From positions 1 to 56,445 of the forward strand of contig JAFXTE010000015.1 in assembly GCA_017525245.1 (NCBI GenBank): a DNA stretch of 56,445 nt, given 5' to 3'. Made by a program: the position numbers and the translations under genes. A model generated the notes under the pieces. It worked only from the letters and a program-made list of their open reading frames with translations, was not told where the DNA came from and did not search any database. Below, piece after piece: positions 1-56,445 of the stretch. The first letter of the stretch is position 1, and each line of letters starts with the position of its first letter. Origin of the DNA: Bacteroidales bacterium (lineage in GTDB: Bacteria > Bacteroidota > Bacteroidia > Bacteroidales > WCHB1-69).

Positions 1-2686
1 CATCGTCAAATTCGGTTCCAAACAATTTTTTATATAATTCCTGAAGCTTTGGGAAATTATATCCATAACCATAGGATGATGGAATTTTACACAAATCAAT
101 AGAAGCTTGCATTGTACAATAAGAAATCTTAGTGTCCAAAATATCTCTCATGTCAAGGCGAACTAATTCAGCACCAACAATCTTTTTGTCAAATTCGACA
201 TTGTGTCCTACAATAAACGTTGCTTTGTTGAAATCCTTCAAAAAAATATCTAAAACCTTTTTAATAGAAACACCTTCTTCTTTTGCTTTTTGAGTTGTAA
301 TCCCATGAATGTTAGAAGATGCAATCGGTATGGAAAAATCTTCCGGTTTAATAATATAATTGCCGGTGCTTATCCTTTTACGATTTTGATCAGTTAGAAT
401 CCATGCTAACTGCACTAAACGTGGCCAATTCTCAACATCTGAACTCGGTGCATTGTTGTTTTTAGGTATTCCTGTGGTTTCTGTATCAAAAAACAAATAA
501 CATTCACGATGAGATAATAATTTTTGGGCATTGCTTCGAATCTCTGAATATAATTGTTTGGGAAGATCTTCATCGTATTTATCAGAATCTACAAAAGATA
601 AAAAATTATCATCATGAATCATAGACAACTGTTCTTCAACATCTTCATATGTGCCCACAAACCTACCACAAGCAATCAAACTAGCAATATTAAAATGGGA
701 CATATCACTATTTGATTTTGTAAAATAATCCAATGCTTTAGAATAATCTCGATTAACTCCATCGCCTAAAATATACTTTAGCGCTAATGAATTATAAGAA
801 TCCGAAGTAGCACATTTCTCCAACCATTCTATGGAATCATCCTTCACTTCAACAGATTCGTTTAAAAAGCTGCCAATAAATTCAGCATAGCATTTACAAA
901 TTTCAACCAATTTATAAGCTAAATTTGACGCCTCTTTCTCTAATATGTATTCGTTGCCAAAGTAACCGGTGTGGCAGCGGAAGATGGAGCAGCTTGTTAT
1001 ATAATAAGAATGAATCTTAACTCTTCCACAATAATGAAGAATAAGATTGTGAATGTTGTTGACACCTATTTCCAAAGGCTCATGAGTTGGAGTATTCCGA
1101 AATAAGAGAGACAGGGACTCATTTCTTTGTTCTTTTGTCACATAAGGATAAACGAAAGAGTTTCTATATTTATCTATGTATTTAGTGTTTCCGAATGCAT
1201 CCTTTTCATAACATAAAAACTCATAGCTATTTCCATTATGATATAAAGAAGGGGGGAGAACCAAATGTGTTTTCCATCCAAGTTCTAACCTCCAGAAAAA
1301 TCTTTTATAATGAAAATTAGGGGAGTATGTTTTAGATTCAAATTCGGAATCTAAATCATCACATTTAAAAATTATATGAAAACCACGACCGCTTCCGCTT
1401 CTAATTACCCAAGGATAATCTTTAGGTAAAGATAGATACGTGAGAAAATCTTCAACTAATCTGTCTCTATTGATACAGAAATCGACATCGTCAACATCAA
1501 TGGCGCGGTATTTATTCCAACCTAACACTAATCCAATGCCGCTGTTTCGATACCAGTCTTCTGAAAGAATAAACTCTTTAGTTTGCTGCTCGTTGTAAAA
1601 ATCGTCTATTGTATATCCCCATGTAGCATCTACAGACTTGAAAGAATTGCATCTATAATTACCCTTTATCTTAGTTATGTTCATTCCAAAAATATTGTAT
1701 AGAATAGACATGACTTTAAGTTGCGTTTCATTTCTACGAAACACATCATCAGCGCTGATTCTTTTATTTTCATTTGATACTATATAAGGAATAGAATCTG
1801 AATCAGAAAGATGTGTATAGAGGAAAGTATCAGGATCGACGTTTCCCCGAAATTCTCTTATCGAGCGACATCCGACGAAAGAACGTTTATCAATTTCAAC
1901 GGAGGTACCTTTAATCACTATTATATAGAGTGATTCGCATCCACTAAAAGCACCTTCATGTATTTTTTTTACCTTTTCAGGAATAATTATTCTTGAGAGG
2001 TTGCTACAGCCATAAAACGTGTAATCTTTTATAGCTTCAATGTCACGAGGTAGCCGTATTTCTTTCAAATTAGCACAATTGCTAAAGGCCCAACCTTCAA
2101 TTGATTTAACACTATTGGGTAAAAAGACAGTGTTTACTGTCGTACAATTTGAGAAAGCAGCCTCACCTATTTTAACAATATTACTATCAATTACAACATC
2201 ATCTAACACTTTGTCGGAGTAGTACTTTATAAGAATGTCTTTGTCTTTGCTATACAAAGAGCCGTCTATAGAAGTGTAGTAGGGGTTCTTATCCACTTCA
2301 AAATAAATATTGTTTAATCCTTTTAATAAACTATGCTCGACACAAGCCATTCGGGGAATTCTTAATCTACGCAATGAGCATAGTCCCAACGGGCGATTAT
2401 AGCTATTCTCTATATGTTCAACCGAATCAGGCATGTCTATTTGCAATAGATTTGAACAACCATCAAAAGCTGCAAAATCAACACGGTCAAACGAAGAAGG
2501 AAGGATAATCTGAGTTATATGTTTACAACCACTAAAGCCTTCGCCACATTGTTCAAACCCCTTTATCGAATCTGGAATAACAATCACTCCTTCAAGGGTG
2601 TTGTCTTTAGAGCATCCTTTTATATACTTTTTGTCATCTGATAGAATGACTCCATTGCTGATGAGCTTTTCGACTGTGTCTATCAT
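1..2686 (-). CDS. LRR - AEP primase - Sel1-like - DEDDh exonuclease fusion (partial, runs off the window)
   Basis: One uninterrupted minus-strand frame of at least 895 codons; the 3' end lies beyond base 1. Residues about 45-285 are BspA-type leucine-rich repeats (recurring AFxxCxxL units such as GFSGCKHI, AFSNCANL, TFYGCSNL). Residues about 335-500 match an archaeo-eukaryotic primase/prim-pol domain: motif I AIDVDDVD (D397, D399), motif II SGRGFH (H437), motif III LEL (E468) followed by LVLPPS and YEFL. Residues about 615-660 are Sel1-like (YILGDGVNRDYSKALDYF). From about 728 comes a DEDDh 3'-5' exonuclease: FDTETTG (D734, E736) and VGHNVEFD (D833); the final HxxxD motif would fall just outside. 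ATG at 2686 is the first in frame after a stop. It starts 71 bp after the HNH gene, same strand and A+T-rich composition, so probably the third gene of the same operon. The domains are seen; a defence role (sensing plus nucleic-acid synthesis/degradation) is inferred. Confidence 0.85.
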   Translation of the reverse strand, partial: MIDTVEKLISNGVILSDDKKYIKGCSKDNTLEGVIVIPDSIKGFEQCGEGFSGCKHITQIILPSSFDRVDFAAFDGCSNLLQIDMPDSVEHIENSYNRPLGLCSLRRLRIPRMACVEHSLLKGLNNIYFEVDKNPYYTSIDGSLYSKDKDILIKYYSDKVLDDVVIDSNIVKIGEAAFSNCTTVNTVFLPNSVKSIEGWAFSNCANLKEIRLPRDIEAIKDYTFYGCSNLSRIIIPEKVKKIHEGAFSGCESLYIIVIKGTSVEIDKRSFVGCRSIREFRGNVDPDTFLYTHLSDSDSIPYIVSNENKRISADDVFRRNETQLKVMSILYNIFGMNITKIKGNYRCNSFKSVDATWGYTIDDFYNEQQTKEFILSEDWYRNSGIGLVLGWNKYRAIDVDDVDFCINRDRLVEDFLTYLSLPKDYPWVIRSGSGRGFHIIFKCDDLDSEFESKTYSPNFHYKRFFWRLELGWKTHLVLPPSLYHNGNSYEFLCYEKDAFGNTKYIDKYRNSFVYPYVTKEQRNESLSLLFRNTPTHEPLEIGVNNIHNLILHYCGRVKIHSYYITSCSIFRCHTGYFGNEYILEKEASNLAYKLVEICKCYAEFIGSFLNESVEVKDDSIEWLEKCATSDSYNSLALKYILGDGVNRDYSKALDYFTKSNSDMSHFNIASLIACGRFVGTYEDVEEQLSMIHDDNFLSFVDSDKYDEDLPKQLYSEIRSNAQKLLSHRECYLFFDTETTGIPKNNNAPSSDVENWPRLVQLAWILTDQNRKRISTGNYIIKPEDFSIPIASSNIHGITTQKAKEEGVSIKKVLDIFLKDFNKATFIVGHNVEFDKKIVGAELVRLDMRDILDTKISYCTMQASIDLCKIPSSYGYGYNFPKLQELYKKLFGTEFDD

Positions 2687-2757
2687 ATTGATTTTGGGCA
2701 ATAAAAAGAACGGATTATTTGCAAGAGGATATTATACCCTCATGAATCAGAATGATT

Positions 2758-3609
2758 TTAACTGTTTCTATAAAACCAATGGTACATCATAAACGTACGC
2801 CAATAGTTTTCTCTCTTAAACTTATTAAAGATTTCATTATCTTGATCGGCCATATCATTATCCAAATATAGCACCTGTCTGAGTTTTTCCATTCTCTGAT
2901 TTTCATCATTCACACAATTCTCCAAATCTCTGTAAGGAATGTCTGCAAAAAGATACCACAACCTGCGAATGTATTTCAGATTTCGGCAATTCAGATTCGC
3001 AGTTCGTATCATTTTGCGGTAATCCTCGGCATGAGCACACGATTCCTTAATCTGTATCGTCCCATTCTCCATATAGACGATGTCATTTTCCACTCCTTCA
3101 ATATAAAACATCGGGAAAACAAAACGATTACCTCTTTTGGAATTACAGCATTGGGATGCAGGTCCCCTATCAGGGAATGTTCCGTCGCACGAAACGGTGA
3201 GATTCTCAAACGACACAGTGTGTGGTCGGGGAGGTAAAGTTGGATCCTGCACGCCTGTAAAATCGCGTGTACGTACCACCTCGCCCTCTGTCAAGGGATA
3301 TACATTTAAATTTACATAACTGTTGAATTCCTTTGTTGTGCTCTTCTGAGGAATAACGTGTTCTAATGTCACCATGGAGTCATGCATTCCTAGATCCCTC
3401 ATACAATAGCAACAGTAATTATCCTGATTCGCCAAAGCCAACCGCAGCATCCTTCCCTTTGCACCTGATGAGCGAAACGAACCGTCGTAATCTACATTTT
3501 GATAATGGAAGTGCCCATCATCTTCATTCACCCGACATTCGGCATTTAAGTACTCATCTGTGATTGTATGGCCTTCCTGAAGATGCGTTTTCTTATTGAT
3601 GAATTTCAT
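2758..3609 (-). CDS. ptuB: PtuB-like HNH endonuclease of a Septu-type anti-phage system
   Basis: A 283-residue protein with an HNH/McrA-type core. A zinc-type CxxC (C66, C69) and LEH (E83, H84) with IPQKS follow, and a second Cys region contains CCNSKRGN (C154, C155, K158) before an FVFP segment. This order is that of the TIGR02646/PtuB family, the nuclease partner of PtuA in Septu systems and in retron Ec78. Start chosen at 3609 (MKFINKK), 17 bp inside the end of the ATPase gene; a start at 3639 would add ten residues. The tight overlap with the ATPase gene is the usual ptuA-ptuB layout and implies translational coupling. Expected role: cleavage of nucleic acid (phage DNA or host tRNA, depending on the family member) when released by the ATPase. 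The middle (LTEGEVVRTRDFTG) is longer than a minimal HNH and may be specific to this branch. Confidence 0.8.
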   Translation of the reverse strand: MKFINKKTHLQEGHTITDEYLNAECRVNEDDGHFHYQNVDYDGSFRSSGAKGRMLRLALANQDNYCCYCMRDLGMHDSMVTLEHVIPQKSTTKEFNSYVNLNVYPLTEGEVVRTRDFTGVQDPTLPPRPHTVSFENLTVSCDGTFPDRGPASQCCNSKRGNRFVFPMFYIEGVENDIVYMENGTIQIKESCAHAEDYRKMIRTANLNCRNLKYIRRLWYLFADIPYRDLENCVNDENQRMEKLRQVLYLDNDMADQDNEIFNKFKRENYWRTFMMYHWFYRNS

Positions 3610-5044
3610 TTCCCATCTCCTTTCTTCTCTTTGCCACAATCTTTGTTAATCGTTCCTCATTGCCTTTTAATTTTGTCAGCAGCAATGATCTGACGTTTTG
3701 CGCCTGCTTTTTTAGATTATTCATCTCAAAATAGACAAGATTGTTTAGCAAATCGTCAATTTCCACATTGCTGGCATCAACTCCCATCACATCTTCCACA
3801 CCCGAATTATAGTCAAGACCGTAAATATCGTTCACCACCTTGGGACATTTGTCACCGAATTCCATTTTAAGAATCTGGTTGTCCCCTTTCCCTGTCGGCA
3901 AATTGGTGAGTACCATTGGCGAATGAGTTGAGACAATGAACTGCACCTTCGGGAATACCTTTTGAAAAACATTCAGCACATCTTTCTCCAACTCAGGATG
4001 CAAATGAAGGTCTATTTCATCAATCACTACCAAGCCCTCAGGTTCACGATTACCATTTAGAATATAGGAGCGGTAAGCAATATCAAACACAATAGAATAC
4101 AATCGGCGGTAACCTGCAGGCAAGTCTTGCAATCGCGAAAAGCTGCCGTCGTTAAAATATACAGTCAACTGAAATCCAGTTTCCGTTTGTCCTACGCCAA
4201 AAAAGTCTATGTCGTGGGATTGGTTTTTAATCCCCGGCAACAATGCGGCAAAAGCCATGATAAAACTTTCCACATAACCTAATTCCTCTGAAGGCTCTGC
4301 AGTCACTTTTTTGATTCTTTCCTCTTCCTCGATAATCTGTTGATATTCCACATTGCTTTTGAGTTGTTCTGCATCAAATTTATCTTCCAACTCCTTCTTT
4401 GTCGATGCCGCTCTCAACATGGGAGTGAAATAGGGTTGCATTCTGTTTAAACAATTGCAAAATCGAGTTTCCCAAATGGAGGTGCATGCCGTTTCTTCAT
4501 CCCATTGATAGTAGCCAAAATTGCGAGGCATCACTCCATTATTTACAATATCCAACGCATTCTTCATGGTTTTTACATCCTTGTGTGGATATGAATCCGA
4601 ATAGTAGGCAAGTAAAGGAAGGGGAGCATCACTCTCTTTCCACTCATTCATAAACTTGTTGAACGCATCTTTATAATACCGTTGGTAGAGGGCCGCATTG
4701 GTTTGATTACGCCGAAACAATTGCCACGAAAGTTGAGTACCGTTATATTCCGCATTCGCTTTGATACTAGCATCTAATACCTGTTCTCTTTTTTCGGTGT
4801 CAAATCTATAGTCACTTTCTTTGAATCCCCTAATATTCAGAGTACTATTTCCTTGCGAAAGAAAGTCTTTACCCAACGAGCGACTGTTGGAAAAAATAAA
4901 ACTCATAGCCTTATGAATGGCGTGAATAAGCGTGGTTTTACCCGCCCCATTGCGCCCAATAATCACATTCACCCCAGGAGTAAAGCTGCATTTAAATGAC
5001 TCGAATCCCCTGAAGTTTTTTATTTCTATGTCCTTGATTTTCAT
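3593..5044 (-). CDS. ptuA: PtuA-like AAA/ABC-type ATPase of a Septu-type anti-phage system
   Basis: A 483-residue SMC/OLD-like ATPase. Walker A is GRNGAGKTT (30-38), Walker B LVVIDEID (338-345, E343 as catalytic base) followed by the LHLHPE D-loop region, and a switch histidine sits in STHSP (372-376). A polar segment LQDLPAGYRR (about 305-314) stands where the ABC signature would be. Opening IEIKNFRGFE is typical of ATP-binding-cassette AAA proteins of defence systems. No TOPRIM domain follows, so it is not an OLD nuclease. It overlaps the HNH gene by 17 bp, which together gives the PtuAB diagnosis. A TATTTTTG -7 box lies at 5140-5147 upstream. In characterised Septu systems PtuA oligomers bind ATP and hold PtuB inactive; ATP depletion or phage triggers frees it. 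That mechanism is family knowledge, not visible here. Confidence 0.82.
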   Translation of the reverse strand: MKIKDIEIKNFRGFESFKCSFTPGVNVIIGRNGAGKTTLIHAIHKAMSFIFSNSRSLGKDFLSQGNSTLNIRGFKESDYRFDTEKREQVLDASIKANAEYNGTQLSWQLFRRNQTNAALYQRYYKDAFNKFMNEWKESDAPLPLLAYYSDSYPHKDVKTMKNALDIVNNGVMPRNFGYYQWDEETACTSIWETRFCNCLNRMQPYFTPMLRAASTKKELEDKFDAEQLKSNVEYQQIIEEEERIKKVTAEPSEELGYVESFIMAFAALLPGIKNQSHDIDFFGVGQTETGFQLTVYFNDGSFSRLQDLPAGYRRLYSIVFDIAYRSYILNGNREPEGLVVIDEIDLHLHPELEKDVLNVFQKVFPKVQFIVSTHSPMVLTNLPTGKGDNQILKMEFGDKCPKVVNDIYGLDYNSGVEDVMGVDASNVEIDDLLNNLVYFEMNNLKKQAQNVRSLLLTKLKGNEERLTKIVAKRRKEMGNEIHQ

Positions 5045-5139
5045 AAGTCAATACTTTCTTTTACATAATTCTCGATTCTTTCGCAAGCCAATTACCTTCT
5101 ATCCATAATGACTGATTGCAAACTACAGATTTGCAGCCG

Positions 5140-5147
5140 CAAAAATA
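5140..5147 (-). promoter_or_regulatory. Promoter -7 box of the Septu-like operon
   Basis: Minus-strand TATTTTTG matches the Bacteroidota TAnnTTTG box and lies about 95 bp upstream of the ATPase start. No clear -33 TTTG is seen. It is the only such box found in front of the three-gene minus-strand run, so it probably drives all three. Confidence 0.5.
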
Positions 5148-5198
5148 AAAAATAATAATATATATGGATGAATGTTGTTCGTTTTCTTACAAACATTA

Positions 5199-5822
5199 TC
5201 ATAGCAAAAAGTTGGATAGAATTATTTTGCGAAGAGAGGGGTATTTGATGGTCCAACGGTCAGTTCGCCGGCTACCTCCTACACGCAACTGTACGAAGAC
5301 CAGATGGAAGAGCAGATGGCCAACGGCAAGTACAAATGCGTGGACGATTTGCTGAACAGCGGGGACACGTGGGAGATTTAATGCAGAACGCATAATGCAT
5401 AATTGTGGGGAATCCGGGAGGGTTCCCCATTTTTTATTAATAATAATCCGGTCTGACTGGGACAATCCTCTGCGCAGCATGTTGCTGAAATTCGATTTCG
5501 GATTCGGTTTCGTAAAAGCCTCGTGTTCATACCAAACTCCATCCACAATCAAATCTGGACACTTTCCATAGTATGGTGTTCCGCGCAAGGTGCCGAATAT
5601 TTTATCATACGCCGGGTTCTTATACGTTACATTCAGTTTTTGAGGCATCACCACCTGTTTGCCCTGCTGGGCGAAATATTTTGCACAGCTCAAGATACGG
5701 TGGAAATCCCCCGTGCTGCGGTCAATGGCATTATACACCACCACCCTCCCGCCGTTCGGGAAACTCGCCACCACTTCCGTAGTGAGGTCAACCTGATGCC
5801 TGTCAGTGTTTTTTGTCATCAA
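5199..5822 (-). CDS. CdiA-C-like tRNase domain protein, 3' part probably lost
   Basis: The first about 130 residues look like the CdiA C-terminal tRNase fold (BECR superfamily): CAKYFAQQGKQVVMPQKLN, then CPDLIVDGVWYEHEAF, then NMLRRGLSQSDRIII, the usual helix-strand-strand core with the D and E of the DLIVDG...YEHE stretch. Family members normally continue after the DRIII strand with another conserved helix and strand. Here the frame instead enters a hairpin terminator sequence and then reads the antisense of a decayed plus-strand gene (5220-5381), giving a hydrophobic nonsense tail (VHAFVLAVGHLLFHLVFV). So the native protein probably ends near 5434 and the gene is 3'-truncated. A TATCTTTG box at 5846-5853 lies about 24 bp upstream, so it may still be transcribed. 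No immunity gene is recognisable next to it. Confidence 0.5.
   Translation of the reverse strand: MMTKNTDRHQVDLTTEVVASFPNGGRVVVYNAIDRSTGDFHRILSCAKYFAQQGKQVVMPQKLNVTYKNPAYDKIFGTLRGTPYYGKCPDLIVDGVWYEHEAFTKPNPKSNFSNMLRRGLSQSDRIIINKKWGTLPDSPQLCIMRSALNLPRVPAVQQIVHAFVLAVGHLLFHLVFVQLRVGGSRRTDRWTIKYPSLRKIILSNFLL
5220..5381 (+). pseudogene. 3' remnant of an unidentified gene
   Basis: Plus-strand frame open from a TAG at 5217 to TAA at 5379-5381, ending VDDLLNSGDTWEI. The tail (QLYEDQMEEQMANGKYKC) has real-protein character: acidic, amphipathic and G+C richer than the flanks. It has no start codon or upstream region and is followed directly by a hairpin terminator. I do not recognise the family. It converges on the truncated CdiA-C-like gene, so the spot looks like an old recombination junction. 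Confidence 0.45.
5407..5436 (+). terminator. Rho-independent terminator after the gene remnant
   Basis: GGGGAA (5407-5412) pairs with TTCCCC (5423-5428) around a ten-base loop and is followed by ATTTTTTATT. It points in the plus direction and lies 26 bp after the stop of the remnant. Confidence 0.65.
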
Positions 5823-6136
5823 CGGTTCTCTTTTTTATGAATCGGCAAAGATATAAAATTATTTAACATGCTGATAATCAGCAATTTATTAACAAATAAT
5901 TGTAAAAAAAATGGTGCGTTATCGCAGAAAGAAATGTTATTCACTGGTCATCGGTTACCGAAGTGCGGCAACTCGATTAAAAGTTAGTAGTCAACTGCAT
6001 CAGCGAGGGTGCCGTTTTTTATGAACATTTGTGAATAATAACTCTTCACGAAATGTTGATAACTATGTGTTTTTCCTGCCCTATTTTTTCTGATATTTGC
6101 AACATGAAAAACTCACAAGAAGAAACAATCTAATAT
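5823..6136. other. Non-coding spacer between the decayed region and dnaB
   Basis: This 314 bp stretch holds the leftward TATCTTTG box at 5846-5853 and otherwise no convincing gene. A CGGCA...TGCCG pairing with a long loop followed by TTTTTT occurs around 5963-6020 and could be a weak terminator. ATATTTGC at about 6091-6098 is an imperfect -7 box suited to dnaB. Base use is A+T rich. Confidence 0.5.
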
Positions 6137-7717
6137 ATGGAAAACGAAACGATTACCACAAACAGACCGACGCGGACTTTGTCATACAACCGCATCGAGA
6201 CCCTCCTCGGAACAACTGGCAAGCTGACTCCCCAAGCAGTGGAATTTGAAGAGGCGGTGCTGGGAGCCCTGATGATCGACGACAACGCCGTGAACGAAGT
6301 GCTGAACATCCTCAAGCCCGACATGTTCTATGTCGAGGCCAACCAACACATATTCAATGCTATCCAAAAGCTGTTCTCAGCGTCTCAACCCATTGATGTG
6401 CTGACAGTCACCAACCAGCTCAAGAAAGACAAGCTGCTGGAAGTCTCCGGTGGGGCCTCCTATATCGCCGGCCTGACCAACCGGATAAACTCTTCGGCCA
6501 ACGTGGAGTTCCACTCCCGTATCGTGATGGAGAAGTTTATCCTGAGAGAGCTCATCCGCAACTGCAACACCATCATCAACGACGCCTACGACGACGGCAA
6601 AGACGTGCTCACGATGCTTGATGAGGCCGAGACCAAGATATTCTCTATTGTGGAGAGCAACCTCAAGCGCGACAGCAAGGAGTTGGGCGACGTGGTGAGT
6701 ATGGCGTTGAACGAGCTGTCGGAGATCCGGGAGTCGCAGGAAGAGCTGCAAGGCGTGCCCAGCGGCATCCGTGCCATCGACGAGAAGACCGGCGGCTGGC
6801 AGAAGTCCGACCTCGTGATCCTCGCCGCCCGTCCCGGTATGGGTAAGACCTCCTTCGTGCTCTCCATCGCCCGCAACGCCGCCATCGACTTCGACATGCC
6901 GATAGCCTTCTTCTCGCTGGAAATGTCTGCCAGCCAGCTGGTTCACAGACTCTTCTCCATCGAGTCGGGCATCCCTTCCGACCACATCTCCAAAGGCAAC
7001 CTCTCCGATGTGGAATGGTCGAAGCTGTGGGAGAATGTCGGCCATCTGCAAAGCTCGAACCTGATTATCGACGACACCCCTGCCCTGTCCGTCTTCGACC
7101 TGCGTGCCAAATGCCGCCGTCTGAAGCACAAATACAACATCCAGATGATCATCGTGGACTACCTGCAACTGATGCAGGCGGGCAACGACAACTCCAAGCA
7201 CGGAGGCAACCGCGAGCAGGAGATCAGCTACATCTCTCGTTCGCTCAAGGCTTTAGCCAAAGAACTGAACATCCCCGTCATCGCCCTGTCGCAGTTGAGC
7301 CGCGCCGTGGAGACCCGTGGCGGCTCCAAACGCCCGATGCTCTCCGACTTGCGTGAATCCGGCTCCATCGAGCAAGATGCCGACATGGTGCTCTTCATCT
7401 ACCGTCCCGAATACTACCATCTGGACACCTTCGAGGACAACACCCCCGCCGACGGCATGGCCGAGATCATGTTCGAGAAGAACCGTCACGGCAGCACCGG
7501 CAACGTGAAAGTCCGCTTCCAGAGCCAGTTCACGAAGTTCTGCGATGTCAGCGAAGGTTCCTTCGGCCCCGAGAGCAACTACATGTCTCCCTCGGCAGGC
7601 ATCACCCCAAACGAGAATTTCGGCTACTACGACAGTGCGGCCAACAACGACGCCGACAGCGGCAGTAGTTTTGACGATCCCATGCAGCAGGGGTATGAAA
7701 ATGAGACACCGTTTTGA
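6137..7717 (+). CDS. dnaB: Replicative DNA helicase DnaB
   Basis: A 526-residue hexameric replicative helicase that unwinds DNA ahead of the replisome and recruits primase. The N-terminal DnaB domain (about 35-135: EEAVLGALMIDDNAV) and linker precede a RecA-like ATPase: Walker A ARPGMGKTS (231-239), SLEMSASQL (motif 1a), Walker B MIIVDYLQL (337-345), a Gln-Leu-Ser-Arg region (ALSQLSRAVE) and the SGSIEQDAD arginine-finger segment. The last 40 or so residues are a low-complexity Ser/Asn/Asp tail. No intein. The start agrees with the position of the family N-terminal domain. It stands alone, followed by a degenerate tandem repeat rather than the usual neighbours, so nothing about regulation can be said beyond the weak upstream box. 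Confidence 0.97.
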   Translation: MENETITTNRPTRTLSYNRIETLLGTTGKLTPQAVEFEEAVLGALMIDDNAVNEVLNILKPDMFYVEANQHIFNAIQKLFSASQPIDVLTVTNQLKKDKLLEVSGGASYIAGLTNRINSSANVEFHSRIVMEKFILRELIRNCNTIINDAYDDGKDVLTMLDEAETKIFSIVESNLKRDSKELGDVVSMALNELSEIRESQEELQGVPSGIRAIDEKTGGWQKSDLVILAARPGMGKTSFVLSIARNAAIDFDMPIAFFSLEMSASQLVHRLFSIESGIPSDHISKGNLSDVEWSKLWENVGHLQSSNLIIDDTPALSVFDLRAKCRRLKHKYNIQMIIVDYLQLMQAGNDNSKHGGNREQEISYISRSLKALAKELNIPVIALSQLSRAVETRGGSKRPMLSDLRESGSIEQDADMVLFIYRPEYYHLDTFEDNTPADGMAEIMFEKNRHGSTGNVKVRFQSQFTKFCDVSEGSFGPESNYMSPSAGITPNENFGYYDSAANNDADSGSSFDDPMQQGYENETPF

Positions 7718-7889
7718 CGGTGAGACGATGAGACGATGAGACGATGAGACGATGAGGCGATGAAACGATGAGACGATGAAAAACGATGAGACGATGAAAA
7801 ACGATGAGGCGATGAAACGATGAGACGATGAAAAACGATGAGACGATGAAAAACGATGAGACGATGAAAAACGACGAAACGATGAGACG
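7718..7889. repeat. Degenerate tandem repeat of GATGAGAC / GATGAAAAAC units
   Basis: About 170 bp made of 8-11 bp words (GATGAGAC, GATGAAAC, GATGAAAAAC) between dnaB and the methylase gene. Units are too short and too contiguous for CRISPR. The same word, inverted (CATCGTTTCATCGCCTCATCG), recurs at about 13254-13300, 14470-14530 and 15533-15613. The last units run directly into the methylase start codon, so the repeat forms its leader and supplies several in-frame ATGs. Confidence 0.9.
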
Positions 7890-8429
7890 ATGAAGAAACT
7901 ATCAATGGATGAACTCGGCAGGGTGACCCCCGAAGAGTTCAAGAAACAGGAGAAAGCGCCTATTGTGTTGGTGCTGGACAATATCCGCAGTATGCACAAC
8001 GTGGGTTCCGCGTTCCGCACGTGCGACGCCTTCAACATCGAAAAACTCTACCTGTGCGGGATCACCGCCACGCCGCCGCAGAAAGAGATCAGCAAGACCG
8101 CCCTCGGCGCCACCGAAAGCGTGGAATGGGAATACGTGGAGCACGTTGCCAAACTGGCAAACCGTTTGAAATCAGAAGATTACTCGATCCTGCTGGTGGA
8201 GCAGACCGACAGTTCCATCATGCTTCAGGACTTCGACTTTGCCCAATACGGGAAGATTGCCTTGTTCGTGGGCAATGAGGTGTTCGGCATCTCCGACGAG
8301 CTGTTGCCCTTATGTGACGCCGCCATCGAGATCCCGCAGTTCGGCACCAAACACTCGCTGAATGTGGCGGTGGCCACCGGGATTTCGCTATGGGAAGCGG
8401 TAAAACAATGCATAATTCATAATTCATAA
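7890..8429 (+). CDS. TrmH/SpoU-family RNA 2'-O-methyltransferase
   Basis: A 179-residue SPOUT methylase with the three knot motifs: motif 1 NIRSMHNVGSAFRTCDAF (31-48), motif 2 IALFVGNEVFGIS (about 130-142) and motif 3 SLNVAVATGISLWE near the C-terminus. It transfers a methyl group from SAM to a ribose 2'-OH in tRNA or rRNA; which nucleotide cannot be told from sequence. It lacks the N-terminal substrate-binding domain of RlmB, so it is closer to compact TrmL/TrmH-like proteins. The start codon lies at the end of the GATGAGAC repeat, so the exact start is uncertain; a later Met (MDELGR, 7905) is an alternative. The stop overlaps an ATTCATAATGCAT word repeat before hpt. Confidence 0.9.
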   Translation: MKKLSMDELGRVTPEEFKKQEKAPIVLVLDNIRSMHNVGSAFRTCDAFNIEKLYLCGITATPPQKEISKTALGATESVEWEYVEHVAKLANRLKSEDYSILLVEQTDSSIMLQDFDFAQYGKIALFVGNEVFGISDELLPLCDAAIEIPQFGTKHSLNVAVATGISLWEAVKQCIIHNS

Positions 8430-8442
8430 TGCATAATGCATT
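8406..8442. repeat. CATAATTCATAATGCATAATG word repeat
   Basis: Near-repeats of CATAATTCATAA and GCATAATGCAT overlapping the end of the methylase gene. The same words recur at 5390-5405, 11590-11646 and 30713-30775. Confidence 0.85.
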
Positions 8443-8466
8443 CGTCACACATCACAAAAAAATTGT

Positions 8467-8474
8467 ACTTTTGC
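8467..8474 (+). promoter_or_regulatory. Promoter -7 box for hpt
   Basis: TACTTTTG matches TAnnTTTG, 20 bp before the chosen hpt start. Its position inside the longer reading frame argues against the upstream ATG at 8429. Confidence 0.55.
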
Positions 8475-8494
8475 ACTCACAAAAAAATGTGGAT

Positions 8495-9037
8495 ATGAGC
8501 GAAAAAGTGACCTTTTTGGACAAGACATTTGTCAAATACATTTCTTCGGAAGAAATCGACGATGCTATCGCGCGGGTGGCTTCTGACATCATGCTGGAAT
8601 ACCGCTATGATGACCCGATTATGTTGATCACCCTCAACGGGGCCATCGTTTTTGCCGTCGATCTACTGAAACGGCTCGATTTCCCTTGCCGCATCACCTG
8701 TGTGAAGCTCGCCTCATACAGCGGCACCGAGAGTTCCGGCACAATCAACCAGCTTATCGGTCTCAGCGAGGACATTCGCGGCAAACGAATCCTCATCCTC
8801 GAAGACATTGTCGATACCGGAGCCACCTATATCCACCTGCACAAAATGCTGACGGAGGCGGGGGCCAAGGACGTCCGCATCGCCACCATGACGATGAAAC
8901 CCGACGCCTACAAAGCCGACCTGCCCGTCCATTACGTGGGCATCAACATCCCCAACAAGTTCGTCATCGGCCGCGGCCTCGACTACGACGGCTATGGCCG
9001 CAACCTCCCCGACATTTATCAAGTGATCAGTGAATAG
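8495..9037 (+). CDS. hpt: Hypoxanthine phosphoribosyltransferase
   Basis: A 180-residue purine-salvage enzyme converting hypoxanthine (and guanine) plus PRPP to IMP/GMP. The PRPP-binding signature ILEDIVDTGATY (101-112) is intact. The N-terminal PIMLITLNGAIVF and the late FVIGRGLDYDGYGRNLP with the conserved G-DY-YRNLP pattern are as in the family. Start taken at 8495 (MSEKVTF) instead of 8429, because the 22 extra codons translate a word repeat and the promoter box. It is followed by an AGTGATCAGTGAATAG word repeat and then a repeat-bearing leader for adk, so it is likely monocistronic or loosely linked to adk. Confidence 0.95.
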   Translation: MSEKVTFLDKTFVKYISSEEIDDAIARVASDIMLEYRYDDPIMLITLNGAIVFAVDLLKRLDFPCRITCVKLASYSGTESSGTINQLIGLSEDIRGKRILILEDIVDTGATYIHLHKMLTEAGAKDVRIATMTMKPDAYKADLPVHYVGINIPNKFVIGRGLDYDGYGRNLPDIYQVISE

Positions 9038-9053
9038 TGATCAGTGAACAGTT
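9022..9053. repeat. GTGATCAGTGAATAG word repeat
   Basis: GTGATCAGTGAATAGTGATC and AGTGAACAG across the hpt stop codon. The inverse words occur at 53751-53780 before sufB. Confidence 0.8.
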
Positions 9054-9070
9054 TTTATCGTATAATAATC

Positions 9071-9132
9071 CTTAAGCAGTCTCGAAGAGACAAGATTTTA
9101 ATAACCCCACACAAGCGCAGCGCAGTGTGGGG
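9071..9132 (+). repeat. Two-hairpin interspersed element, copy 1 (adk leader)
   Basis: Contains GCAGTCTCGAAGAGAC (small hairpin, CTCGAAGAG) and then TAACCCCACACAAGCGCAGC followed by GCAGTGTGGGG (stem CCCCACAC/GTGTGGGG). A second copy precedes dxr (9821-9892) and a third, inverted, lies at 13764-13840. Confidence 0.85.
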
Positions 9133-9153
9133 CTTGTAACAAGCAAAAACAAT

Positions 9154-9729
9154 ATGAAACAAACCAACATCGTCATGTTCGGTGCCCCCGGCAGCGGAAA
9201 AGGCACCCAGGCCAAGCAGATGGCCGAAAAATTCCAACTTGAACACGTCTCCACCGGCGACCTGTTCCGTTACGAGATCTCCCACAAGACCCCGCTGGGC
9301 TTGAAAGCGCAGGAGATCATCAACCGTGGCGACCTCTGTCCCGACGACATCACCCTCGGGATGCTCCGCAACCATATCGAGAAACACGCTGATGCCAAGG
9401 GCTTTATCTTCGACGGCGTGCCGCGCACCATCAAACAGGCCGAGATGCTCGACGACAAAAGCTTCTTCAACAACCTCGACATCACCAAGGTCATCTACCT
9501 GAAGGTGGAGATGGAAGAGGTGCAGAAACGCATCCTCAAACGCGCCGAAATCGAGCAGCGCGCCGACGACACCCCCGCCACCGTCAAGGCCCGCGTGGAG
9601 AACTTCTTCGCCCAGACCATGCCGCTCGTGGAATACTACCAGAAGCAAGGCAAGTTGGTGGAAATCAATGGGATGCAGAATATCGAGCACGTGTTTGCGG
9701 ACATTTGCAAGGTGGTAGAGACGCTGTAA
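9154..9729 (+). CDS. adk: Adenylate kinase
   Basis: A 191-residue nucleotide kinase (AMP + ATP to 2 ADP). P-loop GAPGSGKGT (10-18), AMP-site STGDLFRYEI, and GFIFDGVPRT where most homologues have DGFPRT. The long zinc LID of some bacteria is absent: residues RAEIEQRADDTPATVKAR form the short LID, as usual in Bacteroidota. Start at 9154 (MKQTNIVMFG) follows the hairpin element; an upstream ATG (9127) would add residues read from that element. Followed by a TAGTTAGCAGTTAG word repeat and a second palindromic unit, so separately transcribed from dxr or joined to it by a long leader. Confidence 0.97.
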   Translation: MKQTNIVMFGAPGSGKGTQAKQMAEKFQLEHVSTGDLFRYEISHKTPLGLKAQEIINRGDLCPDDITLGMLRNHIEKHADAKGFIFDGVPRTIKQAEMLDDKSFFNNLDITKVIYLKVEMEEVQKRILKRAEIEQRADDTPATVKARVENFFAQTMPLVEYYQKQGKLVEINGMQNIEHVFADICKVVETL

Positions 9730-9757
9730 CAGTTAGTAGTTAGCAGTTAGTAGTTGT
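9730..9757. repeat. AGTTAGTAGTTAGCAG word repeat
   Basis: AACAGTTAGTAGTTAGCAG and TTAGTAGTTG after the adk stop. Word-like degenerate repeat of the kind seen in other spacers here. Confidence 0.8.
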
Positions 9758-9766
9758 AACGAAAAG

Positions 9767-9807
9767 CCCCAATTCCCCCTTTAGGGGGATGCCCGAAGGG
9801 CAGGGGG
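9767..9807 (+). repeat. CCAATTCCCC...GGGG palindromic element, copy 1
   Basis: CCAATTCCCCCTTTAGGGGG followed by TGCCCGAAGGGCAGGGGG. It contains nested hairpins CCCCCTTTAGGGGG and GCCCGAAGGGC. A diverged inverted copy is at 30629-30671. Confidence 0.75.
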
Positions 9808-9820
9808 TTAAAACCACTTC

Positions 9821-9892
9821 CTTGAGCAGCCTCGAAGAGGCAAGACGCGCAAAGCGCTAATAACCCCATACAAGCGTAGCGCAGTGTGGGGA
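9821..9892 (+). repeat. Two-hairpin interspersed element, copy 2 (dxr leader)
   Basis: GAGCAGCCTCGAAGAGGCAAG, then GCGCAAAGCGC, then TAACCCCATACAAGCG and GCAGTGTGGGG. Same layout as 9071-9132 and ends 18 bp before the dxr start. Confidence 0.85.
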
Positions 9893-9910
9893 ATCAAAAA
9901 CAAACATGCT

Positions 9911-11074
9911 ATGAATAACCAAAACGAAAAAGCCACTCCCCGTCGCATCGCCGTCCTCGGCTCGACGGGCTCCATGGGTACACAGGCATTGGAGGTCATC
10001 GCTCTTCATCCTGATGTGCTGCAACTGGAAATCATCGCCGCCAACTCCAGCGCGGACATTCTGATACAGCAGGCGAAACAGTACCACCCCAACATCGTCG
10101 TGGTGGTGCAGGAAGAGGCCTACCGCAAGGTGAAAGAAGCGCTTGCCGACGAGGACGTGAAGGTCTTCTGCGGTGAGGAGTCGTTGTGCGACGTGTGCGA
10201 GATGGACTGCGTCGATATGGTGCTGTCGTGCATCGTAGGCATCGCGGGACTCAAGCCGGCGTTCCGCACCGTGTCGTGCGGCACCCCGTTGGCCATCGCC
10301 AACAAGGAGACCCTCGTGGTGGCCGGTGAGCTCATCATGCGCACCGCGAAGGAGCACAACGCCCCCGTATTGCCCGTGGATTCTGAGCATTCGGCGATTT
10401 TCCAATGTCTTGCGGGCGAGCAGTACAACCCCGTGGAGAAGCTGATCATCACGGCATCCGGCGGCGCGTTCCGTGGCTATACCAAAGAGCAACTGGAAAC
10501 GGTCACCCTGCAGAACGCCCTCAAGCATCCCAACTGGAGCATGGGTCCGAAAGTGACTATCGACAGCGCATCGCTGATGAACAAAGGATTGGAGGTCATC
10601 GAGGCCAAATGGTTGTTCAACATGCCGTTGGAGAAGATCGACGTGGTGGTTCACCCGCAGTCGGTCATCCACTCCATGGTGCAGTTCGAAGACGGTTCCG
10701 TGAAGGCGCAACTCGGCGTTCCCGACATGCGACTGCCCATCCAATACGCCCTCTCCTACCCGCTCCGACTGCCGTTGCCTTACGACAGGCTCGACTTCAA
10801 CAAATACTGTAATCTAACTTTTGAAACACCTGACAAAGATGTATTTCCATGTTTGGATATGGCCTACAAAGCATCGGCTGCCGGAGGAGGAATGCCCTGC
10901 GTGATGAACGCTGCCAACGAAATGGCCGTCAAGATGTTCATGCAAGAGAAGATCAAGTTTACGGACATCCCGCGCATCATCGAGCACGCCTTGGCCACCG
11001 CCCCGAGCATCCGTCCCAAAACCATCGAAGAGTACATTGCCTTGGATGCGGAGACGCGGGCGCGGGTCAACTAA
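9911..11074 (+). CDS. dxr: 1-deoxy-D-xylulose 5-phosphate reductoisomerase
   Basis: A 387-residue enzyme making 2-C-methyl-D-erythritol 4-phosphate from DXP with NADPH, the first committed step of the MEP isoprenoid pathway and the target of fosmidomycin. NADPH-binding GSTGSMGTQ (17-25), VDSEHSAIFQCL metal/substrate motif, SGGAFRGY loop, NWSMGPKVTIDSASLMNKGLE (read in two halves) and the C-terminal PSI-rich helical domain are all present, with full family length. Start at 9911 (MNNQNEK) lies just after the repeated element; the upstream ATG at 9884 would translate the element. Next gene is on the other strand, so the transcript ends here. Confidence 0.97.
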   Translation: MNNQNEKATPRRIAVLGSTGSMGTQALEVIALHPDVLQLEIIAANSSADILIQQAKQYHPNIVVVVQEEAYRKVKEALADEDVKVFCGEESLCDVCEMDCVDMVLSCIVGIAGLKPAFRTVSCGTPLAIANKETLVVAGELIMRTAKEHNAPVLPVDSEHSAIFQCLAGEQYNPVEKLIITASGGAFRGYTKEQLETVTLQNALKHPNWSMGPKVTIDSASLMNKGLEVIEAKWLFNMPLEKIDVVVHPQSVIHSMVQFEDGSVKAQLGVPDMRLPIQYALSYPLRLPLPYDRLDFNKYCNLTFETPDKDVFPCLDMAYKASAAGGGMPCVMNAANEMAVKMFMQEKIKFTDIPRIIEHALATAPSIRPKTIEEYIALDAETRARVN

Positions 11075-11088
11075 ACAGAGATTCCTCC

Positions 11089-11535
11089 CTATTGGACGAT
11101 CACTTTCAGGTATTTCGTGTAATTTCCCACGCTCACCGAAAGACGGCATTCGTCGCCGGAATGGTAGGTCGTGTCGCTGAAGATCATGCGGAAGGTGGCG
11201 AACTGCACCATCCCGGAGGACTCTAACTCGGGTATATAGTCCCCGAAAGAGGTCCCATTCAGGATAAGATTGTCCGTTCCAACAACCAATTCAACGGGGT
11301 ATCCCGTAGCGTATTGCCAGTAATAGTAAACCCCGGGGTTGGAGTTGATCCCAATTGCCTCCGTCTTGATTTTAATCTCACGGTAGCTGTTCAGCGGTAC
11401 CTCCACGCTGTTGCCGGTGATTTCTTCATTGTCCATGTAGAACGTCACAATCGGTTCTCTTTCCACCACCGCAGGACTGCACGAAACCGCCATCACCCCG
11501 ACAGCCACCAACATTAAAACAATAATCTTTTTCAT
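11089..11535 (-). CDS. Small lipoprotein, unknown function
   Basis: A 148-residue protein starting MKKIIVLMLVAVGVMAVSC, a lipoprotein signal with the acylated Cys about residue 19. The mature part is beta rich (VTFYMDNEEITGNSVEVPL...VYYYWQYATG) and resembles an Ig-like or domain-of-unknown-function fold without catalytic motifs. Start at 11535 chosen so the signal sequence comes first. It is the last gene of the minus-strand envelope cassette below the ECF sigma factor, separated from the preceding barrel gene by 108 bp that holds only word repeats. It converges with dxr. Unrecognised family. Confidence 0.75.
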   Translation of the reverse strand: MKKIIVLMLVAVGVMAVSCSPAVVEREPIVTFYMDNEEITGNSVEVPLNSYREIKIKTEAIGINSNPGVYYYWQYATGYPVELVVGTDNLILNGTSFGDYIPELESSGMVQFATFRMIFSDTTYHSGDECRLSVSVGNYTKYLKVIVQ

Positions 11536-11589
11536 ATTCAACAAATTAATTCTCAAAATATTATTCATTTTCTACTAAAACACCTTTTT

Positions 11590-11646
11590 ATAATTCATAA
11601 TTCATAATGCATAATTCATAATTCTACATTCTTAATTCTTAATTCA
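11590..11646. repeat. CATAATTCATAATTC word repeat
   Basis: ATAATTCATAATTCATAATG, then TAATTCATAATTCTACATTC and TTAATTCTTAATTC, between the lipoprotein and barrel genes. Confidence 0.85.
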
Positions 11647-12570
11647 AAATCCATACCCCACCCCAATCGCTCCAAACCCTTTGAAACCGGCACCGAGCTC
11701 AAAGCTGCCGAACCAATGTTCCCCACCCGCCCGGATGCCGAAAAGTGTCACATGCGGCGAGAAAAACAACGTTCGGGGATTCTTGTCGTTCGTGCTCGAA
11801 TTGGTATTTATATCGAAATAGGTTGTGCTGTTGTCGGCGTAGCTCAAGTCGTAGTTCGTCACCCTGCCGATAAATTTGGTCAGCCCAAACGACAGCTCTG
11901 AGTATAGTGTGACGTGCGGTCGGTTAAACCACGAGAACCTCAATTCCGGCAAGAAGCTGAAGGCGTGGTATCGGCGGTCGCAGATGCCTGGCACGGTCTG
12001 AGTCAAGTCCTTGATTTCCAGATCCACATAATGGACGTATTGGGTGTGCAGACCAATCCACAGCCATTTCGTGGCGCGGAAGTGGTAGGCGAAGGCGAAC
12101 ACCGGCGTAGTGTGGAACCATGGGCTGAGCAGGCCTTTGTTTAGGTCGAGATCCAAATCAAAACCGACGGGTATGACAAACACAAAATACCGGTCAAATA
12201 GCGCGATGCCGGTCGCGTCGCACAGCTCCAGCTTGAACTCGTGACGGAAATATGGCATCGGCGCCCGTTCGCGTTTCTCTCGCGGTTCACGATGACGCTT
12301 CTCCTTTTCCGACTTGGATTCTATATCGAAAGATCCATCGTAAAACATCCCTGATAAAGAGTCAGCATCCTCACGAACGTCCATTTGTTGCTGATTTTGA
12401 CGAAGATAGAGCGTATCGTGTACCCAGGTGGTGTCGCAGGAGAAAAGCGTGTCATGCTCCGTCACCGTCTCATAAATGTAGAGCGTGTCAGGTTTTTGCG
12501 CACACAATTTGCACATCCCTACCGACATCAGCAGGAACACAAAAGCCACCCTATATTCTACATTCTTCAT
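11644..12570 (-). CDS. Outer-membrane beta-barrel protein with HDTL-type N-terminal repeats
   Basis: A 308-residue protein with a signal peptide (about 1-24, ending MCKLCAQ). A periplasmic stretch follows with repeated D-T-hydrophobic-aromatic words (PDTLYIYE, HDTLFSCDTTWVHDTLYL), then a charged KEKRHREPREKRER linker. The C-terminal 190 residues have alternating aromatic strands ending in VGYGF, as in OmpA/PorT-like barrels. It begins 3 bp after the stop of the one-TM protein gene, so the two are coupled. The neighbour has the same kind of HDTV words. I infer an outer-membrane sensor or structural protein controlled with the sigma factor upstream; no enzymatic motif is visible. Confidence 0.65.
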   Translation of the reverse strand: MKNVEYRVAFVFLLMSVGMCKLCAQKPDTLYIYETVTEHDTLFSCDTTWVHDTLYLRQNQQQMDVREDADSLSGMFYDGSFDIESKSEKEKRHREPREKRERAPMPYFRHEFKLELCDATGIALFDRYFVFVIPVGFDLDLDLNKGLLSPWFHTTPVFAFAYHFRATKWLWIGLHTQYVHYVDLEIKDLTQTVPGICDRRYHAFSFLPELRFSWFNRPHVTLYSELSFGLTKFIGRVTNYDLSYADNSTTYFDINTNSSTNDKNPRTLFFSPHVTLFGIRAGGEHWFGSFELGAGFKGFGAIGVGYGF

Positions 12571-12573
12571 TTA

Positions 12574-13161
12574 TCATTCTTCATTAAGCATATACACTGT
12601 GTCTTTCATCACAACGGTCTTCTTCACATGGACTGTGTCGCGCTGTACGACAGTCTTCTTAACAACGACGGGTTCTTGAGACTCAAGACTTGGGACGTGA
12701 GACTTGGGACTCTGGACGTGAGACTCAGGAGTTTGGTGGTGTGACGTATGACGTGTGATGTTGGACGTAGGATTTACAGATGAGGGGACGGAATGATCTT
12801 CATTCTGTAAAGACGTTTCATGAAACGTTTCTACAACCACCCTTTCTGATTCTGACGGCAATGCTATCGTATCAACATTAACATTCTCCCCCGCTTGCGG
12901 TTCCGAAGGTTTCGGAACGGTATAGCGCAGAACGGCAAAGGTCACGAGACAGCCCGTAACGAAGGAGACCACCCCAATCAGCATCTCCCGTGCATGCGCC
13001 AGCAGCCAGATGCCCGCGCCTGATTTTGAGGCGACAGCGGCGGTTTTGATCTGCTCGTCCGAAAGCGTTTTCCGCGGCGCACGCGACACCTCCGACACCC
13101 CTTTCTCGAAAAGGCGGTCAATATCTGCTCTGTTGTTTTTCATTTCATTGTTATTTGGCAT
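12574..13161 (-). CDS. One-TM protein, possible anti-sigma-type regulator
   Basis: A 195-residue protein: a cytoplasmic 50-residue N-terminus (DIDRLFEKGVSEV...KTLSDEQI), one TM segment (about 60-78, LIGVVSFVTGCLVTFAVLRY), then a low-complexity periplasmic part ending in repeated DTVH/DTVY words (VVQRDTVHVKKTVVMKDTVY). That topology matches anti-sigma-like proteins that follow ECF sigma genes in Bacteroidales, though no FecR domain is visible. Residues 111-119 (ETFHETSLQ) are encoded by a copy of the 28-bp palindrome, and the His/Ser-rich HTSHHQTPESHVQSPKSH stretch by a degenerate word repeat (12672-12760), so much of the tail seems to be made of repeat DNA. Start could also be 13143 (MKNNRAD). 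Confidence 0.55.
   Translation of the reverse strand: MPNNNEMKNNRADIDRLFEKGVSEVSRAPRKTLSDEQIKTAAVASKSGAGIWLLAHAREMLIGVVSFVTGCLVTFAVLRYTVPKPSEPQAGENVNVDTIALPSESERVVVETFHETSLQNEDHSVPSSVNPTSNITRHTSHHQTPESHVQSPKSHVPSLESQEPVVVKKTVVQRDTVHVKKTVVMKDTVYMLNEE
12672..12770. repeat. GGGACGTGAGACTT word repeat inside a gene
   Basis: GACTTGGGACGTGAGACTTG and GGACTCTGGACGTGAGAC with further GTGACGTATGACGTG words. It is read in frame as a Ser/His/Pro-rich tail of the one-TM protein. Related words occur at 45481-45580 and 53685-53720. Confidence 0.75.
12807..12834. repeat. 28-bp palindrome (centre TTTCATGAAA), coding copy
   Basis: GTAAAGACG-TTTCATGAAA-CGTTTCTAC, a slightly decayed copy in the coding region of the one-TM protein. 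The frame is kept and reads ETFHETSLQ. Confidence 0.85.
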
Positions 13162-13170
13162 TTATTATTT

Positions 13171-13252
13171 GCCCGCACACCTAACGGCGTGCGAACCACC
13201 GTTCCTCCGTCATTTCTACCGAGCCCTGCAGACCTAACGGCCTGCAAGCCCT
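13171..13252. repeat. CTAACGGC paired-hairpin element, copy 1
   Basis: CGCACACCTAACGGCGTGCG and, 30 bp on, GCAGACCTAACGGCCTGC. Both are small hairpins sharing CCTAACGGC. An 82-bp near-identical copy is at 14381-14462. Each lies between two genes of the envelope cassette. Confidence 0.85.
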
Positions 13253-13269
13253 CATATATTCATCGTCAT

Positions 13270-13854
13270 TCATCGCTTCATCGTAATCGCCTCGTCGTAA
13301 TGCTCGTCCGTGATGGTGAACGAAAGCTTGCCGTAATAGGGCAGGTCATGAAAGACACGCCCAGTGTTCCTCTTCTCTTCGTAGGTGTATTTCGCAGATT
13401 GGAAATTGTAAGGACTGATACCATCGGTCTCCCAAGCATAATACTTTTTTTCGCGTATAAGTCCATCTTCTCCAAAACCTCCGAAGCCCAGCTTCACCGA
13501 ATCGCCGTAAAAAACCTTGAAATAGTTCACGCCCTCGTCGAAACTGGCAGTGCCGATGCCGCCCAGCTGTTTAACAACGATTTCTTCGTTGGGGGCTAAC
13601 GTATAGACTTTATTAGAGGGCACCAATGTGGAATCGTTGAGCATCGCGTCATGAGGGATGATGGTGACGTAATGCTTTGAAGCATTGCGGATGGCCACAT
13701 CCTCGGTATAGCCGGGATCGCAGGCGGCGATGCACACGGCGAGGATGAGCAGAGCAGCGATCATCCCCACACTGCGGCCTGCGGCCTTATGTGGGGTTAA
13801 TTGCCCTTCGTGCGGGTTGCCTCTTCGAGGCTGCTCAATGAAAGTGTTTTTCAT
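13270..13854 (-). CDS. Lipoprotein with a repeat-encoded N-terminal extension
   Basis: A 194-residue protein. Residues 31-45 (MIAALLILAVCIAAC) are a normal lipoprotein signal, but residues 5-30 come from an inverted copy of the two-hairpin element found before adk and dxr. The ATG at 13854 overlaps the TGA of the preceding gene (ATGA), which supports that start and so a pre-signal extension; the alternative start is M31 at 13764. The mature part (YVTIIPHDAMLNDSTLVPSNKVYTLAPNEEIVVKQLG) looks like a beta-sandwich of unknown function. Third small envelope protein in the run; family not recognised. Confidence 0.65.
   Translation of the reverse strand: MKNTFIEQPRRGNPHEGQLTPHKAAGRSVGMIAALLILAVCIAACDPGYTEDVAIRNASKHYVTIIPHDAMLNDSTLVPSNKVYTLAPNEEIVVKQLGGIGTASFDEGVNYFKVFYGDSVKLGFGGFGEDGLIREKKYYAWETDGISPYNFQSAKYTYEEKRNTGRVFHDLPYYGKLSFTITDEHYDEAITMKR
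13764..13840 (-). repeat. Two-hairpin interspersed element, copy 3, inside a lipoprotein gene
   Basis: Read on the minus strand: GAGCAGCCTCGAAGAGGCAA, then TTAACCCCACATAAGGCCG and GCAGTGTGGGG. It occupies codons 6-30 of the lipoprotein gene, directly before the signal peptide. Confidence 0.8.
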
Positions 13855-14342
13855 ATTATTGCTTTTACAAATGTGTAGGTAAATCCGTCATAGCAGTTGT
13901 CGCTTATAGAAAGTACATGCGGATCGTATCGGTCATCGTAGCTGATGACGGCGAAACTCTTCGGGAAAGGGGCTATTTTACCGTTGGTGGCTTCTGAAAT
14001 TTTTTTGCACTGCGCCTCCGGAATGTTCAGGTTGAACCAGGAGTAGAAGGTATCATCGATGTCACCTTTTTTGTTATATAGGGTTTCATCTACCTTGTAA
14101 TCAACTCGATATGTGCCAGATGTAATCTTTTTTCCGTCTTTATAGAAAGTAAAGTAACTGCCCTTGAAAACGAGTTTGGCTTCAAAGCCTTCGCTTTCAG
14201 GGGTGTAGTTGACCCCCGCGATGCCGCCGGAGGTGCAGTACCACTGCCACTTGCCAGTGAGCGCTTGCTTTTCGGGTTTGTTGCAGGCGGTTGCCAGCAA
14301 TGCCAGCAGAATGACTGCTGTGAATTTCATTGTTTGTCTCAT
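13851..14342 (-). CDS. Lipocalin-like lipoprotein, paralogue B
   Basis: A 163-residue protein with a lipoprotein signal (MKFTAVILLALLATAC) and a mature part opening NKPEKQALTGKWQWYCTSGGI. The G-x-W near the N-terminus followed by beta strands (KLVFKGSYFTFYKDGKKITSGTYRV) suggests a lipocalin-like barrel, as in Bacteroidota lipocalin-family proteins. It is about half identical by eye to the gene at 14998-15462, so the pair is a local duplication split by another lipoprotein gene. Start at 14342 (MRQTMKF); 14330 is equally possible. Its stop overlaps the next start (ATGA). Role unknown. Confidence 0.7.
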   Translation of the reverse strand: MRQTMKFTAVILLALLATACNKPEKQALTGKWQWYCTSGGIAGVNYTPESEGFEAKLVFKGSYFTFYKDGKKITSGTYRVDYKVDETLYNKKGDIDDTFYSWFNLNIPEAQCKKISEATNGKIAPFPKSFAVISYDDRYDPHVLSISDNCYDGFTYTFVKAII

Positions 14343-14380
14343 AACGTTATATTTTGGAATTACTCTTATTCTTGTCAATT

Positions 14381-14462
14381 GCCCGCACACCTAACGGCGT
14401 GCGAACCAACCGTTTCTCCGTCGTTTCTACCTAGCCCTGCAGACCTAACAGCCTGCAAACCT
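14381..14462. repeat. CTAACGGC paired-hairpin element, copy 2
   Basis: CGCACACCTAACGGCGTGCG and GCAGACCTAACAGCCTGC, near-identical over 82 bp to 13171-13252. Followed by CATCGTTTCATCGCCTCATCG word repeats to about 14530. Confidence 0.85.
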
Positions 14463-14551
14463 TCACACATTCATCGTCTTTCATCGCCTCATCGTTTCAT
14501 CGCCTCATCGTTTCAACGCTTCATCGCTAATAAGGGCATCGAAATAAACAC

Positions 14552-14998
14552 CTATAATGTGACCTTATGGTGATAAATTTCCGCCTCACCGATCGTAATG
14601 ATGACGGTATAGGTTCCTCCTGGAACATTGTGAAGCGTATATTCCAACGTCTTAGGGCACAAACAGTTGGCCGAAATGTTATCATCCACCAGATAGTTGA
14701 TAACAATCTCATTGTCCACAACATGAGCATCCACATCCACCGACGAGGCTGCGCAATTGAGCAAGAGTTCGTGGGTAATCTGGAGTTCGCCGTGCCCATA
14801 ATTAAAAACAGGGTCTGGAAATTCCGACTTTTCTCCCGCATGGCATGCTGAAAGCTCGTTATCTGAAACTGTCAGCTTTTGGGGATTTTGCCGGCGGTCA
14901 CAAGATGAGAACACCATGACCACGGTGGCCACAACAGCCATTATTCCTGTAACAACAACAATAAATGCATTCTTTTTCATTGTTTTGGCTTTATACAT
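14552..14998 (-). CDS. Lipoprotein, unknown function
   Basis: A 148-residue protein with a lipoprotein-type signal (KKNAFIVVVTGIMAVVATVVMVFSSC). The mature part has paired Cys (NCLCPKT) and ends with an Ig-like strand pattern (YTLHNVPGGTYTVIITIGEAEIYHHKVTL). The ATG at 14998 shares its A with the TAA of the upstream paralogue (TAATG), arguing for coupled translation; M7 at 14980 is an alternative. It lies between the two lipocalin-like genes. No family recognised. Confidence 0.7.
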   Translation of the reverse strand: MYKAKTMKKNAFIVVVTGIMAVVATVVMVFSSCDRRQNPQKLTVSDNELSACHAGEKSEFPDPVFNYGHGELQITHELLLNCAASSVDVDAHVVDNEIVINYLVDDNISANCLCPKTLEYTLHNVPGGTYTVIITIGEAEIYHHKVTL

Positions 14999-15462
14999 TA
15001 ATTCTTTTTAACAAAAGCACTACTGAACCCATCAATCATATTGTCCCATAGCGTAAGAGACACTTCGTTAGAAAAGGAATTGATAATTGCGCTACCTGAT
15101 GGGACTACGACTATTTTACCATCTGTAGCTTTCGCAATTTTCTCGCACTGCTCTTCAGGAAGATGTAGCACGCAGGACGTTGCATTGCCACACTCGGTTA
15201 ATACCTCACAGTCTGATACGTCAATCCTATAAGAGCCGGAAGTGACTTTTTCCCCATCTTTGTAAAAAGTGAATTTGCTGCCTTTAAAGACAATTTCAGC
15301 ATTGAAACCTTCAGTTTCAGGTGTATAGTTGACTCCCGCGATACTTCCCGAGGTGCATGTCCATTGCCACGTGCCGGCGAGCGCTTGCTTTTCGAGTTTG
15401 TTGCAGGCCGTGGCTAAAATCGCCAATGCGGCAATAACAGTAATTCTGATAATGTTTTTCAT
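14998..15462 (-). CDS. Lipocalin-like lipoprotein, paralogue A
   Basis: A 154-residue protein, signal MKNIIRITVIAALAILATAC with the acylated Cys at about 20, then NKLEKQALAGTWQWTCTSGSI and strands KGSKFTFYKDGEKVTSGSYRI. These line up closely with the gene at 13851-14342. G-x-W is the lipocalin-type signature; function is unknown. Start taken at 15462 because the eight upstream codons precede a clean signal sequence. It is the first gene after the ECF sigma factor, with a GGGCGTATGCGATACGCCC palindrome and word repeats in between, and ends TAATG-coupled to the next lipoprotein gene. Confidence 0.72.
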   Translation of the reverse strand: MKNIIRITVIAALAILATACNKLEKQALAGTWQWTCTSGSIAGVNYTPETEGFNAEIVFKGSKFTFYKDGEKVTSGSYRIDVSDCEVLTECGNATSCVLHLPEEQCEKIAKATDGKIVVVPSGSAIINSFSNEVSLTLWDNMIDGFSSAFVKKN

Positions 15463-15499
15463 ATCAATATCGTTTTGATTTGACAATTTTTATTTTCGC

Positions 15500-15518
15500 G
15501 GGCGTATGCGATACGCCC
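15500..15518. repeat. GGGCGTATGCGATACGCCC palindrome, copy 1
   Basis: Stem GGGCGTAT/ATACGCCC with a three-base loop. An inverted copy is at 17990-18008. Both are next to word repeats. Confidence 0.8.
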
Positions 15519-15532
15519 CTGCCGATTCATAC

Positions 15533-15613
15533 ATCGTATCATCGTTTCATCGCTTCATCGTTTCATCGCTTCATCGTTTCATCGCCTCATCGTATCATCG
15601 TATCATCGTTTCA
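15533..15613. repeat. CATCGTTTCATCGCTTCATCG word repeat
   Basis: About 80 bp of (CATCGTTT / CATCGCTT / CATCGCCT) units running into the end of the sigma-factor gene, so its last codons (AMKR) are repeat derived. Inverse of the 7718-7889 words. Confidence 0.88.
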
Positions 15614-16115
15614 TCGCCACCGCCTTCAGCCGCTGCTGCAGCTCCGCCCGCGCGCGGGAAAGCAGAACCTTCGAGTTTGCGACGGAGATGCCGAGCGTTT
15701 CAGCGATTTTCGAGTGGGAGTAGTGCTCCACCGCGTAGAGGTTGAAGACCGTGCGCTGCTTCACAGGCAGCTTCCCGATGGCCTCCAACAGCTCCTCTTG
15801 CGAGAAATCCTTCTGCGGAACGGCTTGTTCTTCAGCTTCTTCCACCACCTCCTGACCGTGCAGGTTCTCGTCCCACTCCACCATCTCCGGACAGTCGCGC
15901 AGATGCATCAGCGCCTGGTTGACGGCGATCTTCTTCAACCATGCCTCAAAGCTGCCGAAAGCGCGGAAGGTGCTGGCTTTCTCCATCGCGGCGAGGAACG
16001 CGTCCTGCGCCAAGTCCTCAGCCAAATCCCAGTCGGCCACATACCGATAGCACGCGCCCACCATCTTCCCGATGTGCCGCCGATATTGCTCCGCCCAGAA
16101 TGCTTCTTTCTTCAT
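15603..16115 (-). CDS. ECF-type RNA polymerase sigma factor
   Basis: A 170-residue sigma-70 family protein with only regions 2 and 4. Region 2 (about 10-75) includes WDLAEDLAQDAFLAAM; region 4 (about 110-160) has ELLEAIGKLPVKQRTVFNLYAVEHYSHSKIAETLGISVANSKVLLSRARAEL (given here only by its ends EAIGKLP and LLSRARAEL), the usual helix-turn-helix. It directs polymerase to a small stress or envelope regulon. A TATTTTTG box at 16142-16149 lies 26 bp upstream. The downstream genes are lipoproteins, a one-TM protein and an outer-membrane barrel, so the cassette probably regulates or responds to the envelope. No classical anti-sigma gene is directly adjacent. Confidence 0.92.
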   Translation of the reverse strand: MKKEAFWAEQYRRHIGKMVGACYRYVADWDLAEDLAQDAFLAAMEKASTFRAFGSFEAWLKKIAVNQALMHLRDCPEMVEWDENLHGQEVVEEAEEQAVPQKDFSQEELLEAIGKLPVKQRTVFNLYAVEHYSHSKIAETLGISVANSKVLLSRARAELQQRLKAVAMKR

Positions 16116-16141
16116 TCGTTCTCGCCTCTGATATTAGGATG

Positions 16142-16149
16142 CAAAAATA
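16142..16149 (-). promoter_or_regulatory. Promoter -7 box of the sigma-factor cassette
   Basis: Minus-strand TATTTTTG, 26 bp before the sigma-factor start. Confidence 0.55.
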
Positions 16150-16165
16150 CGAAAAGGTTACATTT

Positions 16166-16318
16166 TTTTGGCTGTTGGCTGTTAGCTGTTGGCTAAAACT
16201 TAGACGTAAACTTAAACTTAGACGTAGACTAATAACTCTTCACGGTACCTTACCGCACATTCAACATTCAGCATTCAGCATTCAACATTCAACATTCAAC
16301 ATTCAGCATTCAGCATTG
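16166..16318. repeat. Three word repeats between the sigma factor and the YfcC-like gene
   Basis: Successive blocks: GGCTGTTGGCTGTTAGCTG (16166-16196), AGACGTAAACTTAAACTTAG (16199-16232) and CATTCAGCATTCAACATTC (16258-16318). The first recurs at 21510-21540 and 28103-28152; the last at 23818-23866, 34755-34785 and, inverted, 50270-50312. Confidence 0.88.
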
Positions 16319-16319
16319 A

Positions 16320-17924
<1,605 letters not shown>

Positions 17925-17934
17925 TTTTGTAATG

Positions 17935-18008
17935 GTTATAGGTTATAGGTTATTGGTTATTGACATTGTGGGTATTGTGGGTATTGTGGGGGCGTATCGC
18001 ATACGCCC
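17935..18008. repeat. GGTTATTGGTTATTG and GTGGGTATT repeats with a GGGCGTAT palindrome
   Basis: ATAGGTTATTGGTTATTG, then three GTGGGTATT-type units, then GGGCGTATCGCATACGCCC at 17990-18008 (inverse of 15500-15518). The GGTTAT words recur at 38286-38316 and 50464-50497. Confidence 0.85.
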
Positions 18009-18042
18009 ATTTGTACACGCCATATCGCATATACCCTTGCAT

Positions 18043-18987
18043 TTATTTCAAATGTATCAACGCCGCAGCGCCCAACACGGCCGCGTCGTTGGATTGCAGT
18101 TCAGAGAGTTGGATGGAGATGCGGTCTTTGTAGATGTAGAGCAGGTTCTCGGCGAAATAGCGACGCAGCGGTTTCAGCAGGGCTTCGCCGGCGCGGGTGG
18201 GACCGCCCATGAGGAAGAAGGCCTCCGGCGAGCAGAACGACGCGGCGTTGGCCATGCCGATGGCGAGCCAGTAAGCCGTGACATCGTAGGTCTTGAGTGC
18301 CAGCGGGTCGCCCGCGACGGCCATCTCGCCCACATCCTTGCAGGTGAGTTCGTTGCCAGAGAAGGTATCCGGCAGGTCTCCTTTGGCCGCCAATTCCTTG
18401 TAGGTCTGGCAGATACCACGTGCCGAGGCGTACATCTCCAGACAGCCCTTGCGCCCGCAGCTGCAGAGCCGGTCGCTAAGCGGGTTGACGATGGCGTGTC
18501 CGAGTTCCCCGGCCATGCAGCCGCGCCCGTGGATAAGGCGGCCATCGACGAAAATGCCGCTGCCGACGCCCGTGCCGAGGGTGATGGTCACGAAATGCTG
18601 CATCAGCTTCGCGCCGCCGTAGATGTGCTCACCGAGGGCGGCGGCATCCGCGTCGTTGGAGAGCGTCACCGGAATGTTCAGCATCCGCTGCAGCATCTCA
18701 CATATCGGAATCTCCTTCTTCATCCGCAGGTTGGCGGTGTCCGCCCCGATGCAGCCCGTGTCGAAATGGGCATTGGGGGCACCGATGCCCACACCCGCGA
18801 CTTCCGTGAGACCGTTCTCCGACAGCATCGCACGGATGGCACCGGCCATGTCAAGGATGTAAGGATGGTGGTCTTCGTATTCGGCAGTCTTCAAAATCTT
18901 GTGTTGCAGCACTTTGCCGTCCGGATTCACCAGTGCGATATCCGTGTTTGTGCCGCCTATGTCAATACCTATGGCAAGATGGTTCAT
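18043..18987 (-). CDS. ROK-family sugar kinase
   Basis: A 314-residue ROK protein, probably a glucokinase or N-acyl-sugar kinase phosphorylating a hexose with ATP in the cytoplasm. Phosphate-binding GIDIGGTNTDIAL (7-19), catalytic NDADAA (D112), TLGTGVGSGI (136-145), zinc site with H164 in GELGH and CSCGRKGCLE (C175, C177, C182). No N-terminal DNA-binding domain, so a kinase rather than a NagC-type repressor. Its upstream region holds a TACCTTTG box within a block shared with trpS and fusA, ending in the 28-bp palindrome. No sugar-specific transporter or hydrolase lies beside it, so the substrate is undetermined. Confidence 0.92.
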   Translation of the reverse strand: MNHLAIGIDIGGTNTDIALVNPDGKVLQHKILKTAEYEDHHPYILDMAGAIRAMLSENGLTEVAGVGIGAPNAHFDTGCIGADTANLRMKKEIPICEMLQRMLNIPVTLSNDADAAALGEHIYGGAKLMQHFVTITLGTGVGSGIFVDGRLIHGRGCMAGELGHAIVNPLSDRLCSCGRKGCLEMYASARGICQTYKELAAKGDLPDTFSGNELTCKDVGEMAVAGDPLALKTYDVTAYWLAIGMANAASFCSPEAFFLMGGPTRAGEALLKPLRRYFAENLLYIYKDRISIQLSELQSNDAAVLGAAALIHLK

Positions 18988-19024
18988 AAATCGTGATTCT
19001 TGTAAAGGAACAGGGATTCAGGGC

Positions 19025-19101
19025 GCAAAGGTACATAAATTACGAATATACACAGACAGATAAAATCACCGCTGTAGAGACGTTTCATGAAACGTCTCTG
19101 C
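19025..19101 (-). promoter_or_regulatory. Composite promoter-palindrome element, copy 1 (ROK kinase)
   Basis: Plus-strand order: CAAAGGTA (minus TACCTTTG, 19026-19033), ACATAAATTACGAATATAC, AGACAGATAAAAT, about eight variable bases, then the 28-bp palindrome (19074-19101, centre TTTCATGAAA). The same arrangement precedes trpS (33889-33974) and fusA (41351-41418). Confidence 0.8.
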
Positions 19102-19118
19102 AATTCCAGTTACACAAC

Positions 19119-19153
19119 AAAAAAGACGGGACATTCGCAGATGCCCCGTCTTT
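19119..19153 (-). terminator. Rho-independent terminator after hppA
   Basis: Minus-strand stem GACGGG/CCCGTC extended by CAT/ATG (19125-19150), followed in the minus direction by six T. It lies about 75 bp after the hppA stop. Confidence 0.75.
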
Positions 19154-19162
19154 ATTGCGATT

Positions 19163-19220
19163 GCAGAGACGCACGGTTGTGCGTCGTTTGTCGTAGAGAC
19201 GCGCCATGGCACGTCTCTAC
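19163..19220. repeat. Two adjacent 28-bp palindromes after hppA
   Basis: A decayed copy at 19163-19190 (GCAGAGACG-CACGGTTGTG-CGTC) and an exact one at 19193-19220 (GTAGAGACG-CGCCATGGCA-CGTCTCTAC). The centres differ but each remains self-complementary or nearly so. Confidence 0.85.
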
Positions 19221-19227
19221 GGATGGA

Positions 19228-21462
19228 TTACAGCAGGTGGACAGCCACGGTCAGACCGGCCATCACGATGCTCACCATGCTCATCAGTTTGATGAGGATG
19301 TTCAGAGACGGACCGGAGGTGTCCTTGAAGGGATCACCCACGGTGTCGCCCACGACAGTGGCTTTGTGGTTGTCAGAACCCTTGCCTCCGAAGTTGCCTT
19401 CCTCGACATACTTCTTGGCGTTGTCCCAAGCACCACCGGCGTTGGCCATGAAGATAGCCAACACGAAACCGGCGCCGAGACCGCCAACTAACAGACCGAG
19501 GACACCAGCCACACCGAGGATCAAGCCCGTGCAGATGGGAGCCAAGATGGCGAGGATGGACGGGAGCAGCATTTCGCGTTGAGCGCCCTTCGTGGAGATG
19601 GCCACGCAACGAGCGTAATCCGGAGTACCCTCACCGGTGAGGATGCCCTTGATTTCGCGGAACTGACGGCGGACTTCCTCCACCATCTTCTGAGCGGCGC
19701 GACCCACAGCGTTCATCGTGAGACCGCAGAACAGGAAGGCCATCATGGAGCCGATGAAGACACCCACAAGCACTTTCGGGTTCATCAGGGAGACATTGTA
19801 CCAAGTCATGAAATCGATGAGGTTGGCAGCGGCCAGTTCCTCAGCAGTCTTCTCAATACCGTCAGCCACAACAGCAATACCGTCGCTGGCACCTTCGGCG
19901 ATACGCACGAGAGCCATCTTGATCTCTTCCACGTAGGAAGCGAGCAGGGCGAGGGCGGTCAGAGCGGCAGAACCGATGGCGAAACCTTTACCGGTAGCAG
20001 CAGTTGTGTTGCCCAGTGCGTCAAGAGCGTCGGTGCGTTTACGAACCTCAGGCTCCAGACCGCTCATCTCAGCATTACCGCCAGCGTTGTCGGCGATAGG
20101 ACCGTAAGCGTCTGTAGCAAGGGTGATACCTAACGTGGAGAGCATACCCACAGCGGCGATACCGATGCCGTACAGACCTAACGAAAGGTTCTCGGGCGTG
20201 AAGGCAATCTGGAAACCGTTGGCGCAGAGGTAAGCGAGAATAATCGCGACACCGATGGTGAGCACCGGAATCACAGTGGAAATCATACCCAAACCGATAC
20301 CGGAGATAATCACGGTAGCGGGACCCGTCTGTGAAGACTCAGCCACCTTTTGGGTCGGCTTGTAGGATTGGGAGGTGTAGTATTCCGTTGACTTGCCGAT
20401 AATCACGCCGGCGAGCAGACCCACAACAACAGAGAGGGAAACCTGCCACCACACGATTTCGGTAGCGTCTTTGAACAGCACATACATGATGCCGAACGTG
20501 GCAATGGCGATAAGCACGGCAGCGGTGTTGGTACCGCGGCTCAAAGCCTTCAGAAGCTCAGTCATGGAAGCGTCTTCCTTGGTGCGGACCAAGAAGATAC
20601 CGATCACAGAGAGGACCACGCCCACGGCAGCGATCATCATAGGAGCGAGGATGGAGCGCATCTGCAACTCAGCACCGAGGGTGGCGAAAGCGGCAGCACC
20701 GAGAGCCATCGTGGAAAGGATGGAGCCAGCGTAAGACTCGTACAGGTCAGCACCCATACCAGCCACGTCACCCACGTTATCGCCCACGTTGTCGGCGATG
20801 GTGGCGGGGTTGCGCGGGTCGTCCTCAGGGATGTTGTATTCAGTCTTACCGACAAGGTCAGCGCCCACGTCAGCGGCTTTGGTGTAGATACCACCGCCCA
20901 CACGTGCGAACAAGGCCTGCGTGGATGCACCCATACCGAAAGTCAGCATCGTGGTGGTGATGATCACCAGATGGTTGGTTTCGGGGATGAAGTAGTTGAG
21001 GATGAGGAACCACACGGACACGTCAAGCAGAGCCAGACCAACGACGGTGAGACCCATGACGGCACCGCTGCGGAAAGCGACCTGCAAGCCCTTGTTGAGG
21101 GTCTGACGGGCGCCGTTGGCGGTACGTGCAGAGGCATACGTGGCGGTCTTCATGCCCAAGAAGCCGGCCAAACCGGAGAAGAAACCGCCGGTCAGGAAAG
21201 CGAACCAGACCCAGCCGTTCTGCAGGTCAAAGATTGACATGATGAAGAACAGGATGGCCAAGACGATGAACACGATGGTCACCACCTTGTACTGCTGTTT
21301 CAGGTAAGCCATGGCGCCCTTGCGGACGTGCGAGGCGATTTCACGCATGGTGGGAGTGCCCTCGTCTTCCTTCAGCATTCTGCGATAGAAGAAGAACGCG
21401 AAACCCAACGCGACAATGGATGCGCAAAACACGATCCATACATACTTTACAAGATTTTCCAT
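19228..21462 (-). CDS. hppA: Membrane-bound K+-dependent pyrophosphatase (ion pump)
   Basis: A 744-residue, about 16-TM inner-membrane pump that couples PPi hydrolysis to H+ and/or Na+ export. Substrate loop [19 protein letters not shown] and [21 protein letters not shown] (near 200-240) carry the Mg-PPi-binding Asp/Lys residues. The [10 protein letters not shown] motif near 484 has Ala where K+-independent enzymes have Lys, so this is the K+-dependent class, which includes Na+ pumps and Na+/H+ dual pumps. The late [22 protein letters not shown] loop (start DNAKKYVE) is intact. Followed by a strong terminator. An NhaD Na+/H+ antiporter at 47-48 kb fits a sodium-linked membrane economy. No promoter box is obvious upstream. 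Confidence 0.96.
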
Positions 21463-21509
21463 ACTTTTTTGGGTTTTATGAATAATTTAGTTAAGTTGTT
21501 TCTTTTCAG

Positions 21510-21540
21510 CTGTTGGCTAATGGCTAATAGCTAAAAGCCA
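21510..21540. repeat. GCTGTTGGCTAATGGCTAATAG word repeat
   Basis: Words GCTGTTGGCTAATGGC, TAATAGCTAAAAGCC between hppA and the DPP IV gene. Recurs at 28103-28152 and 16166-16196. Confidence 0.85.
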
Positions 21541-21541
21541 A

Positions 21542-23731
21542 TTACAAATTCTCAAGAATATATTTCGCCAACTTGTTATACAAATACGTCCTCGTGTTCC
21601 CGCCCATGATGAAGTGATTCTTGTTGGGGAAGAAGAACTGGTCGTATTCGATGCCGGCGGCGTTCAAGCCCTTCACCAACTCCATGGCGTTCTGGAAATG
21701 GACGTTGTCGTCGGCGGTGCCGTGAATCAGCAAATACTTGCCTTTGAGGTCCTTGGCGTAGGTGGTCGGGGAGTTGAGGTCGTAGCCGCCAGGGTTCTCT
21801 TGCGGGGTGCGCATGAACCGCTCGGTGTAGATGTTGTCGTAGTAGCGCCAGTTGGTGACGGGCGCAACCGAGATGGCCATCTTGAAGGCGCCGTCGCCGC
21901 GGAACATCGACAAAGCGGAGAGGTAACCGCCGAAGCTCCATCCCCAGATGCCGATACGCTCGCCATCCACGTAAGACTGCTTCTTGAGCCAATTGGCCGC
22001 GGCAATCTGGTCGATGGCCTCGTATTTGCCCATCTGCTGGTAAATCACCTTCTTGAAGGCATCGCCACGGGTGGCCGTACCGCGTCCGTCAACACAAACG
22101 CTGATGTAGCCGTGCTGCGCCAACATTTGATAGAAGGCGAGATCCATCGCGCTGCTGTAGGCGTTCATCACCTGCTGCGAGCCGGGACCACCATAGCAGT
22201 TCATCATCACCGGGTATTTCTTGGAAGGATCGAAATTGGCAGGTTTCATCATCCAGCCGTACAGCGTCACGCCGTCATCGGTGGTGAAGCTGATGATTTC
22301 GCGATTCACGAAGCCATATTCATCCATCGTGTTCTTCACGTTCTGGTTGTCGTTCAACACACGCAACTCCTTGCCTGTCTTGTCGTTGATGGTGTATTTC
22401 GGAAGTGTGTTCAGGTCGGAGTATTGCAAGCGGTAGTAGTTGCCATTCGGACAGAACTCCGTGCTCGCCCAACCGTTTCCGGCGGTCAGCATTTGCTTCT
22501 TTATCTTCTTGCTGTCATAATTGATGACGTAGAGGTCGCGATTCAACACACCGGATTCATTTGAAAGGTAGTAAATCTGCTTTTTAGCTTCGTCAACAAA
22601 TTGAATCTCATTCACTTCCCACTGTCCGTTGGTCAGTTGCTTGATTTCGCCGCCAAAGGTTACTTTGTAGATGTGGTTGAAACCGTTGCGTTCGGAAGTG
22701 ACGATCATGGAGTTGTTATCATTCAGGAAATAGTAGTTGTCGGTCACGTCCAGCCATTTCTCGTTGACATCCTTATAAACAACATCCTGCGCCTTAGTGA
22801 CAGTGTTGTAACGGATGAAGTCGAGTTGGTTCTGATGGCGGTTGAGCTTCAGCACGATGGCGTCGCGGCTGTTGGGCAGCCAATAGACACGCGGGAAATA
22901 ACAGTTGCTGTTGTCGCCGAGGTCAAGACGGGTGTCGGTGCCGGTCGCAAGGTCGTAGATGTGTACCTCCACGAGAGAGTTGTCCTCACCGGCCTTGGGG
23001 TATTTGTACTTAAAATCAGTGGGATAGAGTTCGTCGTACATCGGGATAGTGTATTCCTTCACGCGGCTTTCGTCAAAGCGAAGATAAGCGATCTTGGTGC
23101 CGTCTGGCGACCAGGAAGCGGCCTGTGACATGTCGAGTTCCTCCTCATAAACCCAATCCGCGAAACCGTTCAGGATGTGGTTGGGCTTGCCGTCGCGGGT
23201 AATGCGCACTATCTTGCCCGTAGTCAAATCCTGATAGTAGAGGTCGCAATCGCGGGCGAAGACCACCTTGCTGCCGTCCTTGGAGAGTTCGGCAAAGCGG
23301 AGCAGATGCGCCGTGTCGGAAATCGGTGTAAGTTTCTTTCCTTCAATGTCATAGACGTAGTAATGCGCCAAAGAAGAACGTCTGTAGATGCTCTCCTGAT
23401 CGAAGGCCAGCATAATCTTCTTCTCGTCAGCAGAGAAGGCATAATCGCTGATGCCCGAAACCGAAAGTCTTTCTTTAGATAATGCGCTCAAATCACTGTG
23501 CGACAATATAATACCAGCAACAGAACCATCACTGAAATGATGCCGCTCGATACCAGCGCGTTTGATGACGGTGTAATCGTCACTCACGGGCATGGCGGTG
23601 TAGCCGGCCACCCCGCGCGGGTAGAACGAAAAGTTGTCCCAAATCTCTTCAACGGTGATTTTCTTCGACTGCGAGAATCCGCAAACCCCTATAAACACAA
23701 GAAGGAGTGTAAATAATAAATGTTTCTTCAT
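21542..23731 (-). CDS. Dipeptidyl peptidase IV-type serine peptidase (family S9B)
   Basis: A 729-residue secreted or periplasmic peptidase with a signal peptide (1-20, LLVFIGVCGFSQ). An N-terminal eight-bladed propeller covers about 40-490 and includes the DPP IV-type double-Glu segment DWVYEEEL. An alpha/beta-hydrolase follows, with nucleophile S599 in GWSFGGY, D674 in TADDNVH and H706 in NKNHF. It removes X-Pro or similar dipeptides from oligopeptides, part of the proteolytic feeding style of Bacteroidales. TATCTTTG at 23752-23759 is the probable promoter. Porin gene upstream on the same strand is separated by a word repeat and that promoter, so it is independently transcribed. Confidence 0.95.
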   Translation of the reverse strand: MKKHLLFTLLLVFIGVCGFSQSKKITVEEIWDNFSFYPRGVAGYTAMPVSDDYTVIKRAGIERHHFSDGSVAGIILSHSDLSALSKERLSVSGISDYAFSADEKKIMLAFDQESIYRRSSLAHYYVYDIEGKKLTPISDTAHLLRFAELSKDGSKVVFARDCDLYYQDLTTGKIVRITRDGKPNHILNGFADWVYEEELDMSQAASWSPDGTKIAYLRFDESRVKEYTIPMYDELYPTDFKYKYPKAGEDNSLVEVHIYDLATGTDTRLDLGDNSNCYFPRVYWLPNSRDAIVLKLNRHQNQLDFIRYNTVTKAQDVVYKDVNEKWLDVTDNYYFLNDNNSMIVTSERNGFNHIYKVTFGGEIKQLTNGQWEVNEIQFVDEAKKQIYYLSNESGVLNRDLYVINYDSKKIKKQMLTAGNGWASTEFCPNGNYYRLQYSDLNTLPKYTINDKTGKELRVLNDNQNVKNTMDEYGFVNREIISFTTDDGVTLYGWMMKPANFDPSKKYPVMMNCYGGPGSQQVMNAYSSAMDLAFYQMLAQHGYISVCVDGRGTATRGDAFKKVIYQQMGKYEAIDQIAAANWLKKQSYVDGERIGIWGWSFGGYLSALSMFRGDGAFKMAISVAPVTNWRYYDNIYTERFMRTPQENPGGYDLNSPTTYAKDLKGKYLLIHGTADDNVHFQNAMELVKGLNAAGIEYDQFFFPNKNHFIMGGNTRTYLYNKLAKYILENL

Positions 23732-23751
23732 CGGCGAAAAATTTTAAGCCG

Positions 23752-23759
23752 CAAAGATA
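23752..23759 (-). promoter_or_regulatory. Promoter -7 box of the DPP IV gene
   Basis: Minus-strand TATCTTTG, about 20 bp before the start codon. Confidence 0.55.
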
Positions 23760-23817
23760 CAAAATCCTTTAATATGAATGTTACGCTAATTCTAAAAATT
23801 GACTATTGTCTTAAACC

Positions 23818-23866
23818 ATTCAGCATTCAGCATTCAGCATTCAACATTCAACATTCAGCATTCTCA
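23818..23866. repeat. CATTCAGCATTCAACATTC word repeat
   Basis: Seven CATTCA(G/A)-type units ending at the stop codon region of the porin gene. Confidence 0.88.
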
Positions 23867-25039
23867 AAACCTCACCGACACCTTCGCCGCCAAAGAATGC
23901 CCCATCTTCTCGTAGGCGGCACGGCGCTTGAGTGTGTAGTCGAGGTGGACGCGCACGTGCTCCTCGGGCCACCATTCGAGGTCGAAGGAGAAATAATGCG
24001 CGGTGGATTCCGGAATCTGCCGGTCGCGGACATAGTAGTCGTAACGGAACAACGGGCGTATGCGCTGCTGCACGTTACTCTTGCTCCCCCACCCCATGTA
24101 GAACCAGTATCCGACAAAAGCGTAGAGTCCCCGCGTCTTCACCAAATACACCGAATCGACTGTCATCGGGTCGTCCTCGGCGATGCCCGTGGTGCCCTGC
24201 AGGTACTCGGCACGGGCCGTCCAGTGCTTGCCGAGGTATTCCGCGCCCGCCGACCAGCGATTGCGCGGTGCGTTACGTTCTTTGTAGAGCGGGTAGTTAC
24301 CGTAATAAACCGATCCCGACAGCCGGAAATCCTTCACAAACGGGTAGAAGTCCAGCCGTGCCGAGAAATCCTTGCTCAAGTTATCCTTGCGGATGTTGAT
24401 ACCAGCGCCACCGAAAACGCCGGCATAGTAGTTCAGAATCGGGATACGCTCGTCGCCGCGCTTGTAATCCGCCAAAGTGCCCGACAGCATCGCACCAATT
24501 TCCAGACCGTTGGCGTATTCGGGAATGCCAGAAACATCCACAAATCCGGCCAACGCCGCCACCGACTGCGACAACTCCACAAACTCCAAGTCCAACGGCG
24601 ACAGGAAGTTGTCCATAGTGTAAGGGGTTTTGATCTGCCCGATCCAAAGATGGGCATACTTGCAGAATTTCACCCGCAGCCATGCATCGAGCAGACGCGG
24701 GGTGAAAGCCATATCCGCCTGCAAACGGAAATCCATCATCGGATGGAAACGCCCGGAAAAATCAAACCGGGCACGGCGCAACATGATGACATCGCTTTGC
24801 ACCAGCGTGCCGTTGTCCTCGCGCTGCCAATCGTGGCCGTACTGTGTATCCACAAAACCGTGAACCTGCAGATAGTCACTGAGTTTCCAGTCTCGTCTTT
24901 GCTTGGACGCGGGAACAATGGAGTCCTGCTGCGCCTTCACACACGGAACGAGGAAAAGCAGGCACAAAAAAGCAACAAAGGTGGCCCTTTTCGACAAAAT
25001 ACGCCGTATCCCAAAACATAAAGCTAACATATTCAACAT
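23864..25039 (-). CDS. OprP/OprO-type phosphate-selective porin
   Basis: A 391-residue outer-membrane beta-barrel with a signal peptide ending near FLVPCVKAQ. Strands such as LQVHGFVDTQYGHDW, RRARFDFSGRFHPMMDFRLQAD, LGKHWTARAEYLQG and the C-terminal LAAKVSVRF are those of the OprP/OprO (PF07396) family, which forms trimeric anion channels. The final residue is Phe, as needed for barrel assembly. Phosphate specificity is a family label, not shown by sequence. TATCTTTG at 25075-25082 is a good promoter candidate. Start could be M4 (MLALCFG). Confidence 0.85.
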   Translation of the reverse strand: MLNMLALCFGIRRILSKRATFVAFLCLLFLVPCVKAQQDSIVPASKQRRDWKLSDYLQVHGFVDTQYGHDWQREDNGTLVQSDVIMLRRARFDFSGRFHPMMDFRLQADMAFTPRLLDAWLRVKFCKYAHLWIGQIKTPYTMDNFLSPLDLEFVELSQSVAALAGFVDVSGIPEYANGLEIGAMLSGTLADYKRGDERIPILNYYAGVFGGAGINIRKDNLSKDFSARLDFYPFVKDFRLSGSVYYGNYPLYKERNAPRNRWSAGAEYLGKHWTARAEYLQGTTGIAEDDPMTVDSVYLVKTRGLYAFVGYWFYMGWGSKSNVQQRIRPLFRYDYYVRDRQIPESTAHYFSFDLEWWPEEHVRVHLDYTLKRRAAYEKMGHSLAAKVSVRF

Positions 25040-25074
25040 ATTATCAAAACAATTACGCTGGAAAAAAATTTATG

Positions 25075-25082
25075 CAAAGATA
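25075..25082 (-). promoter_or_regulatory. Promoter -7 box of the porin gene
   Basis: Minus-strand TATCTTTG, 36 bp before the start codon. Confidence 0.5.
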
Positions 25083-25140
25083 GCAATTACGTAGTTTTTT
25101 TATATTTTTACACGTTTAAAATATAATAAGGTATGATTTC

Positions 25141-28101
25141 ATGAAAAAATCTGCGTTTTTATATATAGCTATTATTGGATTGTGCTGTCTATCCTCATAC
25201 GCGCAGACAAGTGTAAACATGGGGAGTACTTCCAGCATAACCGGCTGCGACTTCAACATTTACGACGATGGTGGTCCTACAGGGGCATACGGACCGCTAA
25301 ACAATCACACCTTGACCATTCACCCGAATGCCGGTAGCGGACGCATTGCCATCGAAATCTCCAGCATAGACATCCACCACAATGACACGCTATACATCTA
25401 CGACGGAACCACGGCTACAGGCACCCCTTTAGCCGTAATCAACAACTCAAACTACACTTACATCAACTATAACAACATCTACATGGCTTCGGAGAGCAAT
25501 GCCTCGGGTGCTCTTACCCTGCGATTCAAGTCCTCTTATTTCATAACACTTTTCGGCAACAACCACGGGGCCGGTTTTGCGCTGCATGCCACATGTGTGG
25601 CTCCATGCCACCCTTTCAACATCACCCTGGACCAAGCCGGATGCTCACATGTTCCATCACTGCATCCTGACGACCCCTACCCCTATATTGACCTCTGTCC
25701 AAACGAGGAAGTGCATCTGTCCGTGAACGGGATCTATCAGCCTGGGGCGGGATATAGTCAAAGCGACGCCACCACGGTTTTCACATGGAATTTGGGTTCC
25801 GACACCACCCTCATCGGCGCCGGAATGCACGAGATCACCCACGTGTTTACAGCTGGTAAGGGATACGAGGTGGTCGTCACGGCAAAAGACACGCTGCAAT
25901 GCCCAGCCACGCAGCCCGTCACATTTCGCGTGCGCGTCTCCGCCAATCCGGTGAAACACCTCGCCACGCTCCCCGAACTGTGTACTGGACAGTCCATCTC
26001 TCCCACATACGGATATGAGGACACCAACCAAATCGTTCTGAAGACAGTCGGGCACTCGCAACAAGCCTCCCTTATCGTCAACGACACTGTCTTCCTGCCT
26101 GACGGCAATTTCTGTCCGCCTTACGGCATTTACTATCGTTCCAACGTCACCTTCTCGGAATTCTCCCCGGGTGCCACGATCAACAGCGCCAACGACATCC
26201 TCTACGTGCGCATCAAGATGGAACATTCCGCCATTGAGGACCTGAAAATAGACATTTACTGTCCTAACGGTAGTTCCAGCACCATCCTTCCCAACCCAAA
26301 CCATCAGACCCTTTGGGGTGGGAGCATGCAATATTTCCGGGTCAACATGGGAAGCGCCTGTCGGCCCGACGGCGGCGGCTGCTCTCCCTCACTAAATCCA
26401 ATGGGAGATCCCTGGAACTACATCTGGTCCAACAACAACACTCTTGGATTCCAATATGCCGCCGCTAACGGATGCTGCTTCGAGACCGAAAATTTCCATA
26501 GCCATTATAACCCCCATTGGGACGACTCCAACTTCATGTATTTCGGAAACAACACACACTCCTACAGCGTGGATTCTTCCAATGTGGCCGAAATGACACA
26601 AATCTATCATCCCTACCAGAATTTCAACACCTTGATTGGCTGTCCGTTGAATGGCAACTGGTATATTCAAGTGCAGGATATGATTCAAGAAGACAACGGT
26701 TATATTGTGGAATGGGAGCTGGCGCTTGACCCGAACCTGCTGCCGAGCACCTGGGAATACTCAATCAACATCGACTCCGTGTATTTCACTGGAGGTCAAG
26801 TTATTGATGGGACAACACTGGTTCCGCAGACCCCTGGGAACCAACCATTCACCATAAACCTCGTTGATGAATTCGGATGCCAGTACGACACCACCGTGCT
26901 TGTCGCCACACACGCGTGGCCAGAGGTATCGCTCGGTGACATCCGGCAGATCTGCGACGGTCACTCCGTGACTCTGACTCCTGATAATCCAAACAACGCC
27001 TACAACTATCTTTGGAACACCGGAGCCACCACGGCGGCCATATCGGTCTCCGAACCGGGAGTCTATTCGTTGGCCGCACGTGTCATAAAAAGCGGGGAAA
27101 TCCTCTGCCAGAGCAGCGACACTGTGGAGGTACAGGAAAGCGCAGCCATCACCACGAGCGTTAACGATGAGGTTTGTGCCGGCACGGACTACAACGGTTA
27201 CGACTTCCACATCGCCGCCGCCGACATGGGAGTGAACGACCTTTATTCCACTACCCGCACCCTCACAGCCCAAAACGGATGCGACAGCATGGTGACCCTG
27301 AGCCTGACCATTCTCCCATCGACAACCGAGCACACTGAAGTGGCCGCCTGCGAGCAATTTTTCTGGGAGGGGGAGACATACACCGAAAGTGGCGAGTACA
27401 CCCGCGCCTATACCAACTCACACGGCTGCGACAGCGTGCTCACGCTGCGACTCAACATCGGGCACCCTTCCGAGTACGAAATCTGGAAGACTTCCTGCGG
27501 GACTTATTATTGGAATAATTCAGCCCTTTCGGAATCAGGCGATTACACCAACACTTTCACCTCGACCAGCAATTGTGACAGCATCGTGACGCTACATCTG
27601 ACCATTGTGGACACCGTGTTGCGTTCCTACAACTCCAACCCTGATTTTTGCAACACGGAAGAGACCACCCTGTCTGTGGAGGGGGATTTTGACAGTTACA
27701 TCTGGAACACCGGCGAAGTCGGTCCTTCCATTAACGTGACGGCCAGCGGATTTTATTCGGTGACGGCCAGCAATGAAGTCTGCGAACGCACCGCCAAGTT
27801 CCAAATCCCCTACTGCCTGCCCCACCTGTACTTGCCCACTGCCATCACCCCGGGCAAGGCAGACGGGCTCAACGACTATCTTTCCCTTTCTGACTATGAC
27901 AAAAGCCAAATTTCCGAATTCAACATTGACATTTACAACCGATGGGGAGAGCTTGTTTTCACCTCCAATGACAAGAATTTCCGCTGGGACGGCTCCAGAA
28001 ACGGCAAATATTTTATCGACACTATTTACAATTACGTCCTCCGCTATACAGACCATCATGGTAAACCATATCGCATTTTAGGAAATATCACGGTGCTTTA
28101 G
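25141..28101 (+). CDS. Large secreted T9SS cargo with CUB and P-domain modules
   Basis: A 986-residue protein, signal peptide 1-21 (LCCLSSYAQ). Residues about 22-155 form a CUB-like domain (GCDFNIYDDGG, DTLYIYDGTT). Residues about 340-535 match a proprotein-convertase P-domain (ILYVRIKMEHSAIEDLKIDI; GCPLNGNWYIQVQD). Then come two WNTG modules (YLWNTGATTAAISVSEPGVY; YIWNTGEVGPSINVTASGFY) flanking three repeats ending GCDS-x-TL-x-L. Residues about 893-986 are a type-B T9SS C-terminal domain (LYLPTAITPG-ADGLNDYL, IYNRWGELVFTSND, WDGSRNGKY), the signal for export and surface release by the gliding/Por system. No catalytic domain is seen; a binding or adhesion role is inferred. Monocistronic. Confidence 0.9.
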   Translation: MKKSAFLYIAIIGLCCLSSYAQTSVNMGSTSSITGCDFNIYDDGGPTGAYGPLNNHTLTIHPNAGSGRIAIEISSIDIHHNDTLYIYDGTTATGTPLAVINNSNYTYINYNNIYMASESNASGALTLRFKSSYFITLFGNNHGAGFALHATCVAPCHPFNITLDQAGCSHVPSLHPDDPYPYIDLCPNEEVHLSVNGIYQPGAGYSQSDATTVFTWNLGSDTTLIGAGMHEITHVFTAGKGYEVVVTAKDTLQCPATQPVTFRVRVSANPVKHLATLPELCTGQSISPTYGYEDTNQIVLKTVGHSQQASLIVNDTVFLPDGNFCPPYGIYYRSNVTFSEFSPGATINSANDILYVRIKMEHSAIEDLKIDIYCPNGSSSTILPNPNHQTLWGGSMQYFRVNMGSACRPDGGGCSPSLNPMGDPWNYIWSNNNTLGFQYAAANGCCFETENFHSHYNPHWDDSNFMYFGNNTHSYSVDSSNVAEMTQIYHPYQNFNTLIGCPLNGNWYIQVQDMIQEDNGYIVEWELALDPNLLPSTWEYSINIDSVYFTGGQVIDGTTLVPQTPGNQPFTINLVDEFGCQYDTTVLVATHAWPEVSLGDIRQICDGHSVTLTPDNPNNAYNYLWNTGATTAAISVSEPGVYSLAARVIKSGEILCQSSDTVEVQESAAITTSVNDEVCAGTDYNGYDFHIAAADMGVNDLYSTTRTLTAQNGCDSMVTLSLTILPSTTEHTEVAACEQFFWEGETYTESGEYTRAYTNSHGCDSVLTLRLNIGHPSEYEIWKTSCGTYYWNNSALSESGDYTNTFTSTSNCDSIVTLHLTIVDTVLRSYNSNPDFCNTEETTLSVEGDFDSYIWNTGEVGPSINVTASGFYSVTASNEVCERTAKFQIPYCLPHLYLPTAITPGKADGLNDYLSLSDYDKSQISEFNIDIYNRWGELVFTSNDKNFRWDGSRNGKYFIDTIYNYVLRYTDHHGKPYRILGNITVL

Positions 28102-28102
28102 C

Positions 28103-28155
28103 TGTTGAAAAGGTCAAAAGCTAAAAGCCAAAAGCCAAAAGCTAATGGCTAAATA
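28103..28155. repeat. AAAAGCTAAAAGCC word repeat
   Basis: AGGTCAAAAGCTAAAAGCC, AAAAGCCAAAAGC, TAATGGCTAAAT between the T9SS cargo and the YqeY gene. Confidence 0.85.
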
Positions 28156-28175
28156 AAGCATATTCATAATTTGTT

Positions 28176-28183
28176 TATTTTTG
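28176..28183 (+). promoter_or_regulatory. Promoter -7 box for the yqeY-lpxB pair
   Basis: TATTTTTG, 35 bp before the ATG at 28219; supports that start over an ATG-less upstream extension. Confidence 0.55.
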
Positions 28184-28218
28184 CGCTCCTGTTCAAAACA
28201 TATAAAAAACAGAAGATT

Positions 28219-28671
28219 ATGGCATTAGAGCAAAAAATCAACGAAGACATCAAAGCCGCGATGTTGGCTCGTGAATCCCAGAAACTCAACGCTTTACGCG
28301 CTGTAAAATCGGCCATCTTGTTAGCCAAGACCCAAAAGGGCGGCGGCGGAGACCTTGACGAGGAGTCCGAAATCAAGATTCTGAAACAGTTGGTGAAACA
28401 ACGCCAGGAGTCGGCGGAGACCTACAAAGCGCAAAACCGCGAGGATTTGGCCGCCGAGGAGCAGTTCCAGCTTGACATCATCCAAACTTACCTGCCGCAA
28501 ATGCTTTCCCCTGAGGAGGTTGAAGCGACAATCAAAGGCATCATCGCCGACAACGGCTTCAGCGGCATGAAGGACATGGGCAAGGTGATGGGCATGGCCA
28601 CCAAGACGTTCGCCGGCAAGGCCGACAACAAACAGGTGTCCGACATCGTGAAACGGCTTTTGGCCCAATAA
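28219..28671 (+). CDS. yqeY: GatB/YqeY-domain protein
   Basis: A 150-residue all-helical protein of the YqeY family, related to the tRNA-binding tail of the GatB subunit of amidotransferase. Conserved blocks: KINEDIKAAMLARE near the start, LKQLVKQRQESAETY and the C-terminal GMKDMGKVMGMATKTFAGKAD. Its cellular role is not firmly established; an accessory part in tRNA-dependent amidation is suspected for the family. Start at 28219 (MALEQK) is set by the promoter box. It ends 8 bp before lpxB on the same strand, so the two are probably one transcript. Confidence 0.93.
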   Translation: MALEQKINEDIKAAMLARESQKLNALRAVKSAILLAKTQKGGGGDLDEESEIKILKQLVKQRQESAETYKAQNREDLAAEEQFQLDIIQTYLPQMLSPEEVEATIKGIIADNGFSGMKDMGKVMGMATKTFAGKADNKQVSDIVKRLLAQ

Positions 28672-28679
28672 CATAGCCG

Positions 28680-29840
28680 ATGAAGTATTACGTCGTGGCC
28701 GGGGAGGCGTCAGGCGACCTGCACGCCTCCAACCTCATCAAAGCCATCCGTGAGAAAGATTCCGCAGCACAGTTTCGCGGCTGCGGCGGGGACTTGATGC
28801 GCTCCGCCGGCGCCGAACTGCTCATCCACTACCGCGACATGGCCTACATGGGGTTCTGGGAGGTTTTTGTGCACCTGAAAGAGGTGTTAGGCAACATGAA
28901 ACGCTGCAAAGCCGACATCCTCGACTGGAAACCCGACGTGCTCGTGCTGGTCGATCTTCCCGGCTTCAACCTGCGCATCGCCGAATTCGCCAAACAGCAC
29001 CATATCAAGGTCGTTTACTACATCTCGCCCCAGATTTGGGCATGGAAGAAGGGCCGCATCAAGCAAATCAAGCGCGATGTCGATGAAATGATGGTCATTC
29101 TGCCCTTCGAGAAGGATTTCTACGCCAAACACGACATGGACGTGCATTACGTGGGACATCCGCTGTTAGATGCCGTCAGCCGCGACCTGCCCCAACGCGA
29201 GGATGTCCGCAACTTCAAGACAATTAACAAATTAGAAGACAAAGAGATCATCGCGTTGCTTCCCGGCAGCCGCAAGCAGGAAATCAACGCCATCCTCCCG
29301 CAGATGCTGCAGATGGTCGAGCGGTTCCCGCAATACCAATTCGTGGTCTCCACCGTCTCGTGGCTCCCGAAAGAGCTATACGACAAATATTTGCAAACAC
29401 CCGCAGAGACGCGCCATGGCACGTCTCTACAAAACGGCAATGTACGGACAGTCTGCGACCAGACCTATCCCCTACTCGTCAACGCCAAGGCCGCCATCGT
29501 GGCCTCCGGCACCGCCACCCTCGAAACCGCCATGATCGGCACCCCGCAGGTGGTCTGCTACGCCGGAAGCGAACTCTCCTACCTGATAGCCAAGCACTTG
29601 ATATCGGGCATCAACTACATCTCGCTGCCCAACCTCATCATGGACGCCCCCGTGGTGACCGAGCTCATCCAACACGACTACAACACCGAACGATTAGAAA
29701 AAGAATTGCGCCTCATCACGGAAGACGATCAGAACATCGCCGCGATGAAAGCGCAATATGAGGAATTATACACTCGCTTGGGCAACGGCTCCGCCTCACA
29801 GAAGGCCGCCGATGTAGTCATCCAAGCCGCCAAGAAGTAA
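28680..29840 (+). CDS. lpxB: Lipid-A-disaccharide synthase
   Basis: A 386-residue peripheral membrane glycosyltransferase (GT19) that joins UDP-diacylglucosamine to lipid X, making the tetraacyl disaccharide of lipid A. Family blocks are present: AGEASGDLHASNLI near the start, LIHYRDMAYMGFWEV, VLVLVDLPGFNLRIA, YYISPQIWAWKKGRI, LLPGSRKQEI and the late VASGTATLETAMIGTPQVV. Odd feature: codons about 242-251 (ETRHGTSLQ) are a copy of the 28-bp palindrome (29403-29430), inserted in frame in the loop between YDKYLQ and the next conserved strand. The gene otherwise looks intact. Its stop lies 2 bp from the stop of the converging response regulator. Confidence 0.96.
   Translation: MKYYVVAGEASGDLHASNLIKAIREKDSAAQFRGCGGDLMRSAGAELLIHYRDMAYMGFWEVFVHLKEVLGNMKRCKADILDWKPDVLVLVDLPGFNLRIAEFAKQHHIKVVYYISPQIWAWKKGRIKQIKRDVDEMMVILPFEKDFYAKHDMDVHYVGHPLLDAVSRDLPQREDVRNFKTINKLEDKEIIALLPGSRKQEINAILPQMLQMVERFPQYQFVVSTVSWLPKELYDKYLQTPAETRHGTSLQNGNVRTVCDQTYPLLVNAKAAIVASGTATLETAMIGTPQVVCYAGSELSYLIAKHLISGINYISLPNLIMDAPVVTELIQHDYNTERLEKELRLITEDDQNIAAMKAQYEELYTRLGNGSASQKAADVVIQAAKK
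29403..29430. repeat. 28-bp palindrome (centre CGCCATGGCA) inside lpxB
   Basis: GCAGAGACG-CGCCATGGCA-CGTCTCTAC, same centre as 19193-19220. With two flanking bases the insertion preserves the reading frame of lpxB. Confidence 0.88.
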
Positions 29841-29842
29841 TC

Positions 29843-30526
29843 CTACCAGACCAGCTTGAAACCCGTGCTGTGCACGTTGATAATCTGCACGTTGGGTTCG
29901 TTTTTCAGCAATTTGCGCAAACGGGTGATATACACATCCATATTCCGGCTGTTGTAGAAGCTGTCCTCCCCCCATATCTTCTTCAGCGCATAGCTTCTGA
30001 ACAGGACATCGTTACGTTTCTCGTAGAGCATATCCAGCAAAGCCGCCTCACGGGAGGTCATTTTGTGCTCTTCCCCGTTGGAAATCAGGACTTGACGCTT
30101 GCGATCAAACTGCAGATTCCCGATGCTGACGATATGGCTTTCGGGTTCTTCCTGCGCCCCCGTGCGACGCAACAGCGCCTGCATCCGCGCTAACAGGATC
30201 TCCATCGTGAACGGCTTCGTGATATAATCGTCACCGCCGATGGACAACCCCTTGATCATATCCTCCTGCATCGTCTTGGCAGTCAGAAAGATAATCGGGA
30301 TCCGCTTGTCCATCTTACGGATTTCCTGCGCCAACGTGAAACCATCCTTCAAAGGCATCATCACGTCTATAAGGCAAATGTCAAACTCATTGAGGCAGAA
30401 AAGCTCATACGCCGCCTCGCCATTGTTGGCATGTTTCACATCAAATCCCTTGCCGGTCAGCACCGTCGTCAGCACCTTCCCGAGATTCATATCATCTTCC
30501 GCTAATAATACCTTTTTCGGTTCCAT
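29843..30526 (-). CDS. OmpR-family response regulator
   Basis: A 227-residue two-component regulator. Receiver domain (1-120) has the acidic pair D11-D12, phospho-acceptor D54 in CLIDVMMP, T82 and K104. The C-terminal winged helix (about 135-227, RDREAALLDML-type region TSREAALLDML, YKKIWGEDSFYNSRNMDVYITRLRKLL in part) binds DNA as a dimer. Start at 30526 (MEPKKVLL); an upstream ATG at 30559 would run through the promoter box (30549-30556). It resembles RprY-type regulators of Bacteroides by layout, but no sensor kinase is adjacent, so its signal is unknown. Converges with lpxB. Confidence 0.93.
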   Translation of the reverse strand: MEPKKVLLAEDDMNLGKVLTTVLTGKGFDVKHANNGEAAYELFCLNEFDICLIDVMMPLKDGFTLAQEIRKMDKRIPIIFLTAKTMQEDMIKGLSIGGDDYITKPFTMEILLARMQALLRRTGAQEEPESHIVSIGNLQFDRKRQVLISNGEEHKMTSREAALLDMLYEKRNDVLFRSYALKKIWGEDSFYNSRNMDVYITRLRKLLKNEPNVQIINVHSTGFKLVW

Positions 30527-30548
30527 ATTGTTTTGATTTATGAAAGTG

Positions 30549-30556
30549 CAAAGATA
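30549..30556 (-). promoter_or_regulatory. Promoter -7 box of the response regulator
   Basis: Minus-strand TATCTTTG, 22 bp before the start chosen. Confidence 0.55.
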
Positions 30557-30628
30557 CAAAACTTTTTACAATTTGTGGTTTGCGCTCTTTAACTTTTACA
30601 AGGATTTTTTGAATTCTTTATATTACTA

Positions 30629-30671
30629 CCCCGCCCTACGGGCACCCCTTCTAAAATAGAAGGGGAATTGG
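30629..30671 (-). repeat. CCAATTCCCC...GGGG palindromic element, copy 2
   Basis: Minus strand: CCAATTCCCCTTCTATTTTAG then AAGGGGTGCCCGTAGGGCGGGG (two halves). Nested hairpins as at 9767-9807. Confidence 0.75.
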
Positions 30672-30712
30672 ACTTCGACCGCCACTACCCAACAAAACCG
30701 AGGGAATTCTTC

Positions 30713-30775
30713 ATTCTACACTCTTCATTCTACATTCTACATTATGCATTATGCATTATGAATTATGAATTAATA
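30713..30775. repeat. CATTCTACATT / GCATTATGCATTATG word repeat
   Basis: TCTACACTCTTCATTCTAC, ATTATGCATTATGCATTATG, AATTATGAATTA just after the VWA-type gene stop. Confidence 0.85.
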
Positions 30776-32863
30776 CCCGCCATGCCACTTCCTCAGAAAC
30801 CATTCAATCCCCAGCAGCAGCACGATGGCAGCGAAATACCACGGGGAGTTCAGCAGCATGGAGTATTTCTTCTGGTACGAGGCCACGGGCTTGATGTTGT
30901 CGTTGGCCTTGATTTCCTTGACCACCTTCTCCAACTCGTTGCGGGCGAAGCACTTGCCACCGCTCGTCTGGGCAATGCTCTTCAGCAGGTCGTGGTTGGC
31001 GACCAGATTGGCGGTTTCCACGAAAATCTCCTGCACGGAGAAAGTGCCGCTCTTCTCGTAACTCTTGTTTCCGAGCTGCGTCTTGGCCGTCCATGTGTAA
31101 GTTCCAACCGGTAACTCACCCATATTCAAGTAGTACGCGTTATTTTGTTTGGAAAACTGCGCGTCGTAAGTGGTATCGCCGCTGCCCTTGATGGAGAGTT
31201 TCACGTCAGGCGTGTTCACCAGCTCGTGGCTCTCGTTGTAGAGTTCGGCGGAGAATTCCACCGGGGCGTTCTCGGCGAAAACGGCGTTGTGGCGCACCCG
31301 GAACGGACTCTTGTCGTTCTTGGCCACCAAAAACAGCGCGGTCTTGTTCACAATCTCGTTGAAAGCATCGTGGTTCTGGGTGTTCACGTAGTCATAAACC
31401 TTCCACGACCAAAGTCCCGTACCCGAAATGACACCCGTCTTGGCTCCGTTCACATCGTTGAACATGATCAGCGGGTATTTGGTTTCCACGCCGCTAATCC
31501 TCTGTGTCATAAACAGATTTGCAGAGACAGCCGCCCTATACGTTCCAAACGGGGCTTGCAACGGCGGCAACGTAGGCAGCAACTGTTGGGCCTCTTCCGA
31601 GAAAGAGAACAGCATGAAATTGTTGTTGTATGACGCTGTGGCGTTGTTGACCATATTCTTGCCCTGGGAAATCTGCAGCCCTGTGTTCAAGCCATTGAAA
31701 GCGCTCAAATCTGTCTGTGTGCCAACAATATACAACGATGACACTCCGCTTTGACGAATTTGCGAAAGCAGCGAGGAAGCAGGATGTTTCTGTGAAGGCA
31801 ACTGATGCAGAATGACCAGCCCAAAATCGGATGGATTGTCCTTAAATTCCTCCACGGATTTCACGACAACCTCGTAGTTGTCAGAGAGTTCCAAGGCGGA
31901 ACGGATAGCGGCTACATCGGGGTGCGGTGCGTCATAAACTATCGCGATTTTGTCCTTGGATTCGATCACGCGGATGAAGAACTGCGCGTGGTTGTTCTTG
32001 TGTGTCACCTCCCCGTCTAACTCGTCCAAATCGACTTTGAACTTCTTGAGGCCAGGATTCTCCGCATCCACCAAGAAAGAGACCGTCTCAAAATACTGGT
32101 TCCCTGATATTTGCAGCGTCCTGCTGAAAACTTCGCCCTTGTCATCGGAAACGGTGATCTTCGCACTCTTGCCGGCCAGCTTGCCCGCCTGCACCTTCAC
32201 CTCCACGGGAGCGCGGTTGCCTTTCAGCACCTCCTTGTTGTGGACGATGTCGGCGATGAAGAGGTCCGTGGCCTGCTCGTCAGAACCGAGAGCAACGGTA
32301 TATACCGGAAAGCCAACCTTTTGGGCGGCGTAATACGGGTTCGAGCCAATGTTGTAGATGCCGTCGGTGAGCATCACCACCGCCCCGACATTACGGTTCG
32401 AATACAGCAGACTGATGTCATCGAATAAAGCGGAAAGGTTCGTCGATTTATCGGAGAAATCCACGTTAACATTCTCTTTGTCAACCAATTGGTTTTCATC
32501 GCCCACAAGATAGACATCCACATCGTACTGTTTGGCGAGTTCGTTGACAACATTCTGCAGCTGCTTCGGATATTCAGTCGTGTAGAAATCCGCGTCTTTC
32601 CCGGATTTGATGGATTCGCTGTTGTCTATCGAGAAGATAATCACGGGTTTGTCGGTCTGCTTGCGGATCATCTTGAGCATCGGGGCGAGCAGCAGGAATG
32701 CAAGCAGCGACATCGCGAGCCCGCGCAGCGAAGCCATGATGATGCGGTCGCGTTTCTCGAAAGCCACATTGTCGTTGCGGAAATAGAGATACAGCGCATA
32801 GCCGACACCGAGCAGGACGGCGAAAAGCGCCAACCAAAGCGGATACTGTGTAAGTAATGACAT
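30770..32863 (-). CDS. VWA-type membrane protein
   Basis: A 697-residue inner-membrane protein. Two N-terminal TM segments (about 8-27 and 45-65) precede a von Willebrand A-like region: MIDAS DNSES (80-84) and a later MLTDGIYNIGS, then an extracytoplasmic beta-rich region with an IVYDAPHPD class-I-glutamine-amidotransferase-like Rossmann segment (about 310-450), and a last TM (about 675-692, WYFAAIVLLLGIEWFL). This is the arrangement of BatA/YfaA-like VWA proteins of Bacteroidota, often of unknown role and sometimes linked to MoxR ATPases; none is beside it. It begins 9 bp after the trpS stop, so it is co-transcribed with trpS. Confidence 0.72.
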   Translation of the reverse strand: MSLLTQYPLWLALFAVLLGVGYALYLYFRNDNVAFEKRDRIIMASLRGLAMSLLAFLLLAPMLKMIRKQTDKPVIIFSIDNSESIKSGKDADFYTTEYPKQLQNVVNELAKQYDVDVYLVGDENQLVDKENVNVDFSDKSTNLSALFDDISLLYSNRNVGAVVMLTDGIYNIGSNPYYAAQKVGFPVYTVALGSDEQATDLFIADIVHNKEVLKGNRAPVEVKVQAGKLAGKSAKITVSDDKGEVFSRTLQISGNQYFETVSFLVDAENPGLKKFKVDLDELDGEVTHKNNHAQFFIRVIESKDKIAIVYDAPHPDVAAIRSALELSDNYEVVVKSVEEFKDNPSDFGLVILHQLPSQKHPASSLLSQIRQSGVSSLYIVGTQTDLSAFNGLNTGLQISQGKNMVNNATASYNNNFMLFSFSEEAQQLLPTLPPLQAPFGTYRAAVSANLFMTQRISGVETKYPLIMFNDVNGAKTGVISGTGLWSWKVYDYVNTQNHDAFNEIVNKTALFLVAKNDKSPFRVRHNAVFAENAPVEFSAELYNESHELVNTPDVKLSIKGSGDTTYDAQFSKQNNAYYLNMGELPVGTYTWTAKTQLGNKSYEKSGTFSVQEIFVETANLVANHDLLKSIAQTSGGKCFARNELEKVVKEIKANDNIKPVASYQKKYSMLLNSPWYFAAIVLLLGIEWFLRKWHGGY

Positions 32864-32872
32864 TTTAGTTGG

Positions 32873-33868
32873 TTAGAAAGATTTGATACCGATAATGTCA
32901 CGCACCTCGCGCACCGTCTTGGCGGCACTCTCGCGAGCACGCTTAGCCCCTTCGCGAGCCACCTTGCTGATATAGTCCTCTTGTTGTTTCAGCTCCTGAA
33001 TACGCTCATACACTGGCTGCACAAACGCAATCATATCGGCGGCGAGCTGTTTTTTCATGTCACCGTAGCGGATGGCGCAGTTCTGGTACTGATCCTCGAA
33101 ATACTGCAGCGTGTCGGGCGCGGAAACGGCCTTCATCAGCTGGAAGAGGTTCTCCACGGCCTGCGTCTTGGGCTGACCCGGTTCTGTGGGACCGCTGTCG
33201 GAGACGGCCTTCATCACCTTCTTGCGAATCACTTCCGGAGCATCAGAAAGGTAGATGCAGGAGTTCTCGTTATCGGACTTGGACATCTTGGTGGAGCCGT
33301 CCAGACCGGGAATCTTCACCAGCTCGCTGCCGAAGTTGTAAGCCACGGGCAGTTTGAAATACTCGTTCTTATAAATGCGGTTGAAGCGTTGCGCAAAGTC
33401 GCGGGTCATCTCCAGATGCTGTTCTTGGTCCTTGCCCACGGGCACCTTGTCGGCGCGGTGCAGCAGGATGTCGGCGGCCATGAGCACGGGGTACGTCAGC
33501 AGACCTGCGTTCACGTTGTCGGGCTGACGGCGCACCTTTTCCTTGAACGAGGCAACGCGCTGAAGTTCACCGATATAGACGTTCATAGAGAGCAGCAGGG
33601 AAAGCTCGCACACCTGCGGCACATCGCTCTGCACGTAGATGGTCGCCTTCTCGGGGTCAAGTCCCGCCGCAATATATTCAATAAGGATATTCCTCACGTT
33701 GGAATGAAGGTCCTTCGGGGTCGGGTGAGTTGTAAGTGAGTGATAATCAGCAATAAAGAAGAAACATTCGTTTTCTTCCTGCATTTTGATGAAATTCCGG
33801 AGGGCACCGAAATAGTTGCCTAAATGTAAAAAACCGGTCGGCCGGATGCCGCTAACTACTCTATCCAT
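32873..33868 (-). CDS. trpS: Tryptophanyl-tRNA synthetase
   Basis: A 331-residue class I aminoacyl-tRNA synthetase charging tRNA-Trp. HIGH-type HLGN (15-18 in GFLHLGNYFG), KMSKS exact (194-198), and typical ADIL, DQEQHLEMTRD and Trp-site residues. Full family length. Upstream lies the composite promoter-palindrome element with a TATATTTG box (33890-33897) 22 bp before the start. No T-box or trp leader is visible. Followed closely by the VWA-type membrane gene. Confidence 0.97.
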   Translation of the reverse strand: MDRVVSGIRPTGFLHLGNYFGALRNFIKMQEENECFFFIADYHSLTTHPTPKDLHSNVRNILIEYIAAGLDPEKATIYVQSDVPQVCELSLLLSMNVYIGELQRVASFKEKVRRQPDNVNAGLLTYPVLMAADILLHRADKVPVGKDQEQHLEMTRDFAQRFNRIYKNEYFKLPVAYNFGSELVKIPGLDGSTKMSKSDNENSCIYLSDAPEVIRKKVMKAVSDSGPTEPGQPKTQAVENLFQLMKAVSAPDTLQYFEDQYQNCAIRYGDMKKQLAADMIAFVQPVYERIQELKQQEDYISKVAREGAKRARESAAKTVREVRDIIGIKSF

Positions 33869-33888
33869 ATTCCTAAATATTTAAGGGC

Positions 33889-33974
33889 GCAAATATACAT
33901 AAATTACGAATATACGGAGACAGATAAAATTGACACTGTAGAGACGTTTCATGAAACGTCTCTACAGTGTCAAA
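33889..33974 (-). promoter_or_regulatory. Composite promoter-palindrome element, copy 2 (trpS)
   Basis: CAAATATA (minus TATATTTG, 33890-33897), ACATAAATTACGAATATAC, GAGACAGATAAAAT, then a perfect 44-bp palindrome at 33931-33974 that contains the 28-bp unit (33939-33966, centre TTTCATGAAA) extended by TTGACACT/AGTGTCAA. Confidence 0.82.
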
Positions 33975-34052
33975 GGAAAGATACAATTTTTAGGTTAACG
34001 GCAAGAAACCATGCGCCCTAAAACATACACCCAATGATAATACGAAATACTA

Positions 34053-34697
34053 TCATCTCATATCATTCACCTCCACACCGGGATATTTGCTCTTGTCGAA
34101 GACGAAAATCTTGTCGTCCAGCGGGATGTCGTTCCTGAACTGCTCGATATTGTAGGTGTAGATGGTGTTATCCTTCTCATAGACTGCGATTTTCGCGATT
34201 TTCTGCGAGGTCTTGACGATATAGACGCGGATGCGGTAGTAGGACTGAGCAGTCTTGGGGGTGAGATCGACGATGCTGTATTGCACATTCCCTTGGAACT
34301 CGTCGCGGATGAACTTGGCGCGGAAGTGCGTGCCCCAGTCCTTGAGGATTCGCTGCGGATTCATCAGATTCTGGTCGTCGTCCGGGTCGTATTCGTAAAC
34401 GGAAACCTCCTTGGCATCCTTGTCGTAGCTCCAAATCGAAGTCCCGTCGCAATAATACTGCAGCCCGGCAAAATTGGTCTTGTACTTGCTGCCCTTGAGG
34501 TAGAAATCGCCCTCGCTGACGCCAAGCGTCTTCTCATCCTTGGTGGTCTTCAACGTGTAATGGAACTGCATTGTGCTATACTTCTGGTATTGCTGTGAGA
34601 CCTTCTTCATCAGGTCGTTCGCGCCGCCATCCGTATTCTGCGCGGTGACCGCGACCGCCATCACGACCAGTATCATCAAAAACGCTATTCTCTTCAT
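34053..34697 (-). CDS. LolA-like outer-membrane lipoprotein carrier protein
   Basis: A 214-residue periplasmic protein with a signal peptide (MKRIAFLMILVVMAVAVTAQ). The mature part has the LolA/LolB-like open barrel pattern: QKYSTMQFHYTLKTT, GDFYLKGSKYKTNFAGLQYYCDGTSIWSYDKDAKEV, and YRIRVYIVKTSQKIAKI. Proteins of this family bind lipoprotein acyl chains or related lipids in the periplasm. Start at 34697 puts the signal peptide first. Flanked by a word repeat (34748-34785) and by the trpS promoter element, so it is a single-gene unit. Confidence 0.85.
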   Translation of the reverse strand: MKRIAFLMILVVMAVAVTAQNTDGGANDLMKKVSQQYQKYSTMQFHYTLKTTKDEKTLGVSEGDFYLKGSKYKTNFAGLQYYCDGTSIWSYDKDAKEVSVYEYDPDDDQNLMNPQRILKDWGTHFRAKFIRDEFQGNVQYSIVDLTPKTAQSYYRIRVYIVKTSQKIAKIAVYEKDNTIYTYNIEQFRNDIPLDDKIFVFDKSKYPGVEVNDMR

Positions 34698-34747
34698 TTT
34701 AATCGTTATTTTATCGTCACATTGATTATCAATATTCAAAAACGTTT

Positions 34748-34785
34748 AATGTTCATCGTTCATTCAGCATTCAGCATTCATAATT
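34748..34785. repeat. CATTCAGCATTC word repeat
   Basis: GTTCATCGTTCATTCAGC, ATTCAGCATTCATAATT between the LolA-like and MurL-like genes. Confidence 0.82.
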
Positions 34786-34789
34786 AAAA

Positions 34790-36103
34790 TCACGGTGCCA
34801 TATTGTAATACTCCTCCAGCATATCGTCCTCCATCTGCGCCAGCGTGGCGTTGACATAGTGCTTCAGCAAGTACTTGTCGCCGTGAGTGTTGCAGATGCG
34901 GCGCAGGGCTTCGTTGACCTCGCGGACCGTACCCACGCACTCGAAGGGCTTGATCTTGGAGAGGCCCGACAGCTCGTCGAATGTCTGCTCCAAGGTCGGG
35001 TCGTCGAGGAGGTCATGACCGAAAATTTCCTGCAGCTGTACGTCGGGGATGAACGGCGAGAGGATGATGTAGGCGAAGAGGCACTTCGGACAATGACCGC
35101 ACCATTTGTTCTCCTTGCTGCCGACGTTGCAGCTCTTGAAGAAGGGGAAATACTGCGGGTACTGCGCAAACCGCTCGGCAATCTGCAGCTCGTTGAGCGG
35201 ACGCAAATGACTGTAGTAGTGGTTGCTGTCGCCCATCCAGTCATGGACGTAGTCGCGGAAATCGGTCTCAAACTCCAACGATTTGGAGTACTGGTGGTTG
35301 ATGTAGGTACCAGGAATCGTCGGCTCGTTCGCGCTCGACTCGTTAGAGAGGGCCACATCGCGGATGCCCGTGACCGCGCTCAGCAGCACGGAGTAGAAGG
35401 CCAGCATCGCGGAGAAGGGCGTGTGTCCGTTAAGGAAGCCCTGCGCGTTGAGTTCCAGCAGTTTCGGGTCGATTTGGCGGTGCAGGACGAGAATCTGTTC
35501 CTCGCGGTCGAAGCTGGCCACGCGGGCACAATCGAGGGTCGCGCCACGCGGGTTGATGATGAACGGCACCACCTTGCGGGTCGTCCGCAAATCCTCCAAC
35601 GTCACCACAGAATCCTTGCCCCCTCCGATGGGAACAATCACGGAATCAGTGTCTTCCGCTTTCGGGTAAGACAACTCCCCTACCGGCTTCGCGTCATCAG
35701 GGAACGCGAAGTTCATGAACTGCAGATGGTCGGTTTCGATGCTGTTCTTGTACATAAACTCGCCCAGCCCGTACCAGTAGAGTTTGCGCCACCACCACTG
35801 CTGGTCCTCGTTCAGCGAATAGGGCTTCACCAAGATGGTCGGGCTGCAGGTACACTTCCAGTAGCTGATCAGCTCAATCATGCCGATGTGGAAGATGATG
35901 CCCTCCAACTGTTTGAGGTCGAAGCTGTTCCAGTCGGGCGTGTGCTCCCCGGCGGACAGCACCATCTTCGGGGAGAACTTAATCTCCTCCCCTATTGAAA
36001 AATGGAAAACGAGGTGCAAGTCCCCGTTTTCGATGCCATATTGATACCCCTCGTAGGTGAAAACGGGATATTTTTCTCTTAAATCGTCGAATTTCGCGTT
36101 CAT
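34790..36103 (-). CDS. PP-loop ATPase-type protein, possible MurL-like epimerase
   Basis: A 437-residue protein with an N-type ATP-pyrophosphatase P-loop PIGGGKDS (158-165), followed by FIINPRGATLDCARV and late ALSNESSANEP. A zinc-like WCGHCPKCLFA motif is near residue 335. These traits fit the MurL family, which epimerises the terminal L-Glu of UDP-MurNAc-L-Ala-L-Glu to D-Glu using ATP, an alternative to MurI. The match is from memory of the family layout, so moderate confidence; related PP-loop proteins of unknown substrate are the alternative. TACTTTTG at 36148-36155 is the likely promoter. It stands alone between the LolA-like gene and a gene remnant. Confidence 0.6.
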   Translation of the reverse strand: MNAKFDDLREKYPVFTYEGYQYGIENGDLHLVFHFSIGEEIKFSPKMVLSAGEHTPDWNSFDLKQLEGIIFHIGMIELISYWKCTCSPTILVKPYSLNEDQQWWWRKLYWYGLGEFMYKNSIETDHLQFMNFAFPDDAKPVGELSYPKAEDTDSVIVPIGGGKDSVVTLEDLRTTRKVVPFIINPRGATLDCARVASFDREEQILVLHRQIDPKLLELNAQGFLNGHTPFSAMLAFYSVLLSAVTGIRDVALSNESSANEPTIPGTYINHQYSKSLEFETDFRDYVHDWMGDSNHYYSHLRPLNELQIAERFAQYPQYFPFFKSCNVGSKENKWCGHCPKCLFAYIILSPFIPDVQLQEIFGHDLLDDPTLEQTFDELSGLSKIKPFECVGTVREVNEALRRICNTHGDKYLLKHYVNATLAQMEDDMLEEYYNMAP

Positions 36104-36147
36104 TATTTCTTCTAATGAGTTAATTACCTGTTTTGAGAATTAGCGGC

Positions 36148-36155
36148 AAAAGTAC
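36148..36155 (-). promoter_or_regulatory. Promoter -7 box of the PP-loop gene
   Basis: Minus-strand TACTTTTG, 45 bp before the start codon. Confidence 0.5.
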
Positions 36156-36305
36156 GATTTTTTCGTACATAAACGGGATTATGGAACACCTCACATCTCA
36201 TCTCCTGCGAAATCTCATCTCGAAATTTAACTATTCAATCGCTAATAGTTAAATAATAAATCACAACTTGCTGGTTTTCAAGAAATAAAAAATATCAAAA
36301 AACTC

Positions 36306-36336
36306 TTGACAAACGCTACGTTTAGTTGTATATTTG
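36306..36336 (+). promoter_or_regulatory. Complete promoter before a truncated gene
   Basis: TTG (36306-36308), 20 bp spacer, TATATTTG (36329-36336): the best full Bacteroidota promoter noticed here. It lies 42 bp before the ATG of the four-helix-bundle remnant. Confidence 0.6.
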
Positions 36337-36378
36337 CAGTCTGAAATTCATTAAAACCACAAACAAAATTTTAAAAGT

Positions 36379-36525
36379 ATGGAAATAAAACGATTCGGTT
36401 ACTATTGGTTGGACACTTGGGTGCTGGCGAACGTGATACAACTGGCCACGCAGGAGTTCTGCATGCGGCATCTCAACCGCAAGAATGCCCCCACCTTACA
36501 TCTTTTCCGGCACCTCAATTCCTAA
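36379..36525 (+). pseudogene. Truncated four-helix-bundle suffix-domain gene
   Basis: 48 codons from ATG at 36379. The first 38 or so residues (MEIKRFGYYWLDTWVLANV, then IQLATQEFCMRHLNRKN) look like the N-terminus of the Bacteroidota four-helix-bundle suffix-domain family, related to the 23S rRNA intervening-sequence proteins. Family members are normally well over 100 residues and continue with a Gln/Ala-rich helix. Here the frame runs into the antisense of the last argS codons (from 36496) and stops. So the gene was cut by the junction with argS while promoter and start stayed intact. It may still make a short peptide. Confidence 0.65.
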
Positions 36526-38283
36526 CAGTCCCATGCCGCTGCGCAGCACGAGCGACACCCAGCGGGAGAGTTTGAGGCGCAGCAGCCGTTTCGCGGCGTC
36601 CTCCTCCTTGAAAATCGGGGTGTCCTGGTAGAAGTGGTTGAACTGCTTGGCCAGGTCGTAGCAGTAGTTGGCGATGAGCGCGGGACTGAAGTTGTCGCCG
36701 GCCGCCAGCACTGTCTTCGGGTATTGGTACAGCAGGTTTATTAACGTTTTTTCCTCCTCGTTAAGAGAGAGTTGCGGCAACTTGGCGGCGAGGTCGATAC
36801 CGCTCTCCACACCTTTACGCAGCATCGAGCGGATACGGGCGTGCGTGTATTGGATGAACGGCGCCGTGTTGCCGTTGAAGTCGATGGACTCCGCCGGGTT
36901 GAAGAGCATGTTCTTGGTCGGATCTACCTTGAGGATGAAGTACTTGAGCGCGCCCAAGCCGATCATTTCGTAGAGTTTGCCGGCCTCCTCGGGGGTGAAC
37001 TGGAACTTGCCCAGCGCCTCGGTGCTCGTCTTGGCCTCCTCATACATGTCATCCATCAGGTCATCGGCATCGACCACCGTGCCCTCGCGGGATTTCATCT
37101 TGCCTGACGGCAGTTCCACCATCCCGTATGAGAGGTGGTAGATAAAGGCACCGAACGGTTTCTCCAACTTCTTGGACAGCACCAACTTGAGCACATCAAA
37201 GTGGTAGTTCTGTTCGTTGCCGACCACGTAGATCATCTTCTGCGGGTGGAACTCCTCGTAACGGAGTTGCGCGGTGCCGAGATCCTGCGTCATATAGACG
37301 GATGTGCCGTCCTTGCGCAGCAACACCTTCTCGTCCAAACCCTCGCCGGTGAGATCAACGCGCACGGAGCCGTCCTCGTGACGGTAAAACGCGCCCCTGT
37401 CCAAACCTTCCTGCACCAAGCTCTTGCCAAGCAGATAGGTCTGGGACTCATAATATGTCTTGTCGAAGTGGATGCCCAGGCGCTCGTAAGTCTGGTCGAA
37501 ACCGGCATAGACCCAGCCGTTCATCTTTGCCCACAACTCGCGGACCTCTTTATCACCCGCTTCCCATTTGCGCAACATCTCACGAGCTTCCAAAATCAGG
37601 GGTGCTTTATCCTTCGCTTCGTCTTCTGTAAGACCTTGTTCCACAAGCTCTTTCTGTTCTTGTTTATAGTGTTTGTCAAAGACAACATAATACTTTCCAA
37701 CGAGATGGTCGCCCTTCATTCCGGAGCTCTCCGGAGTTTCGCCGTTGCCGTACTTCAGCCACGCGAGCATCGACTTGCAGATGTGGATACCGCGGTCATT
37801 AACCAAGTTGACCTGCACCACGGGATGACCGCACGCCTTGAGAATCTGCGACACGGAATGACCGAGCAGGTTGTTGCGGATATGTCCGAGGTGCAGCGGT
37901 TTGTTGGTGTTCGGCGAGGAATACTCGATGAGCACAGGGGCTTCCTCTTGGGTCGGATTCAACCCATAACCTTCATTGTCAGACTCTTGTTCCAACAAAT
38001 CCATCCAGAAGTTCTCCTTAATTTGCAGGTTCAGATAACCCTTCACCACATTAAATTCCTGGATACAATCCAGATTTTCAAGCAGTTGCTGCCCGATTTC
38101 CGCACCCAATGCGTCGGGCGACTTGCGGGCGACTTTCACCCACGGGAAGACGACCACGGTGAGGTCGCCGGTGAACCCCTTTCGGGTGGGCTGCACAAGG
38201 TTCGCATCGGCTTCGATGTCGATGTTATAGAGATGTTTCAGGGCGTTTTGCAACGCAGTGGCGATTTGGGTTTCTAGTTTCAT
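36496..38283 (-). CDS. argS: Arginyl-tRNA synthetase
   Basis: A 595-residue class I synthetase charging tRNA-Arg. N-terminal Arg-S additional domain (1-105), HIGH motif HLGH (131-134 in NKPLHLGHIRNN), the KMSKS equivalent SGKMKSREGTVV and a C-terminal DALR anticodon-binding domain (IQYTHARIRSM, ending GMGLLGIEVPEKM). Complete. The 3' end overlaps the plus-strand gene remnant by 30 bp. Upstream are a GGTTAT word repeat and two 28-bp palindromes that separate it from the FKBP gene. Confidence 0.97.
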   Translation of the reverse strand: MKLETQIATALQNALKHLYNIDIEADANLVQPTRKGFTGDLTVVVFPWVKVARKSPDALGAEIGQQLLENLDCIQEFNVVKGYLNLQIKENFWMDLLEQESDNEGYGLNPTQEEAPVLIEYSSPNTNKPLHLGHIRNNLLGHSVSQILKACGHPVVQVNLVNDRGIHICKSMLAWLKYGNGETPESSGMKGDHLVGKYYVVFDKHYKQEQKELVEQGLTEDEAKDKAPLILEAREMLRKWEAGDKEVRELWAKMNGWVYAGFDQTYERLGIHFDKTYYESQTYLLGKSLVQEGLDRGAFYRHEDGSVRVDLTGEGLDEKVLLRKDGTSVYMTQDLGTAQLRYEEFHPQKMIYVVGNEQNYHFDVLKLVLSKKLEKPFGAFIYHLSYGMVELPSGKMKSREGTVVDADDLMDDMYEEAKTSTEALGKFQFTPEEAGKLYEMIGLGALKYFILKVDPTKNMLFNPAESIDFNGNTAPFIQYTHARIRSMLRKGVESGIDLAAKLPQLSLNEEEKTLINLLYQYPKTVLAAGDNFSPALIANYCYDLAKQFNHFYQDTPIFKEEDAAKRLLRLKLSRWVSLVLRSGMGLLGIEVPEKM

Positions 38284-38440
38284 AATGGTTATAGGTTATG
38301 GGTTATAGGTTATTGAAGCTGGGGAAACGGAAATGTTTGATGCTGTCTTTTTATACGCAATGTAGAGACGCAATGCATTGCGTCTCTACACGTATATATG
38401 ATTTGTTCGTTGTAGAGACGTTTCATGAAACGTCTCTACA
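38284..38440. repeat. Word repeat plus two 28-bp palindromes between FKBP and argS
   Basis: GGTTATAGGTTATGGGTTAT (38286-38316), then GTAGAGACG-CAATGCATTG-CGTCTCTAC at 38362-38389 and GTAGAGACG-TTTCATGAAA-CGTCTCTAC at 38412-38439. The two palindromes share arms but have different, each perfectly palindromic, centres. Confidence 0.9.
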
Positions 38441-38450
38441 TGGCGGGAAA

Positions 38451-39122
38451 TCACTCGAAGGAAATCAATTCCACGTCAAAAATCAACGTTGCGCCGCCGG
38501 GGATCATGCCGCCAGCACCCTGCTCGCCGTAGCCGAGGTTATAGGGGATGAAGAAACGGTATTTGGAACCAGGGGTCATCAGTTGCAAACCCTCAGTCCA
38601 GCCGCGGATCACCTGGTTAAGACCGAAAGTGATGGGCTCACCTCTGTCAACGGAGGAATCGAATACGGTACCGTCAATGAGTTTGCCAGTGTAGTGAACC
38701 GTAACCTTGCTGGTGGCTGTCGGGTGTTCGCCCTTGCCCTCTTGCAGCACCAAGTACTGCAAACCGGAAGCGGTCTCCTTCACGCCAGGGTTCTTCTTGT
38801 TCTCAGCGAGGAATTGCGCACCTTTTTCAATTTCAATTGCTGCGCCGCTTTTCTTCTTGGCCTCTATATCCTCCTGAAGATCCATAAAGATTTGCTGCAT
38901 CTGTTCGTCCGTGAACTGGTTTTTGCCAGCGTATGCATCTTTAATACCTTGCACGAATGCCTCATAATCCAATTCAATGCCGTCACGGCTCATGCCATTG
39001 CCAACGTTGAAGCCGATGGCGTAGCTGCTTTTCTGTTGTTTTGTCATTTCTTCCTGTGATTTTGCGGAAAAACCCATGCCGACAAGCAGCAATGTCATTC
39101 CGAGTGTGATAATCTTTTTCAT
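38451..39122 (-). CDS. FKBP-type peptidyl-prolyl isomerase, exported
   Basis: A 223-residue periplasmic or membrane-linked isomerase of the Mip/FkpA type. Signal peptide 1-22 (LLVGMGFSAKSQ), an N-terminal helical dimerisation domain (SSYAIGFNVGNGM... through FMDLQEDIEAKKK) and a C-terminal FKBP domain from about 120: SKVTVHYTGKLIDGTVFDSS, VIRGWTEGLQLMTPGSKYRFFIP, and GATLIFDVELISFE. It helps fold exported proteins by isomerising X-Pro bonds. TATTTTTG at 39188-39195 is the likely promoter. Single-gene unit before fusA. Confidence 0.94.
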   Translation of the reverse strand: MKKIITLGMTLLLVGMGFSAKSQEEMTKQQKSSYAIGFNVGNGMSRDGIELDYEAFVQGIKDAYAGKNQFTDEQMQQIFMDLQEDIEAKKKSGAAIEIEKGAQFLAENKKNPGVKETASGLQYLVLQEGKGEHPTATSKVTVHYTGKLIDGTVFDSSVDRGEPITFGLNQVIRGWTEGLQLMTPGSKYRFFIPYNLGYGEQGAGGMIPGGATLIFDVELISFE

Positions 39123-39187
39123 TTTTTATTTGTATTTGAATTAATAAACGTAGCAAAGGACAGTTCCGACTGTCCGAAGTTTAGCGG

Positions 39188-39195
39188 CGGCAAAA
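39188..39195 (-). promoter_or_regulatory. Promoter -7 box of the FKBP gene
   Basis: Minus-strand TATTTTTG, about 65 bp before the start codon. Confidence 0.45.
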
Positions 39196-39241
39196 ATACA
39201 CTTTTTCCGCATTTTTCCGCTATATCGCATATTTCGCAATA

Positions 39242-41305
39242 CTATTTTCTCCTTTCCGCGATTACCTCCTCCTGTTTGGCAGCGGGCATCCGCATGTACT
39301 GGTAGAACTCCATGGAGTAGTTGGCGCGGCCGCTGGTGACGTTGCGCAGGGCCGTGGCATAGCCGAACATCTCCATCAGCGGGATGAAACCATCGAGTTT
39401 CTGCGAGCCTTTGCGGAAACGACGCATGTTCTCGATGCGTCCGCGGCGTTTGTTGATGTCGCGGGTGATATTGCCGATATACTCGTCAGGTGTGTTCACT
39501 TCGACCTTCATCACCGGCTCCATCAATATCGGGGCCATCTTGTTGTAGGCGGTCTTAAAACATTGTGCCGCACAGAGTTGGAAGGCCATGTCACTGGAAT
39601 CCACCGGATGGTAGCCGCCATCCACCAGCACACAGCGCACATCCACCACGGGATAACCCGCTAACGGACTTTTCTCCATCGCGGCACGAAGTCCCTTCTC
39701 AATGGAAGGAAGGTACTCGCGCGGCACGACACCACCCTTGGAGACATCCACGAACTCGAAACCCTTGCCGGGATTCGGCTCGAAACGGATGACCGTGTGC
39801 GCGAACTGCCCGTGACCGCCGGTCTGCTTCACGTGCTTGTAGTTGCTCTCGTACTCTTGCGTGATGGTCTCACGGAAAGAAACGCTCGGCGCACCGACTT
39901 CGATCGGCACCTTGAACTCGTCTTTCAGACGATCGACGATAATCTCCAAATGCAGTTCACCCATTCCGGCGATGATGGTCTCCTCCGTCTCGTCATCGTA
40001 ATGCGCGTGGAAAGAGGGATCCTCATTGCTCAGCTTGGCAAGCGCTTCACCGAGTTTGTCGCGGTTTTTGTTGTCGGTCGGAGTCACTTTCATCTCGATG
40101 ACGGCAGGCGGCACTGAGATGGACTCCAGCACGACAGGCTGCTTCTCATCGCAAAGCGTGTCGCCAGTGCGGGTGTATTTCATACCCACAAGAGCGACAA
40201 TCTCACCTGCACCAGCTTCGGAAATCTCCTCGCGCTCCTTGGCCTTGATGCGGAAGATGCGCCCCACCCTTTCGTTTTTGTCCTTATTTGTATTATAAAG
40301 GCTCATGCCACTGGTCAGCTTGCCGCTGAAAATGCGGATGAACGTCTGTTGCCCTACGTAAGGGTCGTTGATGAGTTTGAACGCTAATGCGGAGAAAGTC
40401 TCGTTGTTTGACGGATTGCGAGTATAGGTTTTCTCATCGTCATACGGGTCGTGGGCGATGACCGCACCGATGTCGGTAGGAGACGGCAAATAGTCGATGA
40501 CCGCGTCCAGAAGCGGCTGGATGCCTTTGTTTTTGTAAGCCGCACCGCATAACACAGGCGTAATCAACAATTTAATCGTTGACTCACGAAGAGCCTTGCG
40601 GATCTGCTCCTCGCTCACTTCACGTTCCTCCAAATAGGCGTCGGCAATGTCATCGTCAAAATCGGCGAGCTTCTCGACCAAGTTCTTATGGGCGGCATCC
40701 GCAGCGGAGGCAAACTCGGCAGGGATTTCGTTTTCATAAACCTCTTTTTCGGAGAAAGTCAGCGCTTTCATCTTCACCAAGTCAATACAACCCTTGAAAT
40801 CGCTTTCGGCGCCCATCGGGATTTGGATGGGCACGGCATTCGTACCGAGATACTTCTCCATCTGGGCAATCACCTCGGAGAAATCGGCACCCGTGCGGTC
40901 CATTTTGTTCACGAAGGCGATGCGGGGCACGCGGTACTTGTCGGCCTGGTTCCAGACGGTCTCGCTTTGAGGCTCCACACCACCCACCGCGCAGAACACG
41001 GCCACCATACCGTCAATCACGCGCAGGGAACGCTCCACCTCGATGGTGAAATCCACGTGGCCTGGAGTGTCTATCAGGTTGATTTGGTGACCTTTCCACT
41101 CTGCTGTGATGGAAGCGGAGGCGATGGTGATACCGCGTTCCTGCTCCTGCTTCATGAAGTCCATCGTGGCCTGACCGTCGTGTGTTTCTCCAATCTTGCG
41201 GTTCACGCCTGTGAAGAACAAAATACGTTCCGAGCAGGTGGTTTTTCCTGCGTCAATGTGCGCAGCGATGCCTATATTCCTCAGTTTTGATATACTTTTA
41301 GCCAT
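39242..41305 (-). CDS. fusA: Translation elongation factor G, isolated copy
   Basis: A 687-residue translational GTPase that drives ribosome translocation (and recycling with RRF). G1 AHIDAGKTT (15-23), effector region [23 protein letters not shown]3 DTPGH (79-83), G4 NKMD (133-136), and domain IV/V blocks such as [17 protein letters not shown] and RRGRIENM. G1 continues with C-S-E-R where most EF-Gs have TTER. It is not in a str operon (no rpsL, rpsG or tuf nearby), so it may be a second EF-G paralogue. Upstream is the composite promoter-palindrome element with TATCTTTG at 41352-41359. Confidence 0.95.
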
Positions 41306-41350
41306 ATAATTATCTGATAATCAATATATTAATTTTATCACAAACAATCG

Positions 41351-41453
41351 GCAAAGATACACAAATTACGAATACGACGAGACAAACAAAATCCTTATGG
41401 TAGAGACGTTTCATGAATCATCGTTGTAGAGACGTTTCATGAAACGTCTCTAC
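41351..41453 (-). promoter_or_regulatory. Composite promoter-palindrome element, copy 3 (fusA)
   Basis: CAAAGATA (minus TATCTTTG, 41352-41359), ACACAAATTACGAATACG, GAGACAAACAAAAT, then a truncated palindrome (41400-41418, GTAGAGACGTTTCATGAAT) and a complete one at 41426-41453. Same order as copies before the ROK kinase and trpS. Confidence 0.82.
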
Positions 41454-41468
41454 TGTCAGCAAAAAGTG

Positions 41469-41476
41469 TATTTTTG
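41469..41476 (+). promoter_or_regulatory. Promoter -7 box of the TPR-dedA-aroE run
   Basis: TATTTTTG, 22 bp before the ATG at 41499 and directly after the palindrome. Confidence 0.55.
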
Positions 41477-41498
41477 CACCCTTAAAAAAGTTAGCTGA

Positions 41499-42950
41499 AT
41501 GAAATTCTATGATGATGATAATGAGGAAGATGAGTTCACCGAAGAGGAAATATCTTTGGCGAAGGGTTTCTGCGAAGCCTGCGACAAAGGGATCCCCACG
41601 GCTTATAGTGAAGATGAGTATGACATCATCATCTCCAACCTGATGTTTTCCCAAAAAGGCGACTATTTGAAGAAAGCCATCGACCGGGCCCAGCACGACT
41701 TCCCTGATGACCCGGGATTTGTCATCTGGAAGATGCGGTATCTGATATGGAATGACCAACGCCGTGACGCACAGCAATATATGCAAAAGACACTGCGCCA
41801 CTTTCCGGCTTCGGCAGAGTTGTATGAAGAGATTGCTTTCATTGCCTACACTTTCCATCTCAACATGAATGTGGGTGATCTGGTGCAGAAAGCCATCGAC
41901 ATAGAACCCTCTTCCAACGCCTATTTCATTCTCACAAACCTCTATTTGGACAAGGGGAATGTGGAAAAGGCGCTAGAGAGCTTCAAAGAGGCATACCGCT
42001 ACGACAGCACCATTTTGGAAAGCATCGACATGATTATCCTTTCGCATAATGACAACCGGTCTATGCGATTCCAGGCCGACCTTCAATTTTTACAACGCCT
42101 GTGCCAGGAGTTCCCGCTGAACAAACCGATTTGGATGAACTCGGGGGTACTCCTCGCCCTCAACGACCAGCATCAAGAAGCGCTGCAGGCGTTTGAATTT
42201 GCCAATGCCATCGAGTCTGACTCCATGGGACTCTATGCCATCGCGAAGGAGCATTTCATGCTGCAAAACTTTTACAAGACAATCGACTGCTGCTGGCGTA
42301 TCCAGAAGTCCGAAAAACTGACCACACACGTGCTTCTCGGCAAAGCGTTCAAGGAACTCAAGCTCTTTGACGAAGCGCTTCAACAACTGCTCATCGCCGA
42401 CGAGAAAGACCCCGAATTCCCGTTCGCCTTTTCCGAAATCGTGGACGTGCTGCGGCTGACGGGCCGAATCGAGGAAATCCCCAATTTCGTGAGCCGCTGC
42501 TATGAAACCCAGCATCTGAGCCTTGAGAAACTGGAATGGGTGCTCGACTGCCTGCGCGCGGACAAACAAAAGGAAACGTTCCTGCACCTTTGCCGTTCTG
42601 CTGAAAAGCAGTTCGAAACGCCCCTCGATTACTGCGCTTGGCTGACGGAATACTGCTATCTGGTTCACTGCCAGGACATCGCCATCCAGATTCTGGAAGA
42701 GAATTTCACCGACCTCCCCGATGACGAACTTTACGAACATCTCGGCTATTTCCTCGCACTGTCATACATTGCGGACGGCAAGCCGAAGATTGGTCTCCAG
42801 CACCTCCAAAACGCCCTCATTCTGAACGAGGATGGCATCCGAAGCGATTTCCTTGACTTAGACACGGACATGCTCTACACTCTTTACCCCGAAATCTATA
42901 TGCTGGTCGGCCCCTATTCCGACCATCTGCCCGACATCCACAATAATTAA
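41499..42950 (+). CDS. TPR-repeat protein
   Basis: A 483-residue soluble protein of tandem helical TPR-type repeats after an acidic N-terminus (DDDNEEDEFTEEEISLA). Repeat signatures: AYFILTNLYLDKGNVEKALESFKEA (first half AYFILTNLYLDKGN), GVLLALNDQHQEALQAFEFA, LLGKAFKELKLFDEALQQL. No signal peptide, so a cytoplasmic scaffold or chaperone-like protein is likely. The family is common in Bacteroidota without a known function. Its TAA is 9 bp before dedA and the three genes to aroE form a tight run on one strand, so they probably share the promoter at 41469. Confidence 0.85.
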   Translation: MKFYDDDNEEDEFTEEEISLAKGFCEACDKGIPTAYSEDEYDIIISNLMFSQKGDYLKKAIDRAQHDFPDDPGFVIWKMRYLIWNDQRRDAQQYMQKTLRHFPASAELYEEIAFIAYTFHLNMNVGDLVQKAIDIEPSSNAYFILTNLYLDKGNVEKALESFKEAYRYDSTILESIDMIILSHNDNRSMRFQADLQFLQRLCQEFPLNKPIWMNSGVLLALNDQHQEALQAFEFANAIESDSMGLYAIAKEHFMLQNFYKTIDCCWRIQKSEKLTTHVLLGKAFKELKLFDEALQQLLIADEKDPEFPFAFSEIVDVLRLTGRIEEIPNFVSRCYETQHLSLEKLEWVLDCLRADKQKETFLHLCRSAEKQFETPLDYCAWLTEYCYLVHCQDIAIQILEENFTDLPDDELYEHLGYFLALSYIADGKPKIGLQHLQNALILNEDGIRSDFLDLDTDMLYTLYPEIYMLVGPYSDHLPDIHNN

Positions 42951-42959
42951 CCCGTTTTC

Positions 42960-43727
42960 ATGAAAAAAATCCTACTCTCCCTCTTCATCATTTCCTTTGT
43001 GTTCGCTGCCGTGGCGCAAACGCAAAACGAGACAGAACAGCCCAAGGAATCCGCCACCGGGCGGGTAATCTCCTGGTACAACAACCACTTGAACTACGGC
43101 ACGGTCACTCTGCTGATGACCATCGAAAGCTCGTTCATCCCGTTCCCGTCGGAGGTGATTGTGCCACCCGCCGCCTACCAAGCTTGCAACAGCGACAACG
43201 AGGCCTTGTATGTCACATCCTCTAAGTTCGTCAATGTGCTGTTGATCATATTGTTCGCGACACTCGGAGCTTTGATAGGAGCCTTGATCAACTACGTGCT
43301 GGCCCTCTGGTTAGGCCGCCCGATTATCTACTGGTTCGCGGACAGCAAGGTGGGACACATGTTGTTGTTAGACAGCGCGAAAGTGCAGAAAGCGGAGGAC
43401 TATTTCCGGGAGCACGGCAATGTCTCCACACTGGTGGGCCGTTTCATCCCCGCCATCCGGCAGTTGATTTCCATCCCCGCCGGCCTCGCCAAGATGCATA
43501 TCGGCAAGTTTATCCTCTTCACCAGCATTGGCGCGGCCTGCTGGAACACCGTGCTGGCTATCCTCGGATATGTCGCGCACGGACAGAAAGACTTGATTGA
43601 CAAATACAACCACGAGCTGACCATCGCGCTGTTAGCCCTTTGCGGCATTGGCATCGTCTATGTGATCATCAAGTGGATTGTTTCGGCCAGAAAACGCAAA
43701 AACGCTGCATCCAACGAAGAAGCCTAA
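42960..43727 (+). CDS. DedA/SNARE-associated family membrane protein
   Basis: A 255-residue inner-membrane protein with an N-terminal signal-like segment (LLSLFIISFVFAAVAQ), which is unusual for DedA proteins, followed by four or five TM segments. Family motifs are present: ESSFIPFPSEVIVPPAAY with the acidic E and GRFIPAIRQLISIPAGLAKM containing the paired Arg. DedA proteins are flippases for undecaprenyl phosphate or phosphatidylethanolamine and affect membrane potential; which lipid applies here cannot be told. Stop and aroE start overlap (TAATG), a translational coupling. Confidence 0.9.
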   Translation: MKKILLSLFIISFVFAAVAQTQNETEQPKESATGRVISWYNNHLNYGTVTLLMTIESSFIPFPSEVIVPPAAYQACNSDNEALYVTSSKFVNVLLIILFATLGALIGALINYVLALWLGRPIIYWFADSKVGHMLLLDSAKVQKAEDYFREHGNVSTLVGRFIPAIRQLISIPAGLAKMHIGKFILFTSIGAACWNTVLAILGYVAHGQKDLIDKYNHELTIALLALCGIGIVYVIIKWIVSARKRKNAASNEEA

Positions 43728-44464
43728 TGCGAGAGTTCGGACTCATCGGTAAAACGCTTTCCCACAGTTTCTCCAAAATCTATTTTGAAGAAAAATTCCA
43801 ACGTGAGCATATAACAGATGCCTCCTATTCTCTTTTTGAATTAGCTGATATTGAACAGATTACAGACTTCATCCGGCAACATCCCGATTTGGTCGGATTC
43901 AACGTCACCATTCCTTATAAACAACAGATCATCCCTTATTTGGATACGTTATCCGATGAAGCGAAGACTATCGGAGCTGTAAACACCGTAACCATACAAC
44001 ATATTGACAATCACACTTTTACAAAAGGACACAACACCGACATCATAGGATTCCGAGATTCTTTACAAGGTATCACGATTCCCAATCATGCGTTAATTTT
44101 AGGGACCGGAGGCGCCAGCGTTGCGGTGAAACACGTCCTTGAATTACTCGGATGCACCTGTACGGTTGTCTCCCGAAGCCCTGAAAGAGGTCTCCCCTAC
44201 TCCGCTCTGATTCAGGAGATTGTCCGTCAACATCGTCTCATCGTCAACTGCACCCCATTAGGCACATTCCCCAACATCAACGAAAAACCCGATATCCCTT
44301 ACGAGGGAATATCGGGTGATCATATCTTGTATGATTTAGTGTATAACCCTTCCGAAACAGCTTTTCTGAAAGAAGGTGCCAGACGCGGAGCGAAAACCCT
44401 GAACGGGTTGGCGATGCTGCAGGCACAAGCGGAAGCAGCATGGAATATATGGCAAATCTTGTAG
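43727..44464 (+). CDS. aroE: Shikimate dehydrogenase
   Basis: A 245-residue NADPH enzyme reducing 3-dehydroshikimate in aromatic amino-acid synthesis. Substrate motif SHSFSKIYF (12-20), catalytic K65 in NVTIPYKQ, N86 and D105 (HNTDIIGF), nucleotide loop LGTGGASVAVKH (about 120-131) and the late NGLAMLQAQA where most homologues have DGLGML. Slightly short compared with typical 270-residue enzymes, as in many Bacteroidota. Start is fixed by TAATG overlap with dedA. A 29-bp near-perfect inverted repeat (44288-44316) lies inside the gene. A 28-bp-type palindrome follows the stop. Confidence 0.95.
   Translation: MREFGLIGKTLSHSFSKIYFEEKFQREHITDASYSLFELADIEQITDFIRQHPDLVGFNVTIPYKQQIIPYLDTLSDEAKTIGAVNTVTIQHIDNHTFTKGHNTDIIGFRDSLQGITIPNHALILGTGGASVAVKHVLELLGCTCTVVSRSPERGLPYSALIQEIVRQHRLIVNCTPLGTFPNINEKPDIPYEGISGDHILYDLVYNPSETAFLKEGARRGAKTLNGLAMLQAQAEAAWNIWQIL
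44288..44316. repeat. Inverted repeat inside aroE
   Basis: CCCGATATCCC-TTACGA-GGGAATATCGGG. Stem of 11 pairs with one bulged A and a six-base loop, coding for KPDIPYEGISG. Could form an RNA hairpin in the message; no role known. Confidence 0.7.
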
Positions 44465-44489
44465 AGACGTGCCAACGGCGCGTCTCCAC
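44461..44489. repeat. 28-bp palindrome family, diverged copy after aroE
   Basis: GTAGAGACG-TGCCAACGGCG-CGTCTCCAC. The aroE stop codon (TAG) is part of its first arm. The centre is no longer fully palindromic. Confidence 0.75.
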
Positions 44490-44512
44490 TTCTATAACCT
44501 ATAGCCTTTTTC

Positions 44513-45466
44513 TTACCTATTATGGAAGAAGAAATCGTTCATCACCACCCGGAGCATCACCCCGTAGTTGAAAGTGAACGGTTTCTCCAAAGATTTCGAA
44601 TTTAAGTCATAGACCGGCAGGTTCAAACGGCTCATGCAGCCGTAAAAGGTGGGGTCAAGCGAGACATATTTGTTCACCACAATCTTCAGACCCGTGGCGA
44701 ATGAGAACCCGAATCCACCGCCTCCGTAAATCTCATCATACGTCTGCATATCCACACCCGGCACATAGCCAGCACCGCCATACGGGTCCAACAACGTCAG
44801 CGTTAGCTGGGGATTATTGTGCTCGTCCAACAAAACAGCGTCGAACTTCTTCACCCTTGCATAGTTGAACTGGGCGCCCACCTCCAAAAAGGGCTTTACA
44901 ACCCGATGAGCTCCGCTGAACAAATAGGACACGGAGAGGTCAATCATGGATCGGTCTTCCTTGCCCGACAACGTGAGTTCCGGTGCTATGTAATTGTTTC
45001 CCGACACAGAAGTATAGGTCAATAACAGCTTGTTTATCGAAGTCAGACGAGAAAAAGTGTAGGACAACGAAACACCCCAATTGTCACGTATCTTATAACG
45101 CACACCCAAAGACACACATGCCGAAAGGTTGTACTGCGGATTCCAGTTCAAGTCCTCCTCGCGGAAACCGATTTCGTCTTCTAAACTAACGTGTTGATAA
45201 ATCTCATTTACCGCCGCCAAAATCTCATCTTTACGAAATTTGTTATCAAACAGATAATCAAGACCACACTCATTGTGGGAGCTGCCGTTATAATAGAGCG
45301 CAGACTTCTTTCCTCCGAAAAACATTCCGCCACCAATATAGAAGTCGAATCCGCGGTCGTACCAGGTGGTGTCATGGAAAGTCACGTTCTCCCCTATCTG
45401 CTCACGCTGCGCGAAACCCGCCATCGTCGGGACAAGGAATAGAATTGCTATAAGTAACTGTTTCAT
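44513..45466 (-). CDS. Outer-membrane beta-barrel protein, unknown function
   Basis: A 317-residue protein with signal peptide 1-19 (LFLVPTMAGFAQ). Alternating strands run through the mature part (YDRGFDFYIGGGMFFGG, LGVRYKIRDNWGVSLSYTFSRL, FLEVGAQFNYARVKKF, FGFSFATGLKIVVNKYVSLD), with a terminal strand ending FFFHNR. This fits the PorT/OmpA-like barrel class without a recognisable peptidoglycan-binding domain. It converges with aroE. The upstream spacer is a long ACTGAAGACTTTGG word repeat. Role unknown. Confidence 0.68.
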   Translation of the reverse strand: MKQLLIAILFLVPTMAGFAQREQIGENVTFHDTTWYDRGFDFYIGGGMFFGGKKSALYYNGSSHNECGLDYLFDNKFRKDEILAAVNEIYQHVSLEDEIGFREEDLNWNPQYNLSACVSLGVRYKIRDNWGVSLSYTFSRLTSINKLLLTYTSVSGNNYIAPELTLSGKEDRSMIDLSVSYLFSGAHRVVKPFLEVGAQFNYARVKKFDAVLLDEHNNPQLTLTLLDPYGGAGYVPGVDMQTYDEIYGGGGFGFSFATGLKIVVNKYVSLDPTFYGCMSRLNLPVYDLNSKSLEKPFTFNYGVMLRVVMNDFFFHNR

Positions 45467-45478
45467 ACAATTATTCTT

Positions 45479-45580
45479 TTAGGCTGAAGACTTTGGACTG
45501 AAGACTTTGGACTGAAGACTTTGGACTTTGGACTTAAGACTTTTATGTCTTCTTTTATCTCAAGTCCACAGTCCTCAGTC
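45479..45580. repeat. GGACTGAAGACTTTGG word repeat
   Basis: Three ACTGAAGACTTTGGACT-type units followed by TTTATCTCAAGTCCACAGTCC near lpdA 3' end. It fills the whole spacer between a barrel gene and lpdA. Confidence 0.88.
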
Positions 45581-46977
45581 TATATATGCACGCACTCCCC
45601 GTACGCCACGGCCACAGCTTCCATAATCGCCTCAGACATCGTGGGGTGCGGGAACACGGCACTGATGATTTCGGGACCGGTCATGCCTTTCTTACGGGCG
45701 GTAACGGCACCTGCGATCATCTCCGTGACGTTGTCGCCGATGAGATGGCAACCAAGCCATTCGTTGGTATTCTTGTCGAAGATGACCTTCACCATACCGT
45801 CGCGGTTGCCGGAAGAAGCCGCCTTACCAGACGCGGTGAACGGGAACTTGCCGATGAGCACTTCCCTGCCCTGCTCCACACAGGCGCGCTCGGTGAGACC
45901 CACGGAGGCGATTTCGGGAGTAGTATAGGTACAGCCGGGAATGTTGCTGTAATCAACTGGTTCGGGGTTGTGGCCGGCGATCTTCTCCACGCAGACAAGT
46001 GCTTCGTGCGAGGCCACATGCGCCAAGGCTGGTCCATGCACGATGTCGCCGATGGCATACACGCCCTCGACGTTCGTGCGGTAGTAGTCGTCAACGGTGA
46101 CCTTGCCGCGTTCAAACGCCACACCGCACTCCTCGAGGCCGAGGCCTTCCAGGTTGGTGGCCACGCCCACAGCGGACAACACGATGTCGCAGGTGATCTC
46201 CGTAATCTTCTCCTTGCTGTCCTTAACTGTGACAACGCACTGGTCGTCAACAATATCCACTTTCTCCACAGCGGCACCGGTCATCGTCTTAATGCCGTGC
46301 TTGCGAAAACAGCGAGCGAGTTGTGCGGCGATGTCGTCGTCCTCCACAGGAACGAGACGCGGCATGTACTCCACAATCGTAACTTGCGTTCCCATAGTGG
46401 AATAGAAGTAGGCCAGCTCGCTGCCGATAGCACCGGAACCCATCACCACCATGCTCTTGGGCAGTTCGGGGAGTGTCAGCGCCTCGCGGTAGCCGATGAT
46501 TTTCTTGCCGTCTTGCGGCACGTTGGGCAGACTGCGGGAACGGGCGCCCGTGGCGAGGATGATGTGCTTCGCCTCGTAAGTTTCCACCGTACCGTCAGCA
46601 GCTGTGACTTCAACATGGTGATTATCGGCAAGTTTACCAAAGCCGGCAATCACATCGACGTTGTTCTTCTTGAGCAGGAACTGCACACCCTTGCTCATCT
46701 GCTCAGCCACCCCGCGACTGCGTTTCACCACAGCCTGAAAATCCGGAGCAACAGTACCGTCAAGGGTGATGCCGTAATCAGCGGCATGTGACATATATTT
46801 ATAGACTTGCGCACTCTTCAGCAACGCTTTGGTGGGAATGCAGCCCCAGTTGAGGCAGATGCCGCCCAGTTCGGCGCGCTCCACCACAGCGGCTTTGAGG
46901 TTCAACTGACTGGCCCGAATCGCAGCGACATAACCGCCAGGACCACTTCCTATTACGATAACATCATAATTTGCCAT
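45580..46977 (-). CDS. lpdA: Dihydrolipoyl dehydrogenase
   Basis: A 465-residue FAD disulfide oxidoreductase, the E3 of 2-oxo-acid dehydrogenase or glycine-cleavage complexes, re-oxidising dihydrolipoyl groups with NAD+. FAD motif VIGSGPGGYVAAI (8-20), redox Cys pair C41/C46 in GGICLNWGCIP, NAD motif MGSGAIGSELAYF (about 178-190) and the C-terminal His-Glu pair H444/E449 in HPTMSEAI. No E1/E2 gene is adjacent, so the parent complex is unclear. No promoter box is obvious in the short A+T-rich gap before nhaD, so read-through from nhaD is possible. Confidence 0.96.
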   Translation of the reverse strand: MANYDVIVIGSGPGGYVAAIRASQLNLKAAVVERAELGGICLNWGCIPTKALLKSAQVYKYMSHAADYGITLDGTVAPDFQAVVKRSRGVAEQMSKGVQFLLKKNNVDVIAGFGKLADNHHVEVTAADGTVETYEAKHIILATGARSRSLPNVPQDGKKIIGYREALTLPELPKSMVVMGSGAIGSELAYFYSTMGTQVTIVEYMPRLVPVEDDDIAAQLARCFRKHGIKTMTGAAVEKVDIVDDQCVVTVKDSKEKITEITCDIVLSAVGVATNLEGLGLEECGVAFERGKVTVDDYYRTNVEGVYAIGDIVHGPALAHVASHEALVCVEKIAGHNPEPVDYSNIPGCTYTTPEIASVGLTERACVEQGREVLIGKFPFTASGKAASSGNRDGMVKVIFDKNTNEWLGCHLIGDNVTEMIAGAVTARKKGMTGPEIISAVFPHPTMSEAIMEAVAVAYGECVHI

Positions 46978-47040
46978 ATATTTTCTATTTTTTGTTACTA
47001 TTTCTAAAAGTGAGCAATGACGTTTGCCCTTAACGAGCTA

Positions 47041-48417
47041 TCATCCAGCCACTGCCGTTGCCAAATTGTGGAAAATCAGGTTGTTCGTCAGCACATAACA
47101 GCCGGCGCCAGCGAGATACCCCAACAGGGCGTATGGGGTGATGTGCTTCAGATACCAGATGAAGTCGATCTTCTCCATGCCCATGACAGCCACACCTGCG
47201 GCGGAACCAATGATGAGGATGCTGCCGCCCGTGCCGGCGCAGTAGGCCAGGAAAATCCAGAACATGTGATCCATCGGGAAATTGTACATACCCATGGCAC
47301 CTGCCACCAACGGCACATTGTCGATGATGGACGACAGAATGCCTATCACCGTGTCAATCAGATAGTAGTTGCCGTTGAAGAGCGTGTCGAGGCTGCCGGC
47401 GAGCAACGAGAGATGTCCAGCGCTCTGCAGTCCGGAAACGGCCAACAAAATACCGAGGAAGAAGAGGATGCTGGGAAGATCGATGCGCGTAAGCACTCCG
47501 GAAATCGTTAACATACGGTTCTCATCATGATTGGTCTTATGCAGAATCTCGGTCGTGATCCAGAGAATGGAAAGACCGAGCATAATGCCCATATAGGGTT
47601 TCAGATGGGTCAGAATCTTGAAGACGGGGACGAACACCAGTGCGGCAACGCCCATGAAGAAGATGAGGTTGCGCTGCCATGTCGGGACACCTGCGCTCTT
47701 GGTATCTTTCGGGCGTTTCGAGGCATCGATTTCGCCTTTCTCCACAAAGGAAACCACGATAAGCGGGATGATCATGGAAATCAAGCTCGGAATGAAGCAT
47801 TCGAGTATGACACTGCCCGTGGAGACCTTGCCCGCGATCCAGAGCATGATGGTGGTCACGTCGCCGATGGGGCTCCACGCGCCGCCCGCATTGGCCGCCA
47901 GAATCACCATGCCACCGAAGAACCAACGGTCGTGCTGTTCAGGCAAAAGTTTCCGCAACAGCGCGACCATCACGATGGCGGTGGTCAGGTTGTCAAGGAT
48001 AGCGGAGAAGAAGAACGTGATGAAGCTCAATATCCACAACAGCTTCACCTTGTTGGTGGTCTTGATGTTGTCCGTAATGATGTTGAAACCTCCGTAAGTG
48101 TCAATGAGTTCCACCACGGTCATGGCACCCATCAGGTAGAAAAGGATCTCGGCGATGTCGCCCAGATGATGGATAAGCTCGTGAGTGGTGATGAAATCGA
48201 TGAAAGGATGCACGGAATCGGGATGCGAATCCTTAAACGCTTCATAACCAGCGCCGAAATTGGCGAACTCGAAGATTTCGGGACCCGAAAGGATGAAACA
48301 GGTCCAAATCAGCACTCCTATCAAGAGTGCGAAAGCCGTTTTGTTGATTTTCAACGGATGTTCAAGGGCTATGCAAAGATAGCCGATGACAAAAATAACA
48401 ATCATCAAGTAAAACAT
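47041..48417 (-). CDS. nhaD: NhaD-family Na+/H+ antiporter
   Basis: A 458-residue inner-membrane antiporter with about 12 TM segments. The family's conserved ILDNLTTAIVMVALLRKLLP and ILAANAGGAWSPIGDVTTIMLW are present, with acidic/polar residues in helix breaks, and IIDNVPLVAGAMGMY in the second half. It exports Na+ (or Li+) in exchange for protons, mainly at alkaline pH. Together with the K+-dependent pyrophosphatase it suggests sodium cycling. The gene starts 23 bp after a barrel gene's stop, so the two likely form one transcript with a promoter at 49173. Confidence 0.95.
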   Translation of the reverse strand: MFYLMIVIFVIGYLCIALEHPLKINKTAFALLIGVLIWTCFILSGPEIFEFANFGAGYEAFKDSHPDSVHPFIDFITTHELIHHLGDIAEILFYLMGAMTVVELIDTYGGFNIITDNIKTTNKVKLLWILSFITFFFSAILDNLTTAIVMVALLRKLLPEQHDRWFFGGMVILAANAGGAWSPIGDVTTIMLWIAGKVSTGSVILECFIPSLISMIIPLIVVSFVEKGEIDASKRPKDTKSAGVPTWQRNLIFFMGVAALVFVPVFKILTHLKPYMGIMLGLSILWITTEILHKTNHDENRMLTISGVLTRIDLPSILFFLGILLAVSGLQSAGHLSLLAGSLDTLFNGNYYLIDTVIGILSSIIDNVPLVAGAMGMYNFPMDHMFWIFLAYCAGTGGSILIIGSAAGVAVMGMEKIDFIWYLKHITPYALLGYLAGAGCYVLTNNLIFHNLATAVAG

Positions 48418-48439
48418 AACGGAATATTTTTATAACTGA

Positions 48440-49156
48440 CTAAAAAAGACTCAAGGAAATCCCCACGGACATGGGATAAATCTTCGGCCCTTTAGACTCA
48501 ATGAAGAGCGGGGTCGGCTGGAAACAGTAATAAACGTTGACGAATTTCCAACCTATTCGAGCATAGACATCCACGTGATACTTTGTCCTGTTCATCATCA
48601 GAAGATTCTTGTATCTCGCGGTGTCCGCGGGAATTTCAGGGTCGTTGCCTTTGTATTTCTGAGAGACTTCGGCCACCCAGCCCACGCGGGCGCCCACGGA
48701 GAACTTGAATCCGTTAGGATGACGGTATCTGAATTCCAACGGGACATTGACGTTGAAATAGTTCATCTTCAGGACTTTATATTTTACCGCTTCCGGCAGA
48801 AGATAGTATTTCATCACATCCGACTCCTTGTCATAGCGCAATAAAGCGTTGCTATACTGAGTGTAATAGCTCACGCCGACACCCAATCCGATTGCTATGG
48901 GTTTGTTTTTGATTTTGAAATCCCAAATCGCGGACACATTGAAGCCTGGGTCAAATTTCATGTGCGAGACCTGGGTCGGCATGTTCATCCAGAATGTATG
49001 ATAGATGTCCATAATCAAACGGTCACGGAACACCACCGGGCGTTCTTCGGCCACTGTGTCCTTTGGGGTTGTATAAGGGGTTTGGGGTGTCTGCGCACTC
49101 AACGTCTGCAATGCGCAAAAACACAACAATACTATGGTAAAAAAATGTCTTTTCAT
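48440..49156 (-). CDS. Outer-membrane beta-barrel protein (PorT-like)
   Basis: A 238-residue protein with signal peptide 1-22 (CFCALQTLSAQ) then strands typical of the PF13568-type outer-membrane barrel: VSAIWDFKIKNKPIAIGLGVGVSYYTQ, FNVNVPLEFRYRHPNGFKFSVGARVGWV, VDVYARIGWKFVNVYYCF and a final SVGISLSLF. PorT proteins belong to the T9SS environment, but this family is broad, so no specific function is claimed. Start 49156 (MKRHFF) avoids ten codons that run toward the promoter box TATCTTTG at 49173-49180. It leads nhaD by 22 bp. Confidence 0.72.
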   Translation of the reverse strand: MKRHFFTIVLLCFCALQTLSAQTPQTPYTTPKDTVAEERPVVFRDRLIMDIYHTFWMNMPTQVSHMKFDPGFNVSAIWDFKIKNKPIAIGLGVGVSYYTQYSNALLRYDKESDVMKYYLLPEAVKYKVLKMNYFNVNVPLEFRYRHPNGFKFSVGARVGWVAEVSQKYKGNDPEIPADTARYKNLLMMNRTKYHVDVYARIGWKFVNVYYCFQPTPLFIESKGPKIYPMSVGISLSLF

Positions 49157-49172
49157 CGCTGTAATAATCAAA

Positions 49173-49180
49173 CGGCAAAG
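49173..49180 (-). promoter_or_regulatory. Promoter -7 box of the barrel-nhaD pair
   Basis: Minus-strand TATCTTTG, 16 bp before the chosen start. Confidence 0.55.
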
Positions 49181-49304
49181 ATACAATTTTTTTAAGTATG
49201 ACTATGACTATAACAACGACTTTGAGAATCGGAAAAATTTCCTATTTTCGCATCGGATATTTTTTCCGGCAAAACAAGTATAAACATTTATAATCCAGAA
49301 AGAT

Positions 49305-50246
49305 ATGGCAAGAGAAGTAAAATGTCTCATCATCGGTTCCGGTCCCGCAGGATACATGGCCGGCGTATATACGGCACGTGCCGACCTGAAACCCCTCCTC
49401 ATCGAGGGCATGCAGCAGGGCGGTCAGCTGACCATCACCAACGAAGTGGAGAACTTCCCGGGATTCCCGGGTGGCGCGGGCGGTCCGGTCATCATGGACA
49501 AGCTGCGCGAGCAGGCGCTGAAACTGGGTGTGGAGATGCAGCCCAAGAGCGTCGCAAAGGTCGATTTCAGTGCCCGTCCGTTCCACTGCCAACTCGATGA
49601 CGGCGAGGAGATTATTGCCGATACAGTCATCGTGGCCACGGGCGCGAGTGCGCGCTGGCTGCACCTGCCCGGCGAGGACGAGTTCCGCGGCTTCGGGGTC
49701 TCCACCTGCGCCACCTGCGACGGCAATTTCTTCCGCAACAAGACCACCGTGGTCATCGGTGGCGGCGACACCGCGTTGGAGGACGCCCTCTACCTGTCGC
49801 AGCTCTGCACGAAAGTCTATATCGTACACCGCCGCGACCAGTTCCGGGGCACCGTCGCGCTGCAGAAGAGCGTGCTGGCGACTCCGAACATCGAGGTCGT
49901 ATGGAGCCACGTGCCCGTGGAGATCACCGGCGAGCAGAAAGGGTTCATCAAGAAGGTGACGGGCCTGAAGGTGAAGCACGCGCAGACCGGCGAGGAGCGC
50001 ACCTTGGAGGTCGATGGCGTGTTCGAGGCCATCGGCGTGGTGCCGACCACCGAACTCTTTGTGGGACAACTGGATATGAACGAGCAGGGCTACATTGTCA
50101 CGAAGCCCGACAGCACGAAGACCAACGTCGAGGGCGTGTTCGCCGCCGGCGACGTGCAGGACCCCGTCTTCCGCCAGGCCGTCATCGCCGCCGGCACCGG
50201 CAGCATGGCGGGCATCGAGGCGTCGCGGTTCCTGATGGAGAATTAG
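49305..50246 (+). CDS. trxB: Thioredoxin-disulfide reductase
   Basis: A 313-residue FAD/NADPH enzyme that keeps thioredoxin reduced. FAD-binding IIGSGPAGYMAGVY (9-22), active-site CATC (C135-C138 in STCATCDGNFF), NADPH motif VIGGGDTALEDALYL and the late GVFAAGDVQDPVFRQAVIAAGTG. Low-molecular-weight bacterial type, full length. The thioredoxin gene is not nearby. Followed by 400 bp of repeats and no gene, so monocistronic. Confidence 0.97.
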   Translation: MAREVKCLIIGSGPAGYMAGVYTARADLKPLLIEGMQQGGQLTITNEVENFPGFPGGAGGPVIMDKLREQALKLGVEMQPKSVAKVDFSARPFHCQLDDGEEIIADTVIVATGASARWLHLPGEDEFRGFGVSTCATCDGNFFRNKTTVVIGGGDTALEDALYLSQLCTKVYIVHRRDQFRGTVALQKSVLATPNIEVVWSHVPVEITGEQKGFIKKVTGLKVKHAQTGEERTLEVDGVFEAIGVVPTTELFVGQLDMNEQGYIVTKPDSTKTNVEGVFAAGDVQDPVFRQAVIAAGTGSMAGIEASRFLMEN

Positions 50247-50653
50247 GGAACCAACGGCGTCCCGCAGTTGAAATGCTGAATTATGAATGCTGAATTATGA
50301 ATGCTGAATGCTGAATATTTTGGACTTCTACGGGACAGCACGCTGCTCTGGTCGCACATCCGCCCTCCTTTTACTCTTTCCCAACCGCGTCAGCGGTTGC
50401 ATATCTTTAGCCGGTGGCGATGACGGGGTCCCACACAACCCCAGAGGGGTTGCATAGACGATCAAATGGTTATTGGTTATGGGTTATTGGTTATTGAGGG
50501 GGATGTTCGGGACGTTAGTGGGGAATGGTGTTGGGCGCGACGGCTCGCACAAAATAAAAAAAAGTTGATGCATAAGCCCTGAAGTTTTGTTCCGGCAAGA
50601 GTGAGGGATACATAATTTTTGTAGTTTTGCCGCATTATGTAATATTTGCGGAA
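50247..50653. other. Repeat-filled spacer after trxB
   Basis: No gene is supported here. In order: GAATTATGAATGCTGAATTATG-type words (50269-50312); a paired-hairpin element with AACCGCGTCAGCGGTT (50390 region) and CAACCCCAGAGGGGTTG (about 50438-50454) around ATCTTTAGCCGGTGGCGATG; GGTTATTGGTTATGGGTTAT words (50464-50497); GCGCGACGGCTCGCACAAAAT (about 50536-50556), whose near-copy lies before sufB (53615 region); and the TAGTTTTG box of the WG gene. Confidence 0.75.
50622..50629 (+). promoter_or_regulatory. Promoter -7 box of the WG-repeat gene
   Basis: TAGTTTTG, 24 bp before the ATG at 50654. Its position rules out a TTG start at 50627. Confidence 0.55.
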
Positions 50654-52708
50654 ATGGATAATCGTTTTAAGAATTTAAAACCTGTAAAAGGTGACAACGA
50701 TAAATATGGCTATATTGATTCATACCACAAAAATACTTTAAATTGGTGTTTAAGAGAGAAGAAAATTGATTTTGAATATCCTAGTTTTAATTTAAAGCCT
50801 ATATATGACGAAGCGTATGACTTTCTAAATGAATACGCAATTGTGAAATTAAATGGCAAATGGGGGGTTATCGATAAGAATGGCTATTTTGTAGTAAATG
50901 CACAATACGAAAAAATAAATGTTTACAGGAAAGAAGGAAACGATGTATACTATAGGGTAATGCTTGAAGGCAAATGGGGGGTCGTTAATGAAGAAGGTGA
51001 ATATATAGTCGAATGCAAATACGATACAATAAGCAATAAATTTTATGGCAATGTTGCGACAATAAGTATAAGTTCTAAAATCGGATTCATTAATAAAAAT
51101 CTACAAGTTATTATTGAGCCAAAGTTTGATTCTGTTAAAAATATCAACATTGAACTATTGATTGTAACTATTGGAAACAACGTTGGACTATTTAATGGAT
51201 CGAAAGAGCATTTTGTTTTTGATCCTCAGTTCGATTTCATAGATCAGTACCACTATTGGCCGATGATGAGAGTTAAAAAACACAATAAATGGGGATTTGT
51301 AAGCTCAAATGGCACAATAATAGATCCTCAATACGAAGAAGCAGATAATTTTCGTTTGGACATAGCCCAAGTTAAGATAAACAATAGGTGGGGATTAATA
51401 AACAACGAGGGAAAGTTTGTGCTTAACCCTCAACCTCATAAAATGAAAATAATTATTTGTTATGACAATAAAAAAAGCTACAAATGTCATGAATGTGGCA
51501 GATATTGTTTTCATGATTGTCGTGGTTTTGCACGGATAGAAATTGGAGAAAAATCTTGTTATTATCTGAAAAGTACTGGTCGAATATTGGATGATATAAA
51601 TATTGAGGATTTTAGTTCGATAGTTCGTTTCACAGATAATGGTTTAATAGGTTATATTGATAGCAACATGAATATCTTATTTGAGCCTCAATTTGAGGAA
51701 GCTGACAGATATTGTGGTGGATATACAAAAGTAAAGATAAAAGGTAAGTTTGGCCTAATAAACAAACACTTTAGCTTGAGAAGAGACCATAAGTTTGTCA
51801 TTGAGCCGATTTATGATGACATACTAATTGATACATATCATGATTTTTTGATTAGAGTTAGATTAGATGACAAAATTGGATTCTATAACTTAATAGATAA
51901 AATCGTTATTTCTCCTCAATATGATGAATTAGAGGAGTTTAATTTTGATGGTGTTGCAAAAATGAAGATGGGAAATAACTGGGGATACATTAATTCCGAT
52001 GGTCGTGTTGTTGTTAAACCGGAATATGGTGCTGATGAAGTTTTTTTTACTGGTTGCCGTTTTATTGCGATAAAAAAGGGTGCAAAATGGGGTGTGGTGG
52101 ACAGCAGAACAGGTATCACTGTCATTAATCCTATTTTAGATGAAATTGGGAATTATCAGATGGGGATGATCAAATTGAGAATAGGAAAGAAATGGGGATT
52201 TATAGATGATGAATGCAATGTCACTTTACCATGCTTCGATTATATAGCAGAGGATTCATTTAGAGAAATGGCTATCAGAGTAATGAATGATGGCAAGTGG
52301 GGGGCTGTTTATAGGTGGGGCAAGATACTCGTTGAACCACGATTCGACGAGATTGGCTCTTTTCACCATGGTCTAGCTAAAGTTAAAACAGGCGATAAAT
52401 GGGGTTTTATAAATAAAAAAGGCGAAGTGCAAATTGAAATTCAATTTTATACTGTTTCGGATTTTGATAAGGAAAGAGAAGGGCTGGCAATGGTTAATCT
52501 AGGCGGGGAAGATTATTACATAAATTTACTTGGGAAACGGGTGAAAGACCCTAAAATCTACCCCTTACATAGATACTCTTCATATCATGGTTATTATGGT
52601 TCTGCTCAAGAATCGGCTCGCGAAGGATGGGATATGATTGCAGGAGATGCTGGTGTAGATGGTGATTATGACGTTGACTCCTTGTGTGAATTTTTAGGTA
52701 TTGACTAA
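50654..52708 (+). CDS. WG-repeat protein with a central Cys cluster
   Basis: A 684-residue protein built of about 14 WG (KWG-type) repeats, each with the pattern GKWGVIDKNGYFV then an acidic P-x-Y/F-D turn, e.g. NGKWGVIDKNG, EGKWGVVNEEG, HNKWGFVSSNG, GDKWGFINKKG. At about residues 276-290 the repeats are broken by CHECGRYCFHDC, a likely metal-binding knuckle. No signal peptide, so probably cytoplasmic. The gene is much richer in A+T than its neighbours and has an A/T-ending codon bias, which suggests recent acquisition. WG repeats are found in some bacterial conflict and surface proteins, but the function is unknown. Start 50654 follows a TAGTTTTG box. Confidence 0.85.
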   Translation: MDNRFKNLKPVKGDNDKYGYIDSYHKNTLNWCLREKKIDFEYPSFNLKPIYDEAYDFLNEYAIVKLNGKWGVIDKNGYFVVNAQYEKINVYRKEGNDVYYRVMLEGKWGVVNEEGEYIVECKYDTISNKFYGNVATISISSKIGFINKNLQVIIEPKFDSVKNINIELLIVTIGNNVGLFNGSKEHFVFDPQFDFIDQYHYWPMMRVKKHNKWGFVSSNGTIIDPQYEEADNFRLDIAQVKINNRWGLINNEGKFVLNPQPHKMKIIICYDNKKSYKCHECGRYCFHDCRGFARIEIGEKSCYYLKSTGRILDDINIEDFSSIVRFTDNGLIGYIDSNMNILFEPQFEEADRYCGGYTKVKIKGKFGLINKHFSLRRDHKFVIEPIYDDILIDTYHDFLIRVRLDDKIGFYNLIDKIVISPQYDELEEFNFDGVAKMKMGNNWGYINSDGRVVVKPEYGADEVFFTGCRFIAIKKGAKWGVVDSRTGITVINPILDEIGNYQMGMIKLRIGKKWGFIDDECNVTLPCFDYIAEDSFREMAIRVMNDGKWGAVYRWGKILVEPRFDEIGSFHHGLAKVKTGDKWGFINKKGEVQIEIQFYTVSDFDKEREGLAMVNLGGEDYYINLLGKRVKDPKIYPLHRYSSYHGYYGSAQESAREGWDMIAGDAGVDGDYDVDSLCEFLGID

Positions 52709-52810
52709 AACCAAATAAAACACATCAAAGGCACCGAATCCCACTTTGAGTGCTGAAGTGTGTCCTCATAAAAAAAATTCGCAAAAACGATAATTATTCG
52801 AGAATTTTGT

Positions 52811-52818
52811 TATTTTTG
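52811..52818 (+). promoter_or_regulatory. Promoter -7 box of higBA
   Basis: TATTTTTG, 24 bp before the higB start. Confidence 0.55.
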
Positions 52819-52842
52819 CCGTCCGAAAATTAATAGTCAACG

Positions 52843-53160
52843 ATGAACATTGAATTTGAAGACGCCGCGCTTAAAGAACTCTATTTGAATGGATCCACTA
52901 AAGACTCCAAGTATAAAAAGTTACCTAAAGACATTGTCAAAAGGTACATCAAAACCGTGAATTACCTCAAGGCCGCACCAAGGATTGAGACTCTGTTTCA
53001 GATCAAATCATTGCACTATGAGAAAAAGGGAGGTGATTTAAGAGGTGTGGAAGCCGTTTGGATTAACGACCAGTACAGATTGTTGTTCCACAGCACGCCT
53101 GACGAACTCGGAATAGTCGTTAATGCTTTATTGATTGAAATATCGAAACATTATGAATAA
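52843..53160 (+). CDS. higB: HigB-type toxin (RelE superfamily mRNA interferase)
   Basis: A 105-residue protein of the RelE/HigB fold: FEDAALKELY..., KDIVKRYIKTVNYLKAAPRIETL, then SLHYEKKGGDLRGVEAVWINDQYRLLFH. The Tyr/Lys/Arg residues in the LRG-x-WS-like region (LRGVEAVWINDQYRL) match the HigB graT/higB catalytic surface. It probably cuts mRNA on the ribosome when free. It precedes and overlaps the antitoxin by 8 bp (ATGAATAA), the inverted toxin-first order typical of higBA. Sits in an A+T-rich insert with the WG gene. Confidence 0.9.
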   Translation: MNIEFEDAALKELYLNGSTKDSKYKKLPKDIVKRYIKTVNYLKAAPRIETLFQIKSLHYEKKGGDLRGVEAVWINDQYRLLFHSTPDELGIVVNALLIEISKHYE

Positions 53161-53518
53161 AAAGGAACTAACCCCAGCAATTGCAACACATCCTGGAGAA
53201 TTGATCAAGGATGAACTGCGAGAACGGAAAATGACACAAAAACAGCTGTCTGAAGAGACAGGAATCAAGGAATCGGTGTTGAGTGAGACTATCAATGCCA
53301 AACGTCCTGTCTCCATCAATGTAGCAACAGCCTTGGAAAAGGTCTTTGGCATTTCCGTGGATTTTTGGATGAACTTGCAAAGCCAGTACAATATCGACAC
53401 GGCGAACATAGCGGATAGGAATACCCACAAACAAACCGTCAGTTTGACAATCCCCGTCTCTGACCGAAACCTGCTCCGAGAACTCGCACACAAATTCGGA
53501 TGGGTATGTATGCTCTAA
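53153..53518 (+). CDS. higA: HigA-type antitoxin
   Basis: A 121-residue helix-turn-helix antitoxin (XRE/HigA family). HTH at about 22-65 (KMTQKQLSEETGIKESVLSETINAKRPVS in part), preceded by the family's ATHPGELIKDEL and followed by FGISVDFWMNLQSQYNID. It should bind HigB and repress the higBA promoter. The C-terminal 40 residues (TIPVSDRNLLRELAHKFGW) extend beyond a minimal HigA. Start 53153 overlaps the end of higB; the frame upstream (53135) lies within higB. Confidence 0.92.
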   Translation: MNKKELTPAIATHPGELIKDELRERKMTQKQLSEETGIKESVLSETINAKRPVSINVATALEKVFGISVDFWMNLQSQYNIDTANIADRNTHKQTVSLTIPVSDRNLLRELAHKFGWVCML

Positions 53519-53659
53519 TCCAGCATAAACGACTTGCCCTCCTATCGCACCCGCGTAATTAAATTAACCCGTCTGATGCAATTTCGCGACGTTTGGAAGC
53601 GTCGCCTCCTACGCGCCGGCTCACCCAAAATAAAAACCGCCGGCAATCCCGAAAAATCG
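53519..53659. repeat. GGCGACGC / CCGGCGG hairpin element before sufB
   Basis: GCGACGTTTGGAAGCGTCGC (about 53587-53606) forms a stem; CGCGCCGGCTCACCCAAAATAA (first 20 bases CGCGCCGGCTCACCCAAAAT) follows, a near-copy of the sequence at about 50536-50556, and GCCGCCGG words. Both copies lie just upstream of a promoter box. Confidence 0.65.
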
Positions 53660-53667
53660 TATCTTTG
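53660..53667 (+). promoter_or_regulatory. Promoter -7 box of the sufB-RFK pair
   Basis: TATCTTTG, 119 bp before the sufB ATG; the leader between them holds GTAAGACGTAAGACG (53685-53720) and CACTGATCACTGATCACT (53751-53780) word repeats. Confidence 0.5.
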
Positions 53668-53684
53668 CCGCCCGAAATCAGGGG

Positions 53685-53781
53685 ACGTAAGACGCGTAAG
53701 ACGTAAGACGTAAGACAAAAGATGTGGGATTTCTGACGCGACCACAAAACCTGATCACTATTCACTGATCACTGATCACTA
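53685..53781. repeat. GTAAGACGTAAGACG and CACTGATCACTGATC word repeats in the sufB leader
   Basis: Two blocks, 53685-53720 and 53751-53780. The second is the inverse of the words at 9022-9053 after hpt. Confidence 0.85.
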
Positions 53782-53786
53782 AAGAA

Positions 53787-55244
<1,458 letters not shown>

Positions 55245-55258
55245 AATCGCACATCGCA

Positions 55259-55615
55259 ATGCACACCGCCACTGTCATACACGGATACAAGAACGGACGG
55301 AAGTTCGGGTTCCCGACCGCCAATTTGCGACTGGACGAAGAGGTTCAAATCGCCAAGGGCGTATATGCTGTATGGGTGGAAGTGGAGGATAATACCTATA
55401 AAGGAATGCTTTATGTAGGCACGCGCCCTACCCTATCGCTCAGCGAGTTAACCTACGAGGTGCACATCCTGGATTTTCAGGGAAGCCTCTACGGCAAGCG
55501 GTTGTCGTTCACCATTGTGCAACAGATTCGCGAGGAGAAATCCTTCCCCAGCGTGGACGAATTAGTGGCCCAGCTGTCCCGTGACCGGGAGATGGTGCGC
55601 GAGGTGCTGAAATAA
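55259..55615 (+). CDS. Stand-alone riboflavin kinase domain protein
   Basis: A 118-residue protein equal to the C-terminal half of bifunctional RibF: ATVIHGYKNGRKFGFPTANL with GFPTAN (17-22), AKGVYAVWVEV, LYVGTRPT (usually NIGTRPT) and FTIVQQIREEKSF. It phosphorylates riboflavin to FMN. The N-terminal FAD synthetase half is missing, so another RibF or FMN adenylyltransferase must exist elsewhere or this is a specialised copy. It begins 14 bp after sufB on the same strand, a plausible operon linking flavin to Fe-S assembly. Confidence 0.88.
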   Translation: MHTATVIHGYKNGRKFGFPTANLRLDEEVQIAKGVYAVWVEVEDNTYKGMLYVGTRPTLSLSELTYEVHILDFQGSLYGKRLSFTIVQQIREEKSFPSVDELVAQLSRDREMVREVLK

Positions 55616-55627
55616 CACTTTTTTTCT

Positions 55628-55635
55628 TATTTTTG
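55628..55635 (+). promoter_or_regulatory. Promoter -7 box of the small lipoprotein gene
   Basis: TATTTTTG, 22 bp before the ATG at 55658. Confidence 0.5.
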
Positions 55636-55657
55636 CTTTTTCAAAAACAACACCGCA

Positions 55658-55999
55658 ATGAAACGCATTTTTTCCATCATCATTATGGCGGCCTGCTTGT
55701 GTATGGCGGGCTGCGACGACACATCCAGCAATGTGCCCAGCGCCATCAGGAGCCGCATCTCCCAGTATTCCAATCTCATCCAGCGCGTGGACGAGTGCCA
55801 GTACCACAGCAACACCGTCTATTTCTTCTGCGGGCGGAGCGACATATCCAACAGCAAAGACTACCTCTTCTCCGCCAATGGCACGCTGATGGCCACCTTC
55901 GGCGGGTTCGGCAGCCCGGGCAGCGGCAACTGCGCCGACTTCTACGAGACCGCCCGCGTGGTGCGCGTCGTCTGGTCAAACGGGACATACCTATATTAA
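55658..55999 (+). CDS. Small lipoprotein, unknown function
   Basis: A 113-residue protein with a lipoprotein signal (MKRIFSIIIMAACLCMAGC) and a mature part DDTSSNVPSAIRSRISQYSN, QYHSNTVYFFCGRSDISNSKDYLFSANGTLMATFGGFG. Compact, two Cys (FFCGRS, GNCADF) that could form a disulphide. No family recognised. Own promoter box upstream; the next gene also has its own box, so probably monocistronic. Confidence 0.75.
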   Translation: MKRIFSIIIMAACLCMAGCDDTSSNVPSAIRSRISQYSNLIQRVDECQYHSNTVYFFCGRSDISNSKDYLFSANGTLMATFGGFGSPGSGNCADFYETARVVRVVWSNGTYLY

Positions 56000-56014
56000 T
56001 GTTTAAAAATATCT

Positions 56015-56022
56015 TATATTTG
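56015..56022 (+). promoter_or_regulatory. Promoter -7 box of the papain-like gene
   Basis: TATATTTG, 20 bp before the ATG at 56043. Confidence 0.55.
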
Positions 56023-56042
56023 CGGCTTCATTTTTCATCCCT

Positions 56043-56445
56043 ATGAAAAGAGGTCTCATTGTTTGCATATTCTTGATAATCTGCCTGTCGGTGGCAGCGC
56101 AAGTCCCGGAGAGAGTCTTGGACTCGCTCTATTCGCAGGTCGCGCCGCTCACGCCTCAGGACGAGGCATTATTGTCCAATGTGCCCACGCTGAAGCTGTC
56201 GCAGGCCGAGCGCGACATCCCGTTGCCCTCCTACCTGAACAATGCGGAGCGGATGTGGATGCCCGCGATTTTTTACCAGGCAGCGTTGGAGTGCGGCCAG
56301 GCGAGCAGCATCTGCTACACGCTGTCGTACGAGCTGGCGCGCCGGCGCAATGTGAGTCCCGGATGGGGTATGGACTATGCCTACCCTTCCCATTTCGCCT
56401 GGAACTTCTGCAACCGCGGCAGCAGTCGCGGAGTGCCCCTTTTGG
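56043..56445 (+). CDS. Papain-like (C1-type) secreted protein, 5' part
   Basis: The first 134 residues of a gene that continues beyond the window. Signal peptide 1-20 (IICLSVAAQ), a pro-like stretch (LPSYLNNAERMWMPAIFYQ), then ECGQASSICYTLSYELARRR with the presumed nucleophile C84 in CGQASS and Q79 as possible oxyanion residue, followed by YAYPSHFAWNFCNRG. This resembles the papain-like secreted proteins of Bacteroidales that read CGQAS-xxxYxxxYE and YPTHFxWNF and often end in a T9SS domain. The His/Asn half lies outside, so activity is unproven. Confidence 0.65.
   Translation, partial: MKRGLIVCIFLIICLSVAAQVPERVLDSLYSQVAPLTPQDEALLSNVPTLKLSQAERDIPLPSYLNNAERMWMPAIFYQAALECGQASSICYTLSYELARRRNVSPGWGMDYAYPSHFAWNFCNRGSSRGVPLL

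What the first reader, a model, noticed from the sequence alone, without database searches (positions are those of the whole stretch)
1..5147. Three-gene minus-strand operon: Septu-like PtuAB plus an LRR-primase-exonuclease protein
The PtuA-like ATPase and PtuB-like HNH genes overlap by 17 bp; only 71 bp later, on the same strand and with the same A+T-rich composition, begins a very large gene with primase and exonuclease domains. One promoter box is seen for all three. Septu is normally two genes (or PtuAB with a retron). A third component of this type is not one I know, so this may be an extended Septu system in which nucleic-acid synthesis or trimming is added to HNH cleavage.
Basis: partly seen in the sequence, partly recalled or inferred. 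Interest (0 to 1): 0.88.

Follow-up and report, generated by a model that had tools for sequence, protein, structure and literature searches.

The report
Septu genes beside a primase-exonuclease gene
A gut-type bacterium carries a divergent pair of Septu anti-phage genes next to a very unusual, incompletely sequenced gene that joins a repeat-rich front end to a DNA-making and a DNA-trimming domain; both lie at a variable spot where some close relatives keep other anti-phage genes, but nothing yet shows that the three genes work as one system.

Summary
The three minus-strand ORFs are real. ptuA (5044-3593) and ptuB (3609-2758) are a divergent Septu pair (PADLOC E 6.8e-60 and 7e-17) with a 17-nt overlap. 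The third ORF (2686 to the contig end) joins BspA-type LRRs, a PrimPol domain with its catalytic residues kept, a weak Sel1 repeat and a DEDDh-type exonuclease. The contig start cuts it, so its last catalytic motif and everything beyond are unseen. Composition differs: GC3 0.43 for ptuAB, 0.28 for the third gene (z 6.3). The trio was not seen again: no protein of this architecture turned up, and 0 of 15 other ptuAB loci had a PrimPol, exonuclease or LRR ORF in the DNA held. New: the locus lies in a variable interval beside dnaB; there, or downstream of korB, some relatives carry HEC-01, GmrSD-type, AbiD or toxin genes, and 7 of 40 genomes of the genus repeat the korB 3' tail. Best reading: a complete two-gene Septu plus a separate, probably defensive nucleic-acid enzyme in one island. 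A retron-like three-gene system stays possible.

The parts
3593..5044 (-). ptuA: Septu ABC-type ATPase, 483 aa; Walker A GRNGAGKTT, Walker B VVIDEID, STHSP loop visible; no N-terminal extension of the retron type
   Evidence: PADLOC PtuA E 6.8e-60; NF041760 matched from position 51 of 524, 158.7 bits against a cut-off of 500; best solved chains are retron Ec78 PtuA (9vkz) and, further down, PtuA 8ee4
2758..3609 (-). ptuB: HNH nuclease, 283 aa from ATG 3609 (the TTG at 3639 is an alternative)
   Evidence: PADLOC PtuB E 7e-17; H84, N136, C141, C155, N156 invariant in a 5-sequence alignment
2..2686 (-). third gene, incomplete at its 3' end (contig end): LRR - PrimPol - Sel1 - DEDDh-type exonuclease, at least 895 aa
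1859..2224 (-). BspA-type LRR_5 best stretch of the third gene (residues 160-281, counted from TTG 2701)
   Evidence: Pfam PF13306 E 3.2e-41, two stretches
1214..1558 (-). Prim-Pol domain (residues 382-496); D402, D404, H442 and E473 kept
   Evidence: PF09250 E 3.3e-6, 28.1 bits against a cut-off of 22.8; alignments with 21 rows and 4 relatives
713..802 (-). weak Sel1 repeat (residues 634-663)
   Evidence: PF08238 E 0.037, below cut-off
41..493 (-). 3'-5' exonuclease domain (RNase_T/DEDDh); first motifs DTETTG and GHNVEFD seen, last motif beyond the contig end
   Evidence: PF00929 E 2e-10; PADLOC DEDDh 1.6e-19; similar to phage DNA polymerase exonuclease subunits, best E among the 20 rows listed 4e-30
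5140..5147 (-). TAnnTTTG promoter-like box upstream of ptuA
5274..5407 (+). copy of the 3' tail of korB (89-98% identical over 99-134 bp to G009, G013, G020); lies on the dnaB side of ptuA
5405..5430 (+). terminator-like stem after the korB tail copy; its sequence differs from the stems after korB in relatives
5424..5822 (-). 5' part of an ORF with a sub-threshold CdiA_C match; its G009 counterpart has a different C-terminal end (170 aa), so it is probably truncated at this junction

Best explanation
ptuA and ptuB are a complete two-gene Septu system of a divergent Bacteroidales lineage, lying with a third AT-rich gene in a variable, partly defence-filled interval beside dnaB. PtuAB most likely works as described for other PtuAB: an ATPase-HNH complex that on infection cleaves nucleic acid (tRNA-Tyr in retron-Eco7 and Septu EcB88; nicked DNA reported for Septu of E. 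coli ATCC 25922) and stops phage growth (inferred from the family). The third gene most likely encodes a separate or at most auxiliary anti-mobile-element enzyme: the repeats bind a partner or trigger, and the PrimPol and 3'-5' exonuclease domains act on primers or 3' ends of invading DNA (domains shown, action inferred). The genes may share a transcript, but the system does not need three genes.
For: PtuAB identity. The nearest PtuAB, in P. vulgatus and B. pyogenes, have no such gene in the DNA held. 0 of 15 other ptuAB loci have PrimPol, exonuclease or LRR ORFs at E 1e-4; 13 of these 15 hold at least 2.5 kb beyond ptuB, and the same profiles find all three domains in the window's own gene. 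GC3 step at the ptuB/third-gene border. Defence-type genes at the same interval in two of the three closest relatives: HEC-01 in G013 and a GmrSD-type gene in G020. Two stand-alone PrimPol relatives sit among defence-type genes: MkoA/TmtA-like and DinG-like helicases; type I R subunit and IetS-like subtilase. PtuAB mechanism: PMC11555353 and PMC13096335 (passages).
Against: No terminator or second promoter was seen between ptuB and the third gene, so co-transcription is plausible. The third closest relative, G009, has no recognised defence gene at the interval (a PAD_porph protein and, by eye, a Sel1-repeat protein). Two other PrimPol relatives (L035, L036) lie among genes that look like mobile-element genes (by eye). 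The left end of the island is not visible. Two of the 15 ptuAB loci show under 0.5 kb beyond ptuB (L033, L052).
Confidence: 0.7

Rival explanations
1. A true three-gene system: the PrimPol-exonuclease takes the place that reverse transcriptase and msDNA have in retron-Eco7. It makes and trims a guard nucleic acid that holds PtuAB inactive; phage interference with it frees the PtuAB toxin.
For: Same strand, 71-nt gap, one visible promoter box; catalytic residues of the PrimPol kept; in retron-Eco7 RT alone did not neutralise PtuAB, msr-msd and RT together did (PMC11555353, passages), so a nucleic-acid maker beside PtuAB has a precedent.
Against: Seen once only; GC3 step; no credible RNA family at 1-6200; PtuA lacks the retron-type N-terminal extension; Septu EcB88 acts with ptuA and ptuB only (PMC13096335, passages).
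Confidence: 0.12
2. The third gene is a replication or transfer gene of a mobile element, not a defence gene.
For: Helicase-length PrimPol relatives (open frames of 699-813 aa) lie, in the two loci read, beside an excisionase-like HTH gene and in L035 also an integrase-like gene (named by eye); the exonuclease resembles phage DNA polymerase exonuclease subunits.
Against: No integrase or helicase-like replication gene is visible beside it except the host dnaB; the closest PrimPol relatives are stand-alone genes among defence-type genes; LRR and Sel1 repeats are not usual in replication proteins (recalled).
Confidence: 0.13
3. The third ORF is an assembly or sequencing artefact: a chimera of unrelated genes at a contig end.
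For: It lies at the end of a contig of a fragmented genome (111 contigs, 6.46% contamination); no relative has the architecture.
Against: GC and GC3 stay even from LRR (0.36/0.31) through PrimPol (0.34/0.29) and middle (0.33/0.27) to exonuclease (0.33/0.26); one 900-codon frame without a stop.
Confidence: 0.05

Closest known systems
Septu (PtuAB)
   Same: ABC-type ATPase overlapping an HNH nuclease gene; motifs kept
   Different: Divergent: PtuB 30% and PtuA 34-38% identical to the nearest relatives, B. pyogenes and P. vulgatus; followed by an unrelated large gene
Retron-Eco7/Ec78 (type I-A: RT, msr-msd, PtuA, PtuB)
   Same: PtuAB next to a nucleic-acid polymerase gene
   Different: PrimPol instead of RT; no credible Rfam match at 1-6200; PtuA lacks the N-terminal extension
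Stand-alone Bacteroidota PrimPol (Hymenobacter swuensis pHsw1 WP_044000439.1, and G191)
   Same: PrimPol domain, 33-39% identity, same active-site residues
   Different: No LRR or exonuclease profile hit; neighbours are helicases or type I R / subtilase genes, not ptuAB
DEDDh exonucleases (phage DNA polymerase exonuclease subunits; G531 199-aa protein)
   Same: Exonuclease domain, 39% identity to Parabacteroides phage PDS1 and 49% to G531
   Different: G531's is free-standing, beside an AAA_15/AAA_21 ATPase gene, with no PtuA or PtuB profile hit in the locus

Membership tests
Septu | PtuA: ABC/AAA_15-type ATPase with Walker A and B | tested here: met
   below NCBIfam's retron-Ec78 equivalog cut-off (158.7 of 500 bits)
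Septu | PtuB: HNH nuclease encoded next to ptuA | tested here: met
   below NCBIfam's retron-Ec78 equivalog cut-off (38.2 of 150 bits), so divergent
Septu | Protects against phage | not testable with these tools
   needs plaque assays
Extended (three-gene) Septu | Third gene recurs next to ptuAB | tested here: not met
   0 of 15 other ptuAB loci; no full-length homologue
Extended (three-gene) Septu | Single transcript of all three genes | tested here: inconclusive
   no terminator or box in 2687-2757; no RNA data
Retron I-A | Reverse transcriptase gene | tested here: not met
   none among the four ORFs scanned at 2-5822; sequence beyond the contig end is unseen
Retron I-A | msr-msd RNA | tested here: not met
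   only a sub-threshold match to an unrelated family at 1-6200; new retron RNAs could be missed
PrimPol (PF09250) | D-x-D, SGSGxGxH and third acidic residue | tested here: met
   (motif roles recalled)
DEDDh exonuclease | All four acidic residues and the H of the last motif | tested here: inconclusive
   first motifs present, last motif lies beyond the contig end

The most novel reading that the evidence does not exclude
A primase-polymerase with a built-in 3'-5' exonuclease replaces the retron reverse transcriptase as the nucleic-acid-based guard of a PtuAB toxin, with LRR/Sel1 repeats as the scaffold or phage sensor: the first defence system in which a PrimPol makes the guard molecule.
Probability: 0.08. 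Interest if true: 0.9.

Novelty: new variant of a known kind. Interest (0 to 1): 0.5.

Why it matters
The Septu pair itself is a divergent member of a known kind. The third gene's domain order (LRR, PrimPol, Sel1, DEDDh-type exonuclease) was found nowhere else in the collections searched, and the two closest relatives of its PrimPol domain lie among defence-type genes. That makes PrimPol a testable candidate anti-phage enzyme. The variable interval beside korB and dnaB gives a place to look for more such genes in this genus.

Tried and rejected
Structure prediction of the PrimPol-to-exonuclease part (residues 320-900, single sequence) gave mean pLDDT 30.5 and pTM 0.19 and was not used; no fold search was run. 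Rfam gave one sub-threshold match, taken as chance. Solved-structure searches for ptuB, PrimPol and exonuclease gave nothing usable. The LRR part matched relatives in 4 other genomes of 40, over query residues 157-278 only, i.e. as generic LRR. The G014, G036 and G009 hits look like Sel1-repeat proteins (by eye). A sharp attachment core in the korB tails was considered: the left ends of the copies differ, so I do not claim site-specific integration.

Literature: in open-licence PubMed Central full text only; one search was badly worded (it matched 'septum') and is worthless. Of the papers listed I read passages of PMC11555353 and PMC13096335 and the abstract and outline of PMC12887533; of the others I saw only titles and starts of abstracts. 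None of those listings showed a PrimPol partner of Septu. My claim that the architecture is undescribed rests on these alone.

Limits: first-look limits in the genome search (4 candidates scored per genome; 21 of 38 for G000) and the pattern-based scans can miss distant relatives. Of the 2 genome-contig scans, one used the third protein alone (close relatives only) and one the PtuA pair (2 loci). One search examined 37 loci, of which L038 and L039 are the same place; 15 distinct loci had both ptuA and ptuB, the rest were dropped from that count; L031, L032, L033 and L040 also served to build the ptu profiles. The proteins of relatives scanned (10 and 7) were chosen by eye, so the share of defence genes among them is not an estimate; cargo of G024, G026 and G031 was not scanned. 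Downstream of ptuB the 15 loci hold 0.13 to 9.2 kb.
Full report
What is there. The window is one whole contig (C103, 56,445 bp) of a 3.68-Mb, 111-contig genome. It belongs to the order of Bacteroides pyogenes: G329, 'same order' but another family label, carries a contig of the same length (77,284 bp) as the B. pyogenes record found with the same protein. On the minus strand lie ptuA (5044-3593), ptuB (3609-2758; overlap 17 nt) and, after 71 nt, an ORF from ATG 2686 (or TTG 2701) that is open to the contig's end.

ptuA and ptuB. PADLOC models give PtuA E 6.8e-60 and PtuB E 7e-17. NCBIfam's retron-Ec78 PtuA model matches only from position 51, so the retron-type N-terminal extension is absent. 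Walker motifs, H-loop and HNH residues are present. The pair is divergent: the nearest relatives are 30-38% identical; short stretches of viral PtuA-like ATPases reach 50%. PtuB was found in 4 of 104 genomes of the family and 2 of 295 of the order at E 1e-10 or better, the own genome counted in each.

The third gene. Pfam: LRR_5 E 3.2e-41, Prim-Pol E 3.3e-6 (above the cut-off), Sel1 0.037 (below it), RNase_T exonuclease 2e-10. In an alignment with 21 relatives, two of them the same G191 protein and two pairs overlapping loci, the PrimPol keeps D-x-D, SGSGxGxH and the third acidic residue; in the five-sequence alignment these columns are invariant. The exonuclease resembles phage DNA polymerase exonuclease subunits (177 phage records; best E among the 20 rows listed 4e-30) and a 199-aa protein of G531 (49%). 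That relative goes on for 24 residues beyond the aligned point where the window ends, with the last histidine motif, so the window's gene may lack only about that much, but activity cannot be judged.

Does the trio recur? For the PrimPol-plus-middle part: 4 of 100 related genomes matched at E 0.001 or better, the own one plus three Sel1-type hits; 15 of 395 genomes of the phylum at 1e-5, own included, the others over the PrimPol domain only; 15 pattern matches but 0 relatives in genome contigs, 1 and 0 in IMG/VR, 0 in phages; one plasmid, PrimPol only. A PrimPol alignment found 3 viral contigs, none with LRR or exonuclease in the same ORF. From the other side, 15 distinct loci with adjacent ptuA and ptuB had no PrimPol, exonuclease or LRR ORF at E 1e-4 or better; 13 of the 15 hold at least 2.5 kb beyond ptuB. 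The same profiles detect the window's gene. P. vulgatus ATCC 8482 has ptuAB followed by a gene on the other strand; B. pyogenes has ptuAB, ptuB with an in-frame stop, followed by ORFs with a P-loop-like motif (by eye). In two of three ptuAB loci of the family (L031, L032; not L033) the neighbours look like type I restriction and BREX genes (named by eye, not tested).

Composition. GC3 is 0.43 for both ptuA and ptuB and 0.28 for the third gene (z 6.3); seven chromosomal genes of the window sampled have 0.65-0.86. The segment is foreign in composition, but in two parts.

The place. In G009, G013 and G020, whose DnaB is 98-100% identical, the interval upstream of dnaB is closed on the far side by a 343-aa gene (TPP_enzyme_C domain in G013), which I call korB (2-oxoacid:ferredoxin oxidoreductase beta; name recalled). 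The four other relatives fetched (G002, G026, G031, G036) do not have it next to dnaB in the stretch read. Window 5274-5407 is a copy of its 3' end, 89-98% identical over 99-134 bp, followed by a terminator-like stem whose letters differ from those in relatives. The tail matches 32 of 40 genomes of the genus, and 7 of 40 hold two or three copies on one contig (G008, G009, G013, G024, G026, G031, G039). Cargo: HEC-01A/B and a C3a193/PsyrT-like helicase between the two tails of G013; a GmrSD-type gene between korB and dnaB of G020; AbiD between korB and a tail copy in G008, and YafQ toxin and an HTH gene near the copies in G039, in both of which dnaB lies on another contig. G009's interval shows no recognised defence gene. 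I chose by eye which proteins to scan. The window's trio is the equivalent cargo; korB itself was not found in the own assembly (21 of 38 candidates scored) and I infer that it lies beyond the contig end. An ORF with a sub-threshold CdiA_C match runs into this junction and differs in its end from its 170-aa counterpart in G009.

Interpretation. The place makes it likely that the third gene is also a defence gene (guilt by association, not shown). The two stand-alone PrimPol relatives agree: one lies between a MkoA/TmtA-like helicase and a DinG-like helicase, the other beside a type I R subunit and an IetS-like subtilase. Against this, two helicase-length PrimPol relatives lie among genes that look like mobile-element genes (by eye); the surroundings of the remaining ones were not read. 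That the third gene is part of Septu is not supported. The analogy to retron-Eco7, where RT plus msr-msd neutralise PtuAB (PMC11555353, passages), is the most interesting remaining reading and is testable. PtuAB targets differ between systems: tRNA-Tyr (PMC11555353; PMC13096335, passages), or, as cited in the former, nicked DNA for Septu of E. coli ATCC 25922, and no tRNA for retron-Eco4. The abstract of PMC12887533, on retron-Eco8, describes an RT-msDNA-OLD nuclease complex, a similar partnership of a polymerase product and an ATPase-nuclease.

Noticed in passing
window 5265-5430; L112, L113, L114, L139, L140, L141, L142, L143: The 3' side of korB is a variable insertion place in this genus: the korB 3' tail is repeated on one contig in 7 of 40 genomes, with different cargo, some of it defence genes; copies start at different points, so no fixed attachment core is seen.
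   Followed up: partly
window 7716-7893, 11590-11655, 14470-14528, 15532-15618, 16257-16317, 23817-23863, 30706-30772, 45484-45543, 50272-50316 and others: Many spacers between ORFs (by eye) consist of short tandem repeats with units of about 7-8 bases (for example CATTCAG, ATTCTAC, CATCGTTT); 30 overlapping rows in one scan; unexplained.
   Followed up: no
window 50627-52708: A 693-aa protein of WG repeats with GC 0.336 and GC3 0.284, as AT-rich as the third gene, in a region otherwise near 50% GC.
   Followed up: no
L030 7792-9654 (G531:C27): A DEDDh-type exonuclease gene directly followed by an AAA_15/AAA_21 ATPase gene on the same strand, possibly a defence pair of its own.
   Followed up: no
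L031, L032: ptuAB of two family relatives sit in the middle of what look like large restriction or BREX-type clusters (named by eye).
   Followed up: no
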